This document shows, piece after piece, positions 1-64,000 of a DNA stretch of 64,000 bases; within the stretch, counting starts at the first letter, position 1, and each line of letters begins with the position of its first letter. Source of the stretch: Halonatronum saccharophilum DSM 13868 (GTDB taxonomy: Bacteria > Bacillota > Halanaerobiia > Halobacteroidales > Halobacteroidaceae); the NCBI RefSeq assembly GCF_000517025.1, contig NZ_KI912095.1, positions 498,497 to 562,496 of the forward strand, given 5' to 3'. The position numbers were made by a program, and so were the translations under genes. The notes beneath the pieces are model-generated. The model made no database searches. It had not been told where the DNA came from and saw only the letters and a list, made by a program, of their open reading frames with translations.

Positions 1-543
1 ATATTCTTCTACCTTCTTTACGTCTTCTAGTTGTATTCTTTTTCTTTCTTCTTTTGTCTTTTTTAGACTTTTTTATAATTACCATAGGTCAACTCTTCTC
101 TACTTACAAATAGGATGCCTTTATCTATATAATTATAGATAGTCTTCCAATGTAATTCTATTTCAAAATCTTCACTATTTTTTTATCATATCTGCAATTA
201 CTTCTGGAGAATACTTATCTTTGATTTTTTCCTCTATAAACTCAGCTAACCTGTGATCTTTACCTATTTTTATTTTAGCTCCTTTAGCTGTAGCATTTTG
301 ATCATATACCTTTTGAGCCTTTAATGCATCATATTCTATTCTAATTGTATAGTCCCAATTTAATAGCTCTATTTTGCCTTTTTTAACCTCTCTGCTTATT
401 GTAGTTCTATGTCTACCTAACTCTTGTGCAATCTCTTTGGGAGACTTGTTTTGTTGATTATACAAGTGTTCTATTACTTTTCTATCTTCCCATTTTAAGT
501 GTTCACCTTTGTTCTCATTTGTGTTATAATTATCTTGGCACAT
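1..543 (-). pseudogene. IS30-family transposase, frameshifted and cut by the window edge
   Basis: The N-terminal 122 residues read cleanly from 543 to 175 and contain an IS30-type helix-turn-helix (around residues 33-55, SPKEIAQELGRHRTTISREV). The frame then stops at an A-run. The homologous reading continues in another frame (TIYNYIDKGILFVSREELTY and so on) to about position 75. A second shift at another A-run restores a basic stretch rich in K and R, typical of the IS30 linker, up to the window edge. Two shifts of opposite sign within about 110 bp point to a decayed copy. The DDE catalytic core would lie before position 1. The IS end is probably near 600-650, but only one end is visible. 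A programmed shift at the first A-run is possible but would not explain the second. Confidence 0.8.
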
Positions 544-647
544 ATCAATACCTCACTTTATGTTATTTGTGGTTATTTAACATTATATATGAGGTATTCA
601 TATGTGTCATTTATTTTTTGCACTATCCGTGCATTTAATTATACAAT

Positions 648-947
648 GTTCCTAATAATATTAATTAAGTGTAACTTTCAGTTACAGGAACCTCTAAAAC
701 CTTAAAAGCTCAGAATGCCTCCTGCTCCTATTAATCTTAAGAGGGAGGATCTAGTAGCTTTCTCTTAAGATTGAATTGTGAGTTCTTGACTTTACTGATT
801 CCATATTCCTGACTCTACTAGTCTTACAAAACAAGACTCTCCGTGAAAGCCCTTCAGGGCTTATCAGCCCTTTCGTGAAACCCATAAAAACCATATCCAC
901 AAAAACCGTATCTCCTAATTCCCGTAATAAAGCTACGTCTTTATTAC
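648..947. repeat. Degenerate word-type inverted-repeat element with mini-hairpin cap
   Basis: This gene-poor stretch ends in a mini-palindrome (924-947: GTAATAAAG, short loop, CTTTATTAC) that recurs at 10664, 12896, 37128 and 47694. It contains TTGACTTTACT near 784, also found in the element at 12896-13072, followed by loosely reiterated words and ACTAG. No convincing gene was seen; the open frame at 751-1020 overlaps the DUF2325 gene and has no domain signal. The stop codon of the DUF2325 gene touches the cap, so the last residues of that protein may be repeat-derived. Confidence 0.45.
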
Positions 948-1237
948 TAACACCACATCGACATTTTCTTATAAATACACGCCCAAGACCTTCTACAAAA
1001 TAAACACTTAACCCCTTCACTTTTAGCCTTTAACTTAACATCTTCACAGAGATTATGACTAACATAATCAGTCAAAACCAAAACCATATCTATATTCTTT
1101 GCTATCTTACACCGCTTAGATTTCCTACCTGTTATATGTAAGACTTCATCAAAACCCAAACTCTTTAACTTGGAAGGTATATTCCCCAATGAATCTCCTC
1201 CCACCACCAAGATCGAAATTTTAACCACCCTCTCCAT
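947..1237 (-). CDS. DUF2325 domain protein
   Basis: The 96-residue frame is almost entirely one DUF2325 domain: ILVVGGDSLGNIPSKLKSLG near the N terminus, then VLVLTDYVSHNL and the ending CRRSWACIYKKM. The family is small and its function unknown; members are thought to adopt a Rossmann-like fold. The ATG at 1237 has no clear ribosome-binding site. A GGGTGGT motif lies inside the frame and points to an ATT codon at 1219, exactly where family members usually begin (xSILVVGGD). Either the ATG is used weakly or ATT is the start. A terminator separates it from the YibE/F gene. I recognise the family but not a function. Confidence 0.75.
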   Translation of the reverse strand: MERVVKISILVVGGDSLGNIPSKLKSLGFDEVLHITGRKSKRCKIAKNIDMVLVLTDYVSHNLCEDVKLKAKSEGVKCLFCRRSWACIYKKMSMWC

Positions 1238-1274
1238 TGTGTAATAACGAAATTCATTCTCAATTAACTTTCCT

Positions 1275-1308
1275 AAGCAAGGCTACCGACCCCTCGATAG
1301 CCTTGCTT
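1275..1308 (-). terminator. Hairpin terminator after the YibE/F gene
   Basis: Perfect 11-bp arms (AAGCAAGGCTA and TAGCCTTGCTT) around a 12-nt loop lie between the YibE/F stop and the DUF2325 start. The T-rich tail is weak, so termination is likely but not certain. Confidence 0.65.
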
Positions 1309-1331
1309 AATTATTTATTACCTACTTAACT

Positions 1332-2480
1332 TTATTCTTTTTGTCCAATAAGAACTCCAGCAACTATAGCAGTAATAGGAATCGCAATAATCAACCCTAT
1401 ACTCCCTGTAACCCCTCTTACAAATTCAGTTACTATTAAATCTAAGTTTATTATTCTAATGAAATCAGCCTGGTTCCCAATCAATAAGAGCATTAGTGGT
1501 ATGGCACTACCTACATAAGCTAACAACAGAGTATTGGCCATAGTTCCCATAATATCTCGACCGACATTCATTCCACAGATAATCAAATCTTTACTCTTAG
1601 TATAAGGGCTACTATTCTTAACTTCAGAGATAGCAGAAGCTATAGACATAGCCACATCAGTTACCGCTCCTAAGGAACCTATAATTATCCCTGCAAATAA
1701 AAGCCCTCTCACATCTATCGTTTGATCCATAAAGGAGAGCATCTGAGCCTCTTCACTACTAAAGCCAGTTAAATGTGATATATTACCTACCCAAAGGGCC
1801 AACATACCTGCAACTAAAACTCCACAAGCTGTTCCTACAATAGAAGCAAAAGACTTAGCATTAAAGCCACCTATAACCAATAAAGTAGGGATTATTATGA
1901 TTATCGCAGATAAGGTTGCCACAATTACTGGACTATATCCTGCCAATAAGAGAGGTAAGAGAACTCGCATAATTACAAAACCGGTAAAGACTAAAGTGAT
2001 GATCGTCTTTAACCCTTTAATCCCTCCAATCAAGAGCATCAAAGCCAAAAATAATATAGTTAAATATAACACTCCCCTTTCACGGGATACATCATATATA
2101 TTAACTTGACCTAACCTACCATCTTCTACTGTCGCCATCAATATAACATCCATTCCTTCTTCTAAAAGAACATCTATATACATATTATTCTTAGCATAAA
2201 GATTATCGACAATAACAGTCTCTCCACGATAAGGACCACTTCTAATAACTATCTCAGCCCTCTGTTCTAATTCAATAAAATCCAATTCTGATTCCTTACT
2301 CTCTACCGATACTACCCTACCCCGATAATACTCGTCGCTTCTACCATATATTTCTTGTTGGATTGATCCACTATCCATCTCATCTACAACATCATTGTTT
2401 ATTGCAAAAACGGCTGTATTACTAGTCAAAAGCAAAATTGCCAAAAATATAAAGATAAACTTACCTCTTCTACTTAGCAA
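1332..2480 (-). CDS. YibE/F family membrane protein
   Basis: A 382-residue protein with an N-terminal signal peptide (hydrophobic stretch 8-26, ending VFA), an extracytoplasmic beta-rich segment (about 50-130, with VSVESKESELDFIELEQ) and about seven to eight membrane segments from residue 137 to the end. This is the YibE/F architecture, including the conserved LGAVTDVAMSIASA block. The molecular function is unknown. The start is TTG at 2480, chosen because GGGGTGG sits at the right distance. A 44-bp perfect palindrome lies directly upstream of that RBS. The gene follows feoB on the same strand, but the palindrome may uncouple the two. Confidence 0.85.
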   Translation of the reverse strand: MLSRRGKFIFIFLAILLLTSNTAVFAINNDVVDEMDSGSIQQEIYGRSDEYYRGRVVSVESKESELDFIELEQRAEIVIRSGPYRGETVIVDNLYAKNNMYIDVLLEEGMDVILMATVEDGRLGQVNIYDVSRERGVLYLTILFLALMLLIGGIKGLKTIITLVFTGFVIMRVLLPLLLAGYSPVIVATLSAIIIIIPTLLVIGGFNAKSFASIVGTACGVLVAGMLALWVGNISHLTGFSSEEAQMLSFMDQTIDVRGLLFAGIIIGSLGAVTDVAMSIASAISEVKNSSPYTKSKDLIICGMNVGRDIMGTMANTLLLAYVGSAIPLMLLLIGNQADFIRIINLDLIVTEFVRGVTGSIGLIIAIPITAIVAGVLIGQKE

Positions 2481-2493
2481 AATACCACCCCTT

Positions 2494-2537
2494 AGATATA
2501 TAATAATTAATAGGCACCTATTAATTATTATATATCT
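2494..2537. repeat. Perfect 44-bp palindrome between feoB and the YibE/F gene
   Basis: Two exact 21-bp arms, very AT-rich (beginning AGATATATAATAATTAATAG), are separated by two bases. It could terminate the feo transcript, shield the adjacent GGGGTGG ribosome-binding site in RNA, or act as a protein-binding site. Confidence 0.7.
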
Positions 2538-2589
2538 ATTAGATTAATTTAGCAATTCCAACTTTTGAAGTCTATTTACTATAATAGAA

Positions 2590-4332
2590 TTAGATAAAAA
2601 GGCCACCTATCCTTGCAACAATTCCACCTAATAAAAATGATAGACCAGTAGTTAGTGTTAAAATACCAACTGCAATAGATACCTTAAACTCTCTAGCCAA
2701 TACAGCTAAAACTGCAATACACGGAACATAAAAGAGACCTACCGTTGCCCCTACAAAAAGCTGCAAGCTCGTCAAATTCATCTCAAGAAGAGGTAATACT
2801 GAAAGCTCCCTTCTAACCACTCCCAAAACCAGAGGAACTGCTGCCTCTTCTGGCAACCTAAGCCAACCTGTAATTAAAGGGCTTAAAAACCTACCTATAT
2901 AAACCAATATCCCCAGCTCATATAATAATGCAGCCAAAGCAATGCCATAAATCATCGTTACTGCACCACTAAAGACATAAGCCTTTATCCTAATTAAAAC
3001 CTTCTTTCCTAACATATTCCACTTAGGTACCAATAATTCAGGAACCTCAACTATAGTTAAAGGCTTTTCTCCTTCTAAGGTCTTATCTAATATAAGCCCT
3101 GCACCAATTAAAGCCAAAAACGAGAACATAAATAATCCTACAACAATCCATAGTGAAGCTTCAGACAATAAGGCTATAAAAGCACCGGTTTGAGATACGC
3201 AAGGTACGGCTAAACAGATCATTGTAGAGACTGTCAACCTCTCTTTTTTCGTATTCATAGCTCTAGTAGCCATAATACCTGGGATAGCACACCCATACCC
3301 TAACAATAAAGGAATTATATTAGACCCTGATAACCCTATCTTCGCAAGAAGACCATCTAATAAAATACCTAAACGAGGCAAATATCCACTATCCTCTAAG
3401 ATGCTCAAAGCTGTATAAAAAGATAATACATAAGGCAATACAAGGGCAAAAGGCCACTCCAAGCCTTTAATTAAGAATCCATATTCACCAATCAAGATAT
3501 TTCTAAAAGTTCCCGGGCCAACAATAGTTTCCACAACACTGATCAAAGGAGGAAATACCACGCCTCTAAAGAAGGGAACCAATATAAACTGCCTTATCCC
3601 CATACCTAGACCAACTACCACACCAAAGATAAGACCTAAGATGATTATAGCTAATGGTAATCCAGTAAGGGGTTGGACTAATAGATCTCCCCACCTTTCC
3701 TTTCTTGAAACTTCTTTGTCTTGACAAGAAGTTTTGACTTGACCAGTTAACTCCTCAGCCATCTTCCAATTATCCTCTTCCTCTAGCTTCTTTCTAAAGA
3801 TTATATCTTGTCCATCTAAGCAATTCCTTAATTCTTCTTCTAATAAATCAAAACCCTCTCCTGTAACAGCAATAGTAGGGATAACAGGAACTCCCAAAGA
3901 ATCTTCAAGAGCCTTTACGTCAACCTTATACCCCTTATCTTCTAAAATATCGATTCTATTTAAAGCAACTACCGTAGGTAAGTTATACTCTAAAACCTGT
4001 AAAAGAAGATAAAGACTACTCTCTAAATGATTAGCATCAATAACACAGACAACTGCCTCAGCCCCTTGAGATAACATCTCAACTGCTACCTCTTCAGCCT
4101 CATTTGTTGCATTTAAAGAGTAGGTTCCTGGAACATCTATCAAATCAACCTTCTCTCCAGCTAAACTATAACCTCCTACCTTATAATCTACAGTAGTTCC
4201 AGCATAATTGGCCATACTCACATCAAGACCGGTTAAACGGTTAAAAAATACACTCTTACCTACATTAGGAGGGCCAATCAACAAGACCCTCCGATTCGAA
4301 TCTTCACTCTTAGTTCCCATCTTGCTCACCAC
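2590..4332 (-). CDS. feoB: FeoB-type ferrous iron transporter, short form
   Basis: GTP-gated inner-membrane metal importer. The N-terminal G domain is intact: G1 GPPNVGKS (20-27), the G2 region NYAGTT, G3 DVPG (66-69) and G4 NRID (125-128, usually NKxD). A short linker domain leads to about nine membrane segments from residue 230. At 580 residues it is well below the roughly 700-770 of classical FeoB. The first gate region reads GYGCAIPGIMATRAM followed by AVPCVSQTGAF, where classical FeoB has a SCSARLPVY-like motif, so the pore lining differs. It overlaps feoA by about 23 bp, implying translational coupling. The GTG at 4332 or the ATG at 4320 could start it. It is the last of five genes behind a Fur box. 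Fe2+ is the likely substrate; another divalent metal is possible. Confidence 0.88.
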   Translation of the reverse strand: MVSKMGTKSEDSNRRVLLIGPPNVGKSVFFNRLTGLDVSMANYAGTTVDYKVGGYSLAGEKVDLIDVPGTYSLNATNEAEEVAVEMLSQGAEAVVCVIDANHLESSLYLLLQVLEYNLPTVVALNRIDILEDKGYKVDVKALEDSLGVPVIPTIAVTGEGFDLLEEELRNCLDGQDIIFRKKLEEEDNWKMAEELTGQVKTSCQDKEVSRKERWGDLLVQPLTGLPLAIIILGLIFGVVVGLGMGIRQFILVPFFRGVVFPPLISVVETIVGPGTFRNILIGEYGFLIKGLEWPFALVLPYVLSFYTALSILEDSGYLPRLGILLDGLLAKIGLSGSNIIPLLLGYGCAIPGIMATRAMNTKKERLTVSTMICLAVPCVSQTGAFIALLSEASLWIVVGLFMFSFLALIGAGLILDKTLEGEKPLTIVEVPELLVPKWNMLGKKVLIRIKAYVFSGAVTMIYGIALAALLYELGILVYIGRFLSPLITGWLRLPEEAAVPLVLGVVRRELSVLPLLEMNLTSLQLFVGATVGLFYVPCIAVLAVLAREFKVSIAVGILTLTTGLSFLLGGIVARIGGLFI

Positions 4333-4594
4333 TTCTTATAGTTATCTCTCTAGCTATCTTTCTACTTAAAGCCACACTTCTCCCATCAATTTGAGCTATT
4401 ATTGGCCCGCCAAAGGGATGCCTACTCTTAATTTCAACCTTTTTACCCACTCTAAAACCTAAAGGAGCCAACAAAGGATGATCATCAACAGCTAATATCA
4501 CCCCTGACTCTCCTATATCCATCCCCTCTAAATTACTCTCTATAACTTCATCTCCAAAAGAAGCCATAATTCCATTATCAACACTAATATCCAT
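4310..4594 (-). CDS. feoA: FeoA iron transport accessory protein
   Basis: A small SH3-like cytoplasmic protein that supports FeoB. The sequence shows the FeoA signature: GESGVILAVDDHPLLAPLGF followed by GKKVEIKSRHPFGGPIIAQI and DGRSVALSRKIAREI. I start it at the ATG at 4594 (94 residues), because GGGAGGG lies six bases upstream; a GTG one codon earlier is less well placed. It overlaps feoB and follows a NAS-like methyltransferase gene by about 20 bp, so the whole set looks like one operon. Confidence 0.92.
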   Translation of the reverse strand: MDISVDNGIMASFGDEVIESNLEGMDIGESGVILAVDDHPLLAPLGFRVGKKVEIKSRHPFGGPIIAQIDGRSVALSRKIAREITIRSGEQDGN

Positions 4595-4615
4595 CACAAG
4601 CCCTCCCTTATATTA

Positions 4616-5218
4616 TTAAACTTTATATATCAAAACACTCTCTTTGCCAAAACTTTGCTTTCTAATTGTATGATTTATATCTAAAGATAAACTTTCAGGA
4701 TATACCCTAGGGTATATTTTACTTAATAATCCCCTTGGATTACGATAAACAACCCTAGTACCCTTATCTAAGCCTTCAATAATTTCTTCAATAGTTCTAG
4801 CTTTAGGTATTACATGCAGTGATAGTATAATAAGGTCAAAATCATTGTAACCTATACCCAAAGCATCGATCTCTTTAAATTTAACTAAGGATGATAAGCC
4901 CATCTTATCCACTAATCTCTGACCACTTCTTATAGCCTTAGGATCATTATCAACCCCCACAACTTCATAACCACCTTGAGCCAAGGCTATAGCAGTCATA
5001 GGGTAGGGACCACTTCCTATATGCAAGACCTTACTACCTTTAGCAATCTCTCCTAAAGCAATCTCCCTTGCTACCATCTTCTTATAGAAAATATTATTAT
5101 ATAAGGACCCAAATGCGGTAAATTTACTACCTAAAAATTCAAAACCCTTAACTATAAACAAGAAAAACTCTACTAAATAATTTAATAATTTTGTAAATAT
5201 ATCATTTAAAACTTTCAT
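4616..5218 (-). CDS. Nicotianamine-synthase-like SAM-dependent enzyme
   Basis: A 200-residue Rossmann-fold SAM-binding protein. The glycine-rich motif reads VLHIGSGPYPMTAIAL and motif II reads VVGVDNDPKAI. The GSGPxPxT form and the late RNPRGLLSKIYP segment resemble nicotianamine synthases (plants, methanogens, bacterial CntL-type enzymes), which transfer the aminobutyrate group of SAM instead of methyl. The N terminus is a hydrophobic or amphipathic stretch that could associate with membrane. The start is the ATG at 5218, six bases after AAGGAG; the longer frame from 5248 has no RBS. It lies between a membrane-protein gene and feoA. Methyltransferase fold is certain; NAS-like chemistry is inferred from motifs and context. 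Confidence 0.7.
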   Translation of the reverse strand: MKVLNDIFTKLLNYLVEFFLFIVKGFEFLGSKFTAFGSLYNNIFYKKMVAREIALGEIAKGSKVLHIGSGPYPMTAIALAQGGYEVVGVDNDPKAIRSGQRLVDKMGLSSLVKFKEIDALGIGYNDFDLIILSLHVIPKARTIEEIIEGLDKGTRVVYRNPRGLLSKIYPRVYPESLSLDINHTIRKQSFGKESVLIYKV

Positions 5219-5257
5219 ATAAGACTCCTTAATATATAATGTTTTCAAAGTTTAAAT

Positions 5258-6295
5258 TCACACAACTCCCTGTGACTCTACTTTTGAATTTGATGATTTC
5301 CAAGATAATGATAACTTATCGACTAAAATCAAATATATAGTAGCTCCAGCTGAAATCAATAATGGTAACCAGAAAGTAATAAGACGGGTTAATAAAGCAA
5401 TTGCTAGACCTTGGGTAAACAATAGACCGTTTAAACTGAATATAGCTCCCATTGTCCCCTCAAAACTTCCTAAACCTCCAGGTAATAAAGGTAACATACT
5501 GACTAAATAAGCTGCATAAGTAGCTATTGCTGCTAAAATCAAGGTAATCTCAAAGCCTAATATCCAGGCTGCCAGATATATCTTAACAGGATATAACCCC
5601 CAGACTAACAGTGATATAAATAATAGATATAACTGTTCACCTTTATTGATTATACCCCTTGTCTCTTTTATAGCATTAAAGAGAAAACAATATCCATTAT
5701 CAATCTTAGCCAATAAGAACTCAATTATCTTATTACCATTGTAACCCTTTAATAAATTTGAATACTCTTCTTTACTCCATATCACCATTGATAGGCCTAT
5801 TAATAAAGTAAAGCTAATAAGAATAATAATAAACCCTAGATAAACTATAGCTGGTAAGGTGAATTGAAATAATGAAATAAATAAGACAACTCCACTTATA
5901 AGTAAGAAAGGTAATAAAGATATATACTTATGAACTAAAGTTAAAGTAGTTAATCTATTATAACTTACACCAGTATCTTCTTTTAAAAGATAAATCTTTG
6001 CTGCTTCTCCACCCAACTTAGATGAAGGAGTAACACTCTCAACAAAGGTCGCAGCTAAATTAATTCTTAAAAACTTAAAGAAACTTATCTCAACCCTCTT
6101 CTCTTTGCTTAATAAATAATGCCATTGATAAGCTGTCAAAATAATTGTACCAAACTGGAACAAAGCCAATGCTAATATAATTAAAGGATTAATACCCTTT
6201 AATGTTCCTAATACCTCGTCAGCACCAAAATAAATAACCATTAGAGTAAGTACTATAATACCTAAAACCAATAAAAAAGCCTTTTTTGCTACCAT
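5258..6295 (-). CDS. LPG-synthase-TM / UPF0104-type membrane protein
   Basis: A 345-residue polytopic membrane protein with about eight helices. It carries the family hallmarks TPSSKLGGEAAKIYLL in the first third and LLPGGLGSFEGTMGAIF near residue 275. The family (flippase-like domain of MprF, AglD) is linked to moving lipids or lipid-linked compounds, but many members have no known substrate. It sits between two NAS-like SAM enzymes in a Fur-controlled operon with feoAB, so a role in moving a metal ligand or a modified lipid is a guess from context. The GGAGGG ribosome site before the ATG is strong. Confidence 0.8.
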   Translation of the reverse strand: MVAKKAFLLVLGIIVLTLMVIYFGADEVLGTLKGINPLIILALALFQFGTIILTAYQWHYLLSKEKRVEISFFKFLRINLAATFVESVTPSSKLGGEAAKIYLLKEDTGVSYNRLTTLTLVHKYISLLPFLLISGVVLFISLFQFTLPAIVYLGFIIILISFTLLIGLSMVIWSKEEYSNLLKGYNGNKIIEFLLAKIDNGYCFLFNAIKETRGIINKGEQLYLLFISLLVWGLYPVKIYLAAWILGFEITLILAAIATYAAYLVSMLPLLPGGLGSFEGTMGAIFSLNGLLFTQGLAIALLTRLITFWLPLLISAGATIYLILVDKLSLSWKSSNSKVESQGVV

Positions 6296-6307
6296 ACTAT
6301 CCCTCCA

Positions 6308-6856
6308 TTAACTTATAAAGAGCAAAGATCTATCAAAGGTTATCATCTTCTGTTTAACTGCTCCATCTTCCTTAAATTTATCTGATAATAGATCATATTG
6401 ACTATTAAAGAAAGGGCGAGGACTTCTAAAGACCAAACGAGACCCTTTAGCAGAATTTTCTAATAAATTCTTCAAGACTCCATTCTTAGGCTCAGTCTGC
6501 AAAGCAACCAAGGCAACTGTAAAATCTATCTCTTCTAACTCTGAACCATCGCCTCTAACAACCTTTATCTGATTTTCAAGCTTTAAGTCCTTAACTGCCC
6601 TTCTAGCCTTAGCAATGACCTCTGGGTCTTTATCTACAGCAACCACTTTGGCCCCAGTCAACCTAGCCATATATATAGCACTAAAAGGCATTGCACCACA
6701 ACCAATATTCAAAACCTTATCCTCTGGGCCAACACCTGCCAATGAAATTTCATTTTTTAATATTTCTTTATAAGGCCATGAGTAGATTTTGAATAACAAG
6801 GGATATTTACTACACTTCTTCTCCATCTTTGCAACTAAAGATCTAATCAACTTCAT
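6308..6856 (-). CDS. Second nicotianamine-synthase-like SAM-dependent enzyme
   Basis: A 182-residue SAM-binding protein, first gene of the iron operon. Motif I is VLNIGCGAMPFSAIYMA and motif II is VVAVDKDPEVIAKARR. Its late segment LVFRSPRPFFNSQYD lines up with VVYRNPRGLLSKIYP of the gene at 4616, so the two are divergent paralogues sharing the NAS-like layout. It is shorter at the N terminus and less typical. AAAAAGGAGGATATG gives a clear start. A Fur box lies 40 bp upstream. Product unknown; metallophore synthesis or specialised methylation are both possible. Confidence 0.65.
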   Translation of the reverse strand: MKLIRSLVAKMEKKCSKYPLLFKIYSWPYKEILKNEISLAGVGPEDKVLNIGCGAMPFSAIYMARLTGAKVVAVDKDPEVIAKARRAVKDLKLENQIKVVRGDGSELEEIDFTVALVALQTEPKNGVLKNLLENSAKGSRLVFRSPRPFFNSQYDLLSDKFKEDGAVKQKMITFDRSLLFIS

Positions 6857-6895
6857 ATCCTCCTTTTTATATTAGCTTATGTGATTAAAAATAAA

Positions 6896-6910
6896 TAATA
6901 ATCATTCTCA
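6896..6910 (-). promoter_or_regulatory. Fur box in front of the iron operon
   Basis: TAATAATCATTCTCA matches 12 of the 14 defined positions of the 7-1-7 Fur consensus TGATAATNATTATCA. It lies 40 bp upstream of the first NAS-like gene, where a promoter should be, and fur itself is the next gene upstream. Confidence 0.7.
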
Positions 6911-7043
6911 ACGACAATTAAAAAAAATATAACTGCTAATAGTTAGTGTTTTAGCTAAGTTATTTTATTCACACACTTAACTTATAATCTTATTCTAACA
7001 TATGTTATTAAAGCTTTCAATATTAACTTGAAATTTTTCAAAG

Positions 7044-7080
7044 AAAAAAGCTATTGCTTATTGACACTCTTCGCAATAGC
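7044..7080 (-). terminator. Intrinsic terminator of fur
   Basis: GCTATTGC and GCAATAGC arms overlap the end of fur and are followed on the minus strand by six T residues. It separates fur from the iron operon, consistent with the separate Fur box at 6896. Confidence 0.8.
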
Positions 7081-7486
7081 CATAAAATTTAATTTTATGT
7101 TCAGTTACTTTAAAGTTATACTTCTTCCCCAAGTCCTTTTCAAAGTCTTCTAATATTTGATCATTGAACTCCATAACTTTAGAACACTTGACACAAAGAA
7201 GGTGGTGATGATGATCTTCTTCACTCTCCAACTCGTATCTTCTACAGGTCTCATCAAAGGTTAATTGCTGAGTAATTCCTAACTCACAAAAAAGTTCAAG
7301 AGTTCTATAAACTGTAGCAAGTCCAATTCCTGGATCTTCTTGCTTAACAATACTATAAATCTCCTCCGCACTTAAATGCTCACCTTTATTCTCCAACAAA
7401 ACACCAAGTATAACCTTCCTTTGTGAGGTTAACTTGTAATTATTCTCAGCCAATATACTCTTTAAATCCTTTAAACTATTTGCCAT
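7058..7486 (-). CDS. fur: Ferric uptake regulator Fur
   Basis: A 142-residue iron-sensing repressor. The winged-helix region is clear (SQRKVILGVLLENKGEHLSA, then GLATVYRTLELF). The metal-binding region has HHHHLLCVKC and a C-terminal YGYCEEC, giving the two CxxC zinc pairs. The HHHHLLC...VMEF wording favours Fur over PerR or Zur, though family reading alone cannot exclude another metal. Its promoter is near-consensus (TTGACA, 18 bp, TATAAT) and carries an overlapping Fur-like box, suggesting autoregulation. It lies upstream of, and on the same strand as, the feo/NAS-like operon. Confidence 0.9.
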   Translation of the reverse strand: MANSLKDLKSILAENNYKLTSQRKVILGVLLENKGEHLSAEEIYSIVKQEDPGIGLATVYRTLELFCELGITQQLTFDETCRRYELESEEDHHHHLLCVKCSKVMEFNDQILEDFEKDLGKKYNFKVTEHKIKFYGYCEECQ

Positions 7487-7515
7487 AAATTTTCACCTAC
7501 TAAATAGTCCATTAT

Positions 7516-7553
7516 TGATTCTCATTATATCTTATCATTGCTCTAGGTGTCAA
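7516..7553 (-). promoter_or_regulatory. fur promoter with overlapping Fur-like box
   Basis: Minus-strand -35 TTGACA (7548-7553), an 18-bp spacer and -10 TATAAT (7524-7529). A Fur-like 15-mer (7516-7530, 10 of 14 matches) covers the -10 box. This suggests autorepression. Confidence 0.7.
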
Positions 7554-7597
7554 CCCCTTACAAGAAGTTATTTGTTCAAAAAATATCATTTTCATAC

Positions 7598-7999
7598 TTA
7601 GCTAACGAACTTTTTAATTATCTTTATCAATTTGTCCAACAAATAATAAAACTTTTCAGAGATGAGATCTGATAGTTTCTTTCCCCACTCATCATTGGAA
7701 ATACCTATAGTTACCATCAATAATTCTTGGAGGTTATTAGTTGATTTAGTGCTCACTTTAAGATAATTCATCTCTCCAGGCAAGATTACCTCTCTGATAG
7801 TATCTAACACTATTACCTTCTCAGCTTTAACTTTCATCAAAGTATTATATAGATCTTCACCATCAAAACCACCATTTAAAAAGATCATATCTCTTTCATT
7901 AGAAAATACCTTCTTTAACTTATCTAATAGATATATAGTTATCCCCTTATCCTTCTTACGTACATCACCTAATCCAATTATAGCCAATTTAAAGGACAA
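7598..7999 (-). CDS. Hydrogenase-maturation-type protease (M52-like)
   Basis: The 133-residue protein has the layout of the M52 peptidases that trim hydrogenase large subunits: LAIIGLGDVRKKDKG at the start, where typical members have GxGNxxxxDDG, then KVIVLDTIRE and PGEMNYLK. The second acidic residue of the usual DDG is replaced by K, so it is a divergent member. I chose the TTG at 7999 because AAAGGGGTGG lies just upstream; the frame could begin seven codons earlier. No hydrogenase genes are in the window. Substrate unknown. Confidence 0.6.
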   Translation of the reverse strand: MSFKLAIIGLGDVRKKDKGITIYLLDKLKKVFSNERDMIFLNGGFDGEDLYNTLMKVKAEKVIVLDTIREVILPGEMNYLKVSTKSTNNLQELLMVTIGISNDEWGKKLSDLISEKFYYLLDKLIKIIKKFVS

Positions 8000-8088
8000 A
8001 AAACCACCCCTTTTACTCAAAGATTCTTATTTATCATTATCTTCAAAAGAAGTGGCCCTTATTCATAATTTTAAATTTTCATTTAAGC

Positions 8089-8946
8089 TTACTCCTTACT
8101 TAGAGCTTTAACTGCATTTAAAGCTGCTACCTGCCCCTCACCTACAGCTTTACCAATCTGTAGAGGCTCACCAGTACAATCACCAGCTGCATAAACTCCT
8201 TTTACACTTGTTTCAAGATCACGATTAACGCTAATATATCTACCCTCTAACTCTAGACCATCTATAACTTCTGTTGGAGGAACTGTCTCTCTTAAGATGA
8301 ATACTCCAGCTATATCATATTCACCTTTGTCCAACTTTACCCTCTCTACTAAATCCCCACCTTCAATTTCTTCAACCTTTCCTTGGATAACCTCAATTCT
8401 CTCATCAAGATCTTCAACTTCATCATATTGAGCTATATAATAGATGTTCTCACAAATATCAGCTAAAAAATTAGCCTCCTCTTCATGATGAGCACTATCG
8501 CTGATAACCATAACATCCTTGCCCTTATAAAGCATACCATCACAGGTAGCACAATAACTAACACCTTTGCCTAGATAGTCTGCTTCCCCACGAATTTTGG
8601 CCCTTTGGATAACTCCAGAAGATAAAATCAGCTTCTTAGCATTATAATTATCACCACTTGTAGTAACCATCATCTGATCACCCATAGGATATACCTTAAC
8701 TACCTTCTTTTTAATTATAGGTATCTCTAACTCTTCGATATGTTCTATAAAGGCCTTTGCTACTTCTGCCCCTGTTGCTTTACTAAACCCTAGGTAATTG
8801 TCAATATGAGGAGCCCAGTCGATCTTTTTGGCCAGTTGGCCCCCTTCAAAGATAGCGACCTTCTTATTTCTAGCCTTAGCATTGATAGCAGCCGACATCC
8901 CTGCTGGCCCAGCCCCAATAATTGCAATATCATACACTTCACTCAT
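8089..8946 (-). CDS. Thioredoxin-reductase-like flavoprotein lacking NADPH motifs
   Basis: A 285-residue flavoprotein of the TrxB family. The FAD motif GAGPAG is at 11-16, the redox CATC at 132-135 and the second FAD motif GVYAAGDCTG near residue 250. The NADPH half is abnormal: at 146-153 it reads MVISDSAH where NADPH-dependent enzymes have VVGGGDSA, and IAQYDEV replaces the HRRxxxR motif. This pattern is known from ferredoxin-dependent flavin thioredoxin reductases (FFTR) of clostridia and related NADPH-independent types. The start is the ATG at 8946 with GGGGTG seven bases upstream. No thioredoxin gene is adjacent. The partner could be thioredoxin or another disulfide protein. Confidence 0.82.
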   Translation of the reverse strand: MSEVYDIAIIGAGPAGMSAAINAKARNKKVAIFEGGQLAKKIDWAPHIDNYLGFSKATGAEVAKAFIEHIEELEIPIIKKKVVKVYPMGDQMMVTTSGDNYNAKKLILSSGVIQRAKIRGEADYLGKGVSYCATCDGMLYKGKDVMVISDSAHHEEEANFLADICENIYYIAQYDEVEDLDERIEVIQGKVEEIEGGDLVERVKLDKGEYDIAGVFILRETVPPTEVIDGLELEGRYISVNRDLETSVKGVYAAGDCTGEPLQIGKAVGEGQVAALNAVKALSKE

Positions 8947-9064
8947 TAATATCACCCCAATTATAGTTTTTACTATTTATCTCTATTATATCAAAGATAA
9001 TTATAATTTTTAACCTTTAAATTCTAAGTTTTCCAATCGGTTTTATTTAAATTCCTACCTTTGG

Positions 9065-9859
9065 CTATTTATCTCCCTTTATTATTTGAGCCCTTTCATT
9101 AAAGAACGTTTTATAACCCAAAGTAACAAAGATGATAACAGTTAAGGATACACTTCCTAATATCCCTAGCATAATTGCTATCTGATACTCAATTGCCGTT
9201 AAAGGAGATAGACCTGAAAGTATCTGGCCAGTCATCATCCCTGGCAAAAAAATAATCCCCATCCCCATCATCGAATTAATTGTTGGTATAATAGCAGCAT
9301 TAAAGGCTTCATTGACCAAATCATTCACAGCCCTTTTAGGTGTTGCTCCAAACATTAAAGCAGCTTCTACCTGATCATGATTACTCTTAAATCCAGAGAC
9401 CAACCTCTCTACACCTAACGATATTCCAGTCATAGAATTACCAATTAACATACCTGCAATAGGTATAAAATATCTAGGATCATACCAAGGTCTCAACCCT
9501 ATAACTACTAGAATAAAATAAAATAGACTAGCCAATGTACCAATTACCATAGAAAGTCCAATAACCTTCTTTAGTTCCTTATTTATTCTCTTATCTACCC
9601 TCCCATAAATGTTATAAATAGCAAAGACCTGCATTACTATAATAACTAAAACAGTAAAGATATAATTATCCCGTTCAAAGAGAAAAGTCAAAAGATAACC
9701 TACCAATATCAATTGGATAGTCATCCTAGTTGTAGCCAAAAGAATCTCATTCTCCTTCTTCATCCCCCTTAGCTTTACAATAAATAAAAGAAGAAGAACA
9801 AATAGATAAGCTGCTAACAGCTGCCATAACTGCAAGTAAATAACCCCATCACCATTCAC
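9065..9859 (-). CDS. fetB: Iron export ABC transporter permease FetB (UPF0014 family)
   Basis: A 264-residue membrane protein with about seven helices and the FetB/YbbM core MIGNSMTGISLGVERL, then MFGATPKRA and FLPGMMTGQIL. In Escherichia coli FetAB exports iron and eases oxidative stress. It overlaps the ATPase gene by four bases, with GTG as start after AGGAGG. Context with fur, Feo and arsenic genes fits metal homeostasis. Substrate assignment is from family. Confidence 0.85.
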   Translation of the reverse strand: MNGDGVIYLQLWQLLAAYLFVLLLLFIVKLRGMKKENEILLATTRMTIQLILVGYLLTFLFERDNYIFTVLVIIVMQVFAIYNIYGRVDKRINKELKKVIGLSMVIGTLASLFYFILVVIGLRPWYDPRYFIPIAGMLIGNSMTGISLGVERLVSGFKSNHDQVEAALMFGATPKRAVNDLVNEAFNAAIIPTINSMMGMGIIFLPGMMTGQILSGLSPLTAIEYQIAIMLGILGSVSLTVIIFVTLGYKTFFNERAQIIKGDK

Positions 9860-10497
9860 CTTAATTCCTCCTCTTCAACTATCTGCCCTGCTTCCATCTC
9901 AATAATTCTATCACCATAATCTCTAGCTATACTTTTAGAGTGTGTAATCATAATTAAAGTTTTATCCTTCTCTTTTACATAATCGACAACCTTCTCTATC
10001 ACTAAATTCTCCGTCTCCTCATCCAAGGCTGACGAAGGCTCATCTAATAATAAGACCTCTGGTCTTAACAGCAATATCCTTGCTAAAGACAACCTCTGCT
10101 TCTCTCCCCCAGATAAATTGCTCGCACCCTTATCCAAGCCTACATTCAGCCTAACATCATTTAATATATCCTTTAACCTACCATCATCTGGAACCTCTCT
10201 ATCCAACCATCTAAAGGGTATCTCTAAGTTATCCTTAACGCTACCTTCAAAGGTTATCGACTTCTGTCCAAGCATCATAACCTCTCGCCTTAGCTTAATT
10301 GGATCAAGTGCTTTAACATTATTACCCTTATATAATACTTCTCCTTTATCTGGACTAATTAAATTATTCAATAATTTAAGCATCGTCGACTTCCCAGCTC
10401 CACTCGGGCCAACAATACAAGTAATCTTATTCCCTGGAACCTCCAAAGAATCAATATCCAAGATATCTTTAAACTCAACATCTTTTAAGACAAACAT
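9856..10497 (-). CDS. fetA: Iron export ABC transporter ATPase FetA
   Basis: A 213-residue ABC ATPase. Walker A is GPSGAGKST, the signature is LSGGEKQRLSLAR, Walker B is VLLLDEPSSALD and the switch His is in MITHS. It partners FetB, whose gene overlaps it by four bases. I start it at the ATG at 10497, because GGGAGG lies seven bases upstream; the longer frame begins before that RBS. Confidence 0.85.
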   Translation of the reverse strand: MFVLKDVEFKDILDIDSLEVPGNKITCIVGPSGAGKSTMLKLLNNLISPDKGEVLYKGNNVKALDPIKLRREVMMLGQKSITFEGSVKDNLEIPFRWLDREVPDDGRLKDILNDVRLNVGLDKGASNLSGGEKQRLSLARILLLRPEVLLLDEPSSALDEETENLVIEKVVDYVKEKDKTLIMITHSKSIARDYGDRIIEMEAGQIVEEEELR

Positions 10498-10540
10498 AAA
10501 ATAACCTCCCAAATCTACTCTTTACCTGCTTATTTCTATA

Positions 10541-10686
10541 GTGGCACTTTCGTGCTACTTAGTGTCAGTGTCAGTAAAGTCAAAACCTAAAAGGTCACCT
10601 AAATTTAGCACTCTTATTATAGTTCTAAGGTTTTTACTGATACAGACACTAACACTTACACTAGTAATAAAGCTACGCTTTATTAC
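10541..10686. repeat. Word-type inverted-repeat element
   Basis: The left arm has a mini-hairpin cap (GTGGCAC, TTTCGTGC) and reiterated words of the AGTGTC type, then AGTAAAGTCAAAACC. The right arm runs back as GGTTTTTACTG, reiterated ACACTA-type words, ACTAG and the cap GTAATAAAG...CTTTATTAC. It separates fetA from the ACR3 gene. Related elements lie at 12896-13072 and 55772-55912. Confidence 0.6.
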
Positions 10687-10690
10687 TACA

Positions 10691-11779
10691 TTAAGCCTCT
10701 ATTTTCTTAGGAAACCATCCCTTGGTTCTATTTGCTATCCCAACTAAGGCCAACATCACAGGCACCTCAACCAGAACTCCCACTACAGTAGCTAAAGCTG
10801 CACCAGAAGTCAATCCAAAGATTGAAATAGCCGTTGCTACAGCCAATTCAAAGAAATTGCTTGCTCCAATCATACTTGCAGGAGCTGCAACAGAGTGGTC
10901 TAACTTCAAGACCTTAGACGTACCATAAACTAAAAAAAAGATGAAGAAGGATTGAATAGTCAAAGGTACGGCAATCAAGGCAATGTGTAAAGGATTATTT
11001 ATAATTGTATCACCCTGGAAAGAGAATAAAATGACCAAAGTTAATAATAAACCAGTAACCGTTAAATTACTTAGCTTCTTAAGAAAAACATTCTCAAACC
11101 AATCCATACCTTTATTTTTAACCAAATACTTTCTAGATAAATAACCAGCTACCAAAGGTACTACAATATATAAGACAACCGATAAAAAGATTGTATTATA
11201 AGGTACAATAAGGTCAGTTACCCCTAGAAGCAGCATAACAATCGGCGCATAAGCAAAGACTAGAATTAAATCATCCAAAGCAACCTGCACCAAGGTATAA
11301 CTTGCATCCCCATCAGTCAAATAACTCCATACAAATACCATTGCTGTACAAGGAGCTGAACCTAAAAGTATTGCCCCAGCAATATATTGATCTGCTAACT
11401 CCGGGCCAATAAAAGGACTAAATACATATCTAAAGAAGAACCAAGCAAAGAAAGCCATAGTAAAGGGCTTAATCAACCAGTTACTAATAGATACCATAGT
11501 CAAAGGCTTTGGCTTCTTCCCTGCCTCCAAAAGACTAGAAAAATCGATCTGTACCATCATCGGATAGATCATAAACCAGATCAAAATAGCTACTGGAATA
11601 GAGACTTGAGCATACTCAAAGCGGCTTAGAGTCTCTGGAAAGACCGGAAAGAAACGCCCAATCAAGATTCCTGCCACTATACAGATACCAACCCACAGGG
11701 TCAAATACTTCTCAAAAAAACCCAACCCACCCTCTTCAACGGTTGTTATTGCTTCATCATAAATTTCATCCTCACTCAT
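10691..11779 (-). CDS. ACR3-family arsenite efflux transporter
   Basis: A 362-residue membrane carrier with about ten helices that exports arsenite. The ACR3 hallmark GSAPCTAMVFVWSYL, with the essential Cys at 144, and the late GASNFFELAVA block are present. The GAGG ribosome site before the ATG is strong. An ArsR repressor is encoded 1.3 kb upstream on the same strand. No ArsC reductase was seen nearby. It may also be annotated arsB. Confidence 0.93.
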   Translation of the reverse strand: MSEDEIYDEAITTVEEGGLGFFEKYLTLWVGICIVAGILIGRFFPVFPETLSRFEYAQVSIPVAILIWFMIYPMMVQIDFSSLLEAGKKPKPLTMVSISNWLIKPFTMAFFAWFFFRYVFSPFIGPELADQYIAGAILLGSAPCTAMVFVWSYLTDGDASYTLVQVALDDLILVFAYAPIVMLLLGVTDLIVPYNTIFLSVVLYIVVPLVAGYLSRKYLVKNKGMDWFENVFLKKLSNLTVTGLLLTLVILFSFQGDTIINNPLHIALIAVPLTIQSFFIFFLVYGTSKVLKLDHSVAAPASMIGASNFFELAVATAISIFGLTSGAALATVVGVLVEVPVMLALVGIANRTKGWFPKKIEA

Positions 11780-11865
11780 AATTAAAACCTCCTAATTTTA
11801 TTTGTTAAACCCAACATAATATAATTATATTATGTTGCTTTAATTAAGAACTCAAATTCAGAATA

Positions 11866-12125
11866 TTAAGACCATTTTTTACCACTCCCTGAAGATGTTT
11901 TTCCTGAAGAAGTAGTCTTTGGCTATGCCTGAGGATAATTTTTCTAAAGAAATGCCCTTGGAGTGCTAATGAACACGAATAGTCTCGAATAAAAGGATTA
12001 AAAATAAAAATTATCTGAAATCTATTTCAATCCAATAAATAAATCTTTCGCCGCAAGCAACAAATTTCTAATGATAATTTTAATTATATTAGTATTAATT
12101 CATCTCCATTAGTGATTACAAAAGG
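11866..12125. repeat. Intergenic hairpin repeat, related to 48995-49375
   Basis: The 370-bp gap between ACR3 and the phosphoesterase holds no gene. It contains CTTGGAGTGCTAATGAACAC (near 11960) followed by CGAATAGTCTCGAATA, and closes with TCCATTAGTGATTAC (near 12105), an inverted match. The same parts occur at 49180 (TTGGGGTGCTAATTAACAC) and 49330 (ATTCGTGTCCATTAGTGG). Confidence 0.5.
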
Positions 12126-12149
12126 TCTTGATCTACTCCTTTTGGAACG

Positions 12150-12863
12150 CTAGCTTCGTCCTTTCTCCAATAGTTCAATCAACTCATCAGCTAATTCGCT
12201 CTCTCTTATCTTAGCTGTTACCTTCTCTACATCATAAGGAACCTCGATAAATTCCGTCTTTAGCTTTCCATCCTTGCTTTCGATAATCGTATAAATTGCA
12301 TTAGGATTCCCATGCTTTGGCTTACCGATACTACCCACATTAATTATATGCTTGCTATTAATTATTTTGTGATAGGGAAGGTGAGTATGACCACATAATA
12401 AAACATCCTCGACTAAGCCCTTAGTTACCTCTTCTACTGCTTCACTATCTTGGTATAGATATTCATTCAACCTTCTAGGGCTACCATGAACTAAAAGGAC
12501 TGAGTAATCTCCTAGCTCTAGCTTCAACTCCTTAGGCAGTTCTCGTAAAAACTCTTTGTTTTCATCAGTTATTTCGTTATTGGTAAATTGAATCGATGAC
12601 AAACCGATTCTTTGAGCAACCTCAGTCTTATAATCACATCCACAAGCAATCCTACTATGGCCAATAGCATCATCATAATTTCCCTGTACCGTTACTATAT
12701 TCTCTTCCTTGATCTTTGCAATAACCTCATTAGGAAAAGGTGCATAACCTACAAGATCACCGGCACAGACTATCTTGTCAACACCTCTACCCTTAATATC
12801 TTTCAACACTGCCTCCAATGCATAAACATTACTATGAACATCTGAAATAACTCCTATTCGCAT
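12150..12863 (-). CDS. Metallophosphoesterase (YfcE-like)
   Basis: A 237-residue calcineurin-like phosphoesterase. Motifs: DVHSN (8-12), CAGDLVGYAPFP, GNYDDAI, then VHGSPR and CGHTHLPY with NVGSIGKPK. These supply the two-metal site. The substrate is unknown; relatives act on phosphodiesters or as protein phosphatases. It lies between ArsR and ACR3 genes but is separated from both by repeats, so a link to arsenic is not shown. RBS AGGAGG is well placed. Confidence 0.85.
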   Translation of the reverse strand: MRIGVISDVHSNVYALEAVLKDIKGRGVDKIVCAGDLVGYAPFPNEVIAKIKEENIVTVQGNYDDAIGHSRIACGCDYKTEVAQRIGLSSIQFTNNEITDENKEFLRELPKELKLELGDYSVLLVHGSPRRLNEYLYQDSEAVEEVTKGLVEDVLLCGHTHLPYHKIINSKHIINVGSIGKPKHGNPNAIYTIIESKDGKLKTEFIEVPYDVEKVTAKIRESELADELIELLEKGRS

Positions 12864-12895
12864 ATAAATTCCTCCTTTAGTTAAATCTTTTCTTC

Positions 12896-13072
12896 GTGAT
12901 AAAGCGGAGCTTTATTACTGGTGATGAGTAATGGGTAAAACCTTAAAAAACAGAAACCCCTTTGTTACCTAAGACTTATAAGAGGTTTTGAGATTTTGAC
13001 TTTACTCATTACTCTTCACTCATTACCCATTACTAGTGGCACGAAAGTGACACTCTATTACTATATAATTTC
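12896..13072. repeat. Word-type inverted-repeat element
   Basis: Cap GTGATAAAG...CTTTATTAC at 12896-12918, then reiterations of TAATGGG/TAATGAG, AAAACCTTAAAA and a centre. The right arm is TTTTGACTTTACT, then repeated CATTACTC/CATTACCC words, ACTAG and a GTGGCAC...GTGACAC cap. The arms are imperfect inverted copies of each other. Confidence 0.65.
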
Positions 13073-13100
13073 AATTAGTACAACGTACTTAATAATAGAT

Positions 13101-13418
13101 TTATCTACATTTATCAGAACAATCGCAGTCTAGATTGTCATTATCTACATTAATTATCCCTGTTAGATACTTTCTCACATAAGACAACTTCTCTCTATTC
13201 AAACTATAATAGACCCATCTTCCTTTTTTAATAGAATCAATCAAATTTACATTCTTAAGTATCTTTAAATGATGAGATATATTAGGTTGACTAAGATCTA
13301 ACTCTTCAGTTAAATCACAGACACATCTTTGACCACAGGACAACAAATCCAAAATTCTCAACCTATTACCATCAGATAATGCTTTAAAAAATCCCACTAA
13401 CTCATCTTTGCTCTCCAT
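13101..13418 (-). CDS. arsR: ArsR/SmtB-family metalloid-responsive repressor
   Basis: A 105-residue winged-helix repressor. The recognition helix region is LDLSQPNISHHLKIL (41-55). The sensor motif CGQRCVCDL (Cys 28, 32 and 34) matches the alpha-3 As(III) site of ArsR proteins. The C terminus carries an additional Cys-rich tail (CDCSDKC) that could bind metal. It is probably the regulator of the downstream ACR3 gene and of itself; an inverted repeat at 13500-13531 is a candidate operator. Confidence 0.88.
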   Translation of the reverse strand: MESKDELVGFFKALSDGNRLRILDLLSCGQRCVCDLTEELDLSQPNISHHLKILKNVNLIDSIKKGRWVYYSLNREKLSYVRKYLTGIINVDNDNLDCDCSDKCR

Positions 13419-13499
13419 AGTACCCCCCCTTGTTATTTACTAGCTTTTAGCTAAAAGATTCAGATTATATTAAACTATTAATAATATAAATTCACCATA

Positions 13500-13531
13500 A
13501 CATATAAACACATAAACATATATTTATATGT
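13500..13531 (-). promoter_or_regulatory. Candidate ArsR operator
   Basis: Perfect 9-bp arms ACATATAAA and TTTATATGT with a 14-bp spacer, about 80 bp upstream of arsR. ArsR family operators are AT-rich inverted repeats of this kind. The assignment is from position. Confidence 0.5.
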
Positions 13532-13592
13532 TAGCATTAAAATAACTTTTTGTAAAGTGTATTTCATTATTATATTAACTATTCTCCAAAAG

Positions 13593-13615
13593 AAAACCCC
13601 CTAAAAAAGGGGGGC
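13593..13615 (-). terminator. Intrinsic terminator after dhaM
   Basis: CCCCC and GGGGGG arms around an A-run, followed on the minus strand by TTTTCTTTT. It lies just after the dhaM stop codon. Confidence 0.8.
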
Positions 13616-13627
13616 AAAATAAAAGTA

Positions 13628-14020
13628 TTATATTAGTTCAATAAGCCGCTTACTTTCAATCTTTTCTTTAATAGTCTTTAAATTTTTTCCTAAATTACTC
13701 TCTATAGCTGCTACCATTGCACCTTCTACCAAAGGTGCACTACTTATAGCCACATTTTCATATCCTTCTAAATCTAAGATCTCTAATGCAACCTTAGAAT
13801 TCATCAATGAACTTCCTACATCACCTATAATAATGACACCTTCTTTAGTATATACTTTTTCTACAGCATCTATTATATCTTCTAACTCTGTTCCAATTCT
13901 TCCATCAGAAGTTCCACCTATTGAAATCAAAGGTACCTCACGTGGCACAAGTTCCTTAGTCAATTCCTTTACACCTTCAGCAATCTTATAACTATGTGAA
14001 ACTACTACTATTCCAACCAT
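13628..14020 (-). CDS. dhaM: DhaM-type EIIA phosphotransferase subunit
   Basis: A 130-residue EIIA-Man-like protein. VVVSHSYKIAEGV puts the phospho-accepting His at residue 9, and GTSDGRIGTELEDI, IGDVGSSLMNSK and SSAPLVEGAMVAA follow the DhaM pattern. In PTS-dependent dihydroxyacetone kinases it passes phosphate from HPr to DhaL. No dhaK or dhaL is present here, and a terminator separates it from the glycerol genes upstream. Partner genes are probably elsewhere, or it serves a regulatory role. Confidence 0.85.
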   Translation of the reverse strand: MVGIVVVSHSYKIAEGVKELTKELVPREVPLISIGGTSDGRIGTELEDIIDAVEKVYTKEGVIIIGDVGSSLMNSKVALEILDLEGYENVAISSAPLVEGAMVAAIESNLGKNLKTIKEKIESKRLIELI

Positions 14021-14198
14021 TCCCTCCTATCCCCCCTTAATTTAAAGGAAATTCATTTCCTTACTCCTAATTTTATCAGATATCAGTGGAAATTTCATCA
14101 CATAATTTAAAATAATTACTAGTATATTATTCTTAAACTTCATATAATATTACCTTCACAAAAATATACATATCTTCATAGTGAAATAAATACCAATA

Positions 14199-14232
14199 TG
14201 AAAGAAGCTGATTAGTTAATCAGCTTCTTTCA
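14199..14232 (-). terminator. Terminator of the glycerol-3-phosphate dehydrogenase operon
   Basis: A long near-perfect palindrome (GAAAGAAGCTGATTA with its inverse) just after the DUF1667 gene, with a moderately T-rich tail on the minus strand. Confidence 0.8.
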
Positions 14233-14246
14233 TTATACAGTACTAA

Positions 14247-14621
14247 CTATTTAGATTCAATAGATATTAAATCCCTTGTTGCTACTACATCTACTCCAGT
14301 TGCTAATATATCTTTTATTACTACTTGACCCAATTTAACTGGTGCTTCTAACTCTATCTTAGCCAATTCTTTCATTGCTTCTTCTAGTAAAGCTTTAGGT
14401 ATAGGCTTGGCAGTCTTGACAGGAACTAATGGTAAAACTCCACCTTTAACTCTAACTGTTGTAGGCAAGATTCTAGTAGGGTTAAAATATTCACCCTCAA
14501 CATAACTCTTACCTCTAGGACATTTATTACCTGATATATTAAGAACCTCATCATTCTCTACCTCTAAACTTACCTCACAACCGATAGGACAACTAATACA
14601 AGTGATTAATACCTCTTTCAT
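14247..14621 (-). CDS. DUF1667 protein, putative Fe-S subunit of the GlpA-type complex
   Basis: A 124-residue protein with a CxxCxxxC pattern (Cys 8, 11 and 15) and a further Cys at 34 (GNKCPRGKSY). This resembles the 4Fe-4S site of molybdopterin oxidoreductases without the rest of that enzyme. The family is commonly encoded with two FAD oxidoreductases, as here, where it follows by two bases. It probably passes electrons in anaerobic glycerol-3-phosphate oxidation; that role is inferred from gene order. Confidence 0.8.
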   Translation of the reverse strand: MKEVLITCISCPIGCEVSLEVENDEVLNISGNKCPRGKSYVEGEYFNPTRILPTTVRVKGGVLPLVPVKTAKPIPKALLEEAMKELAKIELEAPVKLGQVVIKDILATGVDVVATRDLISIESK

Positions 14622-14623
14622 AA

Positions 14624-15898
14624 CTACTCCACCTCCCCTACAATTTTAACCTCAACCTTTTTACTAGTCACTTTATCTATAACCTTCTCTGGTAATGCTA
14701 ATGAAATCATCTCTGCAGGTTTAATGAACCTTTCTTTCTTAGTGAAGATCTCTTTATCTCCATCCAAAATAATTACCTTTGCATTCTTCATTGGTCTTTT
14801 ACCTCTCATATAAAGATCAACTCTTTTGCGCCCTTTAACCTTAGTAGTAATCTTTTGAGGAACAATATAAGAGAGGTTATCACCTGCTATCAATTCAATC
14901 TCATCTTCTCTCTTTTCTATCTTATTATTTAAATATTCTGAGGCTGTCTTACCAGCTATTTTGCTCTCTTCAGTTACATAATCAACTAAGTCATGTACAT
15001 GAAGAACATTTCCACAAGCAAATACTCCTTCAATATTTGTCTCCCTACCTTCATTGACAATTGGCCCGCCAGTTCTTGGATTCAATCTAATACCTGCTTC
15101 ATCAGATATTTCATTTTCTGGGATTAAACCAACTGATAGTAATAAAGTATCACATTCTATCTTATACTCTGTTCCTGCTATTGGCTTTAAGTTTTCATCT
15201 ACTTGAGAAACTGTTATAGCTTCTAGCCTTTCTTGCCCATGAATCTCAGTTACAGTTTGGCTTAGCCTAAGAGGAATATCAAAATCATCTAAACACTGAA
15301 CAATATTTCTTGTTAGACCACCTGAGAAAGGCATCAACTCCAACACTGCTTCTACTTCTGCACCTTCAAGGTGCATCCTCCTAGCCATAATCAACCCAAT
15401 ATCACCTGATCCTAAAATAACAACCTTTTTACCAGGCAGATAACCCTCCATATTTATATACCTTTGGGCTGCTCCTGCTGTAATTACTCCAGCTGGTCTA
15501 CTACCAGGAATTGCAATTGCACCTCTAGTCCTTTCCCGACATCCCATAGCCAAAATTATTGCTCCAGCTTCTATCTCCAACATTCCTTCTTCAGAATTGA
15601 TTGCATATATCTTCTTATCCGGGCTAACCTCTAAAACCATAGTATTTAACTTAACATCGATACCTCTACTACCTACCGATTCTATAAATCGTTGTGCATA
15701 CTCTGGACCTGTCAACTCCTCTTTAAAGTGATGAAGACCAAAACCATTATGAATACACTGTTGCAAAATCCCACCCAACTCAAAGTCCCTCTCAATAATC
15801 AAAACTTCCTCTACCCCTTGATCATAAGCCTCCTGTGCTGCTGCTAACCCTGCTGGCCCTCCACCTACCACAACCAAATCATAACTTTGTCTATTCAT
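14624..15898 (-). CDS. NAD(P)/FAD-dependent oxidoreductase, glycerol-3-phosphate dehydrogenase partner
   Basis: A 424-residue flavoprotein with two nucleotide-binding folds: GGGPAGLAAA at residue 12 and VVILGSGDIGLIMARRM in the middle, plus GVFACGNVLHVHDLVDYV near the C-terminal third. It occupies the place of a GlpB-like subunit, between the GlpA-type enzyme (one-base overlap TAATG) and DUF1667. Such trios are common in clostridia. It probably takes electrons from the GlpA subunit; the final acceptor is not evident. Sometimes annotated as sarcosine-oxidase-alpha-like. Confidence 0.85.
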   Translation of the reverse strand: MNRQSYDLVVVGGGPAGLAAAQEAYDQGVEEVLIIERDFELGGILQQCIHNGFGLHHFKEELTGPEYAQRFIESVGSRGIDVKLNTMVLEVSPDKKIYAINSEEGMLEIEAGAIILAMGCRERTRGAIAIPGSRPAGVITAGAAQRYINMEGYLPGKKVVILGSGDIGLIMARRMHLEGAEVEAVLELMPFSGGLTRNIVQCLDDFDIPLRLSQTVTEIHGQERLEAITVSQVDENLKPIAGTEYKIECDTLLLSVGLIPENEISDEAGIRLNPRTGGPIVNEGRETNIEGVFACGNVLHVHDLVDYVTEESKIAGKTASEYLNNKIEKREDEIELIAGDNLSYIVPQKITTKVKGRKRVDLYMRGKRPMKNAKVIILDGDKEIFTKKERFIKPAEMISLALPEKVIDKVTSKKVEVKIVGEVE

Positions 15899-17367
15899 TA
15901 TTCACTCACCTCTTTTAGTAAAGATTCTTTTGCTCTTTCTAATAATATCCTTGAATCTCCTCCATCTTCTGTAACCTCAGTATGGTCAATACCTAACTCC
16001 TTAACTAAGATATCAACAACCCTTGGCCCGCAAAATCCACCTTGACAACGACCCATTCCTGCTCTAGTTCTTCTTCTTACTGCCCTAACTGAATTTGCAC
16101 CTACAGGTCTATTAATTGAATCTATAATCTCACCCTTTGTTACCATTTCACACCTACAGATTACTTCACCATATCTAGGATCTTCTTTAATTAATTTTGC
16201 TTGTTCTTGGACAGATAACTCTCTAAACCTAACAACTTCTTGCCGATAAGGATTAAAATCTTTATTTGCCTCTAGACCACCTAGAATTTCTGCTAAGATC
16301 TCTCTTACCATCTTAGCAATAGCAGGAGCAGAAGATAGACCAGGAGATTGAATTCCTGCTACATTAATAAAGCCATCTACTTTATCACTAGCTTCAATTA
16401 TGAAATCTCCTGTCTCCTTATAAGCCGGCCTTAAACCTGTAAACTGATTAATAACTCCTCTTCTACTTAACTTTGGAAGAGTCTTTTTGGCCCCTTGTAG
16501 TATATTCTCTAAACCTTGACTAGTAGTTGAGATATCCGTCTTGTCATCTATCTCTTGGGCATTAGGGCCAACCAATAGATTACCATCAACTGTCGGAGTA
16601 ACTACAATCCCCTTACTAACTCCTGTTGGTACTGGAAATATCGTATGATTAATCTGTGAGCCTAGCTTCTTATCATAGACATGATACTCGCCTTTACGAG
16701 GAGTAATATCAATATCATCGATACCTACCATCTTAGCAACCTCATCAGCATAAAGACCAGCAGCATTAATAACTACTTTAGCCTTAATTTGACCTCTATT
16801 AGTGTAGACTACTTTATGGTCTTTCTTTACTTCTATACTCTTAGCAGCTGTATTTAATAAGACCTCTACCCCATTAACAGCTGCATTTTCGGCCAAAGCC
16901 ACTGTCAATTCATAAGGACAGACTATAGCAGCAGTTGGAGCGTATAAAGCAGCTACTGAATCAGGATTTAAATCAGCTTCTAATTCAAACAACTTCTCCC
17001 CTTTAATAATCTCTAAATCAGGCACCCCATTCTTTTTACCATTCTCCAATATACTCTCTAGCCTAGGGATGTCATCTTCATCTTGAGCTACCACTAATGC
17101 ACCCCTTCTTTCAAAGGGAAACTTTAACTCTTCCTTTAATTGATCATACATCTTATTTCCTTCTACATTCAATCTCCCTTTTATTTTACTAGCCTCTGCA
17201 TTAAAACCAGCATGAATCAATCCTGTATTTGCCTTACTAACCCCACTTCCTACATCACTCTTCTTCTCTATTAAGGTAATATCTAACTTATATTTAGCCA
17301 ACTCTCGGGCAATGGCAGTTCCTACTACCCCACCCCCTATAATTAATAAATCAGCCTCTTTATTCAC
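15898..17367 (-). CDS. glpA: FAD-dependent glycerol-3-phosphate dehydrogenase with BFD-type Fe-S domain
   Basis: A 489-residue enzyme. The N-terminal DAO fold starts with GGGVVGTAIARELA. The C-terminal third carries CRCEMVTKGEI and GMGRCQGGFCGPRV, the four-Cys [2Fe-2S] BFD domain. It oxidises glycerol 3-phosphate to dihydroxyacetone phosphate under anaerobic conditions. GTG start after AAGGAGGGG. It heads a three-gene operon, downstream of glpK, and has its own leader hairpin at 17391-17450, suggesting GlpP control. Confidence 0.88.
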   Translation of the reverse strand: MNKEADLLIIGGGVVGTAIARELAKYKLDITLIEKKSDVGSGVSKANTGLIHAGFNAEASKIKGRLNVEGNKMYDQLKEELKFPFERRGALVVAQDEDDIPRLESILENGKKNGVPDLEIIKGEKLFELEADLNPDSVAALYAPTAAIVCPYELTVALAENAAVNGVEVLLNTAAKSIEVKKDHKVVYTNRGQIKAKVVINAAGLYADEVAKMVGIDDIDITPRKGEYHVYDKKLGSQINHTIFPVPTGVSKGIVVTPTVDGNLLVGPNAQEIDDKTDISTTSQGLENILQGAKKTLPKLSRRGVINQFTGLRPAYKETGDFIIEASDKVDGFINVAGIQSPGLSSAPAIAKMVREILAEILGGLEANKDFNPYRQEVVRFRELSVQEQAKLIKEDPRYGEVICRCEMVTKGEIIDSINRPVGANSVRAVRRRTRAGMGRCQGGFCGPRVVDILVKELGIDHTEVTEDGGDSRILLERAKESLLKEVSE

Positions 17368-17390
17368 TTTAACCCCTCCTTATAATTAAT

Positions 17391-17450
17391 AAAACCACAC
17401 CTCAGATCCTAAAATAGACATACTGCTCCCTTTTAGTCACTTAGATGTGG
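17391..17450 (-). promoter_or_regulatory. Leader hairpin and terminator before glpA, possible GlpP target
   Basis: CCACATCT and AGGTGTGG close a hairpin with an inner CTAAAA/TTTTAG stem, followed on the minus strand by TTTTATT. It lies between glpK and the glpA start. The 3' strand contains GTATGTCTA, close to CTATGTCTA in the glpF leader hairpin. GlpP-type antiterminators act on such leaders. Confidence 0.6.
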
Positions 17451-17546
17451 CTTCTCTTTGGTCTCTACCACATAGCTTATTTTAAGTTATATCTCTTGCT
17501 CCAAATTTTATTTTATAATCTAATTCACTTAACTCTTTACTCTTCA

Positions 17547-19857
<2,311 letters not shown>

Positions 19858-20105
19858 CAAAAAGCCTCCCTTATTATTTTTTGATATAACACAAACACGT
19901 TTGAACTTTTATTACATACCACCCCACTTCATTGTAACGTATCTAAACTACTATATCTTATAAGGGTTATTAAGCTCTATATATAATTATAATCTTATTA
20001 AACTTGTTAAGCTTGTTGTTATAATATTTAAAGTTTGTTAAAGAGATTAAATCAAGTGCCAAAAATTTAAATTTATACAACTTTTTTCTAATTTTGGTAT
20101 AGATA

Positions 20106-20178
20106 AACCCCTAATTAACCCTCTTAGACATAGTATCCCCAAAGGGCATAGTTATCCTAAGAAAATTAATTAGGGGTT
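20106..20178 (-). promoter_or_regulatory. Leader hairpin before glpF, possible GlpP target
   Basis: Thirteen-base arms AACCCCTAATTAA and TTAATTAGGGGTT enclose a loop that can pair further (CTTAG with CTAAG). The loop contains CTATGTCTA, shared with the glpA leader. The hairpin lies about 45 bases after the predicted transcription start and about 250 before glpF. The T-tail is short, so a classic terminator is not certain. The rest of the 430-bp gap shows nothing else. Confidence 0.6.
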
Positions 20179-20228
20179 CTCTTCTTCTCTACCCTAATTT
20201 AATTTTACTATATTCATATATTATTATT

Positions 20229-20257
20229 ATTATAGCAGAAAGATTCCACCTTTACAA
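20229..20257 (-). promoter_or_regulatory. Promoter of the glpF leader
   Basis: Minus strand: -35 TTGTAA (20252-20257), a 17-bp spacer and -10 TATAAT (20229-20234), close to the housekeeping consensus. It lies between glpP and glpF. Confidence 0.65.
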
Positions 20258-20292
20258 AATAAATATTAATTTCACAAAGTCCCATTCAACTC

Positions 20293-20865
20293 TTAATCAA
20301 AATCACAATCCCATAACTCCTTCTGACTTGTAGATATAGCTATAATATCTTCTTTAAGTAATTTTTTTAGTTGAGTGAATTCTTTAATTAATCCACCTGC
20401 AATAATTGGAATATCTAACTTTTCTTTTAAATCATCTATTAATTCAGGGATAACTAATCCTGGCAATACTTCTACTAGGTCAGGTTTAGTTGAATTTACT
20501 ATATTAATACCAGTTCTAAGTGATTCAGAATCTAATAAAAATAATCGTTGTATTGTTATTAAACCTTCCTTTTTAGCACAATTAATCAAATAACTCTTAG
20601 TAGTTACTATGCCATCAACACCTATCTCATGGGCCAAATATTTTATAGCTTCCTTATCATTACCTATCCCCTTAATCATATCAACATGTAAAAAAACTAG
20701 AGTATCTAATTCTATAGCCTTATTTACTAACTCAGCTAAATTTGATATCTCCCCTCTTAAAACAAATAAAACATTTATCTTATCAATTGGTACTCTTTCT
20801 AAATCATTTAAATCTTTAATTGCAGCAATTATCGGTTTCTTATTTAACACGTACTCTAAATACAT
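20293..20865 (-). CDS. glpP: Glycerol-3-phosphate-responsive antiterminator GlpP
   Basis: A 190-residue TIM-barrel-like regulator. FVLRGEISNL, LVFLHVDMIKGIGNDKEAI and VDGIVTTKSYLI, then PDLVEVLPGLVIPELI and IIAGGLI, match the GlpP family. In Bacillus subtilis GlpP with glycerol 3-phosphate lets RNA polymerase pass leader terminators of glp genes. Here two leaders downstream carry candidate hairpins. RBS GGGGG before the ATG. Confidence 0.93.
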   Translation of the reverse strand: MYLEYVLNKKPIIAAIKDLNDLERVPIDKINVLFVLRGEISNLAELVNKAIELDTLVFLHVDMIKGIGNDKEAIKYLAHEIGVDGIVTTKSYLINCAKKEGLITIQRLFLLDSESLRTGINIVNSTKPDLVEVLPGLVIPELIDDLKEKLDIPIIAGGLIKEFTQLKKLLKEDIIAISTSQKELWDCDFD

Positions 20866-21031
20866 AATCCCCCTCCTATAGACTACCTATGTTATATATA
20901 ATCATTTCAAGAAAATTTCTAAAAAGCCTTTATAATTATTAAAAGGTTAACTAATTACGCTAACTTTATTTATCATATTAATTATTATTAACAAAAAATA
21001 AAAAAATACTGATTTTATCAGTATAATAGAA

Positions 21032-21119
21032 TGGTACCGAAGGTCGGGTTCGAACCGACACGGGCCAAAAGCCCACCGGATTTTAAGTCCGATGCGTCTG
21101 CCAATTCCGCCACCTCGGC
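21032..21119 (-). tRNA. tRNA-Leu (anticodon TAA)
   Basis: The 88-nt sequence folds as a class II tRNA with acceptor GCCGAGG, anticodon loop CTTAAAA, a long variable arm, T-arm GGTTCGAAC and an encoded CCA. Last gene of the four-tRNA cluster. Confidence 0.95.
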
Positions 21120-21120
21120 T

Positions 21121-21224
21121 TACCTACCAATTGATAATTGATAGATTAAAATTGATAGTTAAAATCTTAATTTCTTAAAATCTTTTAACTGTCAATTATC
21201 AATTTTCAATTGTCAACTGCTTTA
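21121..21224. repeat. Word-type hairpin spacer between tRNA-Cys and tRNA-Leu
   Basis: The left arm reiterates TTGATAA/TTGATAG words and the right arm reiterates GTCAATT/TCAATTA words, giving an imperfect hairpin around AAATCTTAATTTCTTAAAAT. Similar spacers lie at 21822-21915 and 22005-22075. Confidence 0.55.
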
Positions 21225-21226
21225 TT

Positions 21227-21301
<75 letters not shown>

Positions 21302-21395
21302 ACAAAATATAACTATTAATTAAGAGTTTAGAATTAAAAATTATTTGAACTCTTTAACTTTTCCTTCTTAATTGTTAATTCTTAATTATTTTTTA

Positions 21396-21750
21396 TATGA
21401 TACCCCTCAATATGATACCCCTCAATGTTTTAAAAAGCAAAAACATCTCGTGGTGTCGTAATTCCATACTTTCTTAGTAGCACAATAATTCAATGCCACT
21501 CTTTAACTCTAACGAAACTATATGGTACCCTTTCAAGGATTTAAAATTCAAAATCCCTTTATGGTGTAGAAACTATAAATTTTTTTGAAAGATAATCATC
21601 AATGTTAATGTTTTAATCATTTCGAAACTATATGGTACCCCTCAATGTTTTAAACAGCAAAAACATCTCGTGGTGTCGTAATTCCATACTTTCTTAGTAA
21701 CACAATAATTTAATGCCACTCTTTAACTCTAACGAAACTATATGGTACCC
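21396..21750 (-). repeat. Tandem direct repeats joined to the 3' end of tRNA-Glu
   Basis: Three units of about 115 bp follow tRNA-Glu on the minus strand. The first and third are nearly identical; the middle one keeps only the ends. Each begins with GGTACCATATAGTTTCG, the first bases being the tRNA 3' end, and closes with a small hairpin (ATGTTTT, loop, AAAACAT, or a variant) and GGGGTACC or a close variant. Two short remnants (GATACCCCTCAATAT) extend the array to 21396. Confidence 0.8.
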
Positions 21751-21818
21751 CCAAGGGGATTCGAACCCCTGCCGCTGAGATGAAAACCCAGTATCCTAGG
21801 CCACTAGACGATGGGGGC
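21743..21818 (-). tRNA. tRNA-Glu (anticodon TTC)
   Basis: A 76-nt cloverleaf with acceptor GCCCCCA/TGGGGGT, anticodon loop TTTTCAT, T-arm GGTTCGAATCC and encoded CCA. Its 3' end is repeated in the array downstream. Confidence 0.93.
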
Positions 21819-21821
21819 CTA

Positions 21822-21915
21822 GTATTTAGTTGAAAGTTTATAGTGGATAGTTAAGACCTTAAATTCTTAAAATCTTTTAACTGTCAATTGTCAACTATCA
21901 ATTATCAACTGTTTT
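21822..21915. repeat. Word-type hairpin spacer between tRNA-Lys and tRNA-Glu
   Basis: The left arm has AGTTGAAAGTTTATAGTGG-like words. The right arm is reiterated GTCAATTGTCAACTATCAAT. It has the same architecture as the Cys-Leu spacer, with a core AAATTCTTAAAATCTTTTAA. Confidence 0.5.
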
Positions 21916-21918
21916 AAA

Positions 21919-21994
21919 TGGTGAGCCATGGAGGATTCGAACCTCCGACACCCTGATTAAAAGTCAGGTGCTCTACCGACTGAGCTAATGGCCC
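21919..21994 (-). tRNA. tRNA-Lys (anticodon TTT)
   Basis: A 76-nt cloverleaf with acceptor GGGCCAT/ATGGCTC, anticodon loop CTTTTAA, T-arm GGTTCGAATCC and encoded CCA. First gene of the cluster. Confidence 0.95.
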
Positions 21995-22263
21995 TCATTT
22001 TTATTAGTTTACAATATAGAATCAAAGATTAAATCCTTAAAATCTTTTTAAGTATAATTTTCAATTATCAACTGTTCTTTAAGCTAAGTTTATTTTTCAA
22101 ATTTCTTCAACAATTATTAATTCTATATTATTTTTTATTAAAAGTCAAAAAAAATAATATTATCCCTCAGCACCTTTTATATAATAATATATTAAAACAA
22201 GTTTGTCAATGATTTTATCAAATAATCTTAAAACATCAATGAAAAAGGTGTTATTACAGAGAA

Positions 22264-22302
22264 TTTATATTCCCTACTATGCTTAAAACCATAGTAAGGA
22301 AT
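22264..22302 (-). terminator. Terminator of the glycine-betaine transporter operon
   Basis: TTCCTTACTATG and CATAGTAGGGAA arms lie just after the substrate-binding protein gene, followed on the minus strand by TATAAATTCTC. The tail is only partly T-rich. Confidence 0.65.
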
Positions 22303-22312
22303 TATTATTTAA

Positions 22313-23197
22313 TTAATCTATGTCTATTCCTTCAGGTAACCAATTTCTAACAAGGTCTAAATTATTATCTACAAATTCCTTAGCTGCTTCTTCTGGATCC
22401 ATACCATCTTGTATCATCAACATTACTGACCCTAACTCTTCAGTTGTTACTTGATAGTTCTCTAAAAATCCAGCAACTTCAGGTAGGTCTTCTCGAATAT
22501 CTGGTCTTCCCATACTCTTAATATATTCACCTGTACCCATAGTTAGATCTGGATCCTCTAAGAACTTAAGGTCCCACTTAGACCACTTCCAATGGGGTTT
22601 CCATCCTGTAACAGCAATCCACTCTTCATTGTCAATAGCTCTGGCCAACTCTGCAGTCATAGCTGGTCCACTACTAGCTTGTAAACCCCAATCTTCTAAA
22701 TCATAGTTTGGCATAACATCCTCTTCTATTAAGATCATTTGTGCAGCACCTGGATCAATTCCAACTATCCTACCATCAAATTTATCTTCATAATCCTTCA
22801 TCTCCTTTATGCTATCAATATCAACATAACTAGGAACTACAAGTCCAATTTCAGCCGACTCATAATTGTCATTTAACTCTACTAATCGATCTTCAAACTG
22901 CTCCCAGTAAAACTTATCTGTATCAGGTAACCAAGATGAAACAAAGGCATCTAGTTGGCCCTGAGCTGTACTTTGATACTTAGCACCTGTCTCTAATGAT
23001 GAAACTTGAACATCATAGCCCATTCTCTCTATAACTTCTTGAACAATATGAATAGAAGCTTCTGCTGAAGCCCATTGTACATATCCTAACTTAACTTCTC
23101 CTTTATTCTCACCTTGATTATTTGCTTGTTGAGGAGAGCTTAATAAATCACAACCTGTAATTGTAACTAGTAACAATAAAGCTAAACCTACCATCAT
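22313..23197 (-). CDS. Glycine betaine ABC transporter substrate-binding lipoprotein
   Basis: A 294-residue OpuAC/ProX-type binding protein. It starts with a lipoprotein signal (LVTITGC), a linker, then the binding domain with tryptophans suited to a betaine cage (GYVQWASAE, GWKPHWKWSKWD). Last gene of the operon. The start is a problem: the first ATG (23197) has no RBS and gives a signal peptide without a positive charge. A perfect AAAGGAGGA lies 30 bases upstream and points to ATT codons at 23224-23219, which would add FTNSNRF with the needed Arg. It takes up compatible solutes under salt stress. Confidence 0.93.
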   Translation of the reverse strand: MMVGLALLLLVTITGCDLLSSPQQANNQGENKGEVKLGYVQWASAEASIHIVQEVIERMGYDVQVSSLETGAKYQSTAQGQLDAFVSSWLPDTDKFYWEQFEDRLVELNDNYESAEIGLVVPSYVDIDSIKEMKDYEDKFDGRIVGIDPGAAQMILIEEDVMPNYDLEDWGLQASSGPAMTAELARAIDNEEWIAVTGWKPHWKWSKWDLKFLEDPDLTMGTGEYIKSMGRPDIREDLPEVAGFLENYQVTTEELGSVMLMIQDGMDPEEAAKEFVDNNLDLVRNWLPEGIDID

Positions 23198-23278
23198 AAA
23201 CCTATTACTATTCGTAAAAATAATAAATCCTCCTTTAATTTATTTATTATTAATTGATTAACTTATAACAAACTAAAA

Positions 23279-24100
23279 TTATGCTTTGCTTTGACCAATA
23301 CCACTAGTAATTCTATCTAAAACAATAGCTAAGATAACTACTGCCAACCCTGCTTCAAAGCCAATACCAATCTGCATTCTTTGAATTCCAGTTAATACCG
23401 CTTCTCCCAAACCATTAGCACCGATCATAGAAGCAATTACTACCATAGATAAAGATAACATAATACTTTGATTAATCCCAGCCATAATAGAGGGCAAAGC
23501 CAACGGCAACTTAATCTTAACAAGCATCTGTAATGGAGTTGATCCAAATGAAGTCCCTACTTCTTCTAGTTCATCTGGCACTTGTTTTAAACCTAATTTA
23601 GTTAACCTAATAGCTGGGGGCATAGAAAATACAACTGTTGCCATTACTCCAGGAACATTACCGATCCCAAAAAACATAACTGCTGGAATCAGATAAACAA
23701 AAGGTGGCATTGTCTGCATAAAGTCTAATGCAGGAGTAAGAAAATCATCTAAGAACTTATTACCACTCATTATTATCCCAATCGGTATCCCTAAAAACAA
23801 GGCAATGCTGGCAGAAACTAAGACCATTACAAAGGTCTGCATAGTAACAATCCATAATCCCATACTAAATATTAATAAAAATCCAATTATAGTGAAAAGT
23901 GCAACCTTCTTATCGGCTAATAAATAAGCAACTAAAGCAAAAACTATGATTAAAACTATAGGTGGCAGAGATAAAATCAATGATTCAACACCACCCATAA
24001 ATCCTCCTACTATTTGAGCAATTAAGGCAAATAATGGGCCAAAGTTGATAAGTAAAAAATCAATAAAGCTCTCAACTACTAAACCAATCGATAAATTCAT
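23279..24100 (-). CDS. Glycine betaine ABC transporter permease
   Basis: A 273-residue ProW/OpuAB-type membrane subunit with about seven helices. The EAA-loop region reads ELEEVGTSFGSTPLQMLVKIKLPLALPSIMAG. It follows the ATPase gene directly (ATG after AGGAGG in the ATPase tail). Confidence 0.93.
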   Translation of the reverse strand: MNLSIGLVVESFIDFLLINFGPLFALIAQIVGGFMGGVESLILSLPPIVLIIVFALVAYLLADKKVALFTIIGFLLIFSMGLWIVTMQTFVMVLVSASIALFLGIPIGIIMSGNKFLDDFLTPALDFMQTMPPFVYLIPAVMFFGIGNVPGVMATVVFSMPPAIRLTKLGLKQVPDELEEVGTSFGSTPLQMLVKIKLPLALPSIMAGINQSIMLSLSMVVIASMIGANGLGEAVLTGIQRMQIGIGFEAGLAVVILAIVLDRITSGIGQSKA

Positions 24101-25282
24101 CTACATTCCTCCTTCCGCTAAATTAGCTAATACTGTACTTTTAACTATTATCCCTAATAATTTATTATTATCATCAACTACTGGTAACGGTATATCTGAA
24201 CCGGCAATATTAGAAAACAACTTATCAATACTTTTTTCTGGTCTAGCTACTGGTATTTCTTTTATTAAACCCTCCAAATTATTTTGACCATTATTGACAG
24301 CTTCTAAAGCATCTTCAACCCTTACAATTCCTTTAAGCTTACGTTTCTCTCCTACAACAAAGATACTAGATATCTCATTCTCCTTCATCTTATGCATAGC
24401 AGTTCTAGGACCATCATTACTATAAAGCAATGCTAAAGGCTTGACCATTATATCATCTGCAACTAAAATTCTAGAACGGTTAACATCTTTGACAAATTCT
24501 TTTACATAATCATTTTGGGCATTAGTTAAAATTTCTTCTGGTGTTCCCAGTTGAACTACCTCTCCATCCTTCATAATTGCAATTCTATCACCTAACTTTA
24601 GAGCCTCATCTAAATCATGAGTAATAAAGACTATAGTCTTATCCAATTCTTCATATAATTCTAATAACTGATCTTGCATATCCTTTTTAATCAAAGGGTC
24701 TAAAGCACTAAAAGGTTCATCCATTAATAAAACCTCTGGTTCAACAGCCAAAGCCCTGGCTAAGCCTACACGTTGTTGCATACCACCACTTAGCTGATCA
24801 GGGTATTGATCTTCCCAACCTTCTAGTCCAACTTGATTTAAGGCCTTTTTAGACCTTCTCTCCCTTTCACTCTCTGGAATATTTTGAATTTCTAACCCAA
24901 ACTCCGCATTCTCTAAAATAGTCCTATTTGGTAAGAGACCAAAGTTCTGAAATACCATTCCAAATTTTTCTCTTCTTATTTGGCGCAAACTCTCTTTATC
25001 TAAATTAGTTAAATCTTTACCATCTATTTTAACTTCGCCGGCTGTCGGCTCTACTAACCTATTTAAACATCTTAACAAAGTAGATTTACCACTTCCTGAA
25101 AGCCCCATAATCACAAATATCTCTTTTTCTTTAATATCAAAACTTACATCATTAACTCCTACCGTTAAACCCGTCTTCTCTAATACTTCTCTTTTAGAAT
25201 ATCCCTCTTTAAGCAGTCGAACTCCTTTATCTGCATCATCACCGAATACCTTATAAAGATTTTTTAACTCTAGCTTCTTCAT
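24101..25282 (-). CDS. Glycine betaine ABC transporter ATPase with CBS domains
   Basis: A 393-residue ProV/OpuAA-type ATPase. Walker A GLSGSGKST, signature LSGGMQQRVGLARAL, Walker B VLLMDEPFSALDP, switch FITHD. Residues 280-390 form two CBS domains (ILVADDIMVKPL, ELSSIFVV-like, SDIPLPVVDDNNKLLGI), which sense ionic strength or nucleotides in OpuA. First gene of the operon, behind a strong promoter and a leader terminator. Gene name proV or opuAA depends on the convention. Confidence 0.94.
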   Translation of the reverse strand: MKKLELKNLYKVFGDDADKGVRLLKEGYSKREVLEKTGLTVGVNDVSFDIKEKEIFVIMGLSGSGKSTLLRCLNRLVEPTAGEVKIDGKDLTNLDKESLRQIRREKFGMVFQNFGLLPNRTILENAEFGLEIQNIPESERERRSKKALNQVGLEGWEDQYPDQLSGGMQQRVGLARALAVEPEVLLMDEPFSALDPLIKKDMQDQLLELYEELDKTIVFITHDLDEALKLGDRIAIMKDGEVVQLGTPEEILTNAQNDYVKEFVKDVNRSRILVADDIMVKPLALLYSNDGPRTAMHKMKENEISSIFVVGEKRKLKGIVRVEDALEAVNNGQNNLEGLIKEIPVARPEKSIDKLFSNIAGSDIPLPVVDDNNKLLGIIVKSTVLANLAEGGM

Positions 25283-25359
25283 TAATCATCCTCCTATTTT
25301 CTAGTTAAACTAAATTCTTATAATTTAAAGCCTCTAACAAAAACATTATCCCTAATAAA

Positions 25360-25393
25360 AAATCTTTGAGATAATAAATCACCTCAAAGATTT
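25360..25393 (-). terminator. Terminator-like hairpin in the leader of the betaine operon
   Basis: AAATCTTTGAG and CTCAAAGATTT arms followed on the minus strand by a T-run (GATTTTTTATT). It lies between the promoter (25453-25481) and the ATPase gene, so it would stop transcription unless bypassed. An attenuator is possible. Confidence 0.6.
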
Positions 25394-25452
25394 AAAGACC
25401 TTTATATAAATGTTAATCAAAATTATTAACGGAAAAATAGCATCCAATATAG

Positions 25453-25481
25453 ATCATATAATACTAATTATATTTTGTCAA
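25453..25481 (-). promoter_or_regulatory. Promoter of the glycine-betaine transporter operon
   Basis: Minus-strand -35 TTGACA (25476-25481), a 17-bp spacer and -10 TATGAT (25453-25458). A near-consensus housekeeping promoter about 165 bases before the ATPase gene. Confidence 0.75.
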
Positions 25482-25583
25482 ATCTAAACCTTTGTACTTA
25501 ATTTAGGGTGAATTGCAATAATAGATTAGTTAATTATTTTACAAATTCCCCAAAAGGTCTTCTTCTCTAAAATAATTAGATCA

Positions 25584-25616
25584 ATAAAAAAAGCCAACGA
25601 CTAAAGTCATCGGCTT
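25584..25616 (-). terminator. Intrinsic terminator after efp
   Basis: AAGCCGATGACT and AGTCGTTGGCTT pair with a two-base loop and are followed by seven T residues on the minus strand. It ends the aroC-to-efp gene run. Confidence 0.88.
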
Positions 25617-25650
25617 CATTTTCAGTGTACCTTTATAAAATTGTCATTAT

Positions 25651-26211
25651 TTAATTAACTCTCTCTATATATTCTCCACTTCTAGTATCAACTTTTAAAA
25701 CATCTCCTTTGTCAACAAACAATGGAACTTTAACTTCAAATCCAGTCTCTAAAGTAACCTTCTTTGAACCACCACTAACTGTATTCCCCTTTACAGCAGG
25801 AGGTGACTGAACTACCTCTAATTCCACAGTATCTTCTATCTCTACCCCAATTGGGTTATTTTCATACATTTGTACCTGTATGTCAGCATTTTCTTTAAGA
25901 TAGTTTACTGACTCTCCCATCTGTTCACTGCTTAAGGTTAACTGCTCATATGTATTTTTATCCATAAATACATAGTCATCACCACTTTGGTAAAGGAATT
26001 GGTACTCCCTAGTCTCTACAAAAGCCTTGGCAACCTTCTCACCAGATCTAAATCGTTTATTTATAGTCTGACCAGTCTTAATATTTTTGAGTTCTGTCTG
26101 TAAAAAAGCCCCACCCTTACCTGGTTTAACATGATCATAACCTACAATGCTATATAACTCTCCATCCAGTTCAATAGTCATTCCTGTCTTAAAGTCCTTA
26201 GTTGAAATCAT
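25651..26211 (-). CDS. efp: Translation elongation factor P
   Basis: A 186-residue three-domain protein that relieves stalling at proline stretches. The tip loop reads HVKPGKGGAFLQTEL, with the Lys that may be modified. The C-terminal OB domains are complete (GNTVSGGSKKVTLETGFEV ... VDTRSGEYIERV). It follows the Xaa-Pro peptidase gene, a usual arrangement in Firmicutes. Confidence 0.97.
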   Translation of the reverse strand: MISTKDFKTGMTIELDGELYSIVGYDHVKPGKGGAFLQTELKNIKTGQTINKRFRSGEKVAKAFVETREYQFLYQSGDDYVFMDKNTYEQLTLSSEQMGESVNYLKENADIQVQMYENNPIGVEIEDTVELEVVQSPPAVKGNTVSGGSKKVTLETGFEVKVPLFVDKGDVLKVDTRSGEYIERVN

Positions 26212-26305
26212 CTTCTCATCCCCTTCTTGGTAATAGTTCAGTGTAAAATTAAAATCAAGACCTATTTCTTATTTTATATTTATACTTCTTTGTTGTCAAT
26301 TAACC

Positions 26306-27373
26306 CTATACTACAATTAACTCCTTAGGTGATTGAGTTAGAATCTCACACCCACCTTCTTTTACAACTACTATATCTTCGATTCTAACTCCTCCAAACT
26401 CAGGTATGTAGATTCCTGGTTCAACAGTAACTACCATACCTTCTTCTAGGACAACATCTCCTTTGGGTGATAACCTTGGCCCTTCATGAATATCTAAACC
26501 TACTCCATGACCTAAACCATGACCAAAATAATCTCCATAACCGGCTTCTTTGATAATATGCCTAGCTATCTTATCAACTTCAGATCCCTTCATTCCAGCT
26601 TTAATGCCTTTAATAGCTTCCTCTTGGGCCTTTAAAACTGCATAATAGACCTCTTTTTGTTTTTCTGTTGGCTGCTCTCCAACAACTACCGTTCTAGTCA
26701 TATCTGAGTTATAGCCGTCAAAGACACAACCAAAATCCATTGTTAAAAATTCACCCTTTTTTATCTTCTTATCACTGGCTACGCCATGGGGTAAAGCTGA
26801 TCTTTCACCAGAGGCTACTATGAAGTCAAAAGCGTTGTCAGTTGCTCCATTCTTCTTCATAAAAAACTCTAACTCTAAAGCAACCTCTCTCTCTACTCCT
26901 CCTACTTCAATATGATCTAAAATATTAGTAAAGGCCTCATCAGTAACCTTAATTGCTTTCTTTAACTTATCTATCTCCTCATTACCTTTAACCAACCTCA
27001 ACTTCTTTACTAAGTTTTTAGTAGATTTAAGCTCTATATTCAACTTTTCTTTATATTTTAAGTATGTATTATAATTCTCAAACTCACCTTCAAAACCTAA
27101 AATTTCTAAAGACTCTCTTTTAATTAAATCATTAATCACCTTTAAATTAGAGTCCTTAAACTCTATTACCTCACAATGGGGTGCTTGATATTTAGCTTGA
27201 TTTGTATATCTAAAGTCAGTTACTAAAATAGCTTTACCCTTAGTTACAAGCAAAGATCCTGCTGTACCGATAAATCCAGTTAAATACCTTCTATTCTCAG
27301 GGTTATGTATTAGTATTCCATCTAACTTCTCTTCTTTTAGTACATCTTGTAATTGTTCAATTCTCTCTTTCAT
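26306..27373 (-). CDS. Xaa-Pro aminopeptidase (M24 family)
   Basis: A 355-residue metallopeptidase. The N-terminal creatinase-like domain contains NPENRRYLTGFIG; the pita-bread catalytic domain contains the metal ligands in MDFGCVFDGYNSDMTRT, GHGLGHGVGLDIHE, VVTVEPGIYI and GVRIEDIVVV. It removes N-terminal residues before proline. It lies between aroQ and efp. Confidence 0.95.
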   Translation of the reverse strand: MKERIEQLQDVLKEEKLDGILIHNPENRRYLTGFIGTAGSLLVTKGKAILVTDFRYTNQAKYQAPHCEVIEFKDSNLKVINDLIKRESLEILGFEGEFENYNTYLKYKEKLNIELKSTKNLVKKLRLVKGNEEIDKLKKAIKVTDEAFTNILDHIEVGGVEREVALELEFFMKKNGATDNAFDFIVASGERSALPHGVASDKKIKKGEFLTMDFGCVFDGYNSDMTRTVVVGEQPTEKQKEVYYAVLKAQEEAIKGIKAGMKGSEVDKIARHIIKEAGYGDYFGHGLGHGVGLDIHEGPRLSPKGDVVLEEGMVVTVEPGIYIPEFGGVRIEDIVVVKEGGCEILTQSPKELIVV

Positions 27374-27393
27374 AAATTAACTCCTTTCTGTAA

Positions 27394-27431
27394 TTTAGCC
27401 AATAGCTACTAGCTAGTAGCTATTGGCTAAA
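27394..27431. repeat. Perfect palindrome between aroQ and the Xaa-Pro peptidase gene
   Basis: TTTAGCCAATAGCTACTAG and its exact inverse form a hairpin overlapping the aroQ stop codon. The arms reiterate TAGCTA/TAGTAGC words. No T-tail supports strong termination, so it may protect or divide the operon mRNA. Confidence 0.6.
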
Positions 27432-27861
27432 CCCTAATTCTTCTAAGTAGTGCTTCCAAAGCTAAAAGATAGCTATCTGGGCCAAAGCCTGCAATCTGAC
27501 CTTGGACAACAGGGGAGATTACCGACTTGTGCCTAAACTTCTCTCGCTTATAGATATTACTTAAATGAACCTCAATTATTGGAATATCTATAGCTGCTAA
27601 AGCGTCTCTAATAGCTATACTATAATGGGTAAAGGCTCCTGGATTGATAATAATACCTTCAATATCCTCATTAAAAACCCTATGTATATTATCAATTATC
27701 TCGCCCTCATGGTTGGATTGAATAATATCCATATTGACACCCACACTTCTTGCCTTAGAGATTAAAGTATCATTTATACGATCTAAGCTCCTCTTACCAT
27801 AAAATTCAACTTCTCTGACCCCTAATAGATTGAGATTTGGCCCGTGAATTACCAAGATCAT
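27427..27861 (-). CDS. aroQ: 3-dehydroquinate dehydratase, type II
   Basis: A 144-residue flavodoxin-like enzyme of the shikimate pathway. HGPNLNLLGVREVEFYG at the start, SNHEGEIID, INPGAFTHYSIAIRDAL and EVHLSN are the type II motifs. It follows aroB by three bases. Confidence 0.96.
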   Translation of the reverse strand: MILVIHGPNLNLLGVREVEFYGKRSLDRINDTLISKARSVGVNMDIIQSNHEGEIIDNIHRVFNEDIEGIIINPGAFTHYSIAIRDALAAIDIPIIEVHLSNIYKREKFRHKSVISPVVQGQIAGFGPDSYLLALEALLRRIRV

Positions 27862-27864
27862 CTT

Positions 27865-28953
27865 TTATTCCCTCCCCAACTCATTTACTACCTCTTTAAT
27901 ATTATTAGTATTTACATCAGAGGTTATTACTACCTCACCTACCTTCTTTGCTAATATAAATCGTAGTTCTCCAGATTTTACCTTTTTATCCTTCTTTAAA
28001 GCTCTTATAATAGCTTCAACTTTTAAATCATCATAAGAAGTAGGTAAGCCATAACTCTTTAATATATTCTCTTGCTTTATTAGATCCTCTTCACTTAGAA
28101 GTCCCTCTCTAAAAGCTATCTTCGCTGCACCTACCATACCAATACTTACACCCTCTCCATGGACATACTTCTTATAATTACTTACTGCTTCAATGGCATG
28201 ACCTATAGTATGGCCATAATTTAATATGGCTCTCAACCCTTCTTCACGTTCATCCTTAGAGACTACTTGGGCTTTAATCTGACAAGACTTCTTAATTAAA
28301 TGAATCAAGGCCTTAGTATCTAAGTTGAAGATCTCACTCTTATTATCGATTAAAAAATCAAAGAACTGTTCATCCCAAATAACTCCATACTTGATCACCT
28401 CAGCTAAACCAGCCTTTAACTCTCTTTTTTCTAAGGTCTCTAAAACCTCTATATCGGCTACTACAAGCTTTGGTTGATAGAAGTTGCCGATAAGATTCTT
28501 TCCTAGAGGATGATTAACTGCAACCTTACCTCCAACACTACTATCAACCTGAGAAAGTACAGTAGTTGGAATCTGAACAAAGTTTATCCCACGCATATAT
28601 GTAGCTGCAATAAATCCTCCAATATCTCCAACTACACCTCCACCTAAAGCAACCACTGTCGAGCTTCTATCTAAACCAAAGTCTACTGCTTTATCATATA
28701 AGTCCTTGGCGGTATCCAAAGACTTATACTTCTCACCGTCACCAATTTTGGCTACTTTAACTGAAAATCCACCATCTTCAATGGAATTTTTGGCCCTTTC
28801 TCCATAAAGGCTATAAACTAGATCATTACTTATTAATAAAACCTTTGGCCCTAAATCAAGGTCTTTTAGATACTCACCAATTCTATCTAATATTCCCTCA
28901 CCTATCTTTATATCATAACTTCTTTCACCTAAATTTATTCTAACCTCTTCCAT
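27865..28953 (-). CDS. aroB: 3-dehydroquinate synthase
   Basis: A 362-residue NAD- and metal-dependent enzyme, second step of the shikimate pathway. ALGGGVVGDIGGFIAATYMRGI, PTTVLSQVDSSVGGKVAVNH and LNYGHTIGHAIE are conserved. RBS AAGGGGGG. Confidence 0.97.
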   Translation of the reverse strand: MEEVRINLGERSYDIKIGEGILDRIGEYLKDLDLGPKVLLISNDLVYSLYGERAKNSIEDGGFSVKVAKIGDGEKYKSLDTAKDLYDKAVDFGLDRSSTVVALGGGVVGDIGGFIAATYMRGINFVQIPTTVLSQVDSSVGGKVAVNHPLGKNLIGNFYQPKLVVADIEVLETLEKRELKAGLAEVIKYGVIWDEQFFDFLIDNKSEIFNLDTKALIHLIKKSCQIKAQVVSKDEREEGLRAILNYGHTIGHAIEAVSNYKKYVHGEGVSIGMVGAAKIAFREGLLSEEDLIKQENILKSYGLPTSYDDLKVEAIIRALKKDKKVKSGELRFILAKKVGEVVITSDVNTNNIKEVVNELGRE

Positions 28954-28972
28954 AGTTATCCCCCCTTTTTTA

Positions 28973-29473
28973 TCAATTCTTAACTATCTTTATTATCTCC
29001 TCCACAACCTCTTCTACCTCTAACTTATTCGTATCTATCTTGTAAGGTGTGCAATCATACTTATTCCTTCTGTGCTCTAACATACTCTTAATCTTTGCCA
29101 AAGGGTCTTCAACATTTAAAAGGGGGCGATTATTATCATTACTAGTTCTTTTTAAAATCTCCTTGGCACTTGCTTCTAGTAGAACAACTATTCCCTTTTT
29201 CTTTAAATTGTCGATATTTTCACTTCTTAAGACAACCCCACCACCTGTTGATATCACTTGCCTATCCTTCTTGGAGAAATCAGCTGTTACTTGAGATTCT
29301 AAGTTCCTAAAATAACCTTCTCCATCTTGAGCAAAGATCTCTGGGATACTCCTTCCATCCCTCTTTACTATCTCTTCATCTAAATCTATCAAGTCATAAG
29401 CCAATCTCTTTGCTAAAATCTTGGCTACTGAAGTCTTACCAGTCCCCATAAATCCAATCAAAGAAATATTCAC
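28973..29473 (-). CDS. aroK: Shikimate kinase
   Basis: A 166-residue P-loop kinase with GFMGTGKTS (7-15), DLDEEI, the shikimate-binding FRNLE and STGGGVVL, and the lid region RPLL. GTG start after GGGAGG. It lies between aroC and aroB in the same operon. Confidence 0.96.
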   Translation of the reverse strand: MNISLIGFMGTGKTSVAKILAKRLAYDLIDLDEEIVKRDGRSIPEIFAQDGEGYFRNLESQVTADFSKKDRQVISTGGGVVLRSENIDNLKKKGIVVLLEASAKEILKRTSNDNNRPLLNVEDPLAKIKSMLEHRRNKYDCTPYKIDTNKLEVEEVVEEIIKIVKN

Positions 29474-29478
29474 TTTAA

Positions 29479-30678
29479 TTACCTCCCTTCAATATCTTGG
29501 AGATAATTATTATAATTTCTCTCCATCTCTTCTATACTATCTCCACCAAACTTCTCTATAAAGGCTTTGGCCAGCTCAAAGGCTACTACCGCTTCACCTA
29601 CTACACTTGCTGCAGGAACTGCAGTTACATCTGACCTCTCTACACTTGCTTTAAAAGTCTCCTTGCTTTTTAGATCTACTGAAGATAATGGCTGATATAA
29701 AGTAGGAATAGGCTTCATAGCAGCTCTTAGGATTAATCCTTCTCCATTTGTCATTCCACCTTCAATACCTCCAGCTCGATTTGTCTTACGATAAAAAGCA
29801 CTATCATAAAAAATCTGATCATGAACCTCTGATCCCCACTGCTTTCCTGCTGCAAAACCTATACCGATCTCTACTCCTTTAATAGCCTGAATACTCATTA
29901 AAGCAGCAGTTAACCTAGCATCTAACTTACGATCCCATTGCACGTGACTTCCTAAACCTACAGGCAAAGGAGTCGTTCTTATCTCAAAGATCCCACCTAA
30001 AGAGTTTCCTTCTTCTTTACATCTATCAATCTCTTCAATCATCTCTTCAGTAGTATCTTGATCTACACACCTTAAAGGAGAATCTTCACTTATCTTCTTT
30101 AGCTCTTCTAAGTTAAGATTAACCTCCCCATCAAAACTTACCTTTCCTACTTGTATTACATGTCCCCCTACTTCAATATCAAAGTTTCTTAATAAAACTT
30201 TTGCTACTGCACCTACAGCTACTCGCATAGCTGTTTCTCTAGCGCTGGCTCTCTCTAATATATTTCTAATATCATCCTGATTATACTTTAACGCTCCAGC
30301 CAAGTCTGCATGGCCTGGACGTGGTTTGCTAACCTTAGTCTCTACATGCTTAATTTTATTCTCTTTCTTTATACTTATCTCACCTTTATCATAACCACAA
30401 TTACCAAAAGGAGCCATAACCTCTTCCCAGTTTTTCCAATCATTATTCTCTATCTGTAAAGTTATTGGACTACCTGTTGTCCTTCCTCCTCTTATACCTG
30501 ATAAGACCTTTATCTTCTCACTTTCTATCTTCATCCGGCCTCCACGACCGTAACCCTTCTTTCTTCTTGCCAATTCGTAATCTATATCCTCTCTACTAAT
30601 CTTTAAATTGGCAGGCACCCCTTCTAAAATCGCTGTAATAGCTCTTCCATGTGATTCTCCTGCAGTTAAATATCGCAT
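29479..30678 (-). CDS. aroC: Chorismate synthase
   Basis: A 399-residue FMN-dependent enzyme, last step to chorismate. AGESHGRAITAILEGVPA, RRKKGYGRGGRMKIE, RPGHADLAGALKY, ASARETAMRVAVGAVAK and GIEGGMTNGEGL are signature blocks. First gene of the aro cluster. Confidence 0.97.
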   Translation of the reverse strand: MRYLTAGESHGRAITAILEGVPANLKISREDIDYELARRKKGYGRGGRMKIESEKIKVLSGIRGGRTTGSPITLQIENNDWKNWEEVMAPFGNCGYDKGEISIKKENKIKHVETKVSKPRPGHADLAGALKYNQDDIRNILERASARETAMRVAVGAVAKVLLRNFDIEVGGHVIQVGKVSFDGEVNLNLEELKKISEDSPLRCVDQDTTEEMIEEIDRCKEEGNSLGGIFEIRTTPLPVGLGSHVQWDRKLDARLTAALMSIQAIKGVEIGIGFAAGKQWGSEVHDQIFYDSAFYRKTNRAGGIEGGMTNGEGLILRAAMKPIPTLYQPLSSVDLKSKETFKASVERSDVTAVPAASVVGEAVVAFELAKAFIEKFGGDSIEEMERNYNNYLQDIEGR

Positions 30679-30800
30679 TAATTATTCCCCCTTCTACTCT
30701 ACTCCTCTTGATTGTTGTTGATTAAACTTCTTGATTGTCTAGGTCAATTCCTCCTAAATACCAAATTTATTTGATTTTAATGAAAAAATCTGATTTTTCT

Positions 30801-30829
30801 TTTACAAAGTTAACCATCTATTCTATAAT
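30801..30829 (+). promoter_or_regulatory. Promoter of the TraB/GumN gene
   Basis: TTTACA (30801-30806), a 17-bp spacer and TATAAT (30824-30829) on the plus strand, about 35 bp before the start codon. Confidence 0.7.
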
Positions 30830-30864
30830 GTATTCATAAGCAGATTAAATAGGAGGAATTAAAT

Positions 30865-31776
30865 ATGAAGATAAGTAAATCAACTAAACTAAAGAAAGAG
30901 TTTATTCTTATTTTAACCTTATTTGCTTTATTAACTCTCTTAGGGTCAACAATTTCTGCCCAAGAAGGTGATAATTTTTTATGGGAAGTTAGTTCTGAAA
31001 ATAACCGAGTATATATTTTAGGATCAATCCATTTAGCAAAGAAAGATATTTATCCTTTAGATCCTATAATTGAAGAGTCTTTTAACAGATCTGATTATCT
31101 AGTTATCGAAGCAAATATTCAAGATATTGATGAGAGTCTAATGCAACAATTCGTTCTTCAACGTGGTCTTTATATGGATGGAAGTAATCTTAGAAGCAAT
31201 ATATCAAAAGACCTTTATGATCAAGTCCTAGAAGAAGGACAAAAGTATGGACTAGATCCTTTTCAATTAAATTTTATGAGACCTTGGCTTATATCAGTAA
31301 CTTTAGAAATGTTAAGGTTTGAGTCCCTAGGCTATAAAGCAGAGTATGGAATAGACAATTACTTTATCACTAAAGCTACTAACAATAAAGAGATAATAGA
31401 ATTAGAATCTGCAGAATTTCAATTAGAAATGTTAAGTTCTTTCTCACCTAAATTACAAGAGATGGCTTTAAAATCTACTATCGAAAATGGTATCTTTGCT
31501 GAAGAGATAGTTGAAATCCTTTTTGACTATTGGCTAAGAGGAGATACCAAGGGATTAGAGAAATTGTTATTCAAAGATCGTATAGAGAACCCTGAACTTG
31601 AAGAATTTTATTTTAAGGTCTTTGATCAAAGAAATTATACTATGACTGATAAGATACTTAAATATCTAGAGGATGAGAACGACTACTTTGTAATAGTGGG
31701 AGCAGGTCATTTGATTGGAGAAGCTGGAATCATAAACCTACTAAAGAAAACAGGATACTCTCCAAAGCAACTCTAA
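30865..31776 (+). CDS. TraB/GumN family protein, exported
   Basis: A 303-residue protein with a signal peptide (hydrophobic 14-31, ending ISA) and the TraB/GumN core: VYILGSIHLAKKDIYPL near the start, YGIDNYFITKA in the middle and FVIVGAGHLIGEAGIINLL at the C terminus. The conserved GSxH and GxxH motifs resemble metal-dependent hydrolases (Tiki-like peptidases). It acts outside the membrane; its substrate is unknown. TAGGAGGA RBS. One of the few plus-strand genes, placed between aroC and the pilin cluster. Confidence 0.9.
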   Translation: MKISKSTKLKKEFILILTLFALLTLLGSTISAQEGDNFLWEVSSENNRVYILGSIHLAKKDIYPLDPIIEESFNRSDYLVIEANIQDIDESLMQQFVLQRGLYMDGSNLRSNISKDLYDQVLEEGQKYGLDPFQLNFMRPWLISVTLEMLRFESLGYKAEYGIDNYFITKATNNKEIIELESAEFQLEMLSSFSPKLQEMALKSTIENGIFAEEIVEILFDYWLRGDTKGLEKLLFKDRIENPELEEFYFKVFDQRNYTMTDKILKYLEDENDYFVIVGAGHLIGEAGIINLLKKTGYSPKQL

Positions 31777-31852
31777 CTTTATCCTGTTAAAGCAATAATA
31801 GGTAATGGGTACTGAGTGCTAAGTAAGATATAAAGACCTAGTTTAAAAGTTT

Positions 31853-32413
31853 TCACTTTTCGTCTCCATCTTTTATGCCAACTTCATACCCATAACCCTC
31901 TTTGCTAATTAAGGTAATCTTATCCTCGCCTTCAATTCTAACTTCAAAGGATTTAAAGATCTCACCTTCTTCTAACAAATAGCTCTTCCCATCTTTTTTC
32001 ACTAAGGCAACTCCCCTGCCCTCCATAGACAATATCCCTTGCAGGGTTAATTCAATATCTAATGATTTTTTAGCCTCCTCCTCTTCTTTAGAGGATTGAT
32101 AAGTAAACTCTCCACTTCTTCCCTTATCTTCACTTAAGAAGGGGCTTTCTCTACTTGGATCATTTAAATGCTCTTTAGATAAAGGATTAAAATTTTTATT
32201 ATCAGATAATCCTTCAATCTCTGCTTCTGTCGTTATCTCTTCTACCTTTAAATTATCAACTTTTGCAATATCTAAATCATCATTGCCAACTAATAGATTG
32301 GCCCATAAAAAGGTGGCTAATATGGCTAAAACCAAAGCTAAATATCGTTTCCATTGGGGGAGATCTTTTAAATTAAATTTTAAGTTTTTGTTTATGATAT
32401 CTTCACTCCCCAT
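31853..32413 (-). CDS. PilP/GspC-like assembly protein
   Basis: A 186-residue protein with a short cytoplasmic start, one membrane helix (about 25-42) and, after a low-complexity acidic linker, a small domain: LQGILSMEGRGVALVKKDG then YLLEEGEIFKSFEVRIEGED. This is the pattern of the PilP or GspC HR domain. It overlaps the pilO-like gene by 11 bases. Last gene of the pilin cluster. The family assignment rests on the domain pattern and position. Confidence 0.65.
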   Translation of the reverse strand: MGSEDIINKNLKFNLKDLPQWKRYLALVLAILATFLWANLLVGNDDLDIAKVDNLKVEEITTEAEIEGLSDNKNFNPLSKEHLNDPSRESPFLSEDKGRSGEFTYQSSKEEEEAKKSLDIELTLQGILSMEGRGVALVKKDGKSYLLEEGEIFKSFEVRIEGEDKITLISKEGYGYEVGIKDGDEK

Positions 32414-32942
32414 CCAAAGAATATATGTATAGATATGCCTCTAATTCAACATCCCCATTACCTCTATCTACAATCCCTAAACTTTCTATATTAATCAAAC
32501 GTTTCATAGACTCTATCTTCTCTAAAAAAACAACCATGCTCTGATAACTTCCTGAAAGTAATAAATCAATAGCTTGCTTATTATAATTTTCCTTTTTAGT
32601 TACTTCTCTAGGAGAGAATATCTCTAACTTCACATCACTTCTTCGGGCCAACTCTTCTATATCAGACAAAAAAGCACTTAACTTAATATCCTCTGGCATT
32701 GTCATATCTAACTCTTCTAATTCTTCTCTTAAAATAAGCAACTCTTTTTCCAGTTCTTGGAATTCCAAAGCACTCTTATTGACTTCCTCTAGTTGCAACT
32801 GCTTACCTTCTAGATCTCCTCTTAACTGTTCTATCTTAGCTAAAGTTGGTCTAAAAGCGAAAAAATATGAACCTAAGAGCACTAAAATAGAAGTTAATAT
32901 TATAGAGAAAACAATAACCCTACTATCAAACTTAAATAACAT
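32403..32942 (-). CDS. PilO-like type IV pilus inner-membrane protein
   Basis: A 179-residue protein with one N-terminal helix (8-29), a coiled coil (about 32-80, rich in E, L, K) and a ferredoxin-like periplasmic domain with MPEDIKLSAFLSDIEELARRS-type wording and SGSYQSMVVFLEKIESMKRL. PilO pairs with PilN to link the pilus machine across the envelope. Confidence 0.82.
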   Translation of the reverse strand: MLFKFDSRVIVFSIILTSILVLLGSYFFAFRPTLAKIEQLRGDLEGKQLQLEEVNKSALEFQELEKELLILREELEELDMTMPEDIKLSAFLSDIEELARRSDVKLEIFSPREVTKKENYNKQAIDLLLSGSYQSMVVFLEKIESMKRLINIESLGIVDRGNGDVELEAYLYIYSLDGE

Positions 32943-33460
32943 TAATAATACCTCCCTTTGAGATAAAATTTAACTCTTTCTCCCTCTTTTTGATTCATAA
33001 AATCTATATCCATATCATAAAAAAATTGATAAGCTTCTAAGCTATCTAAAACCTCTACAACCTCAGCATTACCTAAACCCTCCCCTCTAAATCCAACTCC
33101 TTTATCACCATCAATCTTAAAGTAGGTTAACCAAATTCCTTTAGGAATTAAAAAATTTAAATCATTAAGTAAGTACGAATGGTTTAAAGAAGAAGATAAA
33201 CTATTTATCTTTTGAATTTTATAATCAATATCCTTAACTAGTAAATAAATCTCCTCTTCCGTATCAATTATATTTTGAAAGTTATTCACCTCATTCTCTA
33301 TAGTATGTATACCTCTCTTATAACCTTCTAGCCTTTTGTTTAAAATATTAGAATATGATATAACTATTAAAATGACACTTATTAATATCAAAATAGAAAA
33401 TTTCTTATAACTTTTATATCTCTGTTCTAACAAGAACTCCCTTGGCATTAAATTAATCAT
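32942..33460 (-). CDS. PilN-like type IV pilus inner-membrane protein
   Basis: A 172-residue protein starting with INLMPREF, the PilN signature that docks to PilM, followed by a membrane helix (22-42) and a periplasmic domain (LLNDLNFLIPKGIWLTYFKI). No pilM gene precedes it here, which is unusual. It touches the pilO-like gene by one base. Confidence 0.8.
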   Translation of the reverse strand: MINLMPREFLLEQRYKSYKKFSILILISVILIVISYSNILNKRLEGYKRGIHTIENEVNNFQNIIDTEEEIYLLVKDIDYKIQKINSLSSSLNHSYLLNDLNFLIPKGIWLTYFKIDGDKGVGFRGEGLGNAEVVEVLDSLEAYQFFYDMDIDFMNQKEGERVKFYLKGRYY

Positions 33461-33511
33461 AATATCACCTTGTTTTATATTTTTTGATTACAAAACTCTT
33501 ATTAAAAATAT

Positions 33512-34330
33512 TTAATCAAAACTTAAAAATTCTCTTCTCTCTTCAATTAATTCATCATCTAAACTAACCTCTATTACAAAGGAAAAATCCTTTGTATTCA
33601 CCTTTATATTATCTTCTATGCCCTTATAAGTCTTTTCCCCTAAATTAGGAATATCCTTAAGCTCTTTGATATCTTTAAAGGGGCGATTATTGACTATTTC
33701 ATAAGACAACGCACTACCAATACCTTTTAAAGTCCTCAATACCTCTTTAGGAGCCGTATTTATATTTATTCTCCCATCAGAACTGACTGTAAGATATCTC
33801 TTCAAGCCTTGATAGGTAGAGGAATCAATATCCCCAACTCCCTCAACACGAGTCAATTCTTCTATATTCTTAAAGAATCTTTTAGAGATTATACCTTCAG
33901 CTAATGAATTGCCTATATCATTAATTTCCATTAACTCTTGCTTTTGAGCCTTATTAATATTGAGTTTAGAACTTTCATCAATTATATCTCTTATACCATA
34001 AGTCAATCTAAGCTTTTCTCCCTCTTCTAAACTAAACTCTACGCTACCACCAACCTCAGCTTCTTTTAGATGGTCTTGGCTAAAGTAAGATTTAGAGCTT
34101 AGTATCTCTTTTAGTTTACTTCTCCCTTTAGTTAAACTTAGATTAACTCCACCTTCTCTTAAATATCTCTCTTCTAAAGATTTACTGTGGTTTCTAGAAA
34201 TTATAAGCTCATTTATAGTTAACCTAGCTACTAAGGGGGTTAAAATCATGATAGAAGATATTAATATAAGCAAAAAGATGATAATATAACCATCTTCCTC
34301 TTTGTAACTTTTATATATTTTATTTAGCAA
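33512..34330 (-). CDS. GspK-like minor pseudopilin with helix-hairpin-helix repeats
   Basis: A 272-residue protein with an N-terminal hydrophobic helix (13-35) of the GspK type, then repeated helix-hairpin-helix-like units: LNINKAQKQELMEINDIGNSLAE, RININTAPKEVLRTLKGIGSALSY and DIKELKDIPNLGEKTY. GspK caps the pseudopilus tip complex. TTG start, overlapping the preceding pilin gene by 11 bases. Confidence 0.75.
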   Translation of the reverse strand: MLNKIYKSYKEEDGYIIIFLLILISSIMILTPLVARLTINELIISRNHSKSLEERYLREGGVNLSLTKGRSKLKEILSSKSYFSQDHLKEAEVGGSVEFSLEEGEKLRLTYGIRDIIDESSKLNINKAQKQELMEINDIGNSLAEGIISKRFFKNIEELTRVEGVGDIDSSTYQGLKRYLTVSSDGRININTAPKEVLRTLKGIGSALSYEIVNNRPFKDIKELKDIPNLGEKTYKGIEDNIKVNTKDFSFVIEVSLDDELIEERREFLSFD

Positions 34331-34808
34331 TTCTTAACCCACTCCTTAATTCAAACTCTTCTTTATTCTCTATCCCCTTTAAATGAACAAATAATAATTC
34401 CCCATCAACTAATTGAAATCTAACATCTTTTAATCTATTACTAATAAGATTACTATCATCATTTAAAGCTAGTCCAAGATTAGATTGATAGTATATCTTT
34501 CTAGTTCTCCCCTTCTTATCTACAAAAGCAATGGACTTATAAACCTTACTTTCATCTACTTCTTCCAACGAGTGTTGGCCCAAAGAAACAACATATAAGG
34601 AGTCTCTAAGAGATTCTATAACCTTGTCCATACTAACCCTTAAATCTTGTTGTATTAAAGAAATATCTTTATGTTGCCTCCAACCCCTTGCAATAAAACT
34701 ATTTGCCACTAAGATGGTAGTTAACATAGAAGATATTATAGATATAACGACCAGTAATTCAATCAAGGAATATCCATCCTCAAGATCAACTTTAATTAAG
34801 ATCACCAA
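34320..34808 (-). CDS. Prepilin-type protein, GspJ-like
   Basis: A 162-residue minor pilin. The class III signal is DGYSLIELLVVISIISSML near residues 11-29, cut before Tyr or Ser by a prepilin peptidase (elsewhere). The C-terminal part is beta-rich and variable. The third of four adjacent pilin-like genes; the J position is inferred from order. The start may be GTG at 34805. Confidence 0.75.
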   Translation of the reverse strand: MVILIKVDLEDGYSLIELLVVISIISSMLTTILVANSFIARGWRQHKDISLIQQDLRVSMDKVIESLRDSLYVVSLGQHSLEEVDESKVYKSIAFVDKKGRTRKIYYQSNLGLALNDDSNLISNRLKDVRFQLVDGELLFVHLKGIENKEEFELRSGLRIAK

Positions 34809-35155
34809 TTACTCCCCTTTCCATAGAATGTTAGCAGTTGCGCCTTAAGATCACCTTTCCAATAAACTCTAACCTTAACTTCCTTAACTCCTTTTTTAAT
34901 TTCTCTAACAATTATCTTATAACTATAATCTAATTCCCCATCTACTTTGCTAATTAATTTACTATTAATACTCTTATACTCCCTTAACCCAAGTTCTTCT
35001 ATCTTTAACTGGGTCAAATTATTTGCTACGCTCACCCTCCTGCTATAAAATAAAGCTGAATAACTATTCAAAAAGAAATTAGATACTGCAAGAAAGACTA
35101 AAGATAGCAGGGCTATTGTTAACAAAACTTCTACTAAAGTAAATCCTTCTTCCAT
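34802..35155 (-). CDS. Prepilin-type protein, GspI-like
   Basis: A short minor pilin with EGFTLVEVLLTIALLSLVFL near the start. I chose the ATG at 35155, which gives 117 residues and the usual short leader (MEEG); a TTG six codons earlier is possible but neither has a strong RBS. Overlaps the GspJ-like gene by a few bases. Confidence 0.75.
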   Translation of the reverse strand: MEEGFTLVEVLLTIALLSLVFLAVSNFFLNSYSALFYSRRVSVANNLTQLKIEELGLREYKSINSKLISKVDGELDYSYKIIVREIKKGVKEVKVRVYWKGDLKAQLLTFYGKGSNW

Positions 35156-35179
35156 TAATTCATCTCTTATCAATAGTAT

Positions 35180-35644
35180 CTACCTCACATTCAACTCACC
35201 AGCATTTGACGAAAAGACTACTCTCCTATCACCAAAGCCTTTTAGATAAACTCCTACCCCACCATTATGCCCATCAAGACTCCCTAAATCCTTAAAAAAT
35301 ATCTCCCTTGTATACCCCTCTAACCTATTAGACTCAGGTAAGGTAATCTCATTAAGTATAACTTCTTCTAAAAACATTTCTCTTAACAACTGGGGATTAT
35401 CCTTTCCTTTAACAACTACATAACCAGATCCATTCTCTTTAAAGAGAATACCATAGCTATCCCTATTTAATATTGACTCCTGCCTAGCCCAAAGAAGATC
35501 ACTGACTAATTTACTTGTTACCTTCTCTAATCTAAGGTTATTTAAATAACTGCCAACTCTTGGGATTGATATTGAGGATAGTATAGAAATAATAGAGATA
35601 ACTATCAAAACTTCAATCAATGTAAAGCCTCCGTTTGCTTTCAT
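35180..35644 (-). CDS. Prepilin-type protein, GspH-like
   Basis: A 154-residue pilin with NGGFTLIEVLIVISIISILS at the N terminus and a domain of GspH type (VTSKLVSDLLWARQESILN ... GVGVYLKGFGDRRVVFSSNAGELNV). First gene of the seven-gene cluster, RBS AAGGTGG. Confidence 0.82.
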   Translation of the reverse strand: MKANGGFTLIEVLIVISIISILSSISIPRVGSYLNNLRLEKVTSKLVSDLLWARQESILNRDSYGILFKENGSGYVVVKGKDNPQLLREMFLEEVILNEITLPESNRLEGYTREIFFKDLGSLDGHNGGVGVYLKGFGDRRVVFSSNAGELNVR

Positions 35645-35850
35645 CTAACCACCTTGCTTTTAACTTTATATTCTAACAAGGGTATAATTCCCATTTGATA
35701 AATATTTATTCATTCTAATTTTTCTAGATCTTAGTATTATTAATTTATAATAAGCTCGAATATTATTAGGTTAATTTGCGTATTATTTACAAGAACAGAC
35801 TTAATCATTTATAGCTATACTACAATACATTAACTAATAAGGAGGAGAAT

Positions 35851-36042
35851 ATGAAAAATTGTCCTTTACTCTTTATAGCCTATAAGAACCTTAACTATAA
35901 AAGAAAGAATATGAAGAAGGCCTTAAAGAATAGTAATTGTTTAGAGGGCGAATGCTCCTTATTTAATCCCAAAGAGAAAAGGTGTGAGATTAGAAAGGTT
36001 AATTATAGCTCTTATATGGAAAAGACCTTAGGATGCTTTTAG
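35851..36042 (+). CDS. Small Cys-rich protein
   Basis: A 63-residue protein with five cysteines: one in MKNCPLL, three in the NCLEGECSLFNPKEKRCE block and one near the end. The pattern resembles small clostridial proteins of the type MKKCPFL...CLxxxCxxWxxxxxxC, possibly metal- or Fe-S-binding. A very good AAGGAGGAGAATATG start and a hairpin after the stop support it as a real gene. Function not known. Confidence 0.7.
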   Translation: MKNCPLLFIAYKNLNYKRKNMKKALKNSNCLEGECSLFNPKEKRCEIRKVNYSSYMEKTLGCF

Positions 36043-36070
36043 AAGCAATGGACTTTAAGTCCATTGCTTC
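36042..36070 (+). terminator. Hairpin after the small Cys-rich gene
   Basis: Perfect 12-bp arms GAAGCAATGGAC and GTCCATTGCTTC with loop TTTAA, overlapping the stop codon. The T-tail is poor. Confidence 0.6.
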
Positions 36071-36120
36071 TATGTGCCTTAAGCTAAAAAATTCGCTATT
36101 TTAATTATCAGTTAATAAAA

Positions 36121-36166
36121 AAGAGCGCCTTAGAATAGTCTTTAAAGACTATTCTAAGGCGCTCTT
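36121..36166. terminator. Bidirectional terminator between the small gene and murI
   Basis: Perfect 20-bp arms (AAGAGCGCCTTAGAATAGTC and its inverse) with loop TTTAAA, T-rich after the stem on the plus strand and A-rich before it, so it works for murI on the minus strand too. Confidence 0.88.
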
Positions 36167-36173
36167 TTGCAAA

Positions 36174-37031
36174 TTAAGGTTGTATCAATGTTTCACCTCT
36201 ATTAACTTTGGCTTTATAACTCCATAAATCTAATTCTTCAAAATCTAACTCTTTAAAGCCTAAGAAATCCTTACCTAATTCAACAAAGTTTTGGGATACT
36301 CTATTTAAATCACTAACATAAAATTTATTGTTAACTTCAAGCTTATTTTCCTGCAATATATTCTCTTCTTTAAGAAGATTCTTTACCTTTAAAGCAATAC
36401 TCTTACCTGGATAGATCAATTCTACCCCTTCTCCCATCACTTCACTAATTATTTTTCCAAGATATGGGAAATGAGTGCATCCTAAAATTAATGTATCAAT
36501 TCCTTCCTCTCTTAAAGGAACTAGATATCGTTGGGCTACTTTCTTTGCTTTAAGAGTATACAATTCCCCTTCTTCAACTAAAGGAATAAACTCTGGGCAA
36601 GCTTTTGCAAAAACCTCTAAATCAGGGCCAACCCTTTTTAATGAATTCTGATAAGCTCCACTTGCTATAGTTCCCTCAGTAGCAATTACACCTATCCTCT
36701 TATTCTTGGTTGCCAAAACCCCTTCGCCTACTCCAGGCTCAATTGGCCCTATAATAGGTGTATCAAAGACCTCTTGGACCTCTCTTAACCCTGCTGCTGT
36801 AGCTGTATTGCAGGCAATTATTATCATTTTGGCCTTTAAACTATGAAAGTATTCTATAATATCCATCACAAAACCCCTTACCTCACTTTGATTGCGAGGA
36901 CCATAGGGTAAGTGTGCAGTATCTCCAAAGTAAATTATCTTCTCATTTGGAAACTCATTTATAATCTCTTTAGCTATTGTTAATCCCCCTACCCCCGAAT
37001 CAAAGAGGGCTATCGGACTATTTTTATCCAT
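36174..37031 (-). CDS. murI: Glutamate racemase
   Basis: Makes D-glutamate for peptidoglycan. IALFDSGVGGLTIAKEI, FGDTAHLPYGPR, IACNTATAAG (first catalytic Cys) and LILGCTHFPYL (second Cys) are all present. I start it at the ATG at 37031 (MDKNSPIALF), which fits family N termini; the longer TTG frame from 37049 spans the likely RBS. Confidence 0.95.
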   Translation of the reverse strand: MDKNSPIALFDSGVGGLTIAKEIINEFPNEKIIYFGDTAHLPYGPRNQSEVRGFVMDIIEYFHSLKAKMIIIACNTATAAGLREVQEVFDTPIIGPIEPGVGEGVLATKNKRIGVIATEGTIASGAYQNSLKRVGPDLEVFAKACPEFIPLVEEGELYTLKAKKVAQRYLVPLREEGIDTLILGCTHFPYLGKIISEVMGEGVELIYPGKSIALKVKNLLKEENILQENKLEVNNKFYVSDLNRVSQNFVELGKDFLGFKELDFEELDLWSYKAKVNRGETLIQP

Positions 37032-37127
37032 CTTCACCATCCTATTCAAAACTTAATATGTCAATCTCTTTAAAACATACTCTTATTATTTATTATATGC
37101 GATTCTATGCTAAATATCTAATCTTTA

Positions 37128-37150
37128 GCAATAAAGCGTAGCTTTATTAC
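37128..37150. repeat. Mini-hairpin of the recurrent cap family
   Basis: GCAATAAAG, a short GTA-type loop and CTTTATTAC. The same short palindrome is found at 924, 10664, 12896 and 47694. A similar AATAAAGCG/GCTTTATTCTTT hairpin follows at about 37160-37190 and may end murI-side or gerM-side transcripts. Confidence 0.55.
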
Positions 37151-37191
37151 TTAATCCACCGCAAAGAATAAAGCGAGACATCTGTCCCGCT

Positions 37192-37686
37192 TTATTCTTT
37201 ATCTACTAAATTATCATTAAACTCCAAAGGTGATTCTAACTCCAAATGTCCTGCTAAGGTCTGTACCTCTCTACCAGAGATTAATATCTTTACCTCTTCT
37301 ACCCCATCTAATGATGTCATTGTATTTACAATAGAGTAAATAGTAAGTATCTCTCCTGTACTACCTCCCCAATGTTCAGCTCTTAACTCTTGAGTAAAAT
37401 CTAAAACAATTAGATTATCCCTTCTATCTGCATCAATCAATCTAGTATCTGGAGGGATTGTAAATCCTAGCGATTCATCCCTTGGCCCTTTAATCAATTC
37501 TCTAATAATATTAGCATAAAAGTCATCCCTATCTACCTCTCTAGTTTCAGGGACTAAATACTGGGCTCCTTCATCACCAAAAAAAAGTTTAACCTCTTCA
37601 GTGCCGCCCTTTCTAAAATAAAATCCGATTAAAACTAGAAGAAGTACTGCTATAATCAAAAGATAGACTTTCTTGTTCATCTCCAA
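37192..37686 (-). CDS. GerMN-domain lipoprotein-like or membrane-anchored protein
   Basis: A 164-residue protein with one N-terminal helix (residues 6-22) and a GerMN (sporulation/germination) domain: VKLFFGDEGAQYLVPETREV, ELIKGPRDESLGFTIPPDTRL and LDFTQEL, then IYSIVNTMTSLDGVEEVKIL. Bacillus GerM works in spore engulfment with peptidoglycan hydrolases; here it directly follows an amidase gene. Start at TTG 37686 after GGGAGGG, or ATG 37680. Confidence 0.87.
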   Translation of the reverse strand: MEMNKKVYLLIIAVLLLVLIGFYFRKGGTEEVKLFFGDEGAQYLVPETREVDRDDFYANIIRELIKGPRDESLGFTIPPDTRLIDADRRDNLIVLDFTQELRAEHWGGSTGEILTIYSIVNTMTSLDGVEEVKILISGREVQTLAGHLELESPLEFNDNLVDKE

Positions 37687-37698
37687 AAGAATCCCTCC

Positions 37699-39936
37699 CT
37701 AGTTATATTCAAAATAATCTTTAATTCCTTTATAAAGAGACATAGCAGCCTTTTTTCTAAAGGATCTACTTCTTAATAGTGCTTCATCCTCTGGATTACT
37801 TAAGAAAGCAATCTCGCTTAGTACACTTGGTACATCAATATGGTTAAGAACATATAGGTTATTATGTTTGACCCCTCGATCAACAGTAGCTAAATTTTCA
37901 ACCTTATAACTTTGAATCAAGTTTGCTAATAACAAAGACTCATTATCTGGATTACGCTTAACATATGTTTCAGTACCTTTATGTCTTCTCTCAGGATGCG
38001 AGTTAGCATGAACACTAATGAAAATGTCCGGTTCTATACTATTTGTCAGTTTAGCTCTATCCTCAAGATCTACAAAATAATCTCCTTTTCTTGTCATAAA
38101 GACTGTAGCTCCTGCATCCTCTAACAGATCTTGTAAGATCAAAGAGATATCTAGAGCCACCTCTTTTTCTAAAAGGCCTGTAAACCCTATTGCACCAGGG
38201 TCACTTCCTCCATGGCCAGGATCTATTACAATCACTTTTTCTTCAAAAATATCCTGTTTTTTTCTTCTTTCAACCAACCTTGATTTTGTATCAAAGCTTA
38301 CCTGAATATCCTTAGTTAAATCTTCAGATAAGACTTCAAATTCAACATCATCTATTAAATCTAGAACAACTCTTACCTGCTTAGGATTATTTGTATACTG
38401 ACTGACTCTAGCACTATTAACGACCTCTATTTCCTCAAATCCTCTAACCTGATCTTCTTGTACAATTGCATCAAAGATATCAACTATTAACCTATTAGGA
38501 TTAGGGAGTTTATAAACCCCATAGCTAACTTCATCAGATAAGGATAAATTTAAATCTACCCCTTCTTCCTTAGCTTTTAGTTCTGCATCCACCAATCTAT
38601 TATCAGGTCTAAATAATAAGGTGTTATCTTCCCACTTCAAATCATAAGAAGATAAACTTACCATATCTAAGACAACCCTGGTTGTATCATCAGTAAATTG
38701 AGAGATACGGATTGAGTTGATAAAATCATTATTTAAAGAGATTAGATCCTTATTAATCTCACGCTTAGTAAATGGAAAGTCAAAGATCAACCTACTTCCT
38801 TTCTCTAAAGGTATTATCCTTGGCTTAACTTCTTCTGTTAATTCAAAAGCTAACTCTCTTCTACTGTCATCATACTCTATATCTACAAGGGATGATTTAA
38901 CAGGTATTATAGTTAAGAATTTTTTGTTATTAACTACTCTAACCTTAATATCATCCTTCAAATCTAAGACTGCTCTGACAATATTGTCAGGATCTGTCTC
39001 ATACTGACTTATACGAGCCCTTTCAATAACTTTATTATCTATATCTATGCTTCTGCTCTTCTCTATAGCAGTATTCTTAAGATCAATTACAGCTCTAGAA
39101 GGATCCGTTAAATACTTTAGTTCAAAGTCTTTTATCGGACTTGTAGGATAAATATTGAACCTCTCTTCATTATAAACAATATCTTTTATTATAGGACTTA
39201 CTTTAACAATAAAAGCATAACCATCCTCCTCTTTGGTCTCTTCAACACTATAATCTAAATTAGAAAAGAGGTCCAAAACCACCCTACTAGTGCTGCTATT
39301 TAATTGTGAAACCCTAACATCCCTAATTAAATCACTTTCAAGGTCTATTTTCTCAATCTCTTCATAAATTGTTGTTTCATCTAAATCTATTACTAAACGA
39401 TAAGGATCCTTTAACGTTTTAACACTATAATCAACTTCTTTACTTACCTTAACTTTTATCCCTTCATAAGATTCATTACTCAAATGTCCAATGCTATCTA
39501 AAGATGAAGTCCTATCTAAAATATGAAGAGTCCTACCCTCTGCATCTGCCCTAATAAGCAAGCCCAATGCATCACCTATTGGGTTTAATGGTACCATAAC
39601 TTGTCCATTAACCAATCTTGTAGCAGCTGGCATCTCTATCACACTATTATTTACTTGTAAATTTCTATCACCAATTCTCAATTTAATCTCTTTATCATCA
39701 TTTTCTAGCTGCCATGTATCTATAGATCTAAAGAATCTTACCCTTAAATCTAAATTATCTGTAATAATATCTAAAGGTATCAATATATTATCATCAATAA
39801 TCTTATAACTTAGATCTTCAGTTATAATCTGATCATTTACTTTTAGTGTAATTTTTTCTTGTCCATAAACAATATCTCCATAAAAAAATATTAATACTGC
39901 AATTATTGATAAAATCACCATTAATTTTTTTGGCAT
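37699..39936 (-). CDS. N-acetylmuramoyl-L-alanine amidase with multiple AMIN domains
   Basis: A 745-residue exported cell-wall hydrolase. Order: signal peptide (1-25), a copper-amine-oxidase-N-like domain (about 35-130), about four AMIN-type repeats (about 155-560, each with a DPYRLVIDL-like and RVSQ...RVVLDL pair), then Amidase_3 (570-745). The zinc enzyme motifs are IDPGHGGSDPGAIG, SVHANSHPE and VLSEIAFLSN with the catalytic Glu. AMIN domains target the wall. The number of AMIN units is high for the family. It may act in division or sporulation with the adjacent GerMN protein. Confidence 0.93.
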   Translation of the reverse strand: MPKKLMVILSIIAVLIFFYGDIVYGQEKITLKVNDQIITEDLSYKIIDDNILIPLDIITDNLDLRVRFFRSIDTWQLENDDKEIKLRIGDRNLQVNNSVIEMPAATRLVNGQVMVPLNPIGDALGLLIRADAEGRTLHILDRTSSLDSIGHLSNESYEGIKVKVSKEVDYSVKTLKDPYRLVIDLDETTIYEEIEKIDLESDLIRDVRVSQLNSSTSRVVLDLFSNLDYSVEETKEEDGYAFIVKVSPIIKDIVYNEERFNIYPTSPIKDFELKYLTDPSRAVIDLKNTAIEKSRSIDIDNKVIERARISQYETDPDNIVRAVLDLKDDIKVRVVNNKKFLTIIPVKSSLVDIEYDDSRRELAFELTEEVKPRIIPLEKGSRLIFDFPFTKREINKDLISLNNDFINSIRISQFTDDTTRVVLDMVSLSSYDLKWEDNTLLFRPDNRLVDAELKAKEEGVDLNLSLSDEVSYGVYKLPNPNRLIVDIFDAIVQEDQVRGFEEIEVVNSARVSQYTNNPKQVRVVLDLIDDVEFEVLSEDLTKDIQVSFDTKSRLVERRKKQDIFEEKVIVIDPGHGGSDPGAIGFTGLLEKEVALDISLILQDLLEDAGATVFMTRKGDYFVDLEDRAKLTNSIEPDIFISVHANSHPERRHKGTETYVKRNPDNESLLLANLIQSYKVENLATVDRGVKHNNLYVLNHIDVPSVLSEIAFLSNPEDEALLRSRSFRKKAAMSLYKGIKDYFEYN

Positions 39937-40035
39937 CTTAACTGCCTCCTAGATAAAAGGTATTTAAGCCCCTCCAGCTAATCAATTTCTATATTCTTTA
40001 ACATTCTCGCTTTTTAGACAAACTCCTCTTTATTA

Positions 40036-41373
40036 TCAGTTTTTATTCTGATAATATTTGTTAATACCTTCTACAACCCCATAGGCTACCTCCTCTTGAA
40101 ATGCTGGATCTCCTAATAGCCTGTCCTCTTTAGCATTAGACAAGAAGGCTACCTCTAGTAAGATAGCAGGTATCTCTGTCCTTCTTAAGACTGCAAAATT
40201 GGCAGCTTTAAGACCATGGTCTCTCAATCCGATTCTATTGACTACTTCACTGTGAACATACCAAGCAAAGGCCCAATTATCCTTACTTGCATTCCAATGA
40301 GCATAGGTCTCAGTTCCACCAACATCTGGATTGGGATGAGCATTTGCATGAACACTAACAAAGAGGTCTGCACCTCTTTGGTTCGCAATCTCAGCTCTTT
40401 GGGTCAAAGGGACAAAGTAATCTCCATCTCTAGTCATAATTGTATTATAACCTTCATCCCTTAGTAATTGATCAACTTTAAGAGATATATCGTAAGCCAC
40501 ATCCTTCTCATAAAGGCCACTTGCTCCTATAGCTCCTGGATCACTACCACCATGTCCAGCATCTATTACTATAGTTCTTTTAGATGGATTTAGCTTTATA
40601 TCATCACTTTCATAGTTTGTACTTATAATAGATGAAGTAGCCACCTCAATATTCCTATCTATTCTTAAAGTTAAATTAGAACCATTTTGGATTATATCAT
40701 AACCACTCATACTATCTACATCTGCGACTATCCTTACCTTAGCAGGATCAAAGCTAAATTGGCTTATTCTAACCCCGTCTAGAATACTATCATTTACTTC
40801 AATTAAATTACTGATATCATTAAGTCCTACATTATAGATATCTATAACCACTCTAGTTGGTTGGTGGTATAATTCAACTTCATATTTAGCCCTTCGATCT
40901 GTCCGTATTACTACATCTGTACTACTTGAAGAACTTTGAACCTCTACATCATTAACCCTATTTAAATTATAACTAGTTGCTTTAGCTTGATTATCCCAAG
41001 AGAGATCCCCCCCATATACTTTGGTTAAAAATCTCAAAGGAAGCATTACTTGATTTTTTATTATCTGTGGCGAAACATCTAAGTATACAGGCTGGTCATT
41101 GACCAAAGCAACTCTATTATTCATCTCTAAGTTGATTTTAATATTATCATTTAAAATTTCTAACCTCTTATCTTCATTATCCCACTTCACATCATCACCA
41201 AAGTAATCTGAAACAAAGCGTGCCGAAATCATTGTCCGGCCATTAACAACCTCTATGGCAGAATCTACTAAGTCACCATTAAATAATAAGGTTGGTCCTT
41301 GGCCCTTCACAGCATTTGAAGAGATAATAAGTGCTATGACTACTAGTATAACTAAAGTATATTTAACTTTCAC
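40036..41373 (-). CDS. N-acetylmuramoyl-L-alanine amidase with one AMIN domain
   Basis: A 445-residue exported amidase. Order: signal peptide, copper-amine-oxidase-N-like domain (about 30-125, MISARFVSDYFGDDVKWD), one AMIN domain (140-230), then Amidase_3 (268-445) with IDAGHGGSDPGAIG, SVHANAHPN and LLEVAFLSN. A shorter relative of the protein encoded at 37699; the two probably arose by duplication with AMIN expansion. GTG start after AGGGG. Confidence 0.93.
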   Translation of the reverse strand: MKVKYTLVILVVIALIISSNAVKGQGPTLLFNGDLVDSAIEVVNGRTMISARFVSDYFGDDVKWDNEDKRLEILNDNIKINLEMNNRVALVNDQPVYLDVSPQIIKNQVMLPLRFLTKVYGGDLSWDNQAKATSYNLNRVNDVEVQSSSSSTDVVIRTDRRAKYEVELYHQPTRVVIDIYNVGLNDISNLIEVNDSILDGVRISQFSFDPAKVRIVADVDSMSGYDIIQNGSNLTLRIDRNIEVATSSIISTNYESDDIKLNPSKRTIVIDAGHGGSDPGAIGASGLYEKDVAYDISLKVDQLLRDEGYNTIMTRDGDYFVPLTQRAEIANQRGADLFVSVHANAHPNPDVGGTETYAHWNASKDNWAFAWYVHSEVVNRIGLRDHGLKAANFAVLRRTEIPAILLEVAFLSNAKEDRLLGDPAFQEEVAYGVVEGINKYYQNKN

Positions 41374-41427
41374 AACCTTTCCCCTCTCTAAGATTAAACG
41401 TATAATAATGATGAAAATTTTAGTCTA

Positions 41428-41895
41428 TCAAACCTCTTCAGTATAAATAATATTTTCTTGATCATCTATAAATCTAAACTTTCTTTTTATAGGTAAATGA
41501 CTCTTGTCTAACTTAATTAGATCATAAGGAAGGGTAATAACCTCTAAGCAGAACTCTTTAGCTGCCACCAATTTACTCACCTTTACCAAGACCTCTTCTC
41601 CCTCTTTATATACATTATCTATCTTCACTTCACAACCTCGATCATAGTCATCTTTAATACCAGCATAGATTAATAAATACTTATTAAAGTCGACATTAAG
41701 CTCCTTAATCTTTTGATGATATTTAGGCAAGGTTGAAAGGTTTTCCTTGCCAGTTAGAACCTTAAAATAAATTTTACAAGAACACCCCTTCCTGCGACAA
41801 ACAACCCCTTCCTTATTACCTGCTAATCGAGTAAAAGGAATTTTATTCTTAGTATTTAAGGCTTTTAAAATAGAAAGTATAGACGACTTAATCAT
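41428..41895 (-). CDS. Hypothetical protein with PrcB_C-like C-terminal region
   Basis: A 155-residue protein. The N-terminal third is basic with four Cys in a short span (VVCRRKGCSCKIYF), which could bind a metal. The C-terminal half, YAGIKDDYDRGCEVKIDNVY ... VITLPYDLIKLDKSHLP, resembles the PrcB_C domain (protease-complex accessory proteins). No signal peptide. RBS AAGGAGGAG is perfect. Upstream of the AMIN amidases on the same strand. The domain match is weak and function is unknown. Confidence 0.65.
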   Translation of the reverse strand: MIKSSILSILKALNTKNKIPFTRLAGNKEGVVCRRKGCSCKIYFKVLTGKENLSTLPKYHQKIKELNVDFNKYLLIYAGIKDDYDRGCEVKIDNVYKEGEEVLVKVSKLVAAKEFCLEVITLPYDLIKLDKSHLPIKRKFRFIDDQENIIYTEEV

Positions 41896-42324
41896 TAAAC
41901 TCCTCCTTGAGTAAGACTTTAGGGTTACTCTTTTGTAAAATGAGTATAAAGTAATAGGTAAATTAAAGTATGCTTTTTAGCTGGATTTTAATTAAGTAGT
42001 TATACCTTTTTAGTATTATTTTCTTGATTTTACTGATAACTCATCACTAATAAAAAAGAACTGCCCCCATATCATATCTATACCTATATAGGAGTTATTA
42101 TTACAATTAGCTATTAACTTATTTTTTTGGTTAAGGTAATAGATTAGATGTTTATTAACTCTAATTGTATAATATAATCTTACATCTGTACTCCTCTTAT
42201 AATTATATCTTTTAAAAACTAAAAAACAAAGGTGATTTGTTATGTAATTTTATCCACTAGTTTAGCTATCAACTTTCAGCCATCAGCAGAAGTATCAAAG
42301 CTAATACATAGAGACAAAAACATA
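41896..42324. other. Gene-free region with a degenerate word-type repeat
   Basis: No gene seen. The part 41935-42050 carries AGTAATAGGTAAAT on one side and TTGATTTTACTGATAACTC, then ATCACTAATAA on the other, resembling the inverted-repeat elements at 12896 and 55772. The remainder is AT-rich sequence without clear signals. Confidence 0.4.
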
Positions 42325-42350
42325 AATAAAAAAGACCCCCAAAGGGGATC
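42325..42350 (-). terminator. Intrinsic terminator after pgi
   Basis: GATCCCC and GGGGGTC arms with a TTT loop, followed by CTTTTTTATTT on the minus strand, just after the pgi stop codon. Confidence 0.85.
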
Positions 42351-42376
42351 TTTATAAAGCTGAATCTCTAATTGTA

Positions 42377-43816
42377 TTACAAAATGAAATCTTCACTCTT
42401 TTCTGGACGATTATCAAACTCTTCTTTCATCTCAGCAAATCCTCCTCTACCTAGAACTCCATAAGCATATTGCTTACCTAATTCTACACCTGGTTGATCA
42501 AAGGCGTTGATATCGTACAGTTCTCCAGCAAAAGCTGTCTGCAGCTCAAACATATATAAGAATTGACCTATTGTAAAGGCATTTACTTCTGGGAAAGTAA
42601 TTGTACAGTTTAATCTATTATTCTTAGTTAAAGCTAACTCAGTAGCTTTCTTCTCTACTGTTAATAGCTCGTTGAAGCTATGAGCACCTAAATAAGATAC
42701 TCCAGAGATATTTTCATAACCTGGTGCAATCTCTAGCTCTTCATTGTATTTTTCAACCTCTAAGAAGGTTACTACCTTATCAAAAGGTCCTTCCATATAA
42801 AGTTGAGCTTGAGAGTGTTGATCAGTTGCACCTAAGGCCTTAACTGGTGTTGGGCCAACATTTACAACCTCACCTTGACGATTGACCTTCTTACCTAAAG
42901 ATTCAGCCCATAATTGACGATACCAATCAGCTACATCCTTTAGAGAGTGAGCATAAGGCATCATAACAGACATAGGCTTACCATCTTGATCAGCCAAGTA
43001 TTGTAAAGTAGCATTTAAATAAGCTGGATTCTTCCATAACTTGTCTGTATCACAGATCTTGTCCATATAAGCAGCACCTGCTAATAACTCTTCAATGTCT
43101 ATACCTGTAAATGCAGCAGATATTAATCCAACTGGAGTAAGAACAGAGAAGCGCCCTCCAACATTCTCAGGAATGTAGTAAGTCTTCATTTCCTCTTCTT
43201 TAGCAATCTTAATTAGATTTCCAGAGTTAGCACTTGTAGTCGCAACAAAGTGATCCTTAACTGCTCCTTCGCCCAACTCTTCTACAACCATAGCTCTAGC
43301 TGTTAAAAATTGGCTCATAGTCTCAGCAGTTCCACCTGATTTAGAGATTACATTAAATAAAGTTTTACTAAGATCTAGTGTTTCTAGTAATCCCTTTAAT
43401 CTATCTGGGTCTACATTGTCAGGAACAAATAACCTTGGATATCCTCCTCTTGCTTCTTCATTCATGTTATAATAAGGATGATTTAAAGCAGTCTGTAAAG
43501 CAATATTACCTAAAGCAGACCCTCCAATACCTAAGACAACAAAGTTATCATACTTATCACGATTTGCTTCTACATACTCTTTGATATCCTTAGCAATCTC
43601 TTTATGAGATTCAGGCAACTCCATAAATCCTAATTCTCCAGCTTCTTTAGCCTCATTAATAGCCTTATGAGCTTTAGTAGCTCGCTCTTGCATAGCATCG
43701 ATATCCTCTTTGCTATACCCATGCTCTTCACCTATAGTTTGAGCAAACATATTATTTAAATCCAACTTCAATCTCATTGATTCTTGCCATGATGCATCTT
43801 CATATCGTTTTGACAT
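42377..43816 (-). CDS. pgi: Glucose-6-phosphate isomerase
   Basis: A 479-residue SIS-fold enzyme interconverting glucose 6-phosphate and fructose 6-phosphate. VVLGIGGSALGNIALQ, FNVISKSGGTAETMSQF, PENVGGRFSVLTPVGL and GATDQHSQAQLYMEGP are diagnostic. Monocistronic: 334 bp upstream and its own terminator downstream. It is unlinked to the glycolytic operon 12 kb away. Confidence 0.95.
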   Translation of the reverse strand: MSKRYEDASWQESMRLKLDLNNMFAQTIGEEHGYSKEDIDAMQERATKAHKAINEAKEAGELGFMELPESHKEIAKDIKEYVEANRDKYDNFVVLGIGGSALGNIALQTALNHPYYNMNEEARGGYPRLFVPDNVDPDRLKGLLETLDLSKTLFNVISKSGGTAETMSQFLTARAMVVEELGEGAVKDHFVATTSANSGNLIKIAKEEEMKTYYIPENVGGRFSVLTPVGLISAAFTGIDIEELLAGAAYMDKICDTDKLWKNPAYLNATLQYLADQDGKPMSVMMPYAHSLKDVADWYRQLWAESLGKKVNRQGEVVNVGPTPVKALGATDQHSQAQLYMEGPFDKVVTFLEVEKYNEELEIAPGYENISGVSYLGAHSFNELLTVEKKATELALTKNNRLNCTITFPEVNAFTIGQFLYMFELQTAFAGELYDINAFDQPGVELGKQYAYGVLGRGGFAEMKEEFDNRPEKSEDFIL

Positions 43817-44150
43817 TTTTTCATTCCTCCCATATTTTATTATCCTCTTATCTATGTATTTTTATCCGACTGCTAATTACCACTAATCTCCTTATTCAAA
43901 TAAGAGTATATGGAAACTAAGCTTCGGATCATTTTACTAAGCTTTAGCAAAATTTAACTCATTCTAAAACTTAGCAATTAAAACCAAGTCAAATAATATT
44001 AAAAGACTTGATCAAAGAGAACTACATTTGTCTTTAATATCTTATTTAGAGATGTTCTTGAAACCTGATCTTTTAAATCAACTCCACTATACACTATTCT
44101 ACCTAAAAAGATCCTTTCCTGCAAGTATTAACTCTTAAAGCTAAAAATCT
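43817..44150. other. Gene-free pgi leader region
   Basis: No gene found on either strand. Two short direct repeats ACTAAGCTT lie near 43918 and 43942. I see no recognisable riboswitch or strong promoter. Confidence 0.4.
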
Positions 44151-46160
44151 TTAAAGATTAGCTATTAGCCATTGGGCTTCTAATCTAATAGAGTTATCTT
44201 TACTATCTTTAAGTATAGTTAATAACTCTACTAATTCTTCGGTTTTTCCAAGAATTAATATCAAGGTATAGATCCCTTGATAGCGCAGAGATAGTTCTCT
44301 CTTTTTATCTAGTATAATCTCCCAAATAGTAGGTATTGCTACCTCTGCTAATTTACCATAGCTTCCAAGTAGCATTAAAAGTCCTTCTTGATAGCTTAAC
44401 CTCCCTATCCTTTCAAGTTCTAAAATTGCTTTTTTTATTATCTCTTCATCTCCAATAGAGTTTAAGATTTCTATTACCAGCTCTCTATTATAACTATTTC
44501 CTAATAATGCAAATAAATCGCCAACAAATTCTTCCCCTCTTTCTCTAGCCAATAGCGACTCTTTAATTAAACCACTTAACTTTCTATCTTTTAATAGTAC
44601 CTCTAATGGAGGATTATCTAACAGGGCCAACGCCCTTAACACCTCTTCTTTTAATTTAGGAGAAGACTTTAATAATTCCATCAATACAGTTTTGACCCTA
44701 TCATCACCTAACTTAGCTAATAAGTTAACTATAGCTGATCTCCTTCTTAGTGACCTAACCTTCTCTAACTGACTTAATAACTCTTCTAGCACCTTATCTT
44801 TCTTATAATTAGCCATAATCTTCTCTCTTGCTAAAGAGTCTACCTTTTTAGATCTACTTCCTAGATAAGAGATAAGAGTCTCAAAGGAGTTGGCCCTTCT
44901 TAGCTTATAAATTAGCAATCTCTCTCCAAGAAATAATATAATTGTCCAGGCAAAGATAACCCACTTTAGATCTAAAGTTAATCTACTATAAACCAAAGCT
45001 ATTATGATCATCCCTAGACCACTTTTAAGTACAAGTTCAGTATTCCACCTTGTCAATACTTTAACTAAAGCAAATCCTAGTATCAAGCTTAAATAGTCTC
45101 CAAGGCTCCATTCTAAAAGGCCGAGAAAATCAAGAATTTGTCTAATAACCCAAAACAGATAATCTTCTAACGCAAGTAAAGTAGGAAAAATAACTAAAAG
45201 AGATACAATTGCTATAAATACCCCTACTATAGAGTCTCTTTTAACCCAATAAAGGCTTGATAATATAAAGACAGCACCCAAGAGCCATAGTATTCCTAGA
45301 TCATCAACTAAATAATTTACTCCTACCTTAGCTAAAGCTTTTCTTTTATTAATAACTCCAGCCCCTAAAAACTCCTCTTCATACTTAGAATCCCTAATAG
45401 GATCGGCACTTTCTAAGATTATCTCCATCCCTTCTTTAGGAGATAAATCAGGGTCTTCCTCCAATATCCTTGCCAATAACCCTACAACTCTAGGAGCAGA
45501 AAATGAAGTACCTAAAGTCTGATACGTATTAGTACTGACCCCACTTGGCAGATATATTCTAGATATATAACTGACATCACCCCTAGCAGAAACATCTACA
45601 AATTCTCCATAATTAGAAGTTGGATCCTTTCCACTTCTTCTAGCATTTCCAACCCCTATCACCTCTTCTTTAAAAGCAACAGGATCTCTAGCATCCATAG
45701 AGTTATCATTCCCAGCAGAGCTTACAACAATCACTCCTTCTTCATACAAGTTACTAATTAAAGAGAAGTGTTTATCACTTCTACTAGAGAAACCTAAGCT
45801 TATATTGACTAAAATCCTCTCATCAGGATTATCTATACTATAATCTAATATCTCTTCTAAAGCATTTAAATAAATCTCTTCACTGATACTCCCATCTTCT
45901 CTTCTCAGATCGTAATTAACCACTTTTGAATCAGAAGATTCTTCATTAACAATCTTGCTTACAATACTACCATGACCAAGCTTACTATTAACAGGGATTA
46001 TTCCCTTCTCAATAAAGTTCTCATTAAAATCTATATCTATAACAAAGATTTTAACTCCACCACCTTTACCATAAAGAGGTAGAGTGACTATTAACATAAG
46101 AATAAACAATAATACTAAAAATAATTTTATCATCTCCAACCTTTTATAGAACAGCTCCAT
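44151..46160 (-). CDS. Subtilisin-family protease fused to membrane helices and HEAT-like repeats
   Basis: A 669-residue protein of unusual build. Signal or anchor helix (11-30); S8 domain with catalytic Asp42 (or Asp44) in VIDID, His63 in KLGHGSIV, Asn151 in SSAGND and Ser219 in GTSFSAP; four or five membrane segments (about 282-425); then a region (about 435-669) of alpha-helical repeats typical of HEAT units (VRSLRRRSAIVNLLAKLGDD, KEEVLRALALLDNPP, NRELVIEILNSIGDEE, NSIRLEAQWLIANL). The protease is short and lies outside; the HEAT region would be cytoplasmic or exported depending on helix number. Function unknown; membrane signalling or activation by protein contacts is a guess. Confidence 0.85.
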   Translation of the reverse strand: MELFYKRLEMIKLFLVLLFILMLIVTLPLYGKGGGVKIFVIDIDFNENFIEKGIIPVNSKLGHGSIVSKIVNEESSDSKVVNYDLRREDGSISEEIYLNALEEILDYSIDNPDERILVNISLGFSSRSDKHFSLISNLYEEGVIVVSSAGNDNSMDARDPVAFKEEVIGVGNARRSGKDPTSNYGEFVDVSARGDVSYISRIYLPSGVSTNTYQTLGTSFSAPRVVGLLARILEEDPDLSPKEGMEIILESADPIRDSKYEEEFLGAGVINKRKALAKVGVNYLVDDLGILWLLGAVFILSSLYWVKRDSIVGVFIAIVSLLVIFPTLLALEDYLFWVIRQILDFLGLLEWSLGDYLSLILGFALVKVLTRWNTELVLKSGLGMIIIALVYSRLTLDLKWVIFAWTIILFLGERLLIYKLRRANSFETLISYLGSRSKKVDSLAREKIMANYKKDKVLEELLSQLEKVRSLRRRSAIVNLLAKLGDDRVKTVLMELLKSSPKLKEEVLRALALLDNPPLEVLLKDRKLSGLIKESLLARERGEEFVGDLFALLGNSYNRELVIEILNSIGDEEIIKKAILELERIGRLSYQEGLLMLLGSYGKLAEVAIPTIWEIILDKKRELSLRYQGIYTLILILGKTEELVELLTILKDSKDNSIRLEAQWLIANL

Positions 46161-46399
46161 TATTCTGCCCTCCTCTAGTCAAAACTTATCTATAGCCTAG
46201 CTTCTTTAAAGACTTTCAAATCCCTCTATTCAATTCAATAAGATGTTATAAAGAAATCGTTTATAACATAAATATATCTTATACATAATATAAGCCCTAT
46301 ATATTATTTTTCATAGGATTATCTATTCAAATTAAATTTCAAAGTGCCACTTAAGAATTTAAGAGTTTAATTTAAAATGTCTATTTAGGAGGTGATCTT

Positions 46400-47281
46400 C
46401 TGTTCTTTAGCAAGAGAGTTCTATCACAGCTTTCTATTTTAATAGGCTTAACTTTAGGAATAATAATTAATATATCTACTTCTAGAACTGAAAGCTTAGA
46501 ATATATTTATTATGACCAAAATCTCATTTATAAGAACCTTGCTTGGGAAAAAGATAATAACTTTAGAGAGATCACCTTAGAGAATAAGATAACATGGAAG
46601 TTAATGACTTATAAGGTGAGCTTTCCAAACTCACCATTAGATGAGAGCCATAATGTTGATATATTGACAAATGAGATAACTGGTCTAGTTATAGAAGCTG
46701 GTGAGACCTTCTCTATTAATAAAGTCGCTGGCCCTTATAGCTCTGATAGAGGCTATAGAAGGGGCGAATCTTATCACGGTAGTAAAGTTATTAAAACATA
46801 TGGAGGAGGAGTATGTAAGGTAGCTTCAGCCTTATATAACTTAGCTATACTTTCAAACCTAGAGGTGGTAGAACGACATAGCCACGGAATGCCTATCCCT
46901 TATGTACCTCCAGGCAGAGACTCAGCCTTAGCCTATGACTATAAGGATTTGAAATTTAAGAATACTACAGATGGGCCAATACTGATCTGGGGAGAGGTAA
47001 TTGGTGATGATCTCTACCTTGCCCTCTATGGTACACAGCCACCACCTTCAGTTACTTGGAAGCAGAAGATAATAGAAACTGAAGGTTTTCCAACAATTAA
47101 AAAAAAGACCAAGAGGTTAAAAGAGGGTGAAGAGAAGGTGGTTATCCAAGGAACTAAGGGTATCACCATTAAATCTTGGTTACTAATCGAATATTCTAAT
47201 GGGAGAAAGGAAAGAAAAAATTTGGGAGTTGATTCTTATAACCCACGACCTAGAGTTGTTTTAGTTGGGGAAGGAGAGTAG
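46400..47281 (+). CDS. VanW family protein, apparent CTG start
   Basis: The VanW core is clear: VIEAGETFSINKVAGPYSSD, then YHGSKVIKTYGGGVCKVASA, LYNLAILSNLEVVERHSHGM and the late DGPILIWGEV. VanW proteins occur in spore formers and some resistance loci; function is unknown. The only ATG in frame (46604) is inside the conserved protein. The frame stays open upstream through a membrane helix (SQLSILIGLTLGIIINI) to a CTG at 46400, seven bases after AGGAGG, giving 293 residues. No ATG, GTG or TTG occurs in that part. Divergent from the subtilase gene. Confidence 0.82.
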   Translation: MFFSKRVLSQLSILIGLTLGIIINISTSRTESLEYIYYDQNLIYKNLAWEKDNNFREITLENKITWKLMTYKVSFPNSPLDESHNVDILTNEITGLVIEAGETFSINKVAGPYSSDRGYRRGESYHGSKVIKTYGGGVCKVASALYNLAILSNLEVVERHSHGMPIPYVPPGRDSALAYDYKDLKFKNTTDGPILIWGEVIGDDLYLALYGTQPPPSVTWKQKIIETEGFPTIKKKTKRLKEGEEKVVIQGTKGITIKSWLLIEYSNGRKERKNLGVDSYNPRPRVVLVGEGE

Positions 47282-47302
47282 ATAGCAGATAATAGAGGAT
47301 AG

Positions 47303-47338
47303 AGGAATCGAAAGTCAGCAAGCTGACTTTCGATTCCT
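47303..47338 (+). terminator. Hairpin after the VanW gene
   Basis: Perfect 17-bp arms AGGAATCGAAAGTCAGC and their inverse, with a two-base loop, 22 bp after the stop. The tail is not clearly T-rich, so it may be a stability hairpin. Confidence 0.6.
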
Positions 47339-47447
47339 GATTCCAGACTACTGCTTTTAGTCAGATTTTAGTCAAAGGTTTAGTCGTGCCCTTGTCAGAG
47401 TTAATGATTTTGAATTTAAGTCTTTAACTCAAAGCACATAGCTTTAA

Positions 47448-47666
47448 TTAACCTTTAATAACTTCTCCTTCTTCTAGACCCTTTATCAATTCCTTAGCAT
47501 AGCTCTGCTGTTCTTTGTATATCCGATTAGCTTCTGGGAGATAACATCTACCTTTACCTAAAATATTCTCCTTAAAATACTCAATAGTCTCTTCAAGGGT
47601 CTGCTCACGTACCGATCCAGTTATCAGAGATTTAACGATTAAGAAGACCTTGCCCCCTTCTACCAT
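47448..47666 (-). CDS. Hypothetical 72-residue protein
   Basis: An acidic, helical-looking protein with no recognised domain and one Cys. Codon use and amino acid content look like a real gene, and it follows the radical SAM gene by 38 bp, with a cap-type hairpin between. There is no RBS before the ATG. It could be a small partner of the radical SAM protein or a spurious frame. Confidence 0.4.
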   Translation of the reverse strand: MVEGGKVFLIVKSLITGSVREQTLEETIEYFKENILGKGRCYLPEANRIYKEQQSYAKELIKGLEEGEVIKG

Positions 47667-47693
47667 ATGGGCATCAGTAACTAGAGGCTAGTA

Positions 47694-47717
47694 GCTAATA
47701 AAACTAAGCTTTATTAC
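47694..47717. repeat. Mini-hairpin of the recurrent cap family
   Basis: GCTAATAAAACTAAG and CTTTATTAC overlap the end of the radical SAM gene. Related palindromes are at 924, 10664, 12896 and 37128. The last codons of the gene lie in the repeat. Confidence 0.5.
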
Positions 47718-48894
47718 TCAAACTTACATAATCAAAGACCTTCTCCTCCAAGATTATCTCTTTGATGAACTCATTCACCTTCTTATTGCCGATTAGATCT
47801 AAGAATCCTCCACTATGGAGTAAAAATAAAAGCTCCTGTTCAAGATCGGTATAGTTTAGGCTCCTTCTTCTATTGAACTTGCTCCTCTCACCTTCTAGCC
47901 AGTTAACATATCTCTTCACAACAACCTCCAAAGGCTTTACATCCACTCCCTTTCTATAATAAAGCTCTTTCATATGTACCAAGAGTAGATATACCTCATC
48001 ATACAAGGGGAGTTTCCCTTTATAAAGGGAATGAGGAAATAGATAAGAAATTGAGTATTGGTCCAAAAGATGATAGATCTTTTTATAAAGCTTATTTCTA
48101 TAAGAGGATCTCATAATCCCCGAAGGTCTATTCTCACCATACAAATAATTTAATTTAGAATATAATGCTGGGTAGTTGGCCCTTATCCCCTCCATAAATA
48201 GCTCCTTTTGCTTGCCAGGCCTTAAAGTCAAATCACCAGGTGAGACAAAGTCTACTCCAATCTCCTCAAGCTTAGAAAAAAACTCATCCATACTCTCCTT
48301 AGAATCAGATATATAAGGGATAAAGGGCATTGCAAGAACGCCTACCCCTATCCCCCTCTCTTTAAACTTCTTTATTACAGTAAGCCTTTCCTCTACTGAG
48401 TTGGCCCTTGGCTCAAAGAAACTGGCCAAGGATTCGTCTAAGAAGGTCAATGAGACCATAACTGTAACCCCAGATTTTTTATTTATCCGCTCCAATATAT
48501 CTATATCCCGTAGGATTAGAGAGGACTTGGTCATAATAGAGATAGGTAGGTTATACTTTTCTATAACCTGAAGAGTCCTCTCTACAATTCTCTCTTCTTC
48601 TTCTAAAGGATGGTAAGGGTCACTGACTCCTGAGCTAATAGAGATGATTCCCTTCTCTCTAATAGAGCTTAGCTCTTCTTCTACTAATTGTGGTATATTC
48701 TTTCTAACAACAATATCTTTCTCAAAATCTCCTTCTACATAGTACTTCTCCGCCCTCCCATCACAGTACCTACACCCATGCTGACAGCCCCGATAAGGAG
48801 AGAACCTATATCTACTAGGGAAAAGATCACCTACAAGTCCCCTATTCTTGGAGATGCTCTTTAAGTCTATGTAATGCTTTCTTACTTTCTTCAT
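47704..48894 (-). CDS. Radical SAM protein, SPL/Rv2578c-like
   Basis: A 396-residue radical SAM protein. The cluster motif is CQHGCRYC (Cys 37, 41 and 44), in RFSPYRGCQHGCRYCDGRAE, the wording of the spore-photoproduct-lyase-like family. SSGVSDPYHPLEEEER, ISIMTKSSLILRDIDIL and SLTFLDESLASFFEPRA follow. True photoproduct lyases are shorter and different at the C terminus, so the substrate is unknown. RBS AAGGGAGGG. Confidence 0.87.
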   Translation of the reverse strand: MKKVRKHYIDLKSISKNRGLVGDLFPSRYRFSPYRGCQHGCRYCDGRAEKYYVEGDFEKDIVVRKNIPQLVEEELSSIREKGIISISSGVSDPYHPLEEEERIVERTLQVIEKYNLPISIMTKSSLILRDIDILERINKKSGVTVMVSLTFLDESLASFFEPRANSVEERLTVIKKFKERGIGVGVLAMPFIPYISDSKESMDEFFSKLEEIGVDFVSPGDLTLRPGKQKELFMEGIRANYPALYSKLNYLYGENRPSGIMRSSYRNKLYKKIYHLLDQYSISYLFPHSLYKGKLPLYDEVYLLLVHMKELYYRKGVDVKPLEVVVKRYVNWLEGERSKFNRRRSLNYTDLEQELLFLLHSGGFLDLIGNKKVNEFIKEIILEEKVFDYVSLSNKA

Positions 48895-48994
48895 ATCGTT
48901 GGCCCTCCCTTATCCTTTGCTAGTTATATTGTACTATATTACGATTTATTTACAAGGGAATATAGTATTATAGTTATTGGAATTAACATCATGT

Positions 48995-49375
48995 AGTAAT
49001 AAAGTGCAACTTTTAAAAACCAAAAAGAAAAGTTCAAGAGCTTTTTGAAACCATACCCTGAGGGAGCACCTTTTGAATTGGGATCGCACGAGATGTTTTT
49101 GGTTTTTAAAACATCGAGAGGTACCTTTTAAATTGGGATCGTATGAATGGTTTATGGCTTTTATAAACCATGAAAAATACTCTTGGGGTGCTAATTAACA
49201 CTAATATAGGTCAAAAAATATTTTGTTCATTATTAAAATTTATGATTTTGATGAAGGTTAACTAATTTTTATTATGATTTCAGTATTTTAATTTTAAAGA
49301 TTTATTAATATTAAGTTGTTTAAATCTTTTATTCGTGACTATTCGTGTCCATTAGTGGTGAAAAAATCTTTTGGC
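48995..49375. repeat. Intergenic repeat block sharing modules with the tRNA-Glu array
   Basis: The 594-bp gap between the radical SAM gene and the CmpB-like gene has no gene. It holds two adjacent units with TTTTGAATTGGGATCG or TTTTAAATTGGGATCG, each leading to a hairpin (ATGTTTTTGG/AAAACAT; ATGGTTTATGG/AAACCAT), the first followed by CGAGAGGTACC. It then has TTGGGGTGCTAATTAACAC and, in inverted sense, ATTCGTGTCCATTAGTGG. The first hairpin closely matches the one in the tRNA-Glu array (21402-21440, opposite strand). Confidence 0.65.
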
Positions 49376-49488
49376 TTTAATTATGAAAGGGTAACTATAT
49401 TACTATAAATCACTATTCCTATAACAGCTCAAATAACACCTCAAAATTTTTTATTATAATCTCACCAAAAATAGCTAATAATAACAGT

Positions 49489-49899
49489 ATGACTATTAGA
49501 TTTATTATCTATGGAATGTTGGGATGGTGTTTGGAGATCTTTTGGACTGGGTTTAACTCTCTTTTAGCAGGAAGTCCCGACCTTAGAGGTTGGACTTATC
49601 TCTGGATGTTTCCTATCTATGGTTTGGCAATCTTACTAGAGCCTATCTACCTAAGGATAAGAGGTTATAATTTTTTATTAAGAGGAGGGATCTATACTTT
49701 ATTAATCTTTAGTATCGAGTATCTTACTGGATGGCTACTCCTAAATACAATAGGAATCTGCCCCTGGGATTACACAGGTAAAGCATATTCAGTTCACGGA
49801 CTGATAAGATTAGATTATGCACCACTTTGGTTTCTAGTAGGTTTATTATTCGAAAGAGTCTATGAAACCCTGATTAAACTAAATATTGGATTAAGCTAG
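49489..49899 (+). CDS. CmpB-type putative ABC transporter membrane protein
   Basis: A 136-residue membrane protein with four helices, starting RFIIYGMLGWCLEIFWTGF, then GWTYLWMFPIYGLAILLEP and LNTIGICPWDYTG, as in the ABC_trans_CmpB family. The family's transport role is unproven. There is no RBS before the ATG, so the exact start is uncertain. A terminator hairpin follows. Confidence 0.75.
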   Translation: MTIRFIIYGMLGWCLEIFWTGFNSLLAGSPDLRGWTYLWMFPIYGLAILLEPIYLRIRGYNFLLRGGIYTLLIFSIEYLTGWLLLNTIGICPWDYTGKAYSVHGLIRLDYAPLWFLVGLLFERVYETLIKLNIGLS

Positions 49900-49928
49900 A
49901 TTATACAATAATCTCGGTAACATTAAAA

Positions 49929-49958
49929 GAAACTAAGACCTTTAAAGGGCTTAGTTTC
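49929..49958. terminator. Terminator between the CmpB-like gene and the small PGLK gene
   Basis: GAAACTAAG and CTTAGTTTC, with an inner CC/GG pair around TTTAAA, followed on the plus strand by TAAATTTTT. Serves convergent genes. Confidence 0.75.
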
Positions 49959-49984
49959 TAAATTTTTAACTAAACTATTCTATG

Positions 49985-50122
49985 TTATAAAATCGATAAA
50001 ACTAATAATACCACTAAGGCTAAAGGTAAAATTCCAGCTAAGCCTATTCCTAACCCTGGCTTAAGGCCTGGTTTTAATCCCGGCTTAAGACCTGGATTTC
50101 TTTGGGCATAAGTCTCTTCCAT
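49985..50122 (-). CDS. Small membrane protein with PGLK repeats
   Basis: A 45-residue protein. After METYAQ-like start (MEETYAQRN) it has four copies of PGLK/PGLG in a row (PGLKPGLKPGLKPGLG), followed by one hydrophobic helix (LAGILPLALVVLLVLSIL). RBS AAGGGGTGG precedes. It lies next to a germination permease on the same strand, so it might be a spore or coat-associated small protein; this is inference. No family recognised. Confidence 0.6.
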   Translation of the reverse strand: MEETYAQRNPGLKPGLKPGLKPGLGIGLAGILPLALVVLLVLSIL

Positions 50123-50211
50123 CTCTATCACCACCCCTTCTTTCCCTCTAATCTATGTCAATATAATCAATACTGTTACTCTTTATTTAAAAATTTACTT
50201 TAGTATTCTCT

Positions 50212-51315
50212 TTAAGACTTATAAGAACTTTTAACCCAAGCAATCATCAATAGTAAGGTCGGTATAATCATCTGAAAAGATACATGAACATACTTTATAA
50301 TCTCTGTAATATCCTGTGGCAAATGCATTATCCAATGATGAAAAAGGCCCCCAAAAAAAGGTACATATATAAGAATAGCTAATAAAATAGTAAGCGGAAA
50401 TATTATTCCCACTTTATTATTTATTTTAAATCCACATTCTAATAAGCTAATAGCCCCATATAAAAAAAGAACAACCTTAAAGAAGCCACTTGTCAACAAA
50501 AATGTTACAACTATAATGTCTACATTATTAATTACCCCAATATCTATTACATCACTAACCTTCATATTAGCATAGGTCAATATATTAGATAACCTTACTC
50601 CTAAAGTAGCCACCATTATAAACAAGGATAAACTAATTATTATCCCCCCTAAAGTCATCCCTGCTATAGATAGTTTGAAAATCGCCCTCTTATCATTAAC
50701 ATATCTCCAAATAGTTAAAAACATTACCATATCAGCAAAGGGAAATATCATCAAATCAGGGATAGCTGCATCAAGGACAGGTCCTAAACCTCTACCCAAT
50801 ATCGGTTGTATATTGGTTATATTTACAACTCCAGAAGCAAATACCATAGTATATATAATTATTATAAATAATACAAAAGATATTGCGCTAAAAATAGCAA
50901 CCCTAGATATAACCTCAATACCTGAAAATATAATGTAAAGTACATTAATCATCGCCAATATATAAATCATAATCACTGGCGTTCTTGGTATGAGAAAAAG
51001 TTGAACAAATTCAATATGTAAACTAATATTCAGTAGAGTGATATAAAGAAAATATAGACAATAAAGACAGATTAGAGGAATTCCAACTACCTTGCCTAGT
51101 AGTTTAATGATTATATCCGCTAGATTATCCTGTGGAAAACAGCTCTGTAACTTAATATATATCCATAACAGGCCATAACTTACAACCATAGCAACTAACA
51201 TTGCAATCCAAGCATCCTGCTCTGCTACATCTACACCTAAAGCATAAAGTCCAACATTACCTATAGTAAATATAAAGACTAAACAGAATAGCTCTATATT
51301 TCCTATTTTTTTCAT
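50212..51315 (-). CDS. GerAB-type spore germination permease
   Basis: A 367-residue membrane protein with about ten helices of the amino-acid permease fold, matching the spore germination GerAB/GerKB family (SYGLLWIYIKLQSCFP, EFVQLFLIPRTPVIMIYILAM and PILGRGLGPVLDAAIPDLMIFPFADMVMFL). Such proteins bind germinants in the spore inner membrane, together with GerAA and GerAC. Neither partner is encoded here. I start it at the ATG at 51315 (RBS AAGGTG); a GTG three codons earlier is possible. Confidence 0.87.
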   Translation of the reverse strand: MKKIGNIELFCLVFIFTIGNVGLYALGVDVAEQDAWIAMLVAMVVSYGLLWIYIKLQSCFPQDNLADIIIKLLGKVVGIPLICLYCLYFLYITLLNISLHIEFVQLFLIPRTPVIMIYILAMINVLYIIFSGIEVISRVAIFSAISFVLFIIIIYTMVFASGVVNITNIQPILGRGLGPVLDAAIPDLMIFPFADMVMFLTIWRYVNDKRAIFKLSIAGMTLGGIIISLSLFIMVATLGVRLSNILTYANMKVSDVIDIGVINNVDIIVVTFLLTSGFFKVVLFLYGAISLLECGFKINNKVGIIFPLTILLAILIYVPFFGGLFHHWIMHLPQDITEIIKYVHVSFQMIIPTLLLMIAWVKSSYKS

Positions 51316-51402
51316 TTTTACCACACCTTCTGTTAGGCTTATTTATTTTATTTTGTCCTATAACTATTTTTCTATTAGAAAAAGTATAGTCTATATACAA
51401 AT

Positions 51403-51454
51403 AAAAGGTACTAAAAAAGAGAAGAGTCTAACCTTCTCTTTTTTAGTACCTTTT
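51403..51454 (-). terminator. Terminator after the bacteriohemerythrin gene
   Basis: Perfect 22-bp arms (beginning AAAAGGTACTAAAAAAGAG) around an 8-base loop, with T-run within the stem. It overlaps the stop codon of the hemerythrin gene. Confidence 0.8.
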
Positions 51455-51866
51455 ATTGTTGGTCTTTAATATATTGAGCTAGCTTATTATCCTCACTTCC
51501 TATATGTCTGATTAACCACTTTAGTACAAATGCATTTAGTTTAGATAAGTTAGTTAAAGTATTTTCACCTTCTTTGAAATCAACATTGAATTCTTCAATT
51601 TTTTGAATAAATTTATTATGTGAATTTTTATGATTCCTGTATTCAGGATAATCATATTTTAGTTGTAGTTGTTCTTCATCGCTAAAGTGGGTAATTATAT
51701 ATTCATTTAAAAAATCAATCACCCTTTCAGCCTCTTCAACCCCTTCTTTTATCCCGAAATTTTTGTTGATTTGTATCAGACTGTTGGCCCGATCAAATAT
51801 CTCTTGGTGCTGCTTGTCAATCTCCTCAATTCCTGTCTCATAACTCTTTCTCCATATAATTGGCAC
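51453..51866 (-). CDS. Bacteriohemerythrin
   Basis: A 137-residue diiron oxygen-binding four-helix protein. The motif set is complete: DKQHQEIF, HFSDEEQLQL, YRNHKNSHNKF and HIGSEDNKLAQYI, giving the five His plus acidic ligands. The start is GTG at 51866 (VPIIWRKSYETGIEEID, as in relatives), eight bases after GGGAGG; the longer frame from 51905 contains that RBS. In anaerobes it scavenges or senses oxygen. Confidence 0.92.
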   Translation of the reverse strand: MPIIWRKSYETGIEEIDKQHQEIFDRANSLIQINKNFGIKEGVEEAERVIDFLNEYIITHFSDEEQLQLKYDYPEYRNHKNSHNKFIQKIEEFNVDFKEGENTLTNLSKLNAFVLKWLIRHIGSEDNKLAQYIKDQQ

Positions 51867-52102
51867 TAATTCCACCTCCCTTTTATTTAATTCTACTACC
51901 TTCATATAATTCCTTTACTTTTAATAATATAACTATAATAATCACTTGCTATATTTATGCTTTTCTTGACTAGACAATAAAGAATTATTACCCTTTAAAC
52001 TTAGATCATATATTAATTCGCAATTGGAACCCTTTGATTTTAATCCCTATTTTCCCACAAAAAATAAAAAAAGAGCGATATATAATCCCTCTAAATAAAA
52101 GT

Positions 52103-52178
52103 TGGCACGGGAAGCAGGACTTGAACCCGCAACACCTGGATTTGGAGTCCAGTGCTCTACCAATTGAGCTATTCCCGT
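52103..52178 (-). tRNA. tRNA-Trp (anticodon CCA)
   Basis: A 76-nt cloverleaf with acceptor ACGGGAA/TTCCCGT, anticodon loop CTCCAAA, discriminator G and encoded CCA. It follows tmRNA directly. Confidence 0.95.
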
Positions 52179-52192
52179 ACAGTATAAAATTT

Positions 52193-52552
<360 letters not shown>

Positions 52553-52639
52553 AAAGTTTTTAGAGATTCTTTGATCAATCTTAAATAATAGTTAAAAATG
52601 CTAAGATTAAAAGCAATCAGAGATCCCTCTTACAAGATA

Positions 52640-53104
52640 TTAATATCTGCCTAAGTTATTATCCTTAAAGGCACGTTCAATATCACGTTTAGCACTTTTA
52701 CGTTTCAAATCCTCTCGCTTATCATACAGGTTCTTACCCTTAGCTAGGGCCAACTCCACTTTAATAAGCTGACGCTTAAAGTAGAACTTCAAAGGAATAA
52801 GGGTATATCCCTTCTCCTTAGTCTTTCCTATCAACTTCCTAATCTCCCTCTTATTTAAGAGTAACTTTCTAACCCTTTCTGGGTCATGGTTAAATCTATT
52901 ACCCTGTTTATAAGGAGATATATGAAGGTTATAAAGAAAGACCTCCCCATCCTCTATTATAGCAAAGGAGTCCTTAACATTAATCCTACCAGCTCGAATC
53001 GACTTTACTTCAGTACCTTGAAGTACAATTCCAGCTTCATAGGTCTCTTCAATATTATACTCATGACGAGCTTTTCTGTTTCTAGCAATAACTCTATTAC
53101 TCAT
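52640..53104 (-). CDS. smpB: SsrA-binding protein
   Basis: A 154-residue partner of tmRNA in rescuing stalled ribosomes. [38 protein letters not shown] and [15 protein letters not shown] are conserved. The start is the ATG at 53104 after AAGAGGTG; a GTG three codons earlier is weaker. Confidence 0.97.
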
Positions 53105-53210
53105 TTTTTTCACCTCTTAAAAGAACGTGCACATATTATTATAACAGCTTAAAGTAAAATGTCAAGAACTCCATTACAAAAAACTAGATTTTCCCTAGAA
53201 AAATCAGGAA

Positions 53211-55340
53211 TTAACCTTCTTCTATAACAAGATCAAAGTCTATCTCCTTCTCATCTAAGTTAACTCTTCTAACTTTAACCTTAACTTTATCTCCTAATTT
53301 ATAGACTTTGGCGGTTCTTTCTCCAATAAAGGCATGTTTGTCCTCATAATAATGATAATAATCATCTCTAAGCGAACTCACATGTACCATACCCTCTACC
53401 CCATTCTCTAATTCAACAAAACAAGCAAAAGACATTACACCGCTTATTATTCCATCATAAACCTCACCGATCTTATCTTGCATATACTCTACCATCTTCA
53501 AGTCTACAGATTCTCTTTCGGCATCCATAGCTTTGCGTTCTTGTACAGAAGAATGATCAGAGATTCTATATAAAGTCTCCTGTAATTCATCTGCTCTCTC
53601 TTCATTTATATAACCCTCATTGATAACCTCTTTAATAACACGGTGAATAGTAAGATCTGGATACCTTCTAATAGGAGATGTAAAATGAGAATAACACCTT
53701 GAAGCAAGACCAAAGTGTCCAATGTTTTCAGGGCTATAATGGGCCTGTTGCATACTTCTTAACAAAACAGTATTTACAACTCTCTCCTCATCTTTACCCT
53801 TAACCTCCTCTAGTAGATCCTGTAGAGCCTTTGGATGTAGATTATCTCCTAACCCCTTAATACTGTATCCCAAGTTATGGATGAAGGCATTAGCATTCTC
53901 TAACTTAGTCATCTTAGGCGTATCATGAACCCGATAAATAAATGGTATCTCTCGATAGTAAACACTCTCTGCTACAACTTCATTGGTTCTAATCATAAAC
54001 TCCTCAATAATTCTCTCTGAAACACCACGGTCAACTTTAATTATATCTATAGGCCTTCCTTCATCATCTAAAATAACCTTAGACTCAGGGAAATCAAAAT
54101 CGATACTCCCTCTATCAAAGCGTGCTTCTCGAATCTTTGCTGCCAACTCTTCCATAACTCTTAAGTCTTCAATTACATCCTTGTACTCTTCTATTAACTC
54201 TTCATCACCATCTGTTAACATTCTATTGACCTTGGTATAAGTCAGCCTATGGTTTACATTTATAATACTCTCAGTTATCTCATAGTCTACTAAGTTTCCA
54301 TCCTCAAGGTCAAAGTCCATAAAGACTGTCATTGCCAACCTATCAACACCAGAGATCAAACTACATAAGTTGTTAGATAATTTTTCAGGTAACATTGGAA
54401 TTACCCTATCTACTAAATATATACTGGTAGCTCTATTATAAGCTTCACTATTTAAAGCACTTCCTTCATTGACATAATAGGTTACATCCGCAATGTGTAC
54501 ACCTAGCCTAGCCTTTCCATTATCTAAGATCTCTAAAGATACTGCATCATCATAGTCTTTAGCATCTTCTCCATCGATAGTTACCATCCTAAGTTCTCTT
54601 AAATCTCTTCTTCTCTTCACTTCACTTTCAGGTATATAATCATCAATTAATTTCATTTCCTCTTTAACAGCATTTGGAAAGTCATCAGGTAGATCTAAAT
54701 TCCTAATTATAGCTTCTATATCTACCCCAGGATCTCCCTTATCTCCTAAGATTTCAACTATACTACCTTCAGGATTTCTTCGCTCCTCTGGCCATCTAGT
54801 TATCTCGGCAACAACCTTCTGACCATCCTTGGCCCCAGAAGTTTGAGACTTTGGAATGAAAATATCATGATATATCTTATTATCATCTGGAACTACAAAA
54901 CCAAAATTCTTACTCTGATCGTAATTTCCAACTACTTTGGTGTTGGCCCTTTCTAATATCCTAACAACCTCTCCAGATAGCTTCTTACCATCAGTATTTT
55001 TAGCTACTCTAACAATTACCTTATCATTATGCATAGCACCCTTTAAATCCTTTAAATTAACATAAACATCTTCAATATCTGGCTTTTCTGGTATTAAGAA
55101 AGCAAAACCTTTAGCATTTCCTTGTAACCTCCCTACTACCATACCCATTCTTTCAGGAACACCATAACAATCACGCCTATTACGAATAATTAAGCCCTTC
55201 TCTTCCATATCATCTAATATGTCTAAAAGCATCTTTTCTTCATTCTTAGGAATCTCAAAAACATCTAATAATTCACTTGCAGTCAATGGTTTATAAGCTT
55301 CCTCTTTCATAAAATTTAATATAACCTTTTTAATATTCAT
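53211..55340 (-). CDS. rnr: Ribonuclease R
   Basis: A 709-residue 3'-5' exoribonuclease. Order: N-terminal winged helix, two cold-shock domains (MGVVGRLQGNAKGFAFLIP, VVGNYDQSKNFGFVVPD), the RNB catalytic domain (VTIDGEDAKDYDDAVSLE with the Asp cluster; HFTSPIRRYPDLTIHR) and a C-terminal S1 domain. It lacks the long basic tail of the E. coli enzyme. It works with tmRNA and SmpB in degrading faulty mRNAs, fitting the gene order. Confidence 0.96.
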   Translation of the reverse strand: MNIKKVILNFMKEEAYKPLTASELLDVFEIPKNEEKMLLDILDDMEEKGLIIRNRRDCYGVPERMGMVVGRLQGNAKGFAFLIPEKPDIEDVYVNLKDLKGAMHNDKVIVRVAKNTDGKKLSGEVVRILERANTKVVGNYDQSKNFGFVVPDDNKIYHDIFIPKSQTSGAKDGQKVVAEITRWPEERRNPEGSIVEILGDKGDPGVDIEAIIRNLDLPDDFPNAVKEEMKLIDDYIPESEVKRRRDLRELRMVTIDGEDAKDYDDAVSLEILDNGKARLGVHIADVTYYVNEGSALNSEAYNRATSIYLVDRVIPMLPEKLSNNLCSLISGVDRLAMTVFMDFDLEDGNLVDYEITESIINVNHRLTYTKVNRMLTDGDEELIEEYKDVIEDLRVMEELAAKIREARFDRGSIDFDFPESKVILDDEGRPIDIIKVDRGVSERIIEEFMIRTNEVVAESVYYREIPFIYRVHDTPKMTKLENANAFIHNLGYSIKGLGDNLHPKALQDLLEEVKGKDEERVVNTVLLRSMQQAHYSPENIGHFGLASRCYSHFTSPIRRYPDLTIHRVIKEVINEGYINEERADELQETLYRISDHSSVQERKAMDAERESVDLKMVEYMQDKIGEVYDGIISGVMSFACFVELENGVEGMVHVSSLRDDYYHYYEDKHAFIGERTAKVYKLGDKVKVKVRRVNLDEKEIDFDLVIEEG

Positions 55341-55424
55341 TCTACCACTCCCTTCTAATTTTTTAATCTTAGCTTACTTATTATTTTGCTTAAAGAAGAA
55401 ATAAATATGTATTTCTTGTGAAAT

Positions 55425-55464
55425 ATAGAAAACTCTCAGTCAGATCACTATCCAACTAAGAGTT
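55425..55464 (-). terminator. Terminator after secG
   Basis: AACTCTTAGT and ACTGAGAGTT arms followed by TTTTCTATATTT on the minus strand, between secG and rnr. Confidence 0.8.
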
Positions 55465-55476
55465 CTATATTTAAGA

Positions 55477-55707
55477 TTATTGGACTGCAGCAATTATCAA
55501 AGCCAATAGCATAAATAAAATAGAAGAAGCTATAGTAATCTTAGACAACAGCTTGTCTATAGCTTTTCCACTACCTCCAAAGGATTGAGCAGCTCCACCA
55601 CCAGTAAGAGCACCCATTCCAGAACCTTCTCCTGACTGTAATAATACTGCAGCAATCAGTACAAATGATACAATAACAAGAAGCACTTTAAGAAGTACCA
55701 CCCACAA
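55477..55707 (-). CDS. secG: Preprotein translocase subunit SecG
   Basis: Two-helix accessory subunit of SecYEG. LIAAVLLQSGEGSGMGALTGGGAAQSFGG is the family core. Normal SecG length is about 75, so the start is near here: TTG at 55707 (76 residues) or GTG at 55701, both after AGGGGG. The 99-residue longer frame has no RBS. Confidence 0.92.
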   Translation of the reverse strand: MWVVLLKVLLVIVSFVLIAAVLLQSGEGSGMGALTGGGAAQSFGGSGKAIDKLLSKITIASSILFMLLALIIAAVQ

Positions 55708-55771
55708 CGCACCCCCTATATTAGAAAATAACATTATCATTTTAACATAAGTTGCCTTAAAAAGCAATTGA

Positions 55772-55912
55772 ATCACTGGTAATGAGTAACAAGTTATGAG
55801 TGATAAGCAAGTTCAAAACCTCATTTCTATGCCCATTAGCAATAGATTATATCTATTTGATTTTTCATAAGAAGTTTTATCTTCTTAATTTCACTGATTA
55901 CTCATAACTAGT
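55772..55912. repeat. Word-type inverted-repeat element
   Basis: The left arm has reiterated GGTAATGAGTAACAAGTTATG-like words, then AAAACC. The right arm is TTTCACTGATTACTCATAAC, ACTAG and TAATAAAG. It lies between eno and secG and shares words and the ACTAGTAATAAAG end with the element at 10541. Confidence 0.55.
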
Positions 55913-55977
55913 AATAAAGTTATTTAGAGTCTCTAAAAAAGTAATATTTACTAATATTTTTTAATATTAAATTAGAT

Positions 55978-56012
55978 AAAAAAGGTGCAGGTCTTAAGAC
56001 CTACACCTTTTT
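55978..56012 (-). terminator. Terminator of the glycolytic operon
   Basis: AAAAAGGTG and the rest of a near-perfect stem with centre GTCTTAAGAC, followed by TTTTTTATC on the minus strand, just after eno. Confidence 0.88.
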
Positions 56013-56018
56013 ATATTT

Positions 56019-57305
<1,287 letters not shown>

Positions 57306-57437
57306 TTAACTACCTCCTACATTTTATTTGATTTGGTTTTACTTTCAAGTTTAAATTCAACTTCAATGAACTTAAACCTTATATCTATTAACTCCTAGTA
57401 ACTATAACTAATCACTAGTCATTAATTACAATTAAGA

Positions 57438-58979
57438 TTATTTAATTAATTGACTACCTGTCATCTCTTTAGGTACATCAATTCCCAATAACTTAAGCAT
57501 TGTTGGAGCAAAGTCTGCTAACTTACCACCATTGACAAGCTTAGCATCCTTATGATTATCATTAGCATAAATAAGCGGAACTTGATTAGTTGTATGAGCA
57601 GTAAAAGGCTCACCTGTATCATAATCAACCATCTGTTCACCATTACCATGATCTGCTGTAATTAAAAGACCTCCACCTTTAGCTAAGATAGCATCGGCAA
57701 CCTTACCCAAACATTCATCTACAGCCTCTACAGCTGTGATCTCTGCATCAAAATCACCTGTATGTCCAACCATATCTGGATTAGCATAGTTTAAGATTAT
57801 AACATCATAATCCTTCTCTTCCATCTTAGCTAATAGATTATCAGTTACTTCATAAGCACTCATCTCTGGCTTCATGTCATAGGTAGCAACATCAGGTGAT
57901 GGAATCAACTCTCTATCTTCTCCTTTATTTGGTGTTTCCTTGCCACCATTGAAAAAGAAAGTAACATGAGCATACTTTTCAGTTTCAGCAGTTCTTAGCT
58001 GCTTTAAACCATTGGTTGCTAAGACTTGACCAAGGGTATTGACAAGTTCAGTTGTCGGATAAGCTATAGGAGCATCGATGGTTTCATCATATTCAGTCAT
58101 ACATACAAGATGAACATCTGGATGTACTTTTCGATCAAAACCAGCAAATTCCTTATCATTTAATGCTCTAGTCAACTGTCTAGCTCTATCAGGTCTAAAG
58201 TTAAAGAAGATGATAGAATCATTATCTCCAACTCTGTTAATAGCTTCACCATTTTCATCAGTTATAACTGTAGGTAAGACAAACTCATCTGTTTTATCAT
58301 CTGCATAGGAAGTTTCTATAGCTTTAAGGGCAGTACTAGCTTTCTTCCCTTCACCTAAACACATAGCATTATAGGACTTTGCAGTTCTCTCCCAACGAGT
58401 ATCTCGATCCATATAGTAATAACGACCACCTATAGTTGAAATTTCACCTACACCTATCTCTTCTATCTTGGCTTCTAACTCTTTTACATACTTTTTAGCA
58501 CTTGATGGCGGTACATCTCTACCATCTAAAATAGGATGGACATAGACTTTGTCTAGCCCCTCTTTTTTGGCCATCTCTAACAAAGCATATAGATGTTTAT
58601 TATGACTATGAACTCCACCATCAGATAGTAATCCTAATAGGTGCAAAGCAGAATTATTATTCTTAACCTTCTTTATAGCTTCTGATAGGACTTCATTTTC
58701 AAAGAAATCACCTTCTTTGATTGCTAGAGAGATTCTGGTTAAATCTTGATATACAACTCTACCAGCACCTAAGTTCAAATGTCCAACCTCTGAATTACCC
58801 ATTTGACCTTCTGGTAGACCAACAGCTTCTCCAGCAGCATTTATAACAGCATGCGGATAATCTTCCCACAATTTATCAAAATTAGGCGTATTAGCTGCTT
58901 TTATAGCATTTGCCTCTTCTTTATCATTAAGTCCAAATCCATCTAATATAATTAAAGCTAAGGGTTTTGGTTTATTCAT
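57438..58979 (-). CDS. gpmI: Phosphoglycerate mutase, cofactor-independent
   Basis: A 513-residue Mn-dependent mutase. [10 protein letters not shown] with the first metal Asp, [17 protein letters not shown] with the phospho-Ser, [15 protein letters not shown] and [11 protein letters not shown] are present. Sensitive to pH and Mn in spore formers. Confidence 0.98.
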
Positions 58980-59006
58980 TTATATTTCCCCTTTCTTTAT
59001 CATTTA

Positions 59007-59762
59007 TTACTTATTAAAGTTAACAATTTTAGAGAAGGATTCTGCCTCCAAGCTAGCTCCCCCAACTAAAGCACCATCAATATTAGGTTGTGCCATAATC
59101 TCTTTTACATTATGCGGTTTAACACTTCCACCATATTGAATTCTAATACTTTGAGCAGTTTCTGCATCATACATACTAGCTATAGTCTGTCTAATAAATT
59201 TGATTATCTCTTCAGCTTGTTCTGGAGTAGCAGTCTTTCCAGTTCCAATAGCCCAGATTGGTTCATAGGCAAGTACCATATCTTTAACAGCTTCTGCTTG
59301 AACTCCAGAAAGCCCAGCAGCTAATTGAAATTTAATCTTTTCAAATAAAACTCCAGATTCTCTCTCTTCTAATGTCTCACCAATACAAAGAATTGGTGTT
59401 AAATCATTATCTATAGCTGCTTTTAACTTTAAGTTTAATAATTCATCATTCTCACCAAAGATCTCTCTTCTTTCAGAGTGGCCTACTATTACATATTTAC
59501 ATCCTACTGACTTGACCATAGCTGGAGAAAGCTCACCAGTATAAGCTCCACTATCTCTCCAGTACATATTTTCAGCACCTAAATCCACATTACTTCCTTC
59601 TACCACTTCATTCATAGCATATAAGTTAACAGCTGGAGCACAGATAGCAACATCTACATCATCTGCATCAGCTACTAGACCCTTTAGCTCATTTACCATA
59701 GCAACTGCTTCATCAACAGTCTTATTCATCTTCCAGTTTCCTGCCATTAAAGGTATGCGCAC
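59007..59762 (-). CDS. tpiA: Triosephosphate isomerase
   Basis: A 251-residue TIM barrel. MAGNWKMNK, YVIVGHSERREIF (catalytic His) and LAYEPIWAIGTGKTATPEQA (catalytic Glu and loop 6). GTG start after GGAGGG. A 508-bp gap with repeats separates it from pgk. Confidence 0.98.
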   Translation of the reverse strand: MRIPLMAGNWKMNKTVDEAVAMVNELKGLVADADDVDVAICAPAVNLYAMNEVVEGSNVDLGAENMYWRDSGAYTGELSPAMVKSVGCKYVIVGHSERREIFGENDELLNLKLKAAIDNDLTPILCIGETLEERESGVLFEKIKFQLAAGLSGVQAEAVKDMVLAYEPIWAIGTGKTATPEQAEEIIKFIRQTIASMYDAETAQSIRIQYGGSVKPHNVKEIMAQPNIDGALVGGASLEAESFSKIVNFNK

Positions 59763-59784
59763 AAAAATCCCTCCGTTTTGTTAG

Positions 59785-59935
59785 TTTGCAGTATACAGTT
59801 TACAGTGTACAGTTAAAGAAGAAAATCTTCAAAAATAAAATATTTTAGCTATAAGCTATACACCTTATACTATAGACTGTTATTATCAGTATGTATCACG
59901 CATAGTATACAAAAAGCCATTGTAGACTATGCGTT
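59785..59935. repeat. Word-type and simple hairpins upstream of tpiA
   Basis: GTATACAGTTTACAGTG and later CTATAGACTGTTA form an imperfect inverted repeat built of ACAGT/TATAG words (59788-59882). A separate hairpin ACGCATAGT/ACTATGCGT lies at about 59898-59935. No gene found. Confidence 0.5.
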
Positions 59936-59947
59936 ATAAATTAAAAT

Positions 59948-60290
59948 TTATCTGTCGCTCAACGATTCCCTCCTGGTTTGAAGTGCAAAACCAGTCGTGT
60001 TCTTCGGAATAGAAGAAACATTACGTTACTACATGAGTATAATTTCTACTTAGATTATCTGTCACTCAACGCTTCTCTCACTGCCTAAAAGGCAAGGCAG
60101 TTCGTGTACTTCGGAATATATATTGACATTAGCAAACAGAATTAGTCACATTAATATTTCCTATTATCTATCACTTAACGCCTCTCTCACTGCCTAAAAG
60201 GCAAGGCAGCTCGTGTACTTCGGACTAGAAGCAACATTACTATACTCTATGAGTATAATTTCTATTTAATTTATCTGTCACTTAACGATT
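59948..60290 (-). repeat. Tandem repeats carrying the pgk 3' end
   Basis: Stop-codon-like TTATCTGTCRCT blocks occur at 59948, 60055 and 60164 (TTATCTATCACT) besides the true pgk end at 60271, a period of 107-109 bp. On the minus strand each reads E(S/A)LSDR-stop, then a spacer, TCCGAAG, ACACGA and a hairpin (CTGCCT/AGGCAG, or CTGGTTT/AAACCAG). Confidence 0.85.
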
Positions 60291-61446
60291 CTACCGCTGG
60301 TAATGGCTTTCCTTCGAAGAATTGTAGGGAAGCTCCTCCACCAGTAGATATATGAGTCATTTTACCATCTAATCCAGCTTTATTAACAGCAGCAGCAGAA
60401 TCTCCACCACCGATAATTGTCATAGCATCAAGATCAGCTAATACTTGAGCAACTTGATTAGTACCTTTAGCAAAGGCATCCATCTCAAATACACCCATTG
60501 GCCCGTTCCAAACTACAGTCTTTGCTTCTTTAAGAACTGCTTCAAACTTAGCAATAGCATCTGGACCGATATCAAGAGCTTGCCACCCATCTTCGATTCC
60601 ATCTACTGCAACTACTTTATTGTTTGCGTCAGCAGCAAAATCATCAGCAACTACAACATCAGTTGGAAGTAAAATTTTATCTCCTGCTTTTTCCATTAAT
60701 TCCTTAGCTAGATCAATCTTATCAGTCTCAACTAAAGAATCACCAGTTGGATGACCTTGAGCAGCGATGAATGTATTTGCCATTCCACCACCGATAATCA
60801 AAGAGTCAGCTTTCTCTAATAAAGATTCAATAACTGCAATCTTGTCAGAGACCTTAGCTCCACCGATTATAGCTACAAATGGTCTATCTGGGCTTTTAAC
60901 AGCTTTACCCATTACATCTAGCTCATTTTGAATTAAGAAGCCCATAGCTGATTCTTCAACATGATGAGTTATACCTTCAGTTGAAGCATGAGCTCTATGA
61001 GTAGCACCAAAAGCGTCATTTACATAAACATCAGCTAACTTAGCTAATTCTTTAGCAAATTCTGCATCGTTGCTCTTCTCACCTGCATTGAACCTAGTGT
61101 TCTCTAATAATAAAACATCTCCTGCTTCCATATTAGCAACTGCTTTCTCAGGCTCTTCTCCAACAGTAGTGTCCGTCTTAATAATAGTTTTTTCTAATTT
61201 ATCAGATAAAACTTGAGCAACAGAATCTAGTCTAAACTCTTCTTTTACCTCACCTTTAGGTCTACCTAAGTGAGACATAAGAATAACCTTAGCATCCTCA
61301 TTAATCAAATAATTAATTGTAGGTAAAGCAGCTCCAATTCTAGTATCATCAGTTACCTTACCATCCTTCATTGGAACATTAAAATCAACTCTTACTAAAA
61401 CCTTTTTACCTTTAACATCTATATCCTTTAAAGTCTTCTTATTCAT
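60271..61446 (-). CDS. pgk: Phosphoglycerate kinase
   Basis: A 391-residue ATP-producing glycolytic kinase. [53 protein letters not shown] and [13 protein letters not shown] are conserved. The start is the ATG at 61446 ([11 protein letters not shown]); the 18-residue extension upstream spans the RBS GGGGG. Its last seven codons are copied in the downstream repeat array. Confidence 0.97.
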
Positions 61447-61540
61447 AACTACACCCCCAAAGTTAAATTCAAATCTAAAAACAATCAGATTTAATCCCAA
61501 AGATTAATATAATATTTAAACTTTATAATATAATTATTTC

Positions 61541-61564
61541 AGGGTCAGAACTTAATCTGACCCT
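61541..61564 (-). other. Hairpin between gap and pgk
   Basis: Perfect 9-bp arms AGGGTCAGA and TCTGACCCT with a 6-base loop lie just after gap. No T-run follows on the minus strand, so it is more likely a stability or processing hairpin that sets gap expression above pgk. Confidence 0.6.
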
Positions 61565-61581
61565 AAAATTTTAAACTATAA

Positions 61582-62577
61582 TTAAAGTCTCTTAGCTAAA
61601 TCAACAACTCTATTAGTATAACTTAGTTCATTATCATACCAAGAAATAATCTTAACCATATTACCATTTACAACCATAGTTGATTTAGCATCAACTAGAG
61701 AAGATTCAAATTGTCCCATGATATCTCTAGATACTAACTCTTCTTCAGTATAACCTAATACGCCTTCCATTTCTCCTTCTGCTTTTGCTTTAAGAGCAGC
61801 GTTTACTTCTTCAACAGTAACATCTTTACTTAAAGTAAATACTCCATCAACACAAGAACCATTAGGAACTGGAACTCTCATTGCCATACCATCAATCTTA
61901 CCATCTAACTCTGGTAATACTTTAGTAGTAGCAATAGCTGCACCAGTAGTAGTAGGAATGATATTTTCAGCAGCAGTTCTACCTCTTCTTCTCTTAGCAA
62001 ATGGCATATCTAAAATAGCTTGGCTAGAAGTATAACCATGAATTGTAGTAATTAAACCTTTTTCAATACCAAACTCATCATTTAATGCTTTTGCCAAAGG
62101 AGCTAAACAGTTAGTTGTACATGATGCATTAGAAACGATCTTATCATCATCAGATAAATCATCATCATTAACACCTAGTACAATAGTGTTATCAATTTTA
62201 TCTTTAGCTGGTACAGTTAATAATACTTTCTTAGCTCCAGCCTCTAAATGCTTTTCTAATTGAGATTTCTTTCTAAATACACCAGTAGATTCGATAACTA
62301 CATCAACATTCTTTTCAGCCCATGGTAATTCTGCTGGATCCTTAATAGCAGAAACTTCAATCTCCTTACCATTAACTACTAAGTTACCATTACTAATATC
62401 TACTGTACCATCAAAACGACCATGTACAGAGTCATACTTTAGTAGGTAAGCTAAATTATCTACATCAGTTAAATCATTAATAGCAACAATTTCAAAATCT
62501 TCACCTCTTGACTCAACTAATCTTAAAAAACCTCTACCAATTCTTCCAAATCCATTAATAGCAATTTTCTTACTCAT
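61582..62577 (-). CDS. gap: Glyceraldehyde-3-phosphate dehydrogenase, type I
   Basis: A 331-residue NAD enzyme. INGFGRIGRGFLRLVESR, the active site SNASCTTNCLAPLAKAL and the late SWYDNELSYTNRVVDL are present. It is the first enzyme gene after the CggR regulator. Confidence 0.98.
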   Translation of the reverse strand: MSKKIAINGFGRIGRGFLRLVESRGEDFEIVAINDLTDVDNLAYLLKYDSVHGRFDGTVDISNGNLVVNGKEIEVSAIKDPAELPWAEKNVDVVIESTGVFRKKSQLEKHLEAGAKKVLLTVPAKDKIDNTIVLGVNDDDLSDDDKIVSNASCTTNCLAPLAKALNDEFGIEKGLITTIHGYTSSQAILDMPFAKRRRGRTAAENIIPTTTGAAIATTKVLPELDGKIDGMAMRVPVPNGSCVDGVFTLSKDVTVEEVNAALKAKAEGEMEGVLGYTEEELVSRDIMGQFESSLVDAKSTMVVNGNMVKIISWYDNELSYTNRVVDLAKRL

Positions 62578-62671
62578 TATTAAATCCCTCCATTTTTTAA
62601 TTTATTTGTTTAATTAAAAACAAAATTTTAAGCTTTTATAATTAACTATTAGTTATCTTACTAACCAATAG

Positions 62672-63709
62672 TTAGTTAACCTTATTTTCTTGATCAATAA
62701 GTTCCAAAATACCCATAGCAGCATCTTCATCTACAATCAATATATCCTGATAATCTTTAGATACAGAGGCCAAAATTGCTTTTGCTTTGTTTTTGCCTTC
62801 AGCTATAGCAACTACCTTCTTTATTTTAGCCAAATCAGATAATTTTAATCCAACACTTTCAGTTGAATATACAATCTTACCTACTTGATTAAAATAATAA
62901 CCAAAAGCCTCTCCTACAGCTCCAGCTTTCTTTAACTTTTCAATCTCAGATAAAGGCATTCCCCTTCTTTTAGCCATCACTTGAGCGGTACCTATACCAT
63001 GTATCAAAACATCAGCTCTTTTAGCCAAATCCAAAACCTTTTTTATAGAAGGTTCTTTTATTAAGGTTGAAATTGTCTCTTTCTTTAGATTATCTGGAGT
63101 ATGTAATAGGTAGTATTCACCACCCAGTTTCTTAGCTATCTTAGCTGCAATAGTATTGGATTGAATTTCAACTTCTTCTCCTAAACCCCCACGAGCAGGA
63201 ACTACAGTAATGTTTAAATTCTTGCTTACAGGAGTCATTGCTTCAGCTAAGGTAGATAAAGTAGTTCCACCAGTAACAGCAATTACCTCACCATAGGAGA
63301 TCATATCCTTCAAGATATAAGCAGCAAATCTCCCCAACTCCTCTTTGACTTGAGTAGAATTAATACTCTTAGGAAGTATATGAACTTCCATTGCCAAAAA
63401 ACTACCTAACCTCTTTTCTAACTTACTTGTACCTTTTAGCTCTTTTATAAACAACTCCAATTCCCTTAACATCTTCCCACCATTTAGTGTGATTACTGCT
63501 CCTGCGCTTGTTGTATCGATGAACTTCTTATCTTTTAAAAAATCTAGATGTTTACGAATAGTTCTTTCGCTCAAATCAAGCTCTTGGGCCAACGATCTCC
63601 TCCCAATTGGTTGGAGCCTCTCTACTAACTTGAGAATTTCATATCTTCTTTCAATAACCTTAAAAATTTCTGGAGCTATTCTCTTTTGCAACTTTAGATA
63701 ATCTGCCAT
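62672..63709 (-). CDS. cggR: Central glycolytic genes regulator CggR (SorC family)
   Basis: A 345-residue repressor. An N-terminal HTH (GRRSLAQELDLSERTIRKHLDFL) is followed by the sugar-phosphate-binding domain (VIAVTGGTTLSTLAEAMTP, VVPARGGLGEEVEIQSNTIAAKIA, LIHGIGTAQVMAKRRGM). In Bacillus fructose 1,6-bisphosphate releases it from DNA. The start is the ATG at 63709 after GAGGGATACTTG; the longer frame to 63835 would run through the operator at 63732-63768. Confidence 0.93.
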   Translation of the reverse strand: MADYLKLQKRIAPEIFKVIERRYEILKLVERLQPIGRRSLAQELDLSERTIRKHLDFLKDKKFIDTTSAGAVITLNGGKMLRELELFIKELKGTSKLEKRLGSFLAMEVHILPKSINSTQVKEELGRFAAYILKDMISYGEVIAVTGGTTLSTLAEAMTPVSKNLNITVVPARGGLGEEVEIQSNTIAAKIAKKLGGEYYLLHTPDNLKKETISTLIKEPSIKKVLDLAKRADVLIHGIGTAQVMAKRRGMPLSEIEKLKKAGAVGEAFGYYFNQVGKIVYSTESVGLKLSDLAKIKKVVAIAEGKNKAKAILASVSKDYQDILIVDEDAAMGILELIDQENKVN

Positions 63710-63731
63710 CAAGTATCCCTCAACTTTCGAA

Positions 63732-63768
63732 TGGGACATTTTTGTCCTGGTATCTTTTTTTTGTCCCA
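63732..63768 (-). promoter_or_regulatory. CggR operator-like repeats
   Basis: TGGGACATTTTTGTCC and, 13 bp on, TTGTCCCA on the plus strand. The Bacillus gapA operator uses GGGAC and TGTCC half-sites in the same way. It lies in front of cggR, downstream of a TATAAT at 63801-63806. A further GTCAAAATTGGGACAG lies upstream near 63935-63950. Confidence 0.65.
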
Positions 63769-64000
63769 CTCTTTTCAAAAAATAAGGTGCTTTATCCAGT
63801 ATTATAAGCAACTTAACTTCAAATATTCTTTTCAATCAAGATATGTATTGGTAAAAAATACTTCTTTATATGTATAGTAGAAAGATTAAAATAGTTACCG
63901 GGATAAATATACCCTACCAACTTACTTCTGTCCCAATTTTGACAAAAAAATTCCATAGCAGATCGATTAACCCTTCACTATACTAATTATACATAAAAAC

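Follow-up and report, generated by a model that had tools for sequence, protein, structure and literature searches.

Why should the 3′ end of a tRNA gene be copied again and again directly behind that gene? The question is raised by a 64,000-nucleotide stretch of the genome of the salt-loving bacterium Halonatronum saccharophilum (hereafter, the window), in which tRNA-Glu(TTC) lies in a minus-strand tRNA cluster, with tRNA-Lys upstream and tRNA-Cys and tRNA-Leu downstream. An array separates the tRNA genes in the order Lys-Glu-array-Cys-Leu and consists of three direct repeats 3′ of tRNA-Glu(TTC), also on the minus strand, which are of types A-B-A, are each exactly 110 bp long, and have start-to-start spacings of 110 and 110. 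Each unit contains a hairpin and then a copy of the tRNA-Glu 3′ end (GGGGTACCA), the 8-bp hairpin standing immediately before the GGGGTACC copy. The features, with their basis in brackets, are as follows:

21743–21818, minus strand: tRNA-Glu(TTC), 3′ end GGGGGTACCA (ARAGORN; Rfam RF00005)
21633–21742, minus strand: unit 1, type A, 110 nt, end GAGGGGTACCA (sequence, repeat comparison)
21644–21667, minus strand: unit 1 hairpin, GATGTTTT / AAAACATT, 8-nt loop (sequence; hairpin family covariation)
21523–21632, minus strand: unit 2, type B, 110 nt, end GAAAGGGTACCA, near-identical to the B unit of locus L002
21535–21558, minus strand: unit 2 hairpin, AGGGATTT / AAATCCTT, 8-nt loop (sequence; hairpin family covariation)
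21413–21522, minus strand: unit 3, type A, 110 nt, variant end GAGGGGTATCA (97% identical to unit 1)
21424–21447, minus strand: unit 3 hairpin (sequence)
21398–21412, minus strand: extra 15-bp duplication of the last unit end, TATTGAGGGGTATCA (repeat family D3)

An earlier note on this locus had described three units of about 115 bp after tRNA-Glu; the three direct repeats are real, but the unit length is 110 bp. The near-identity that it saw between units 1 and 3, both of type A, amounts to 97% over 121 nt (E 3.6e-54), and the identity between unit 1 and unit 2, which is of type B, is 69%. tRNA-Glu, unit 1, and unit 2 share the terminal sequence GGTACCATATAGTTTCG. Unit 3, the last, terminates in the variant GGGGTATCA, after which comes the 15-bp extra duplication, and the last tRNA-end copy in the window is decayed (GGTATC). 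In the Rfam search, the tRNAs were the sole matches at the locus; the RtT covariance model (RF00391) gave no match up to E 10 in window positions 21300–21850, and no intrinsic terminator was found around the array. Separately, we observed a second, AT-rich repeat family (AACTGTCAATTGTCAACTATCAATT...) at window positions 21120–21225, 21825–21915, and 22010–22080, which occupies the spacers between tRNA genes and is seen again close to tRNA loci elsewhere.

Is the array a peculiarity of one gene? The genome that contains the window (G000, 2.88 Mb) has four tRNA-Glu genes, which give four identical 57.4-bit tRNA matches, and all four carry one to three units: A-B-A in the window, B-A in L002, A in L003, and an A/B hybrid in L004. 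Because every tRNA-Glu gene of this genome carries such units, the window array is far beyond chance, and simple chance is excluded as its origin. In the order Halanaerobiales, 9 of 13 genomes have units behind at least one tRNA-Glu gene (G000, G003–G007, G009, G011, and G012), and both families of the order are represented. No units were found behind tRNA-Glu in the other four (G001, G002, G008, and G010), and some tRNA-Glu genes of G003, G004, and G005 also lack them, which indicates that the unit is dispensable. Unit lengths fall into two classes, of about 56–58 and 110–113 bp; the idea that the 110-bp units are dimers of 55-bp units was rejected, as their halves are no more similar than shuffles. 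A class-wide pattern search of 59 genomes did not find units outside the order. When 84,980 species genomes, the window's own not included, were scanned for the exact pattern, the long GGTACC form turned up in Natroniella only; this pattern overlooks some units that are short or of the G009 type. The earlier note had recommended looking for the unit at other tRNA genes and had named as its refutation units that occur only here through simple tandem duplication; the units are instead present at all four tRNA-Glu genes, at other loci, and in related genera.

The re-use of the tRNA 3′ end, which the earlier note had pointed out, proved to be specific for tRNA-Glu and widespread in the order. Among the fetched loci, the gene's own 3′ hexamer was repeated within 130 nt downstream in 20 of 41 tRNA-Glu genes compared with 2 of 172 other tRNA genes (Fisher p 8e-15, which is indicative only, as the genes of related genomes are not independent). 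Both exceptions involve one tRNA-Met hexamer, found at two loci of A. arabaticum, and resemble chance matches. The 3′ end of tRNA-Leu(TAA) is likewise GGTACCA, yet no unit is found there; therefore, the hexamer alone is insufficient. Furthermore, the unit end matches the host tRNA-Glu end, which is generally GGTACC but is GGTGCC in G011 and GATGCC in G012. G009 and G011 belong to one genus and have unit bodies that are 74% identical, and the same A/G difference separates them at the tRNA end and at the unit end. Such matching, for which the independent changes are few, is expected if the unit ends are renewed from the tRNA end, be it by conversion, slippage, or insertion, or if selection acts on both ends together.

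The hairpin, too, is conserved. Across 18 distinct terminal stems, aligned by hand (alignment A3) and trimmed to the stem, four loop letters, and the tail, 96% of the cells were paired, a value that leans towards well-paired units, as the mismatched G009 and G011 hairpins were excluded. We counted 22 double-change cells compared with 5.6 in shuffles, and the second stem pair is seen as A-U, G-C, and U-A. These compensatory changes indicate that it is the folded hairpin that is preserved, whether as RNA or as single-stranded DNA. In the unit bodies, no conserved fold was shown beyond the 3′ hairpin.

Copy number, which the earlier note had proposed to compare between strains, differs by whole units at an orthologous locus. 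Loci L056 (G003) and L059 (G005) share a tRNA cluster with nearly identical flanks, L056 exceeds L059 by exactly two units (112 bp), and the break point falls inside GGGGTACCA; the two genomes are of different species of one genus, and the pair does not distinguish gain from loss. Within G000, the similarity between L001 and L003 spans tRNA-Glu and one unit and ends there. As the similarity is limited to this cassette, the tRNA and the unit move together, which would occur most simply by gene conversion or duplication.

How, then, can the array be explained? A precedent that the readings of the earlier note had omitted is the E. coli tyrT/rtT system. In E. coli K-12, which served as our positive control, the repeats that follow tyrV have a period of 178 nt and each ends in the 19-nt tRNA-Tyr 3′ end including CCA; the annotated 171-nt E. 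coli rttR stops exactly at the first CCA copy. As cited in PMC4986893 and PMC2965389, rtT has been reported to be an RNA that tRNA operons release and that may be tied to the stringent response. We give about an even chance to the reading that the array is an rtT-like tRNA-trailer repeat that is not homologous to rtT. Directly behind tRNA-Glu stands a tandemly repeated hairpin segment, the last letters of which copy the 3′ strand of the tRNA-Glu acceptor together with CCA. Since the array lies inside a same-strand tRNA cluster, it should be co-transcribed with the tRNAs. The transcript would then be cut at each GGGGUACCA copy into RNAs some 110 nt long whose CCA ends resemble those of tRNAs. 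Whole units would be gained or lost as the array slips from one GGGGTACCA copy to another, and gene conversion may carry the cassette of tRNA-Glu plus unit among tRNA-Glu genes. Against the rtT-like reading stand the patchy presence of the units, the decayed last copy, the lack of a conserved fold shown in the unit bodies beyond the 3′ hairpin, and the hairpins at scattered non-tRNA sites, a distribution that a mobile palindrome would also have. A more specific proposal, which we consider quite improbable, is that small RNAs are processed from the units, imitate tRNA-Glu in T-arm, acceptor strand, and CCA, and act on a machine specific for this tRNA, for which 3′ processing, glutamyl-tRNA synthetase, and Glu-tRNA reductase would be candidates. 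If true, it would explain why tRNA-Glu alone carries the units and why the unit ends track the host tRNA-Glu sequence.

Relatives of the hairpin are dispersed in the genome. A covariance model of the short unit gave 33 matches with E < 1e-5 in G000, which include the tRNA-Glu units, the rest being at scattered intergenic sites. An interspersed tandem hairpin family of the form GGNACC-TTTGAAATTGRGATT-N′CACGA-hairpin-GAGGG was observed on the plus strand of the window at 49065–49125 and 49126–49180 (G000:C6:547561-547676) and also at L016–L045. In one downstream unit (L021, G000:C5:135743), a second complete hairpin (CCACGAAGGGTTCGG..CCCGAAGGG) lies within the loop, which suggests a nested insertion. 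Side observations were also made at IS605-type genes. In L087 (1864–1925, G000:C8) and L113, tnpA has an insertion of about 113 bp compared with the intact homologues L119 and L120, which swaps the TnpA C-terminus for a similar one and adds a CACGGAGAG..CTCGTAGGGG hairpin. Behind tnpB in L086 (2820–3060, G000:C7) and L116, there is a hairpin, CTACGAG..CTCTTCGTG, that looks like the reverse complement of the units and, in G000, flanks a stretch reading N and seemingly repeated. We considered whether such hairpins in IS605 3′ regions are inserted units and rejected this; they are more likely part of the IS, as a G001 copy has its own hairpin there.

Could the tRNA-Glu arrays themselves be the product of mobility? 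In the main rival to the rtT-like reading, they would derive from a REP- or PATE-like miniature mobile palindrome with the tRNA-Glu 3′ end as its insertion site, perhaps mobilized by an IS200/IS605-type HUH transposase that acts in trans with a guide beside the hairpin. The dispersal of the hairpin module and the precise presence or absence of units at an orthologous locus fit this proposal, as do two Y1 transposases in G000, each an IS605-type tnpA adjoining tnpB. In the interspersed units, moreover, the N of GGNACC is complementary to the N′ before CACGA in 22 of 26 cases compared with 9.7 when shuffled (p < 5e-5), as guide:cleavage-site pairing predicts. This is reminiscent of the pairing mechanism described for IS200/IS605 (PMC7290912), although descent of two or three subfamilies could give part of the signal. 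At tRNA-Glu, however, the guide-like match is absent (0 of 7 short units), and we rejected the idea that HUH guide pairing brought about the insertions there. Nor does the presence of HUH TnpA track the units across the order: G009 has units without TnpA, and G001, G008, and G010 have TnpA without units. The interspersed copies show no excess of left/right direct repeats that would mark target duplication (p 0.72; an 8-bp match was found in L030 only), and tRNA-Leu(TAA), with the same GGTACCA end, is unused. These results leave mobility plausible for the interspersed family but not supported as the cause of the tRNA-Glu arrays, for which we consider a mobile palindrome possible but somewhat unlikely.

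An integrative element is a far weaker contender. The 3′ ends of tRNA genes are common attachment sites, and the direct repeats of a tRNA end seen here could be what a tyrosine-recombinase element at tRNA-Glu left behind on excision, or its nested att sites, as the earlier note had in part proposed. A search for a trans-acting recombinase, which it had advised, located five PF00589 integrases in G000, all on contigs C4 and C8, whereas the four tRNA-Glu genes lie on C5 and C6; no integrase gene was found next to the repeats or on the contigs with tRNA-Glu in this genome. The units have no phage, plasmid, or viral-contig match, and their fixed length, conserved hairpins, and recurrence in many genomes and loci also argue against scars. 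With the integrases elsewhere and the interspersed relatives lacking target duplication, we rejected this explanation as highly improbable; a recombinase-driven element is likewise not supported, since the presence of HUH TnpA does not track the units. Another alternative is a selectively neutral tandem duplication of the tRNA-Glu 3′ end and trailer, devoid of function. Slippage alone fits both the whole-unit copy differences between short direct repeats and the patchy presence of units; it does not fit well with the compensatory stem changes, with unit ends that stay in step with the host tRNA end despite diverged bodies, or with recurrence in both families of the order, and we regard neutral duplication as unlikely.

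The rtT-like reading can be set against several known systems. As in genomic islands that target tRNA genes, direct repeats of a tRNA 3′ end flank a segment, but there is no integrase and no cargo, the identity covers 7–9 bp only, and the unit length is fixed. The units resemble REP/BIME sequences with their RAYT transposases (PMC3733652) in being short, imperfect, extragenic palindromes that are sometimes in tandem and, in known cases, mobilized by Y1-type enzymes. Unlike in REP/BIME, the tRNA-linked units are in direct rather than alternating orientation. REP/BIME palindromes carry a conserved GTAG or CGTC tag at one foot; the hairpin here bears a conserved CACGA and no GTAG at the 5′ foot, and GTAG is found in some units, at the 3′ foot. 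Neither of the two Y1 genes of G000 is a dedicated transposase flanked by repeats, as a RAYT would be; they are ordinary IS605-type tnpA genes by tnpB. PATE of Halanaerobium hydrogeniformans (PMC7290912), from the same order of bacteria, is also a hairpin element. Its guide lies by the hairpin foot, and a guide-like match is seen in 22 of 26 interspersed units but in 0 of 7 units at tRNA-Glu. PATE has both ends of one IS (271 bp), whereas the units have one terminal hairpin. No parent IS ends with two hairpins were identified for the units, the IS605 3′ regions showing only the look-alike hairpin in reverse orientation.

The closest parallel is tyrT/rtT (RF00391). In both systems, tandem units lie directly 3′ of a tRNA gene and each ends in the 3′ end of that tRNA including CCA. 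In both, the body of the unit has a relative among interspersed palindromes, namely BIME for rtT in E. coli (PMC2965389) and the GGNACC hairpin family here. The differences are that the tRNA is tRNA-Glu rather than tRNA-Tyr, the units are 55 or 110 bp rather than 178, the copied tRNA end is 7–9 nt rather than 19, the RF00391 model is unmatched, and the RNA product is a predicted one. Furthermore, many genomes have the units, at several or all of their tRNA-Glu genes, whereas rtT, an oddity that has been around for decades, is known mainly from a single E. coli locus. An rtT-like case with an unrelated sequence, a different tRNA, phylogenetic replication, unit ends that track the host tRNA, and hairpins preserved by compensatory change would demonstrate the independent origin and persistence of CCA-ended tRNA-trailer repeats, and its several carrier genomes allow function to be separated from descent.
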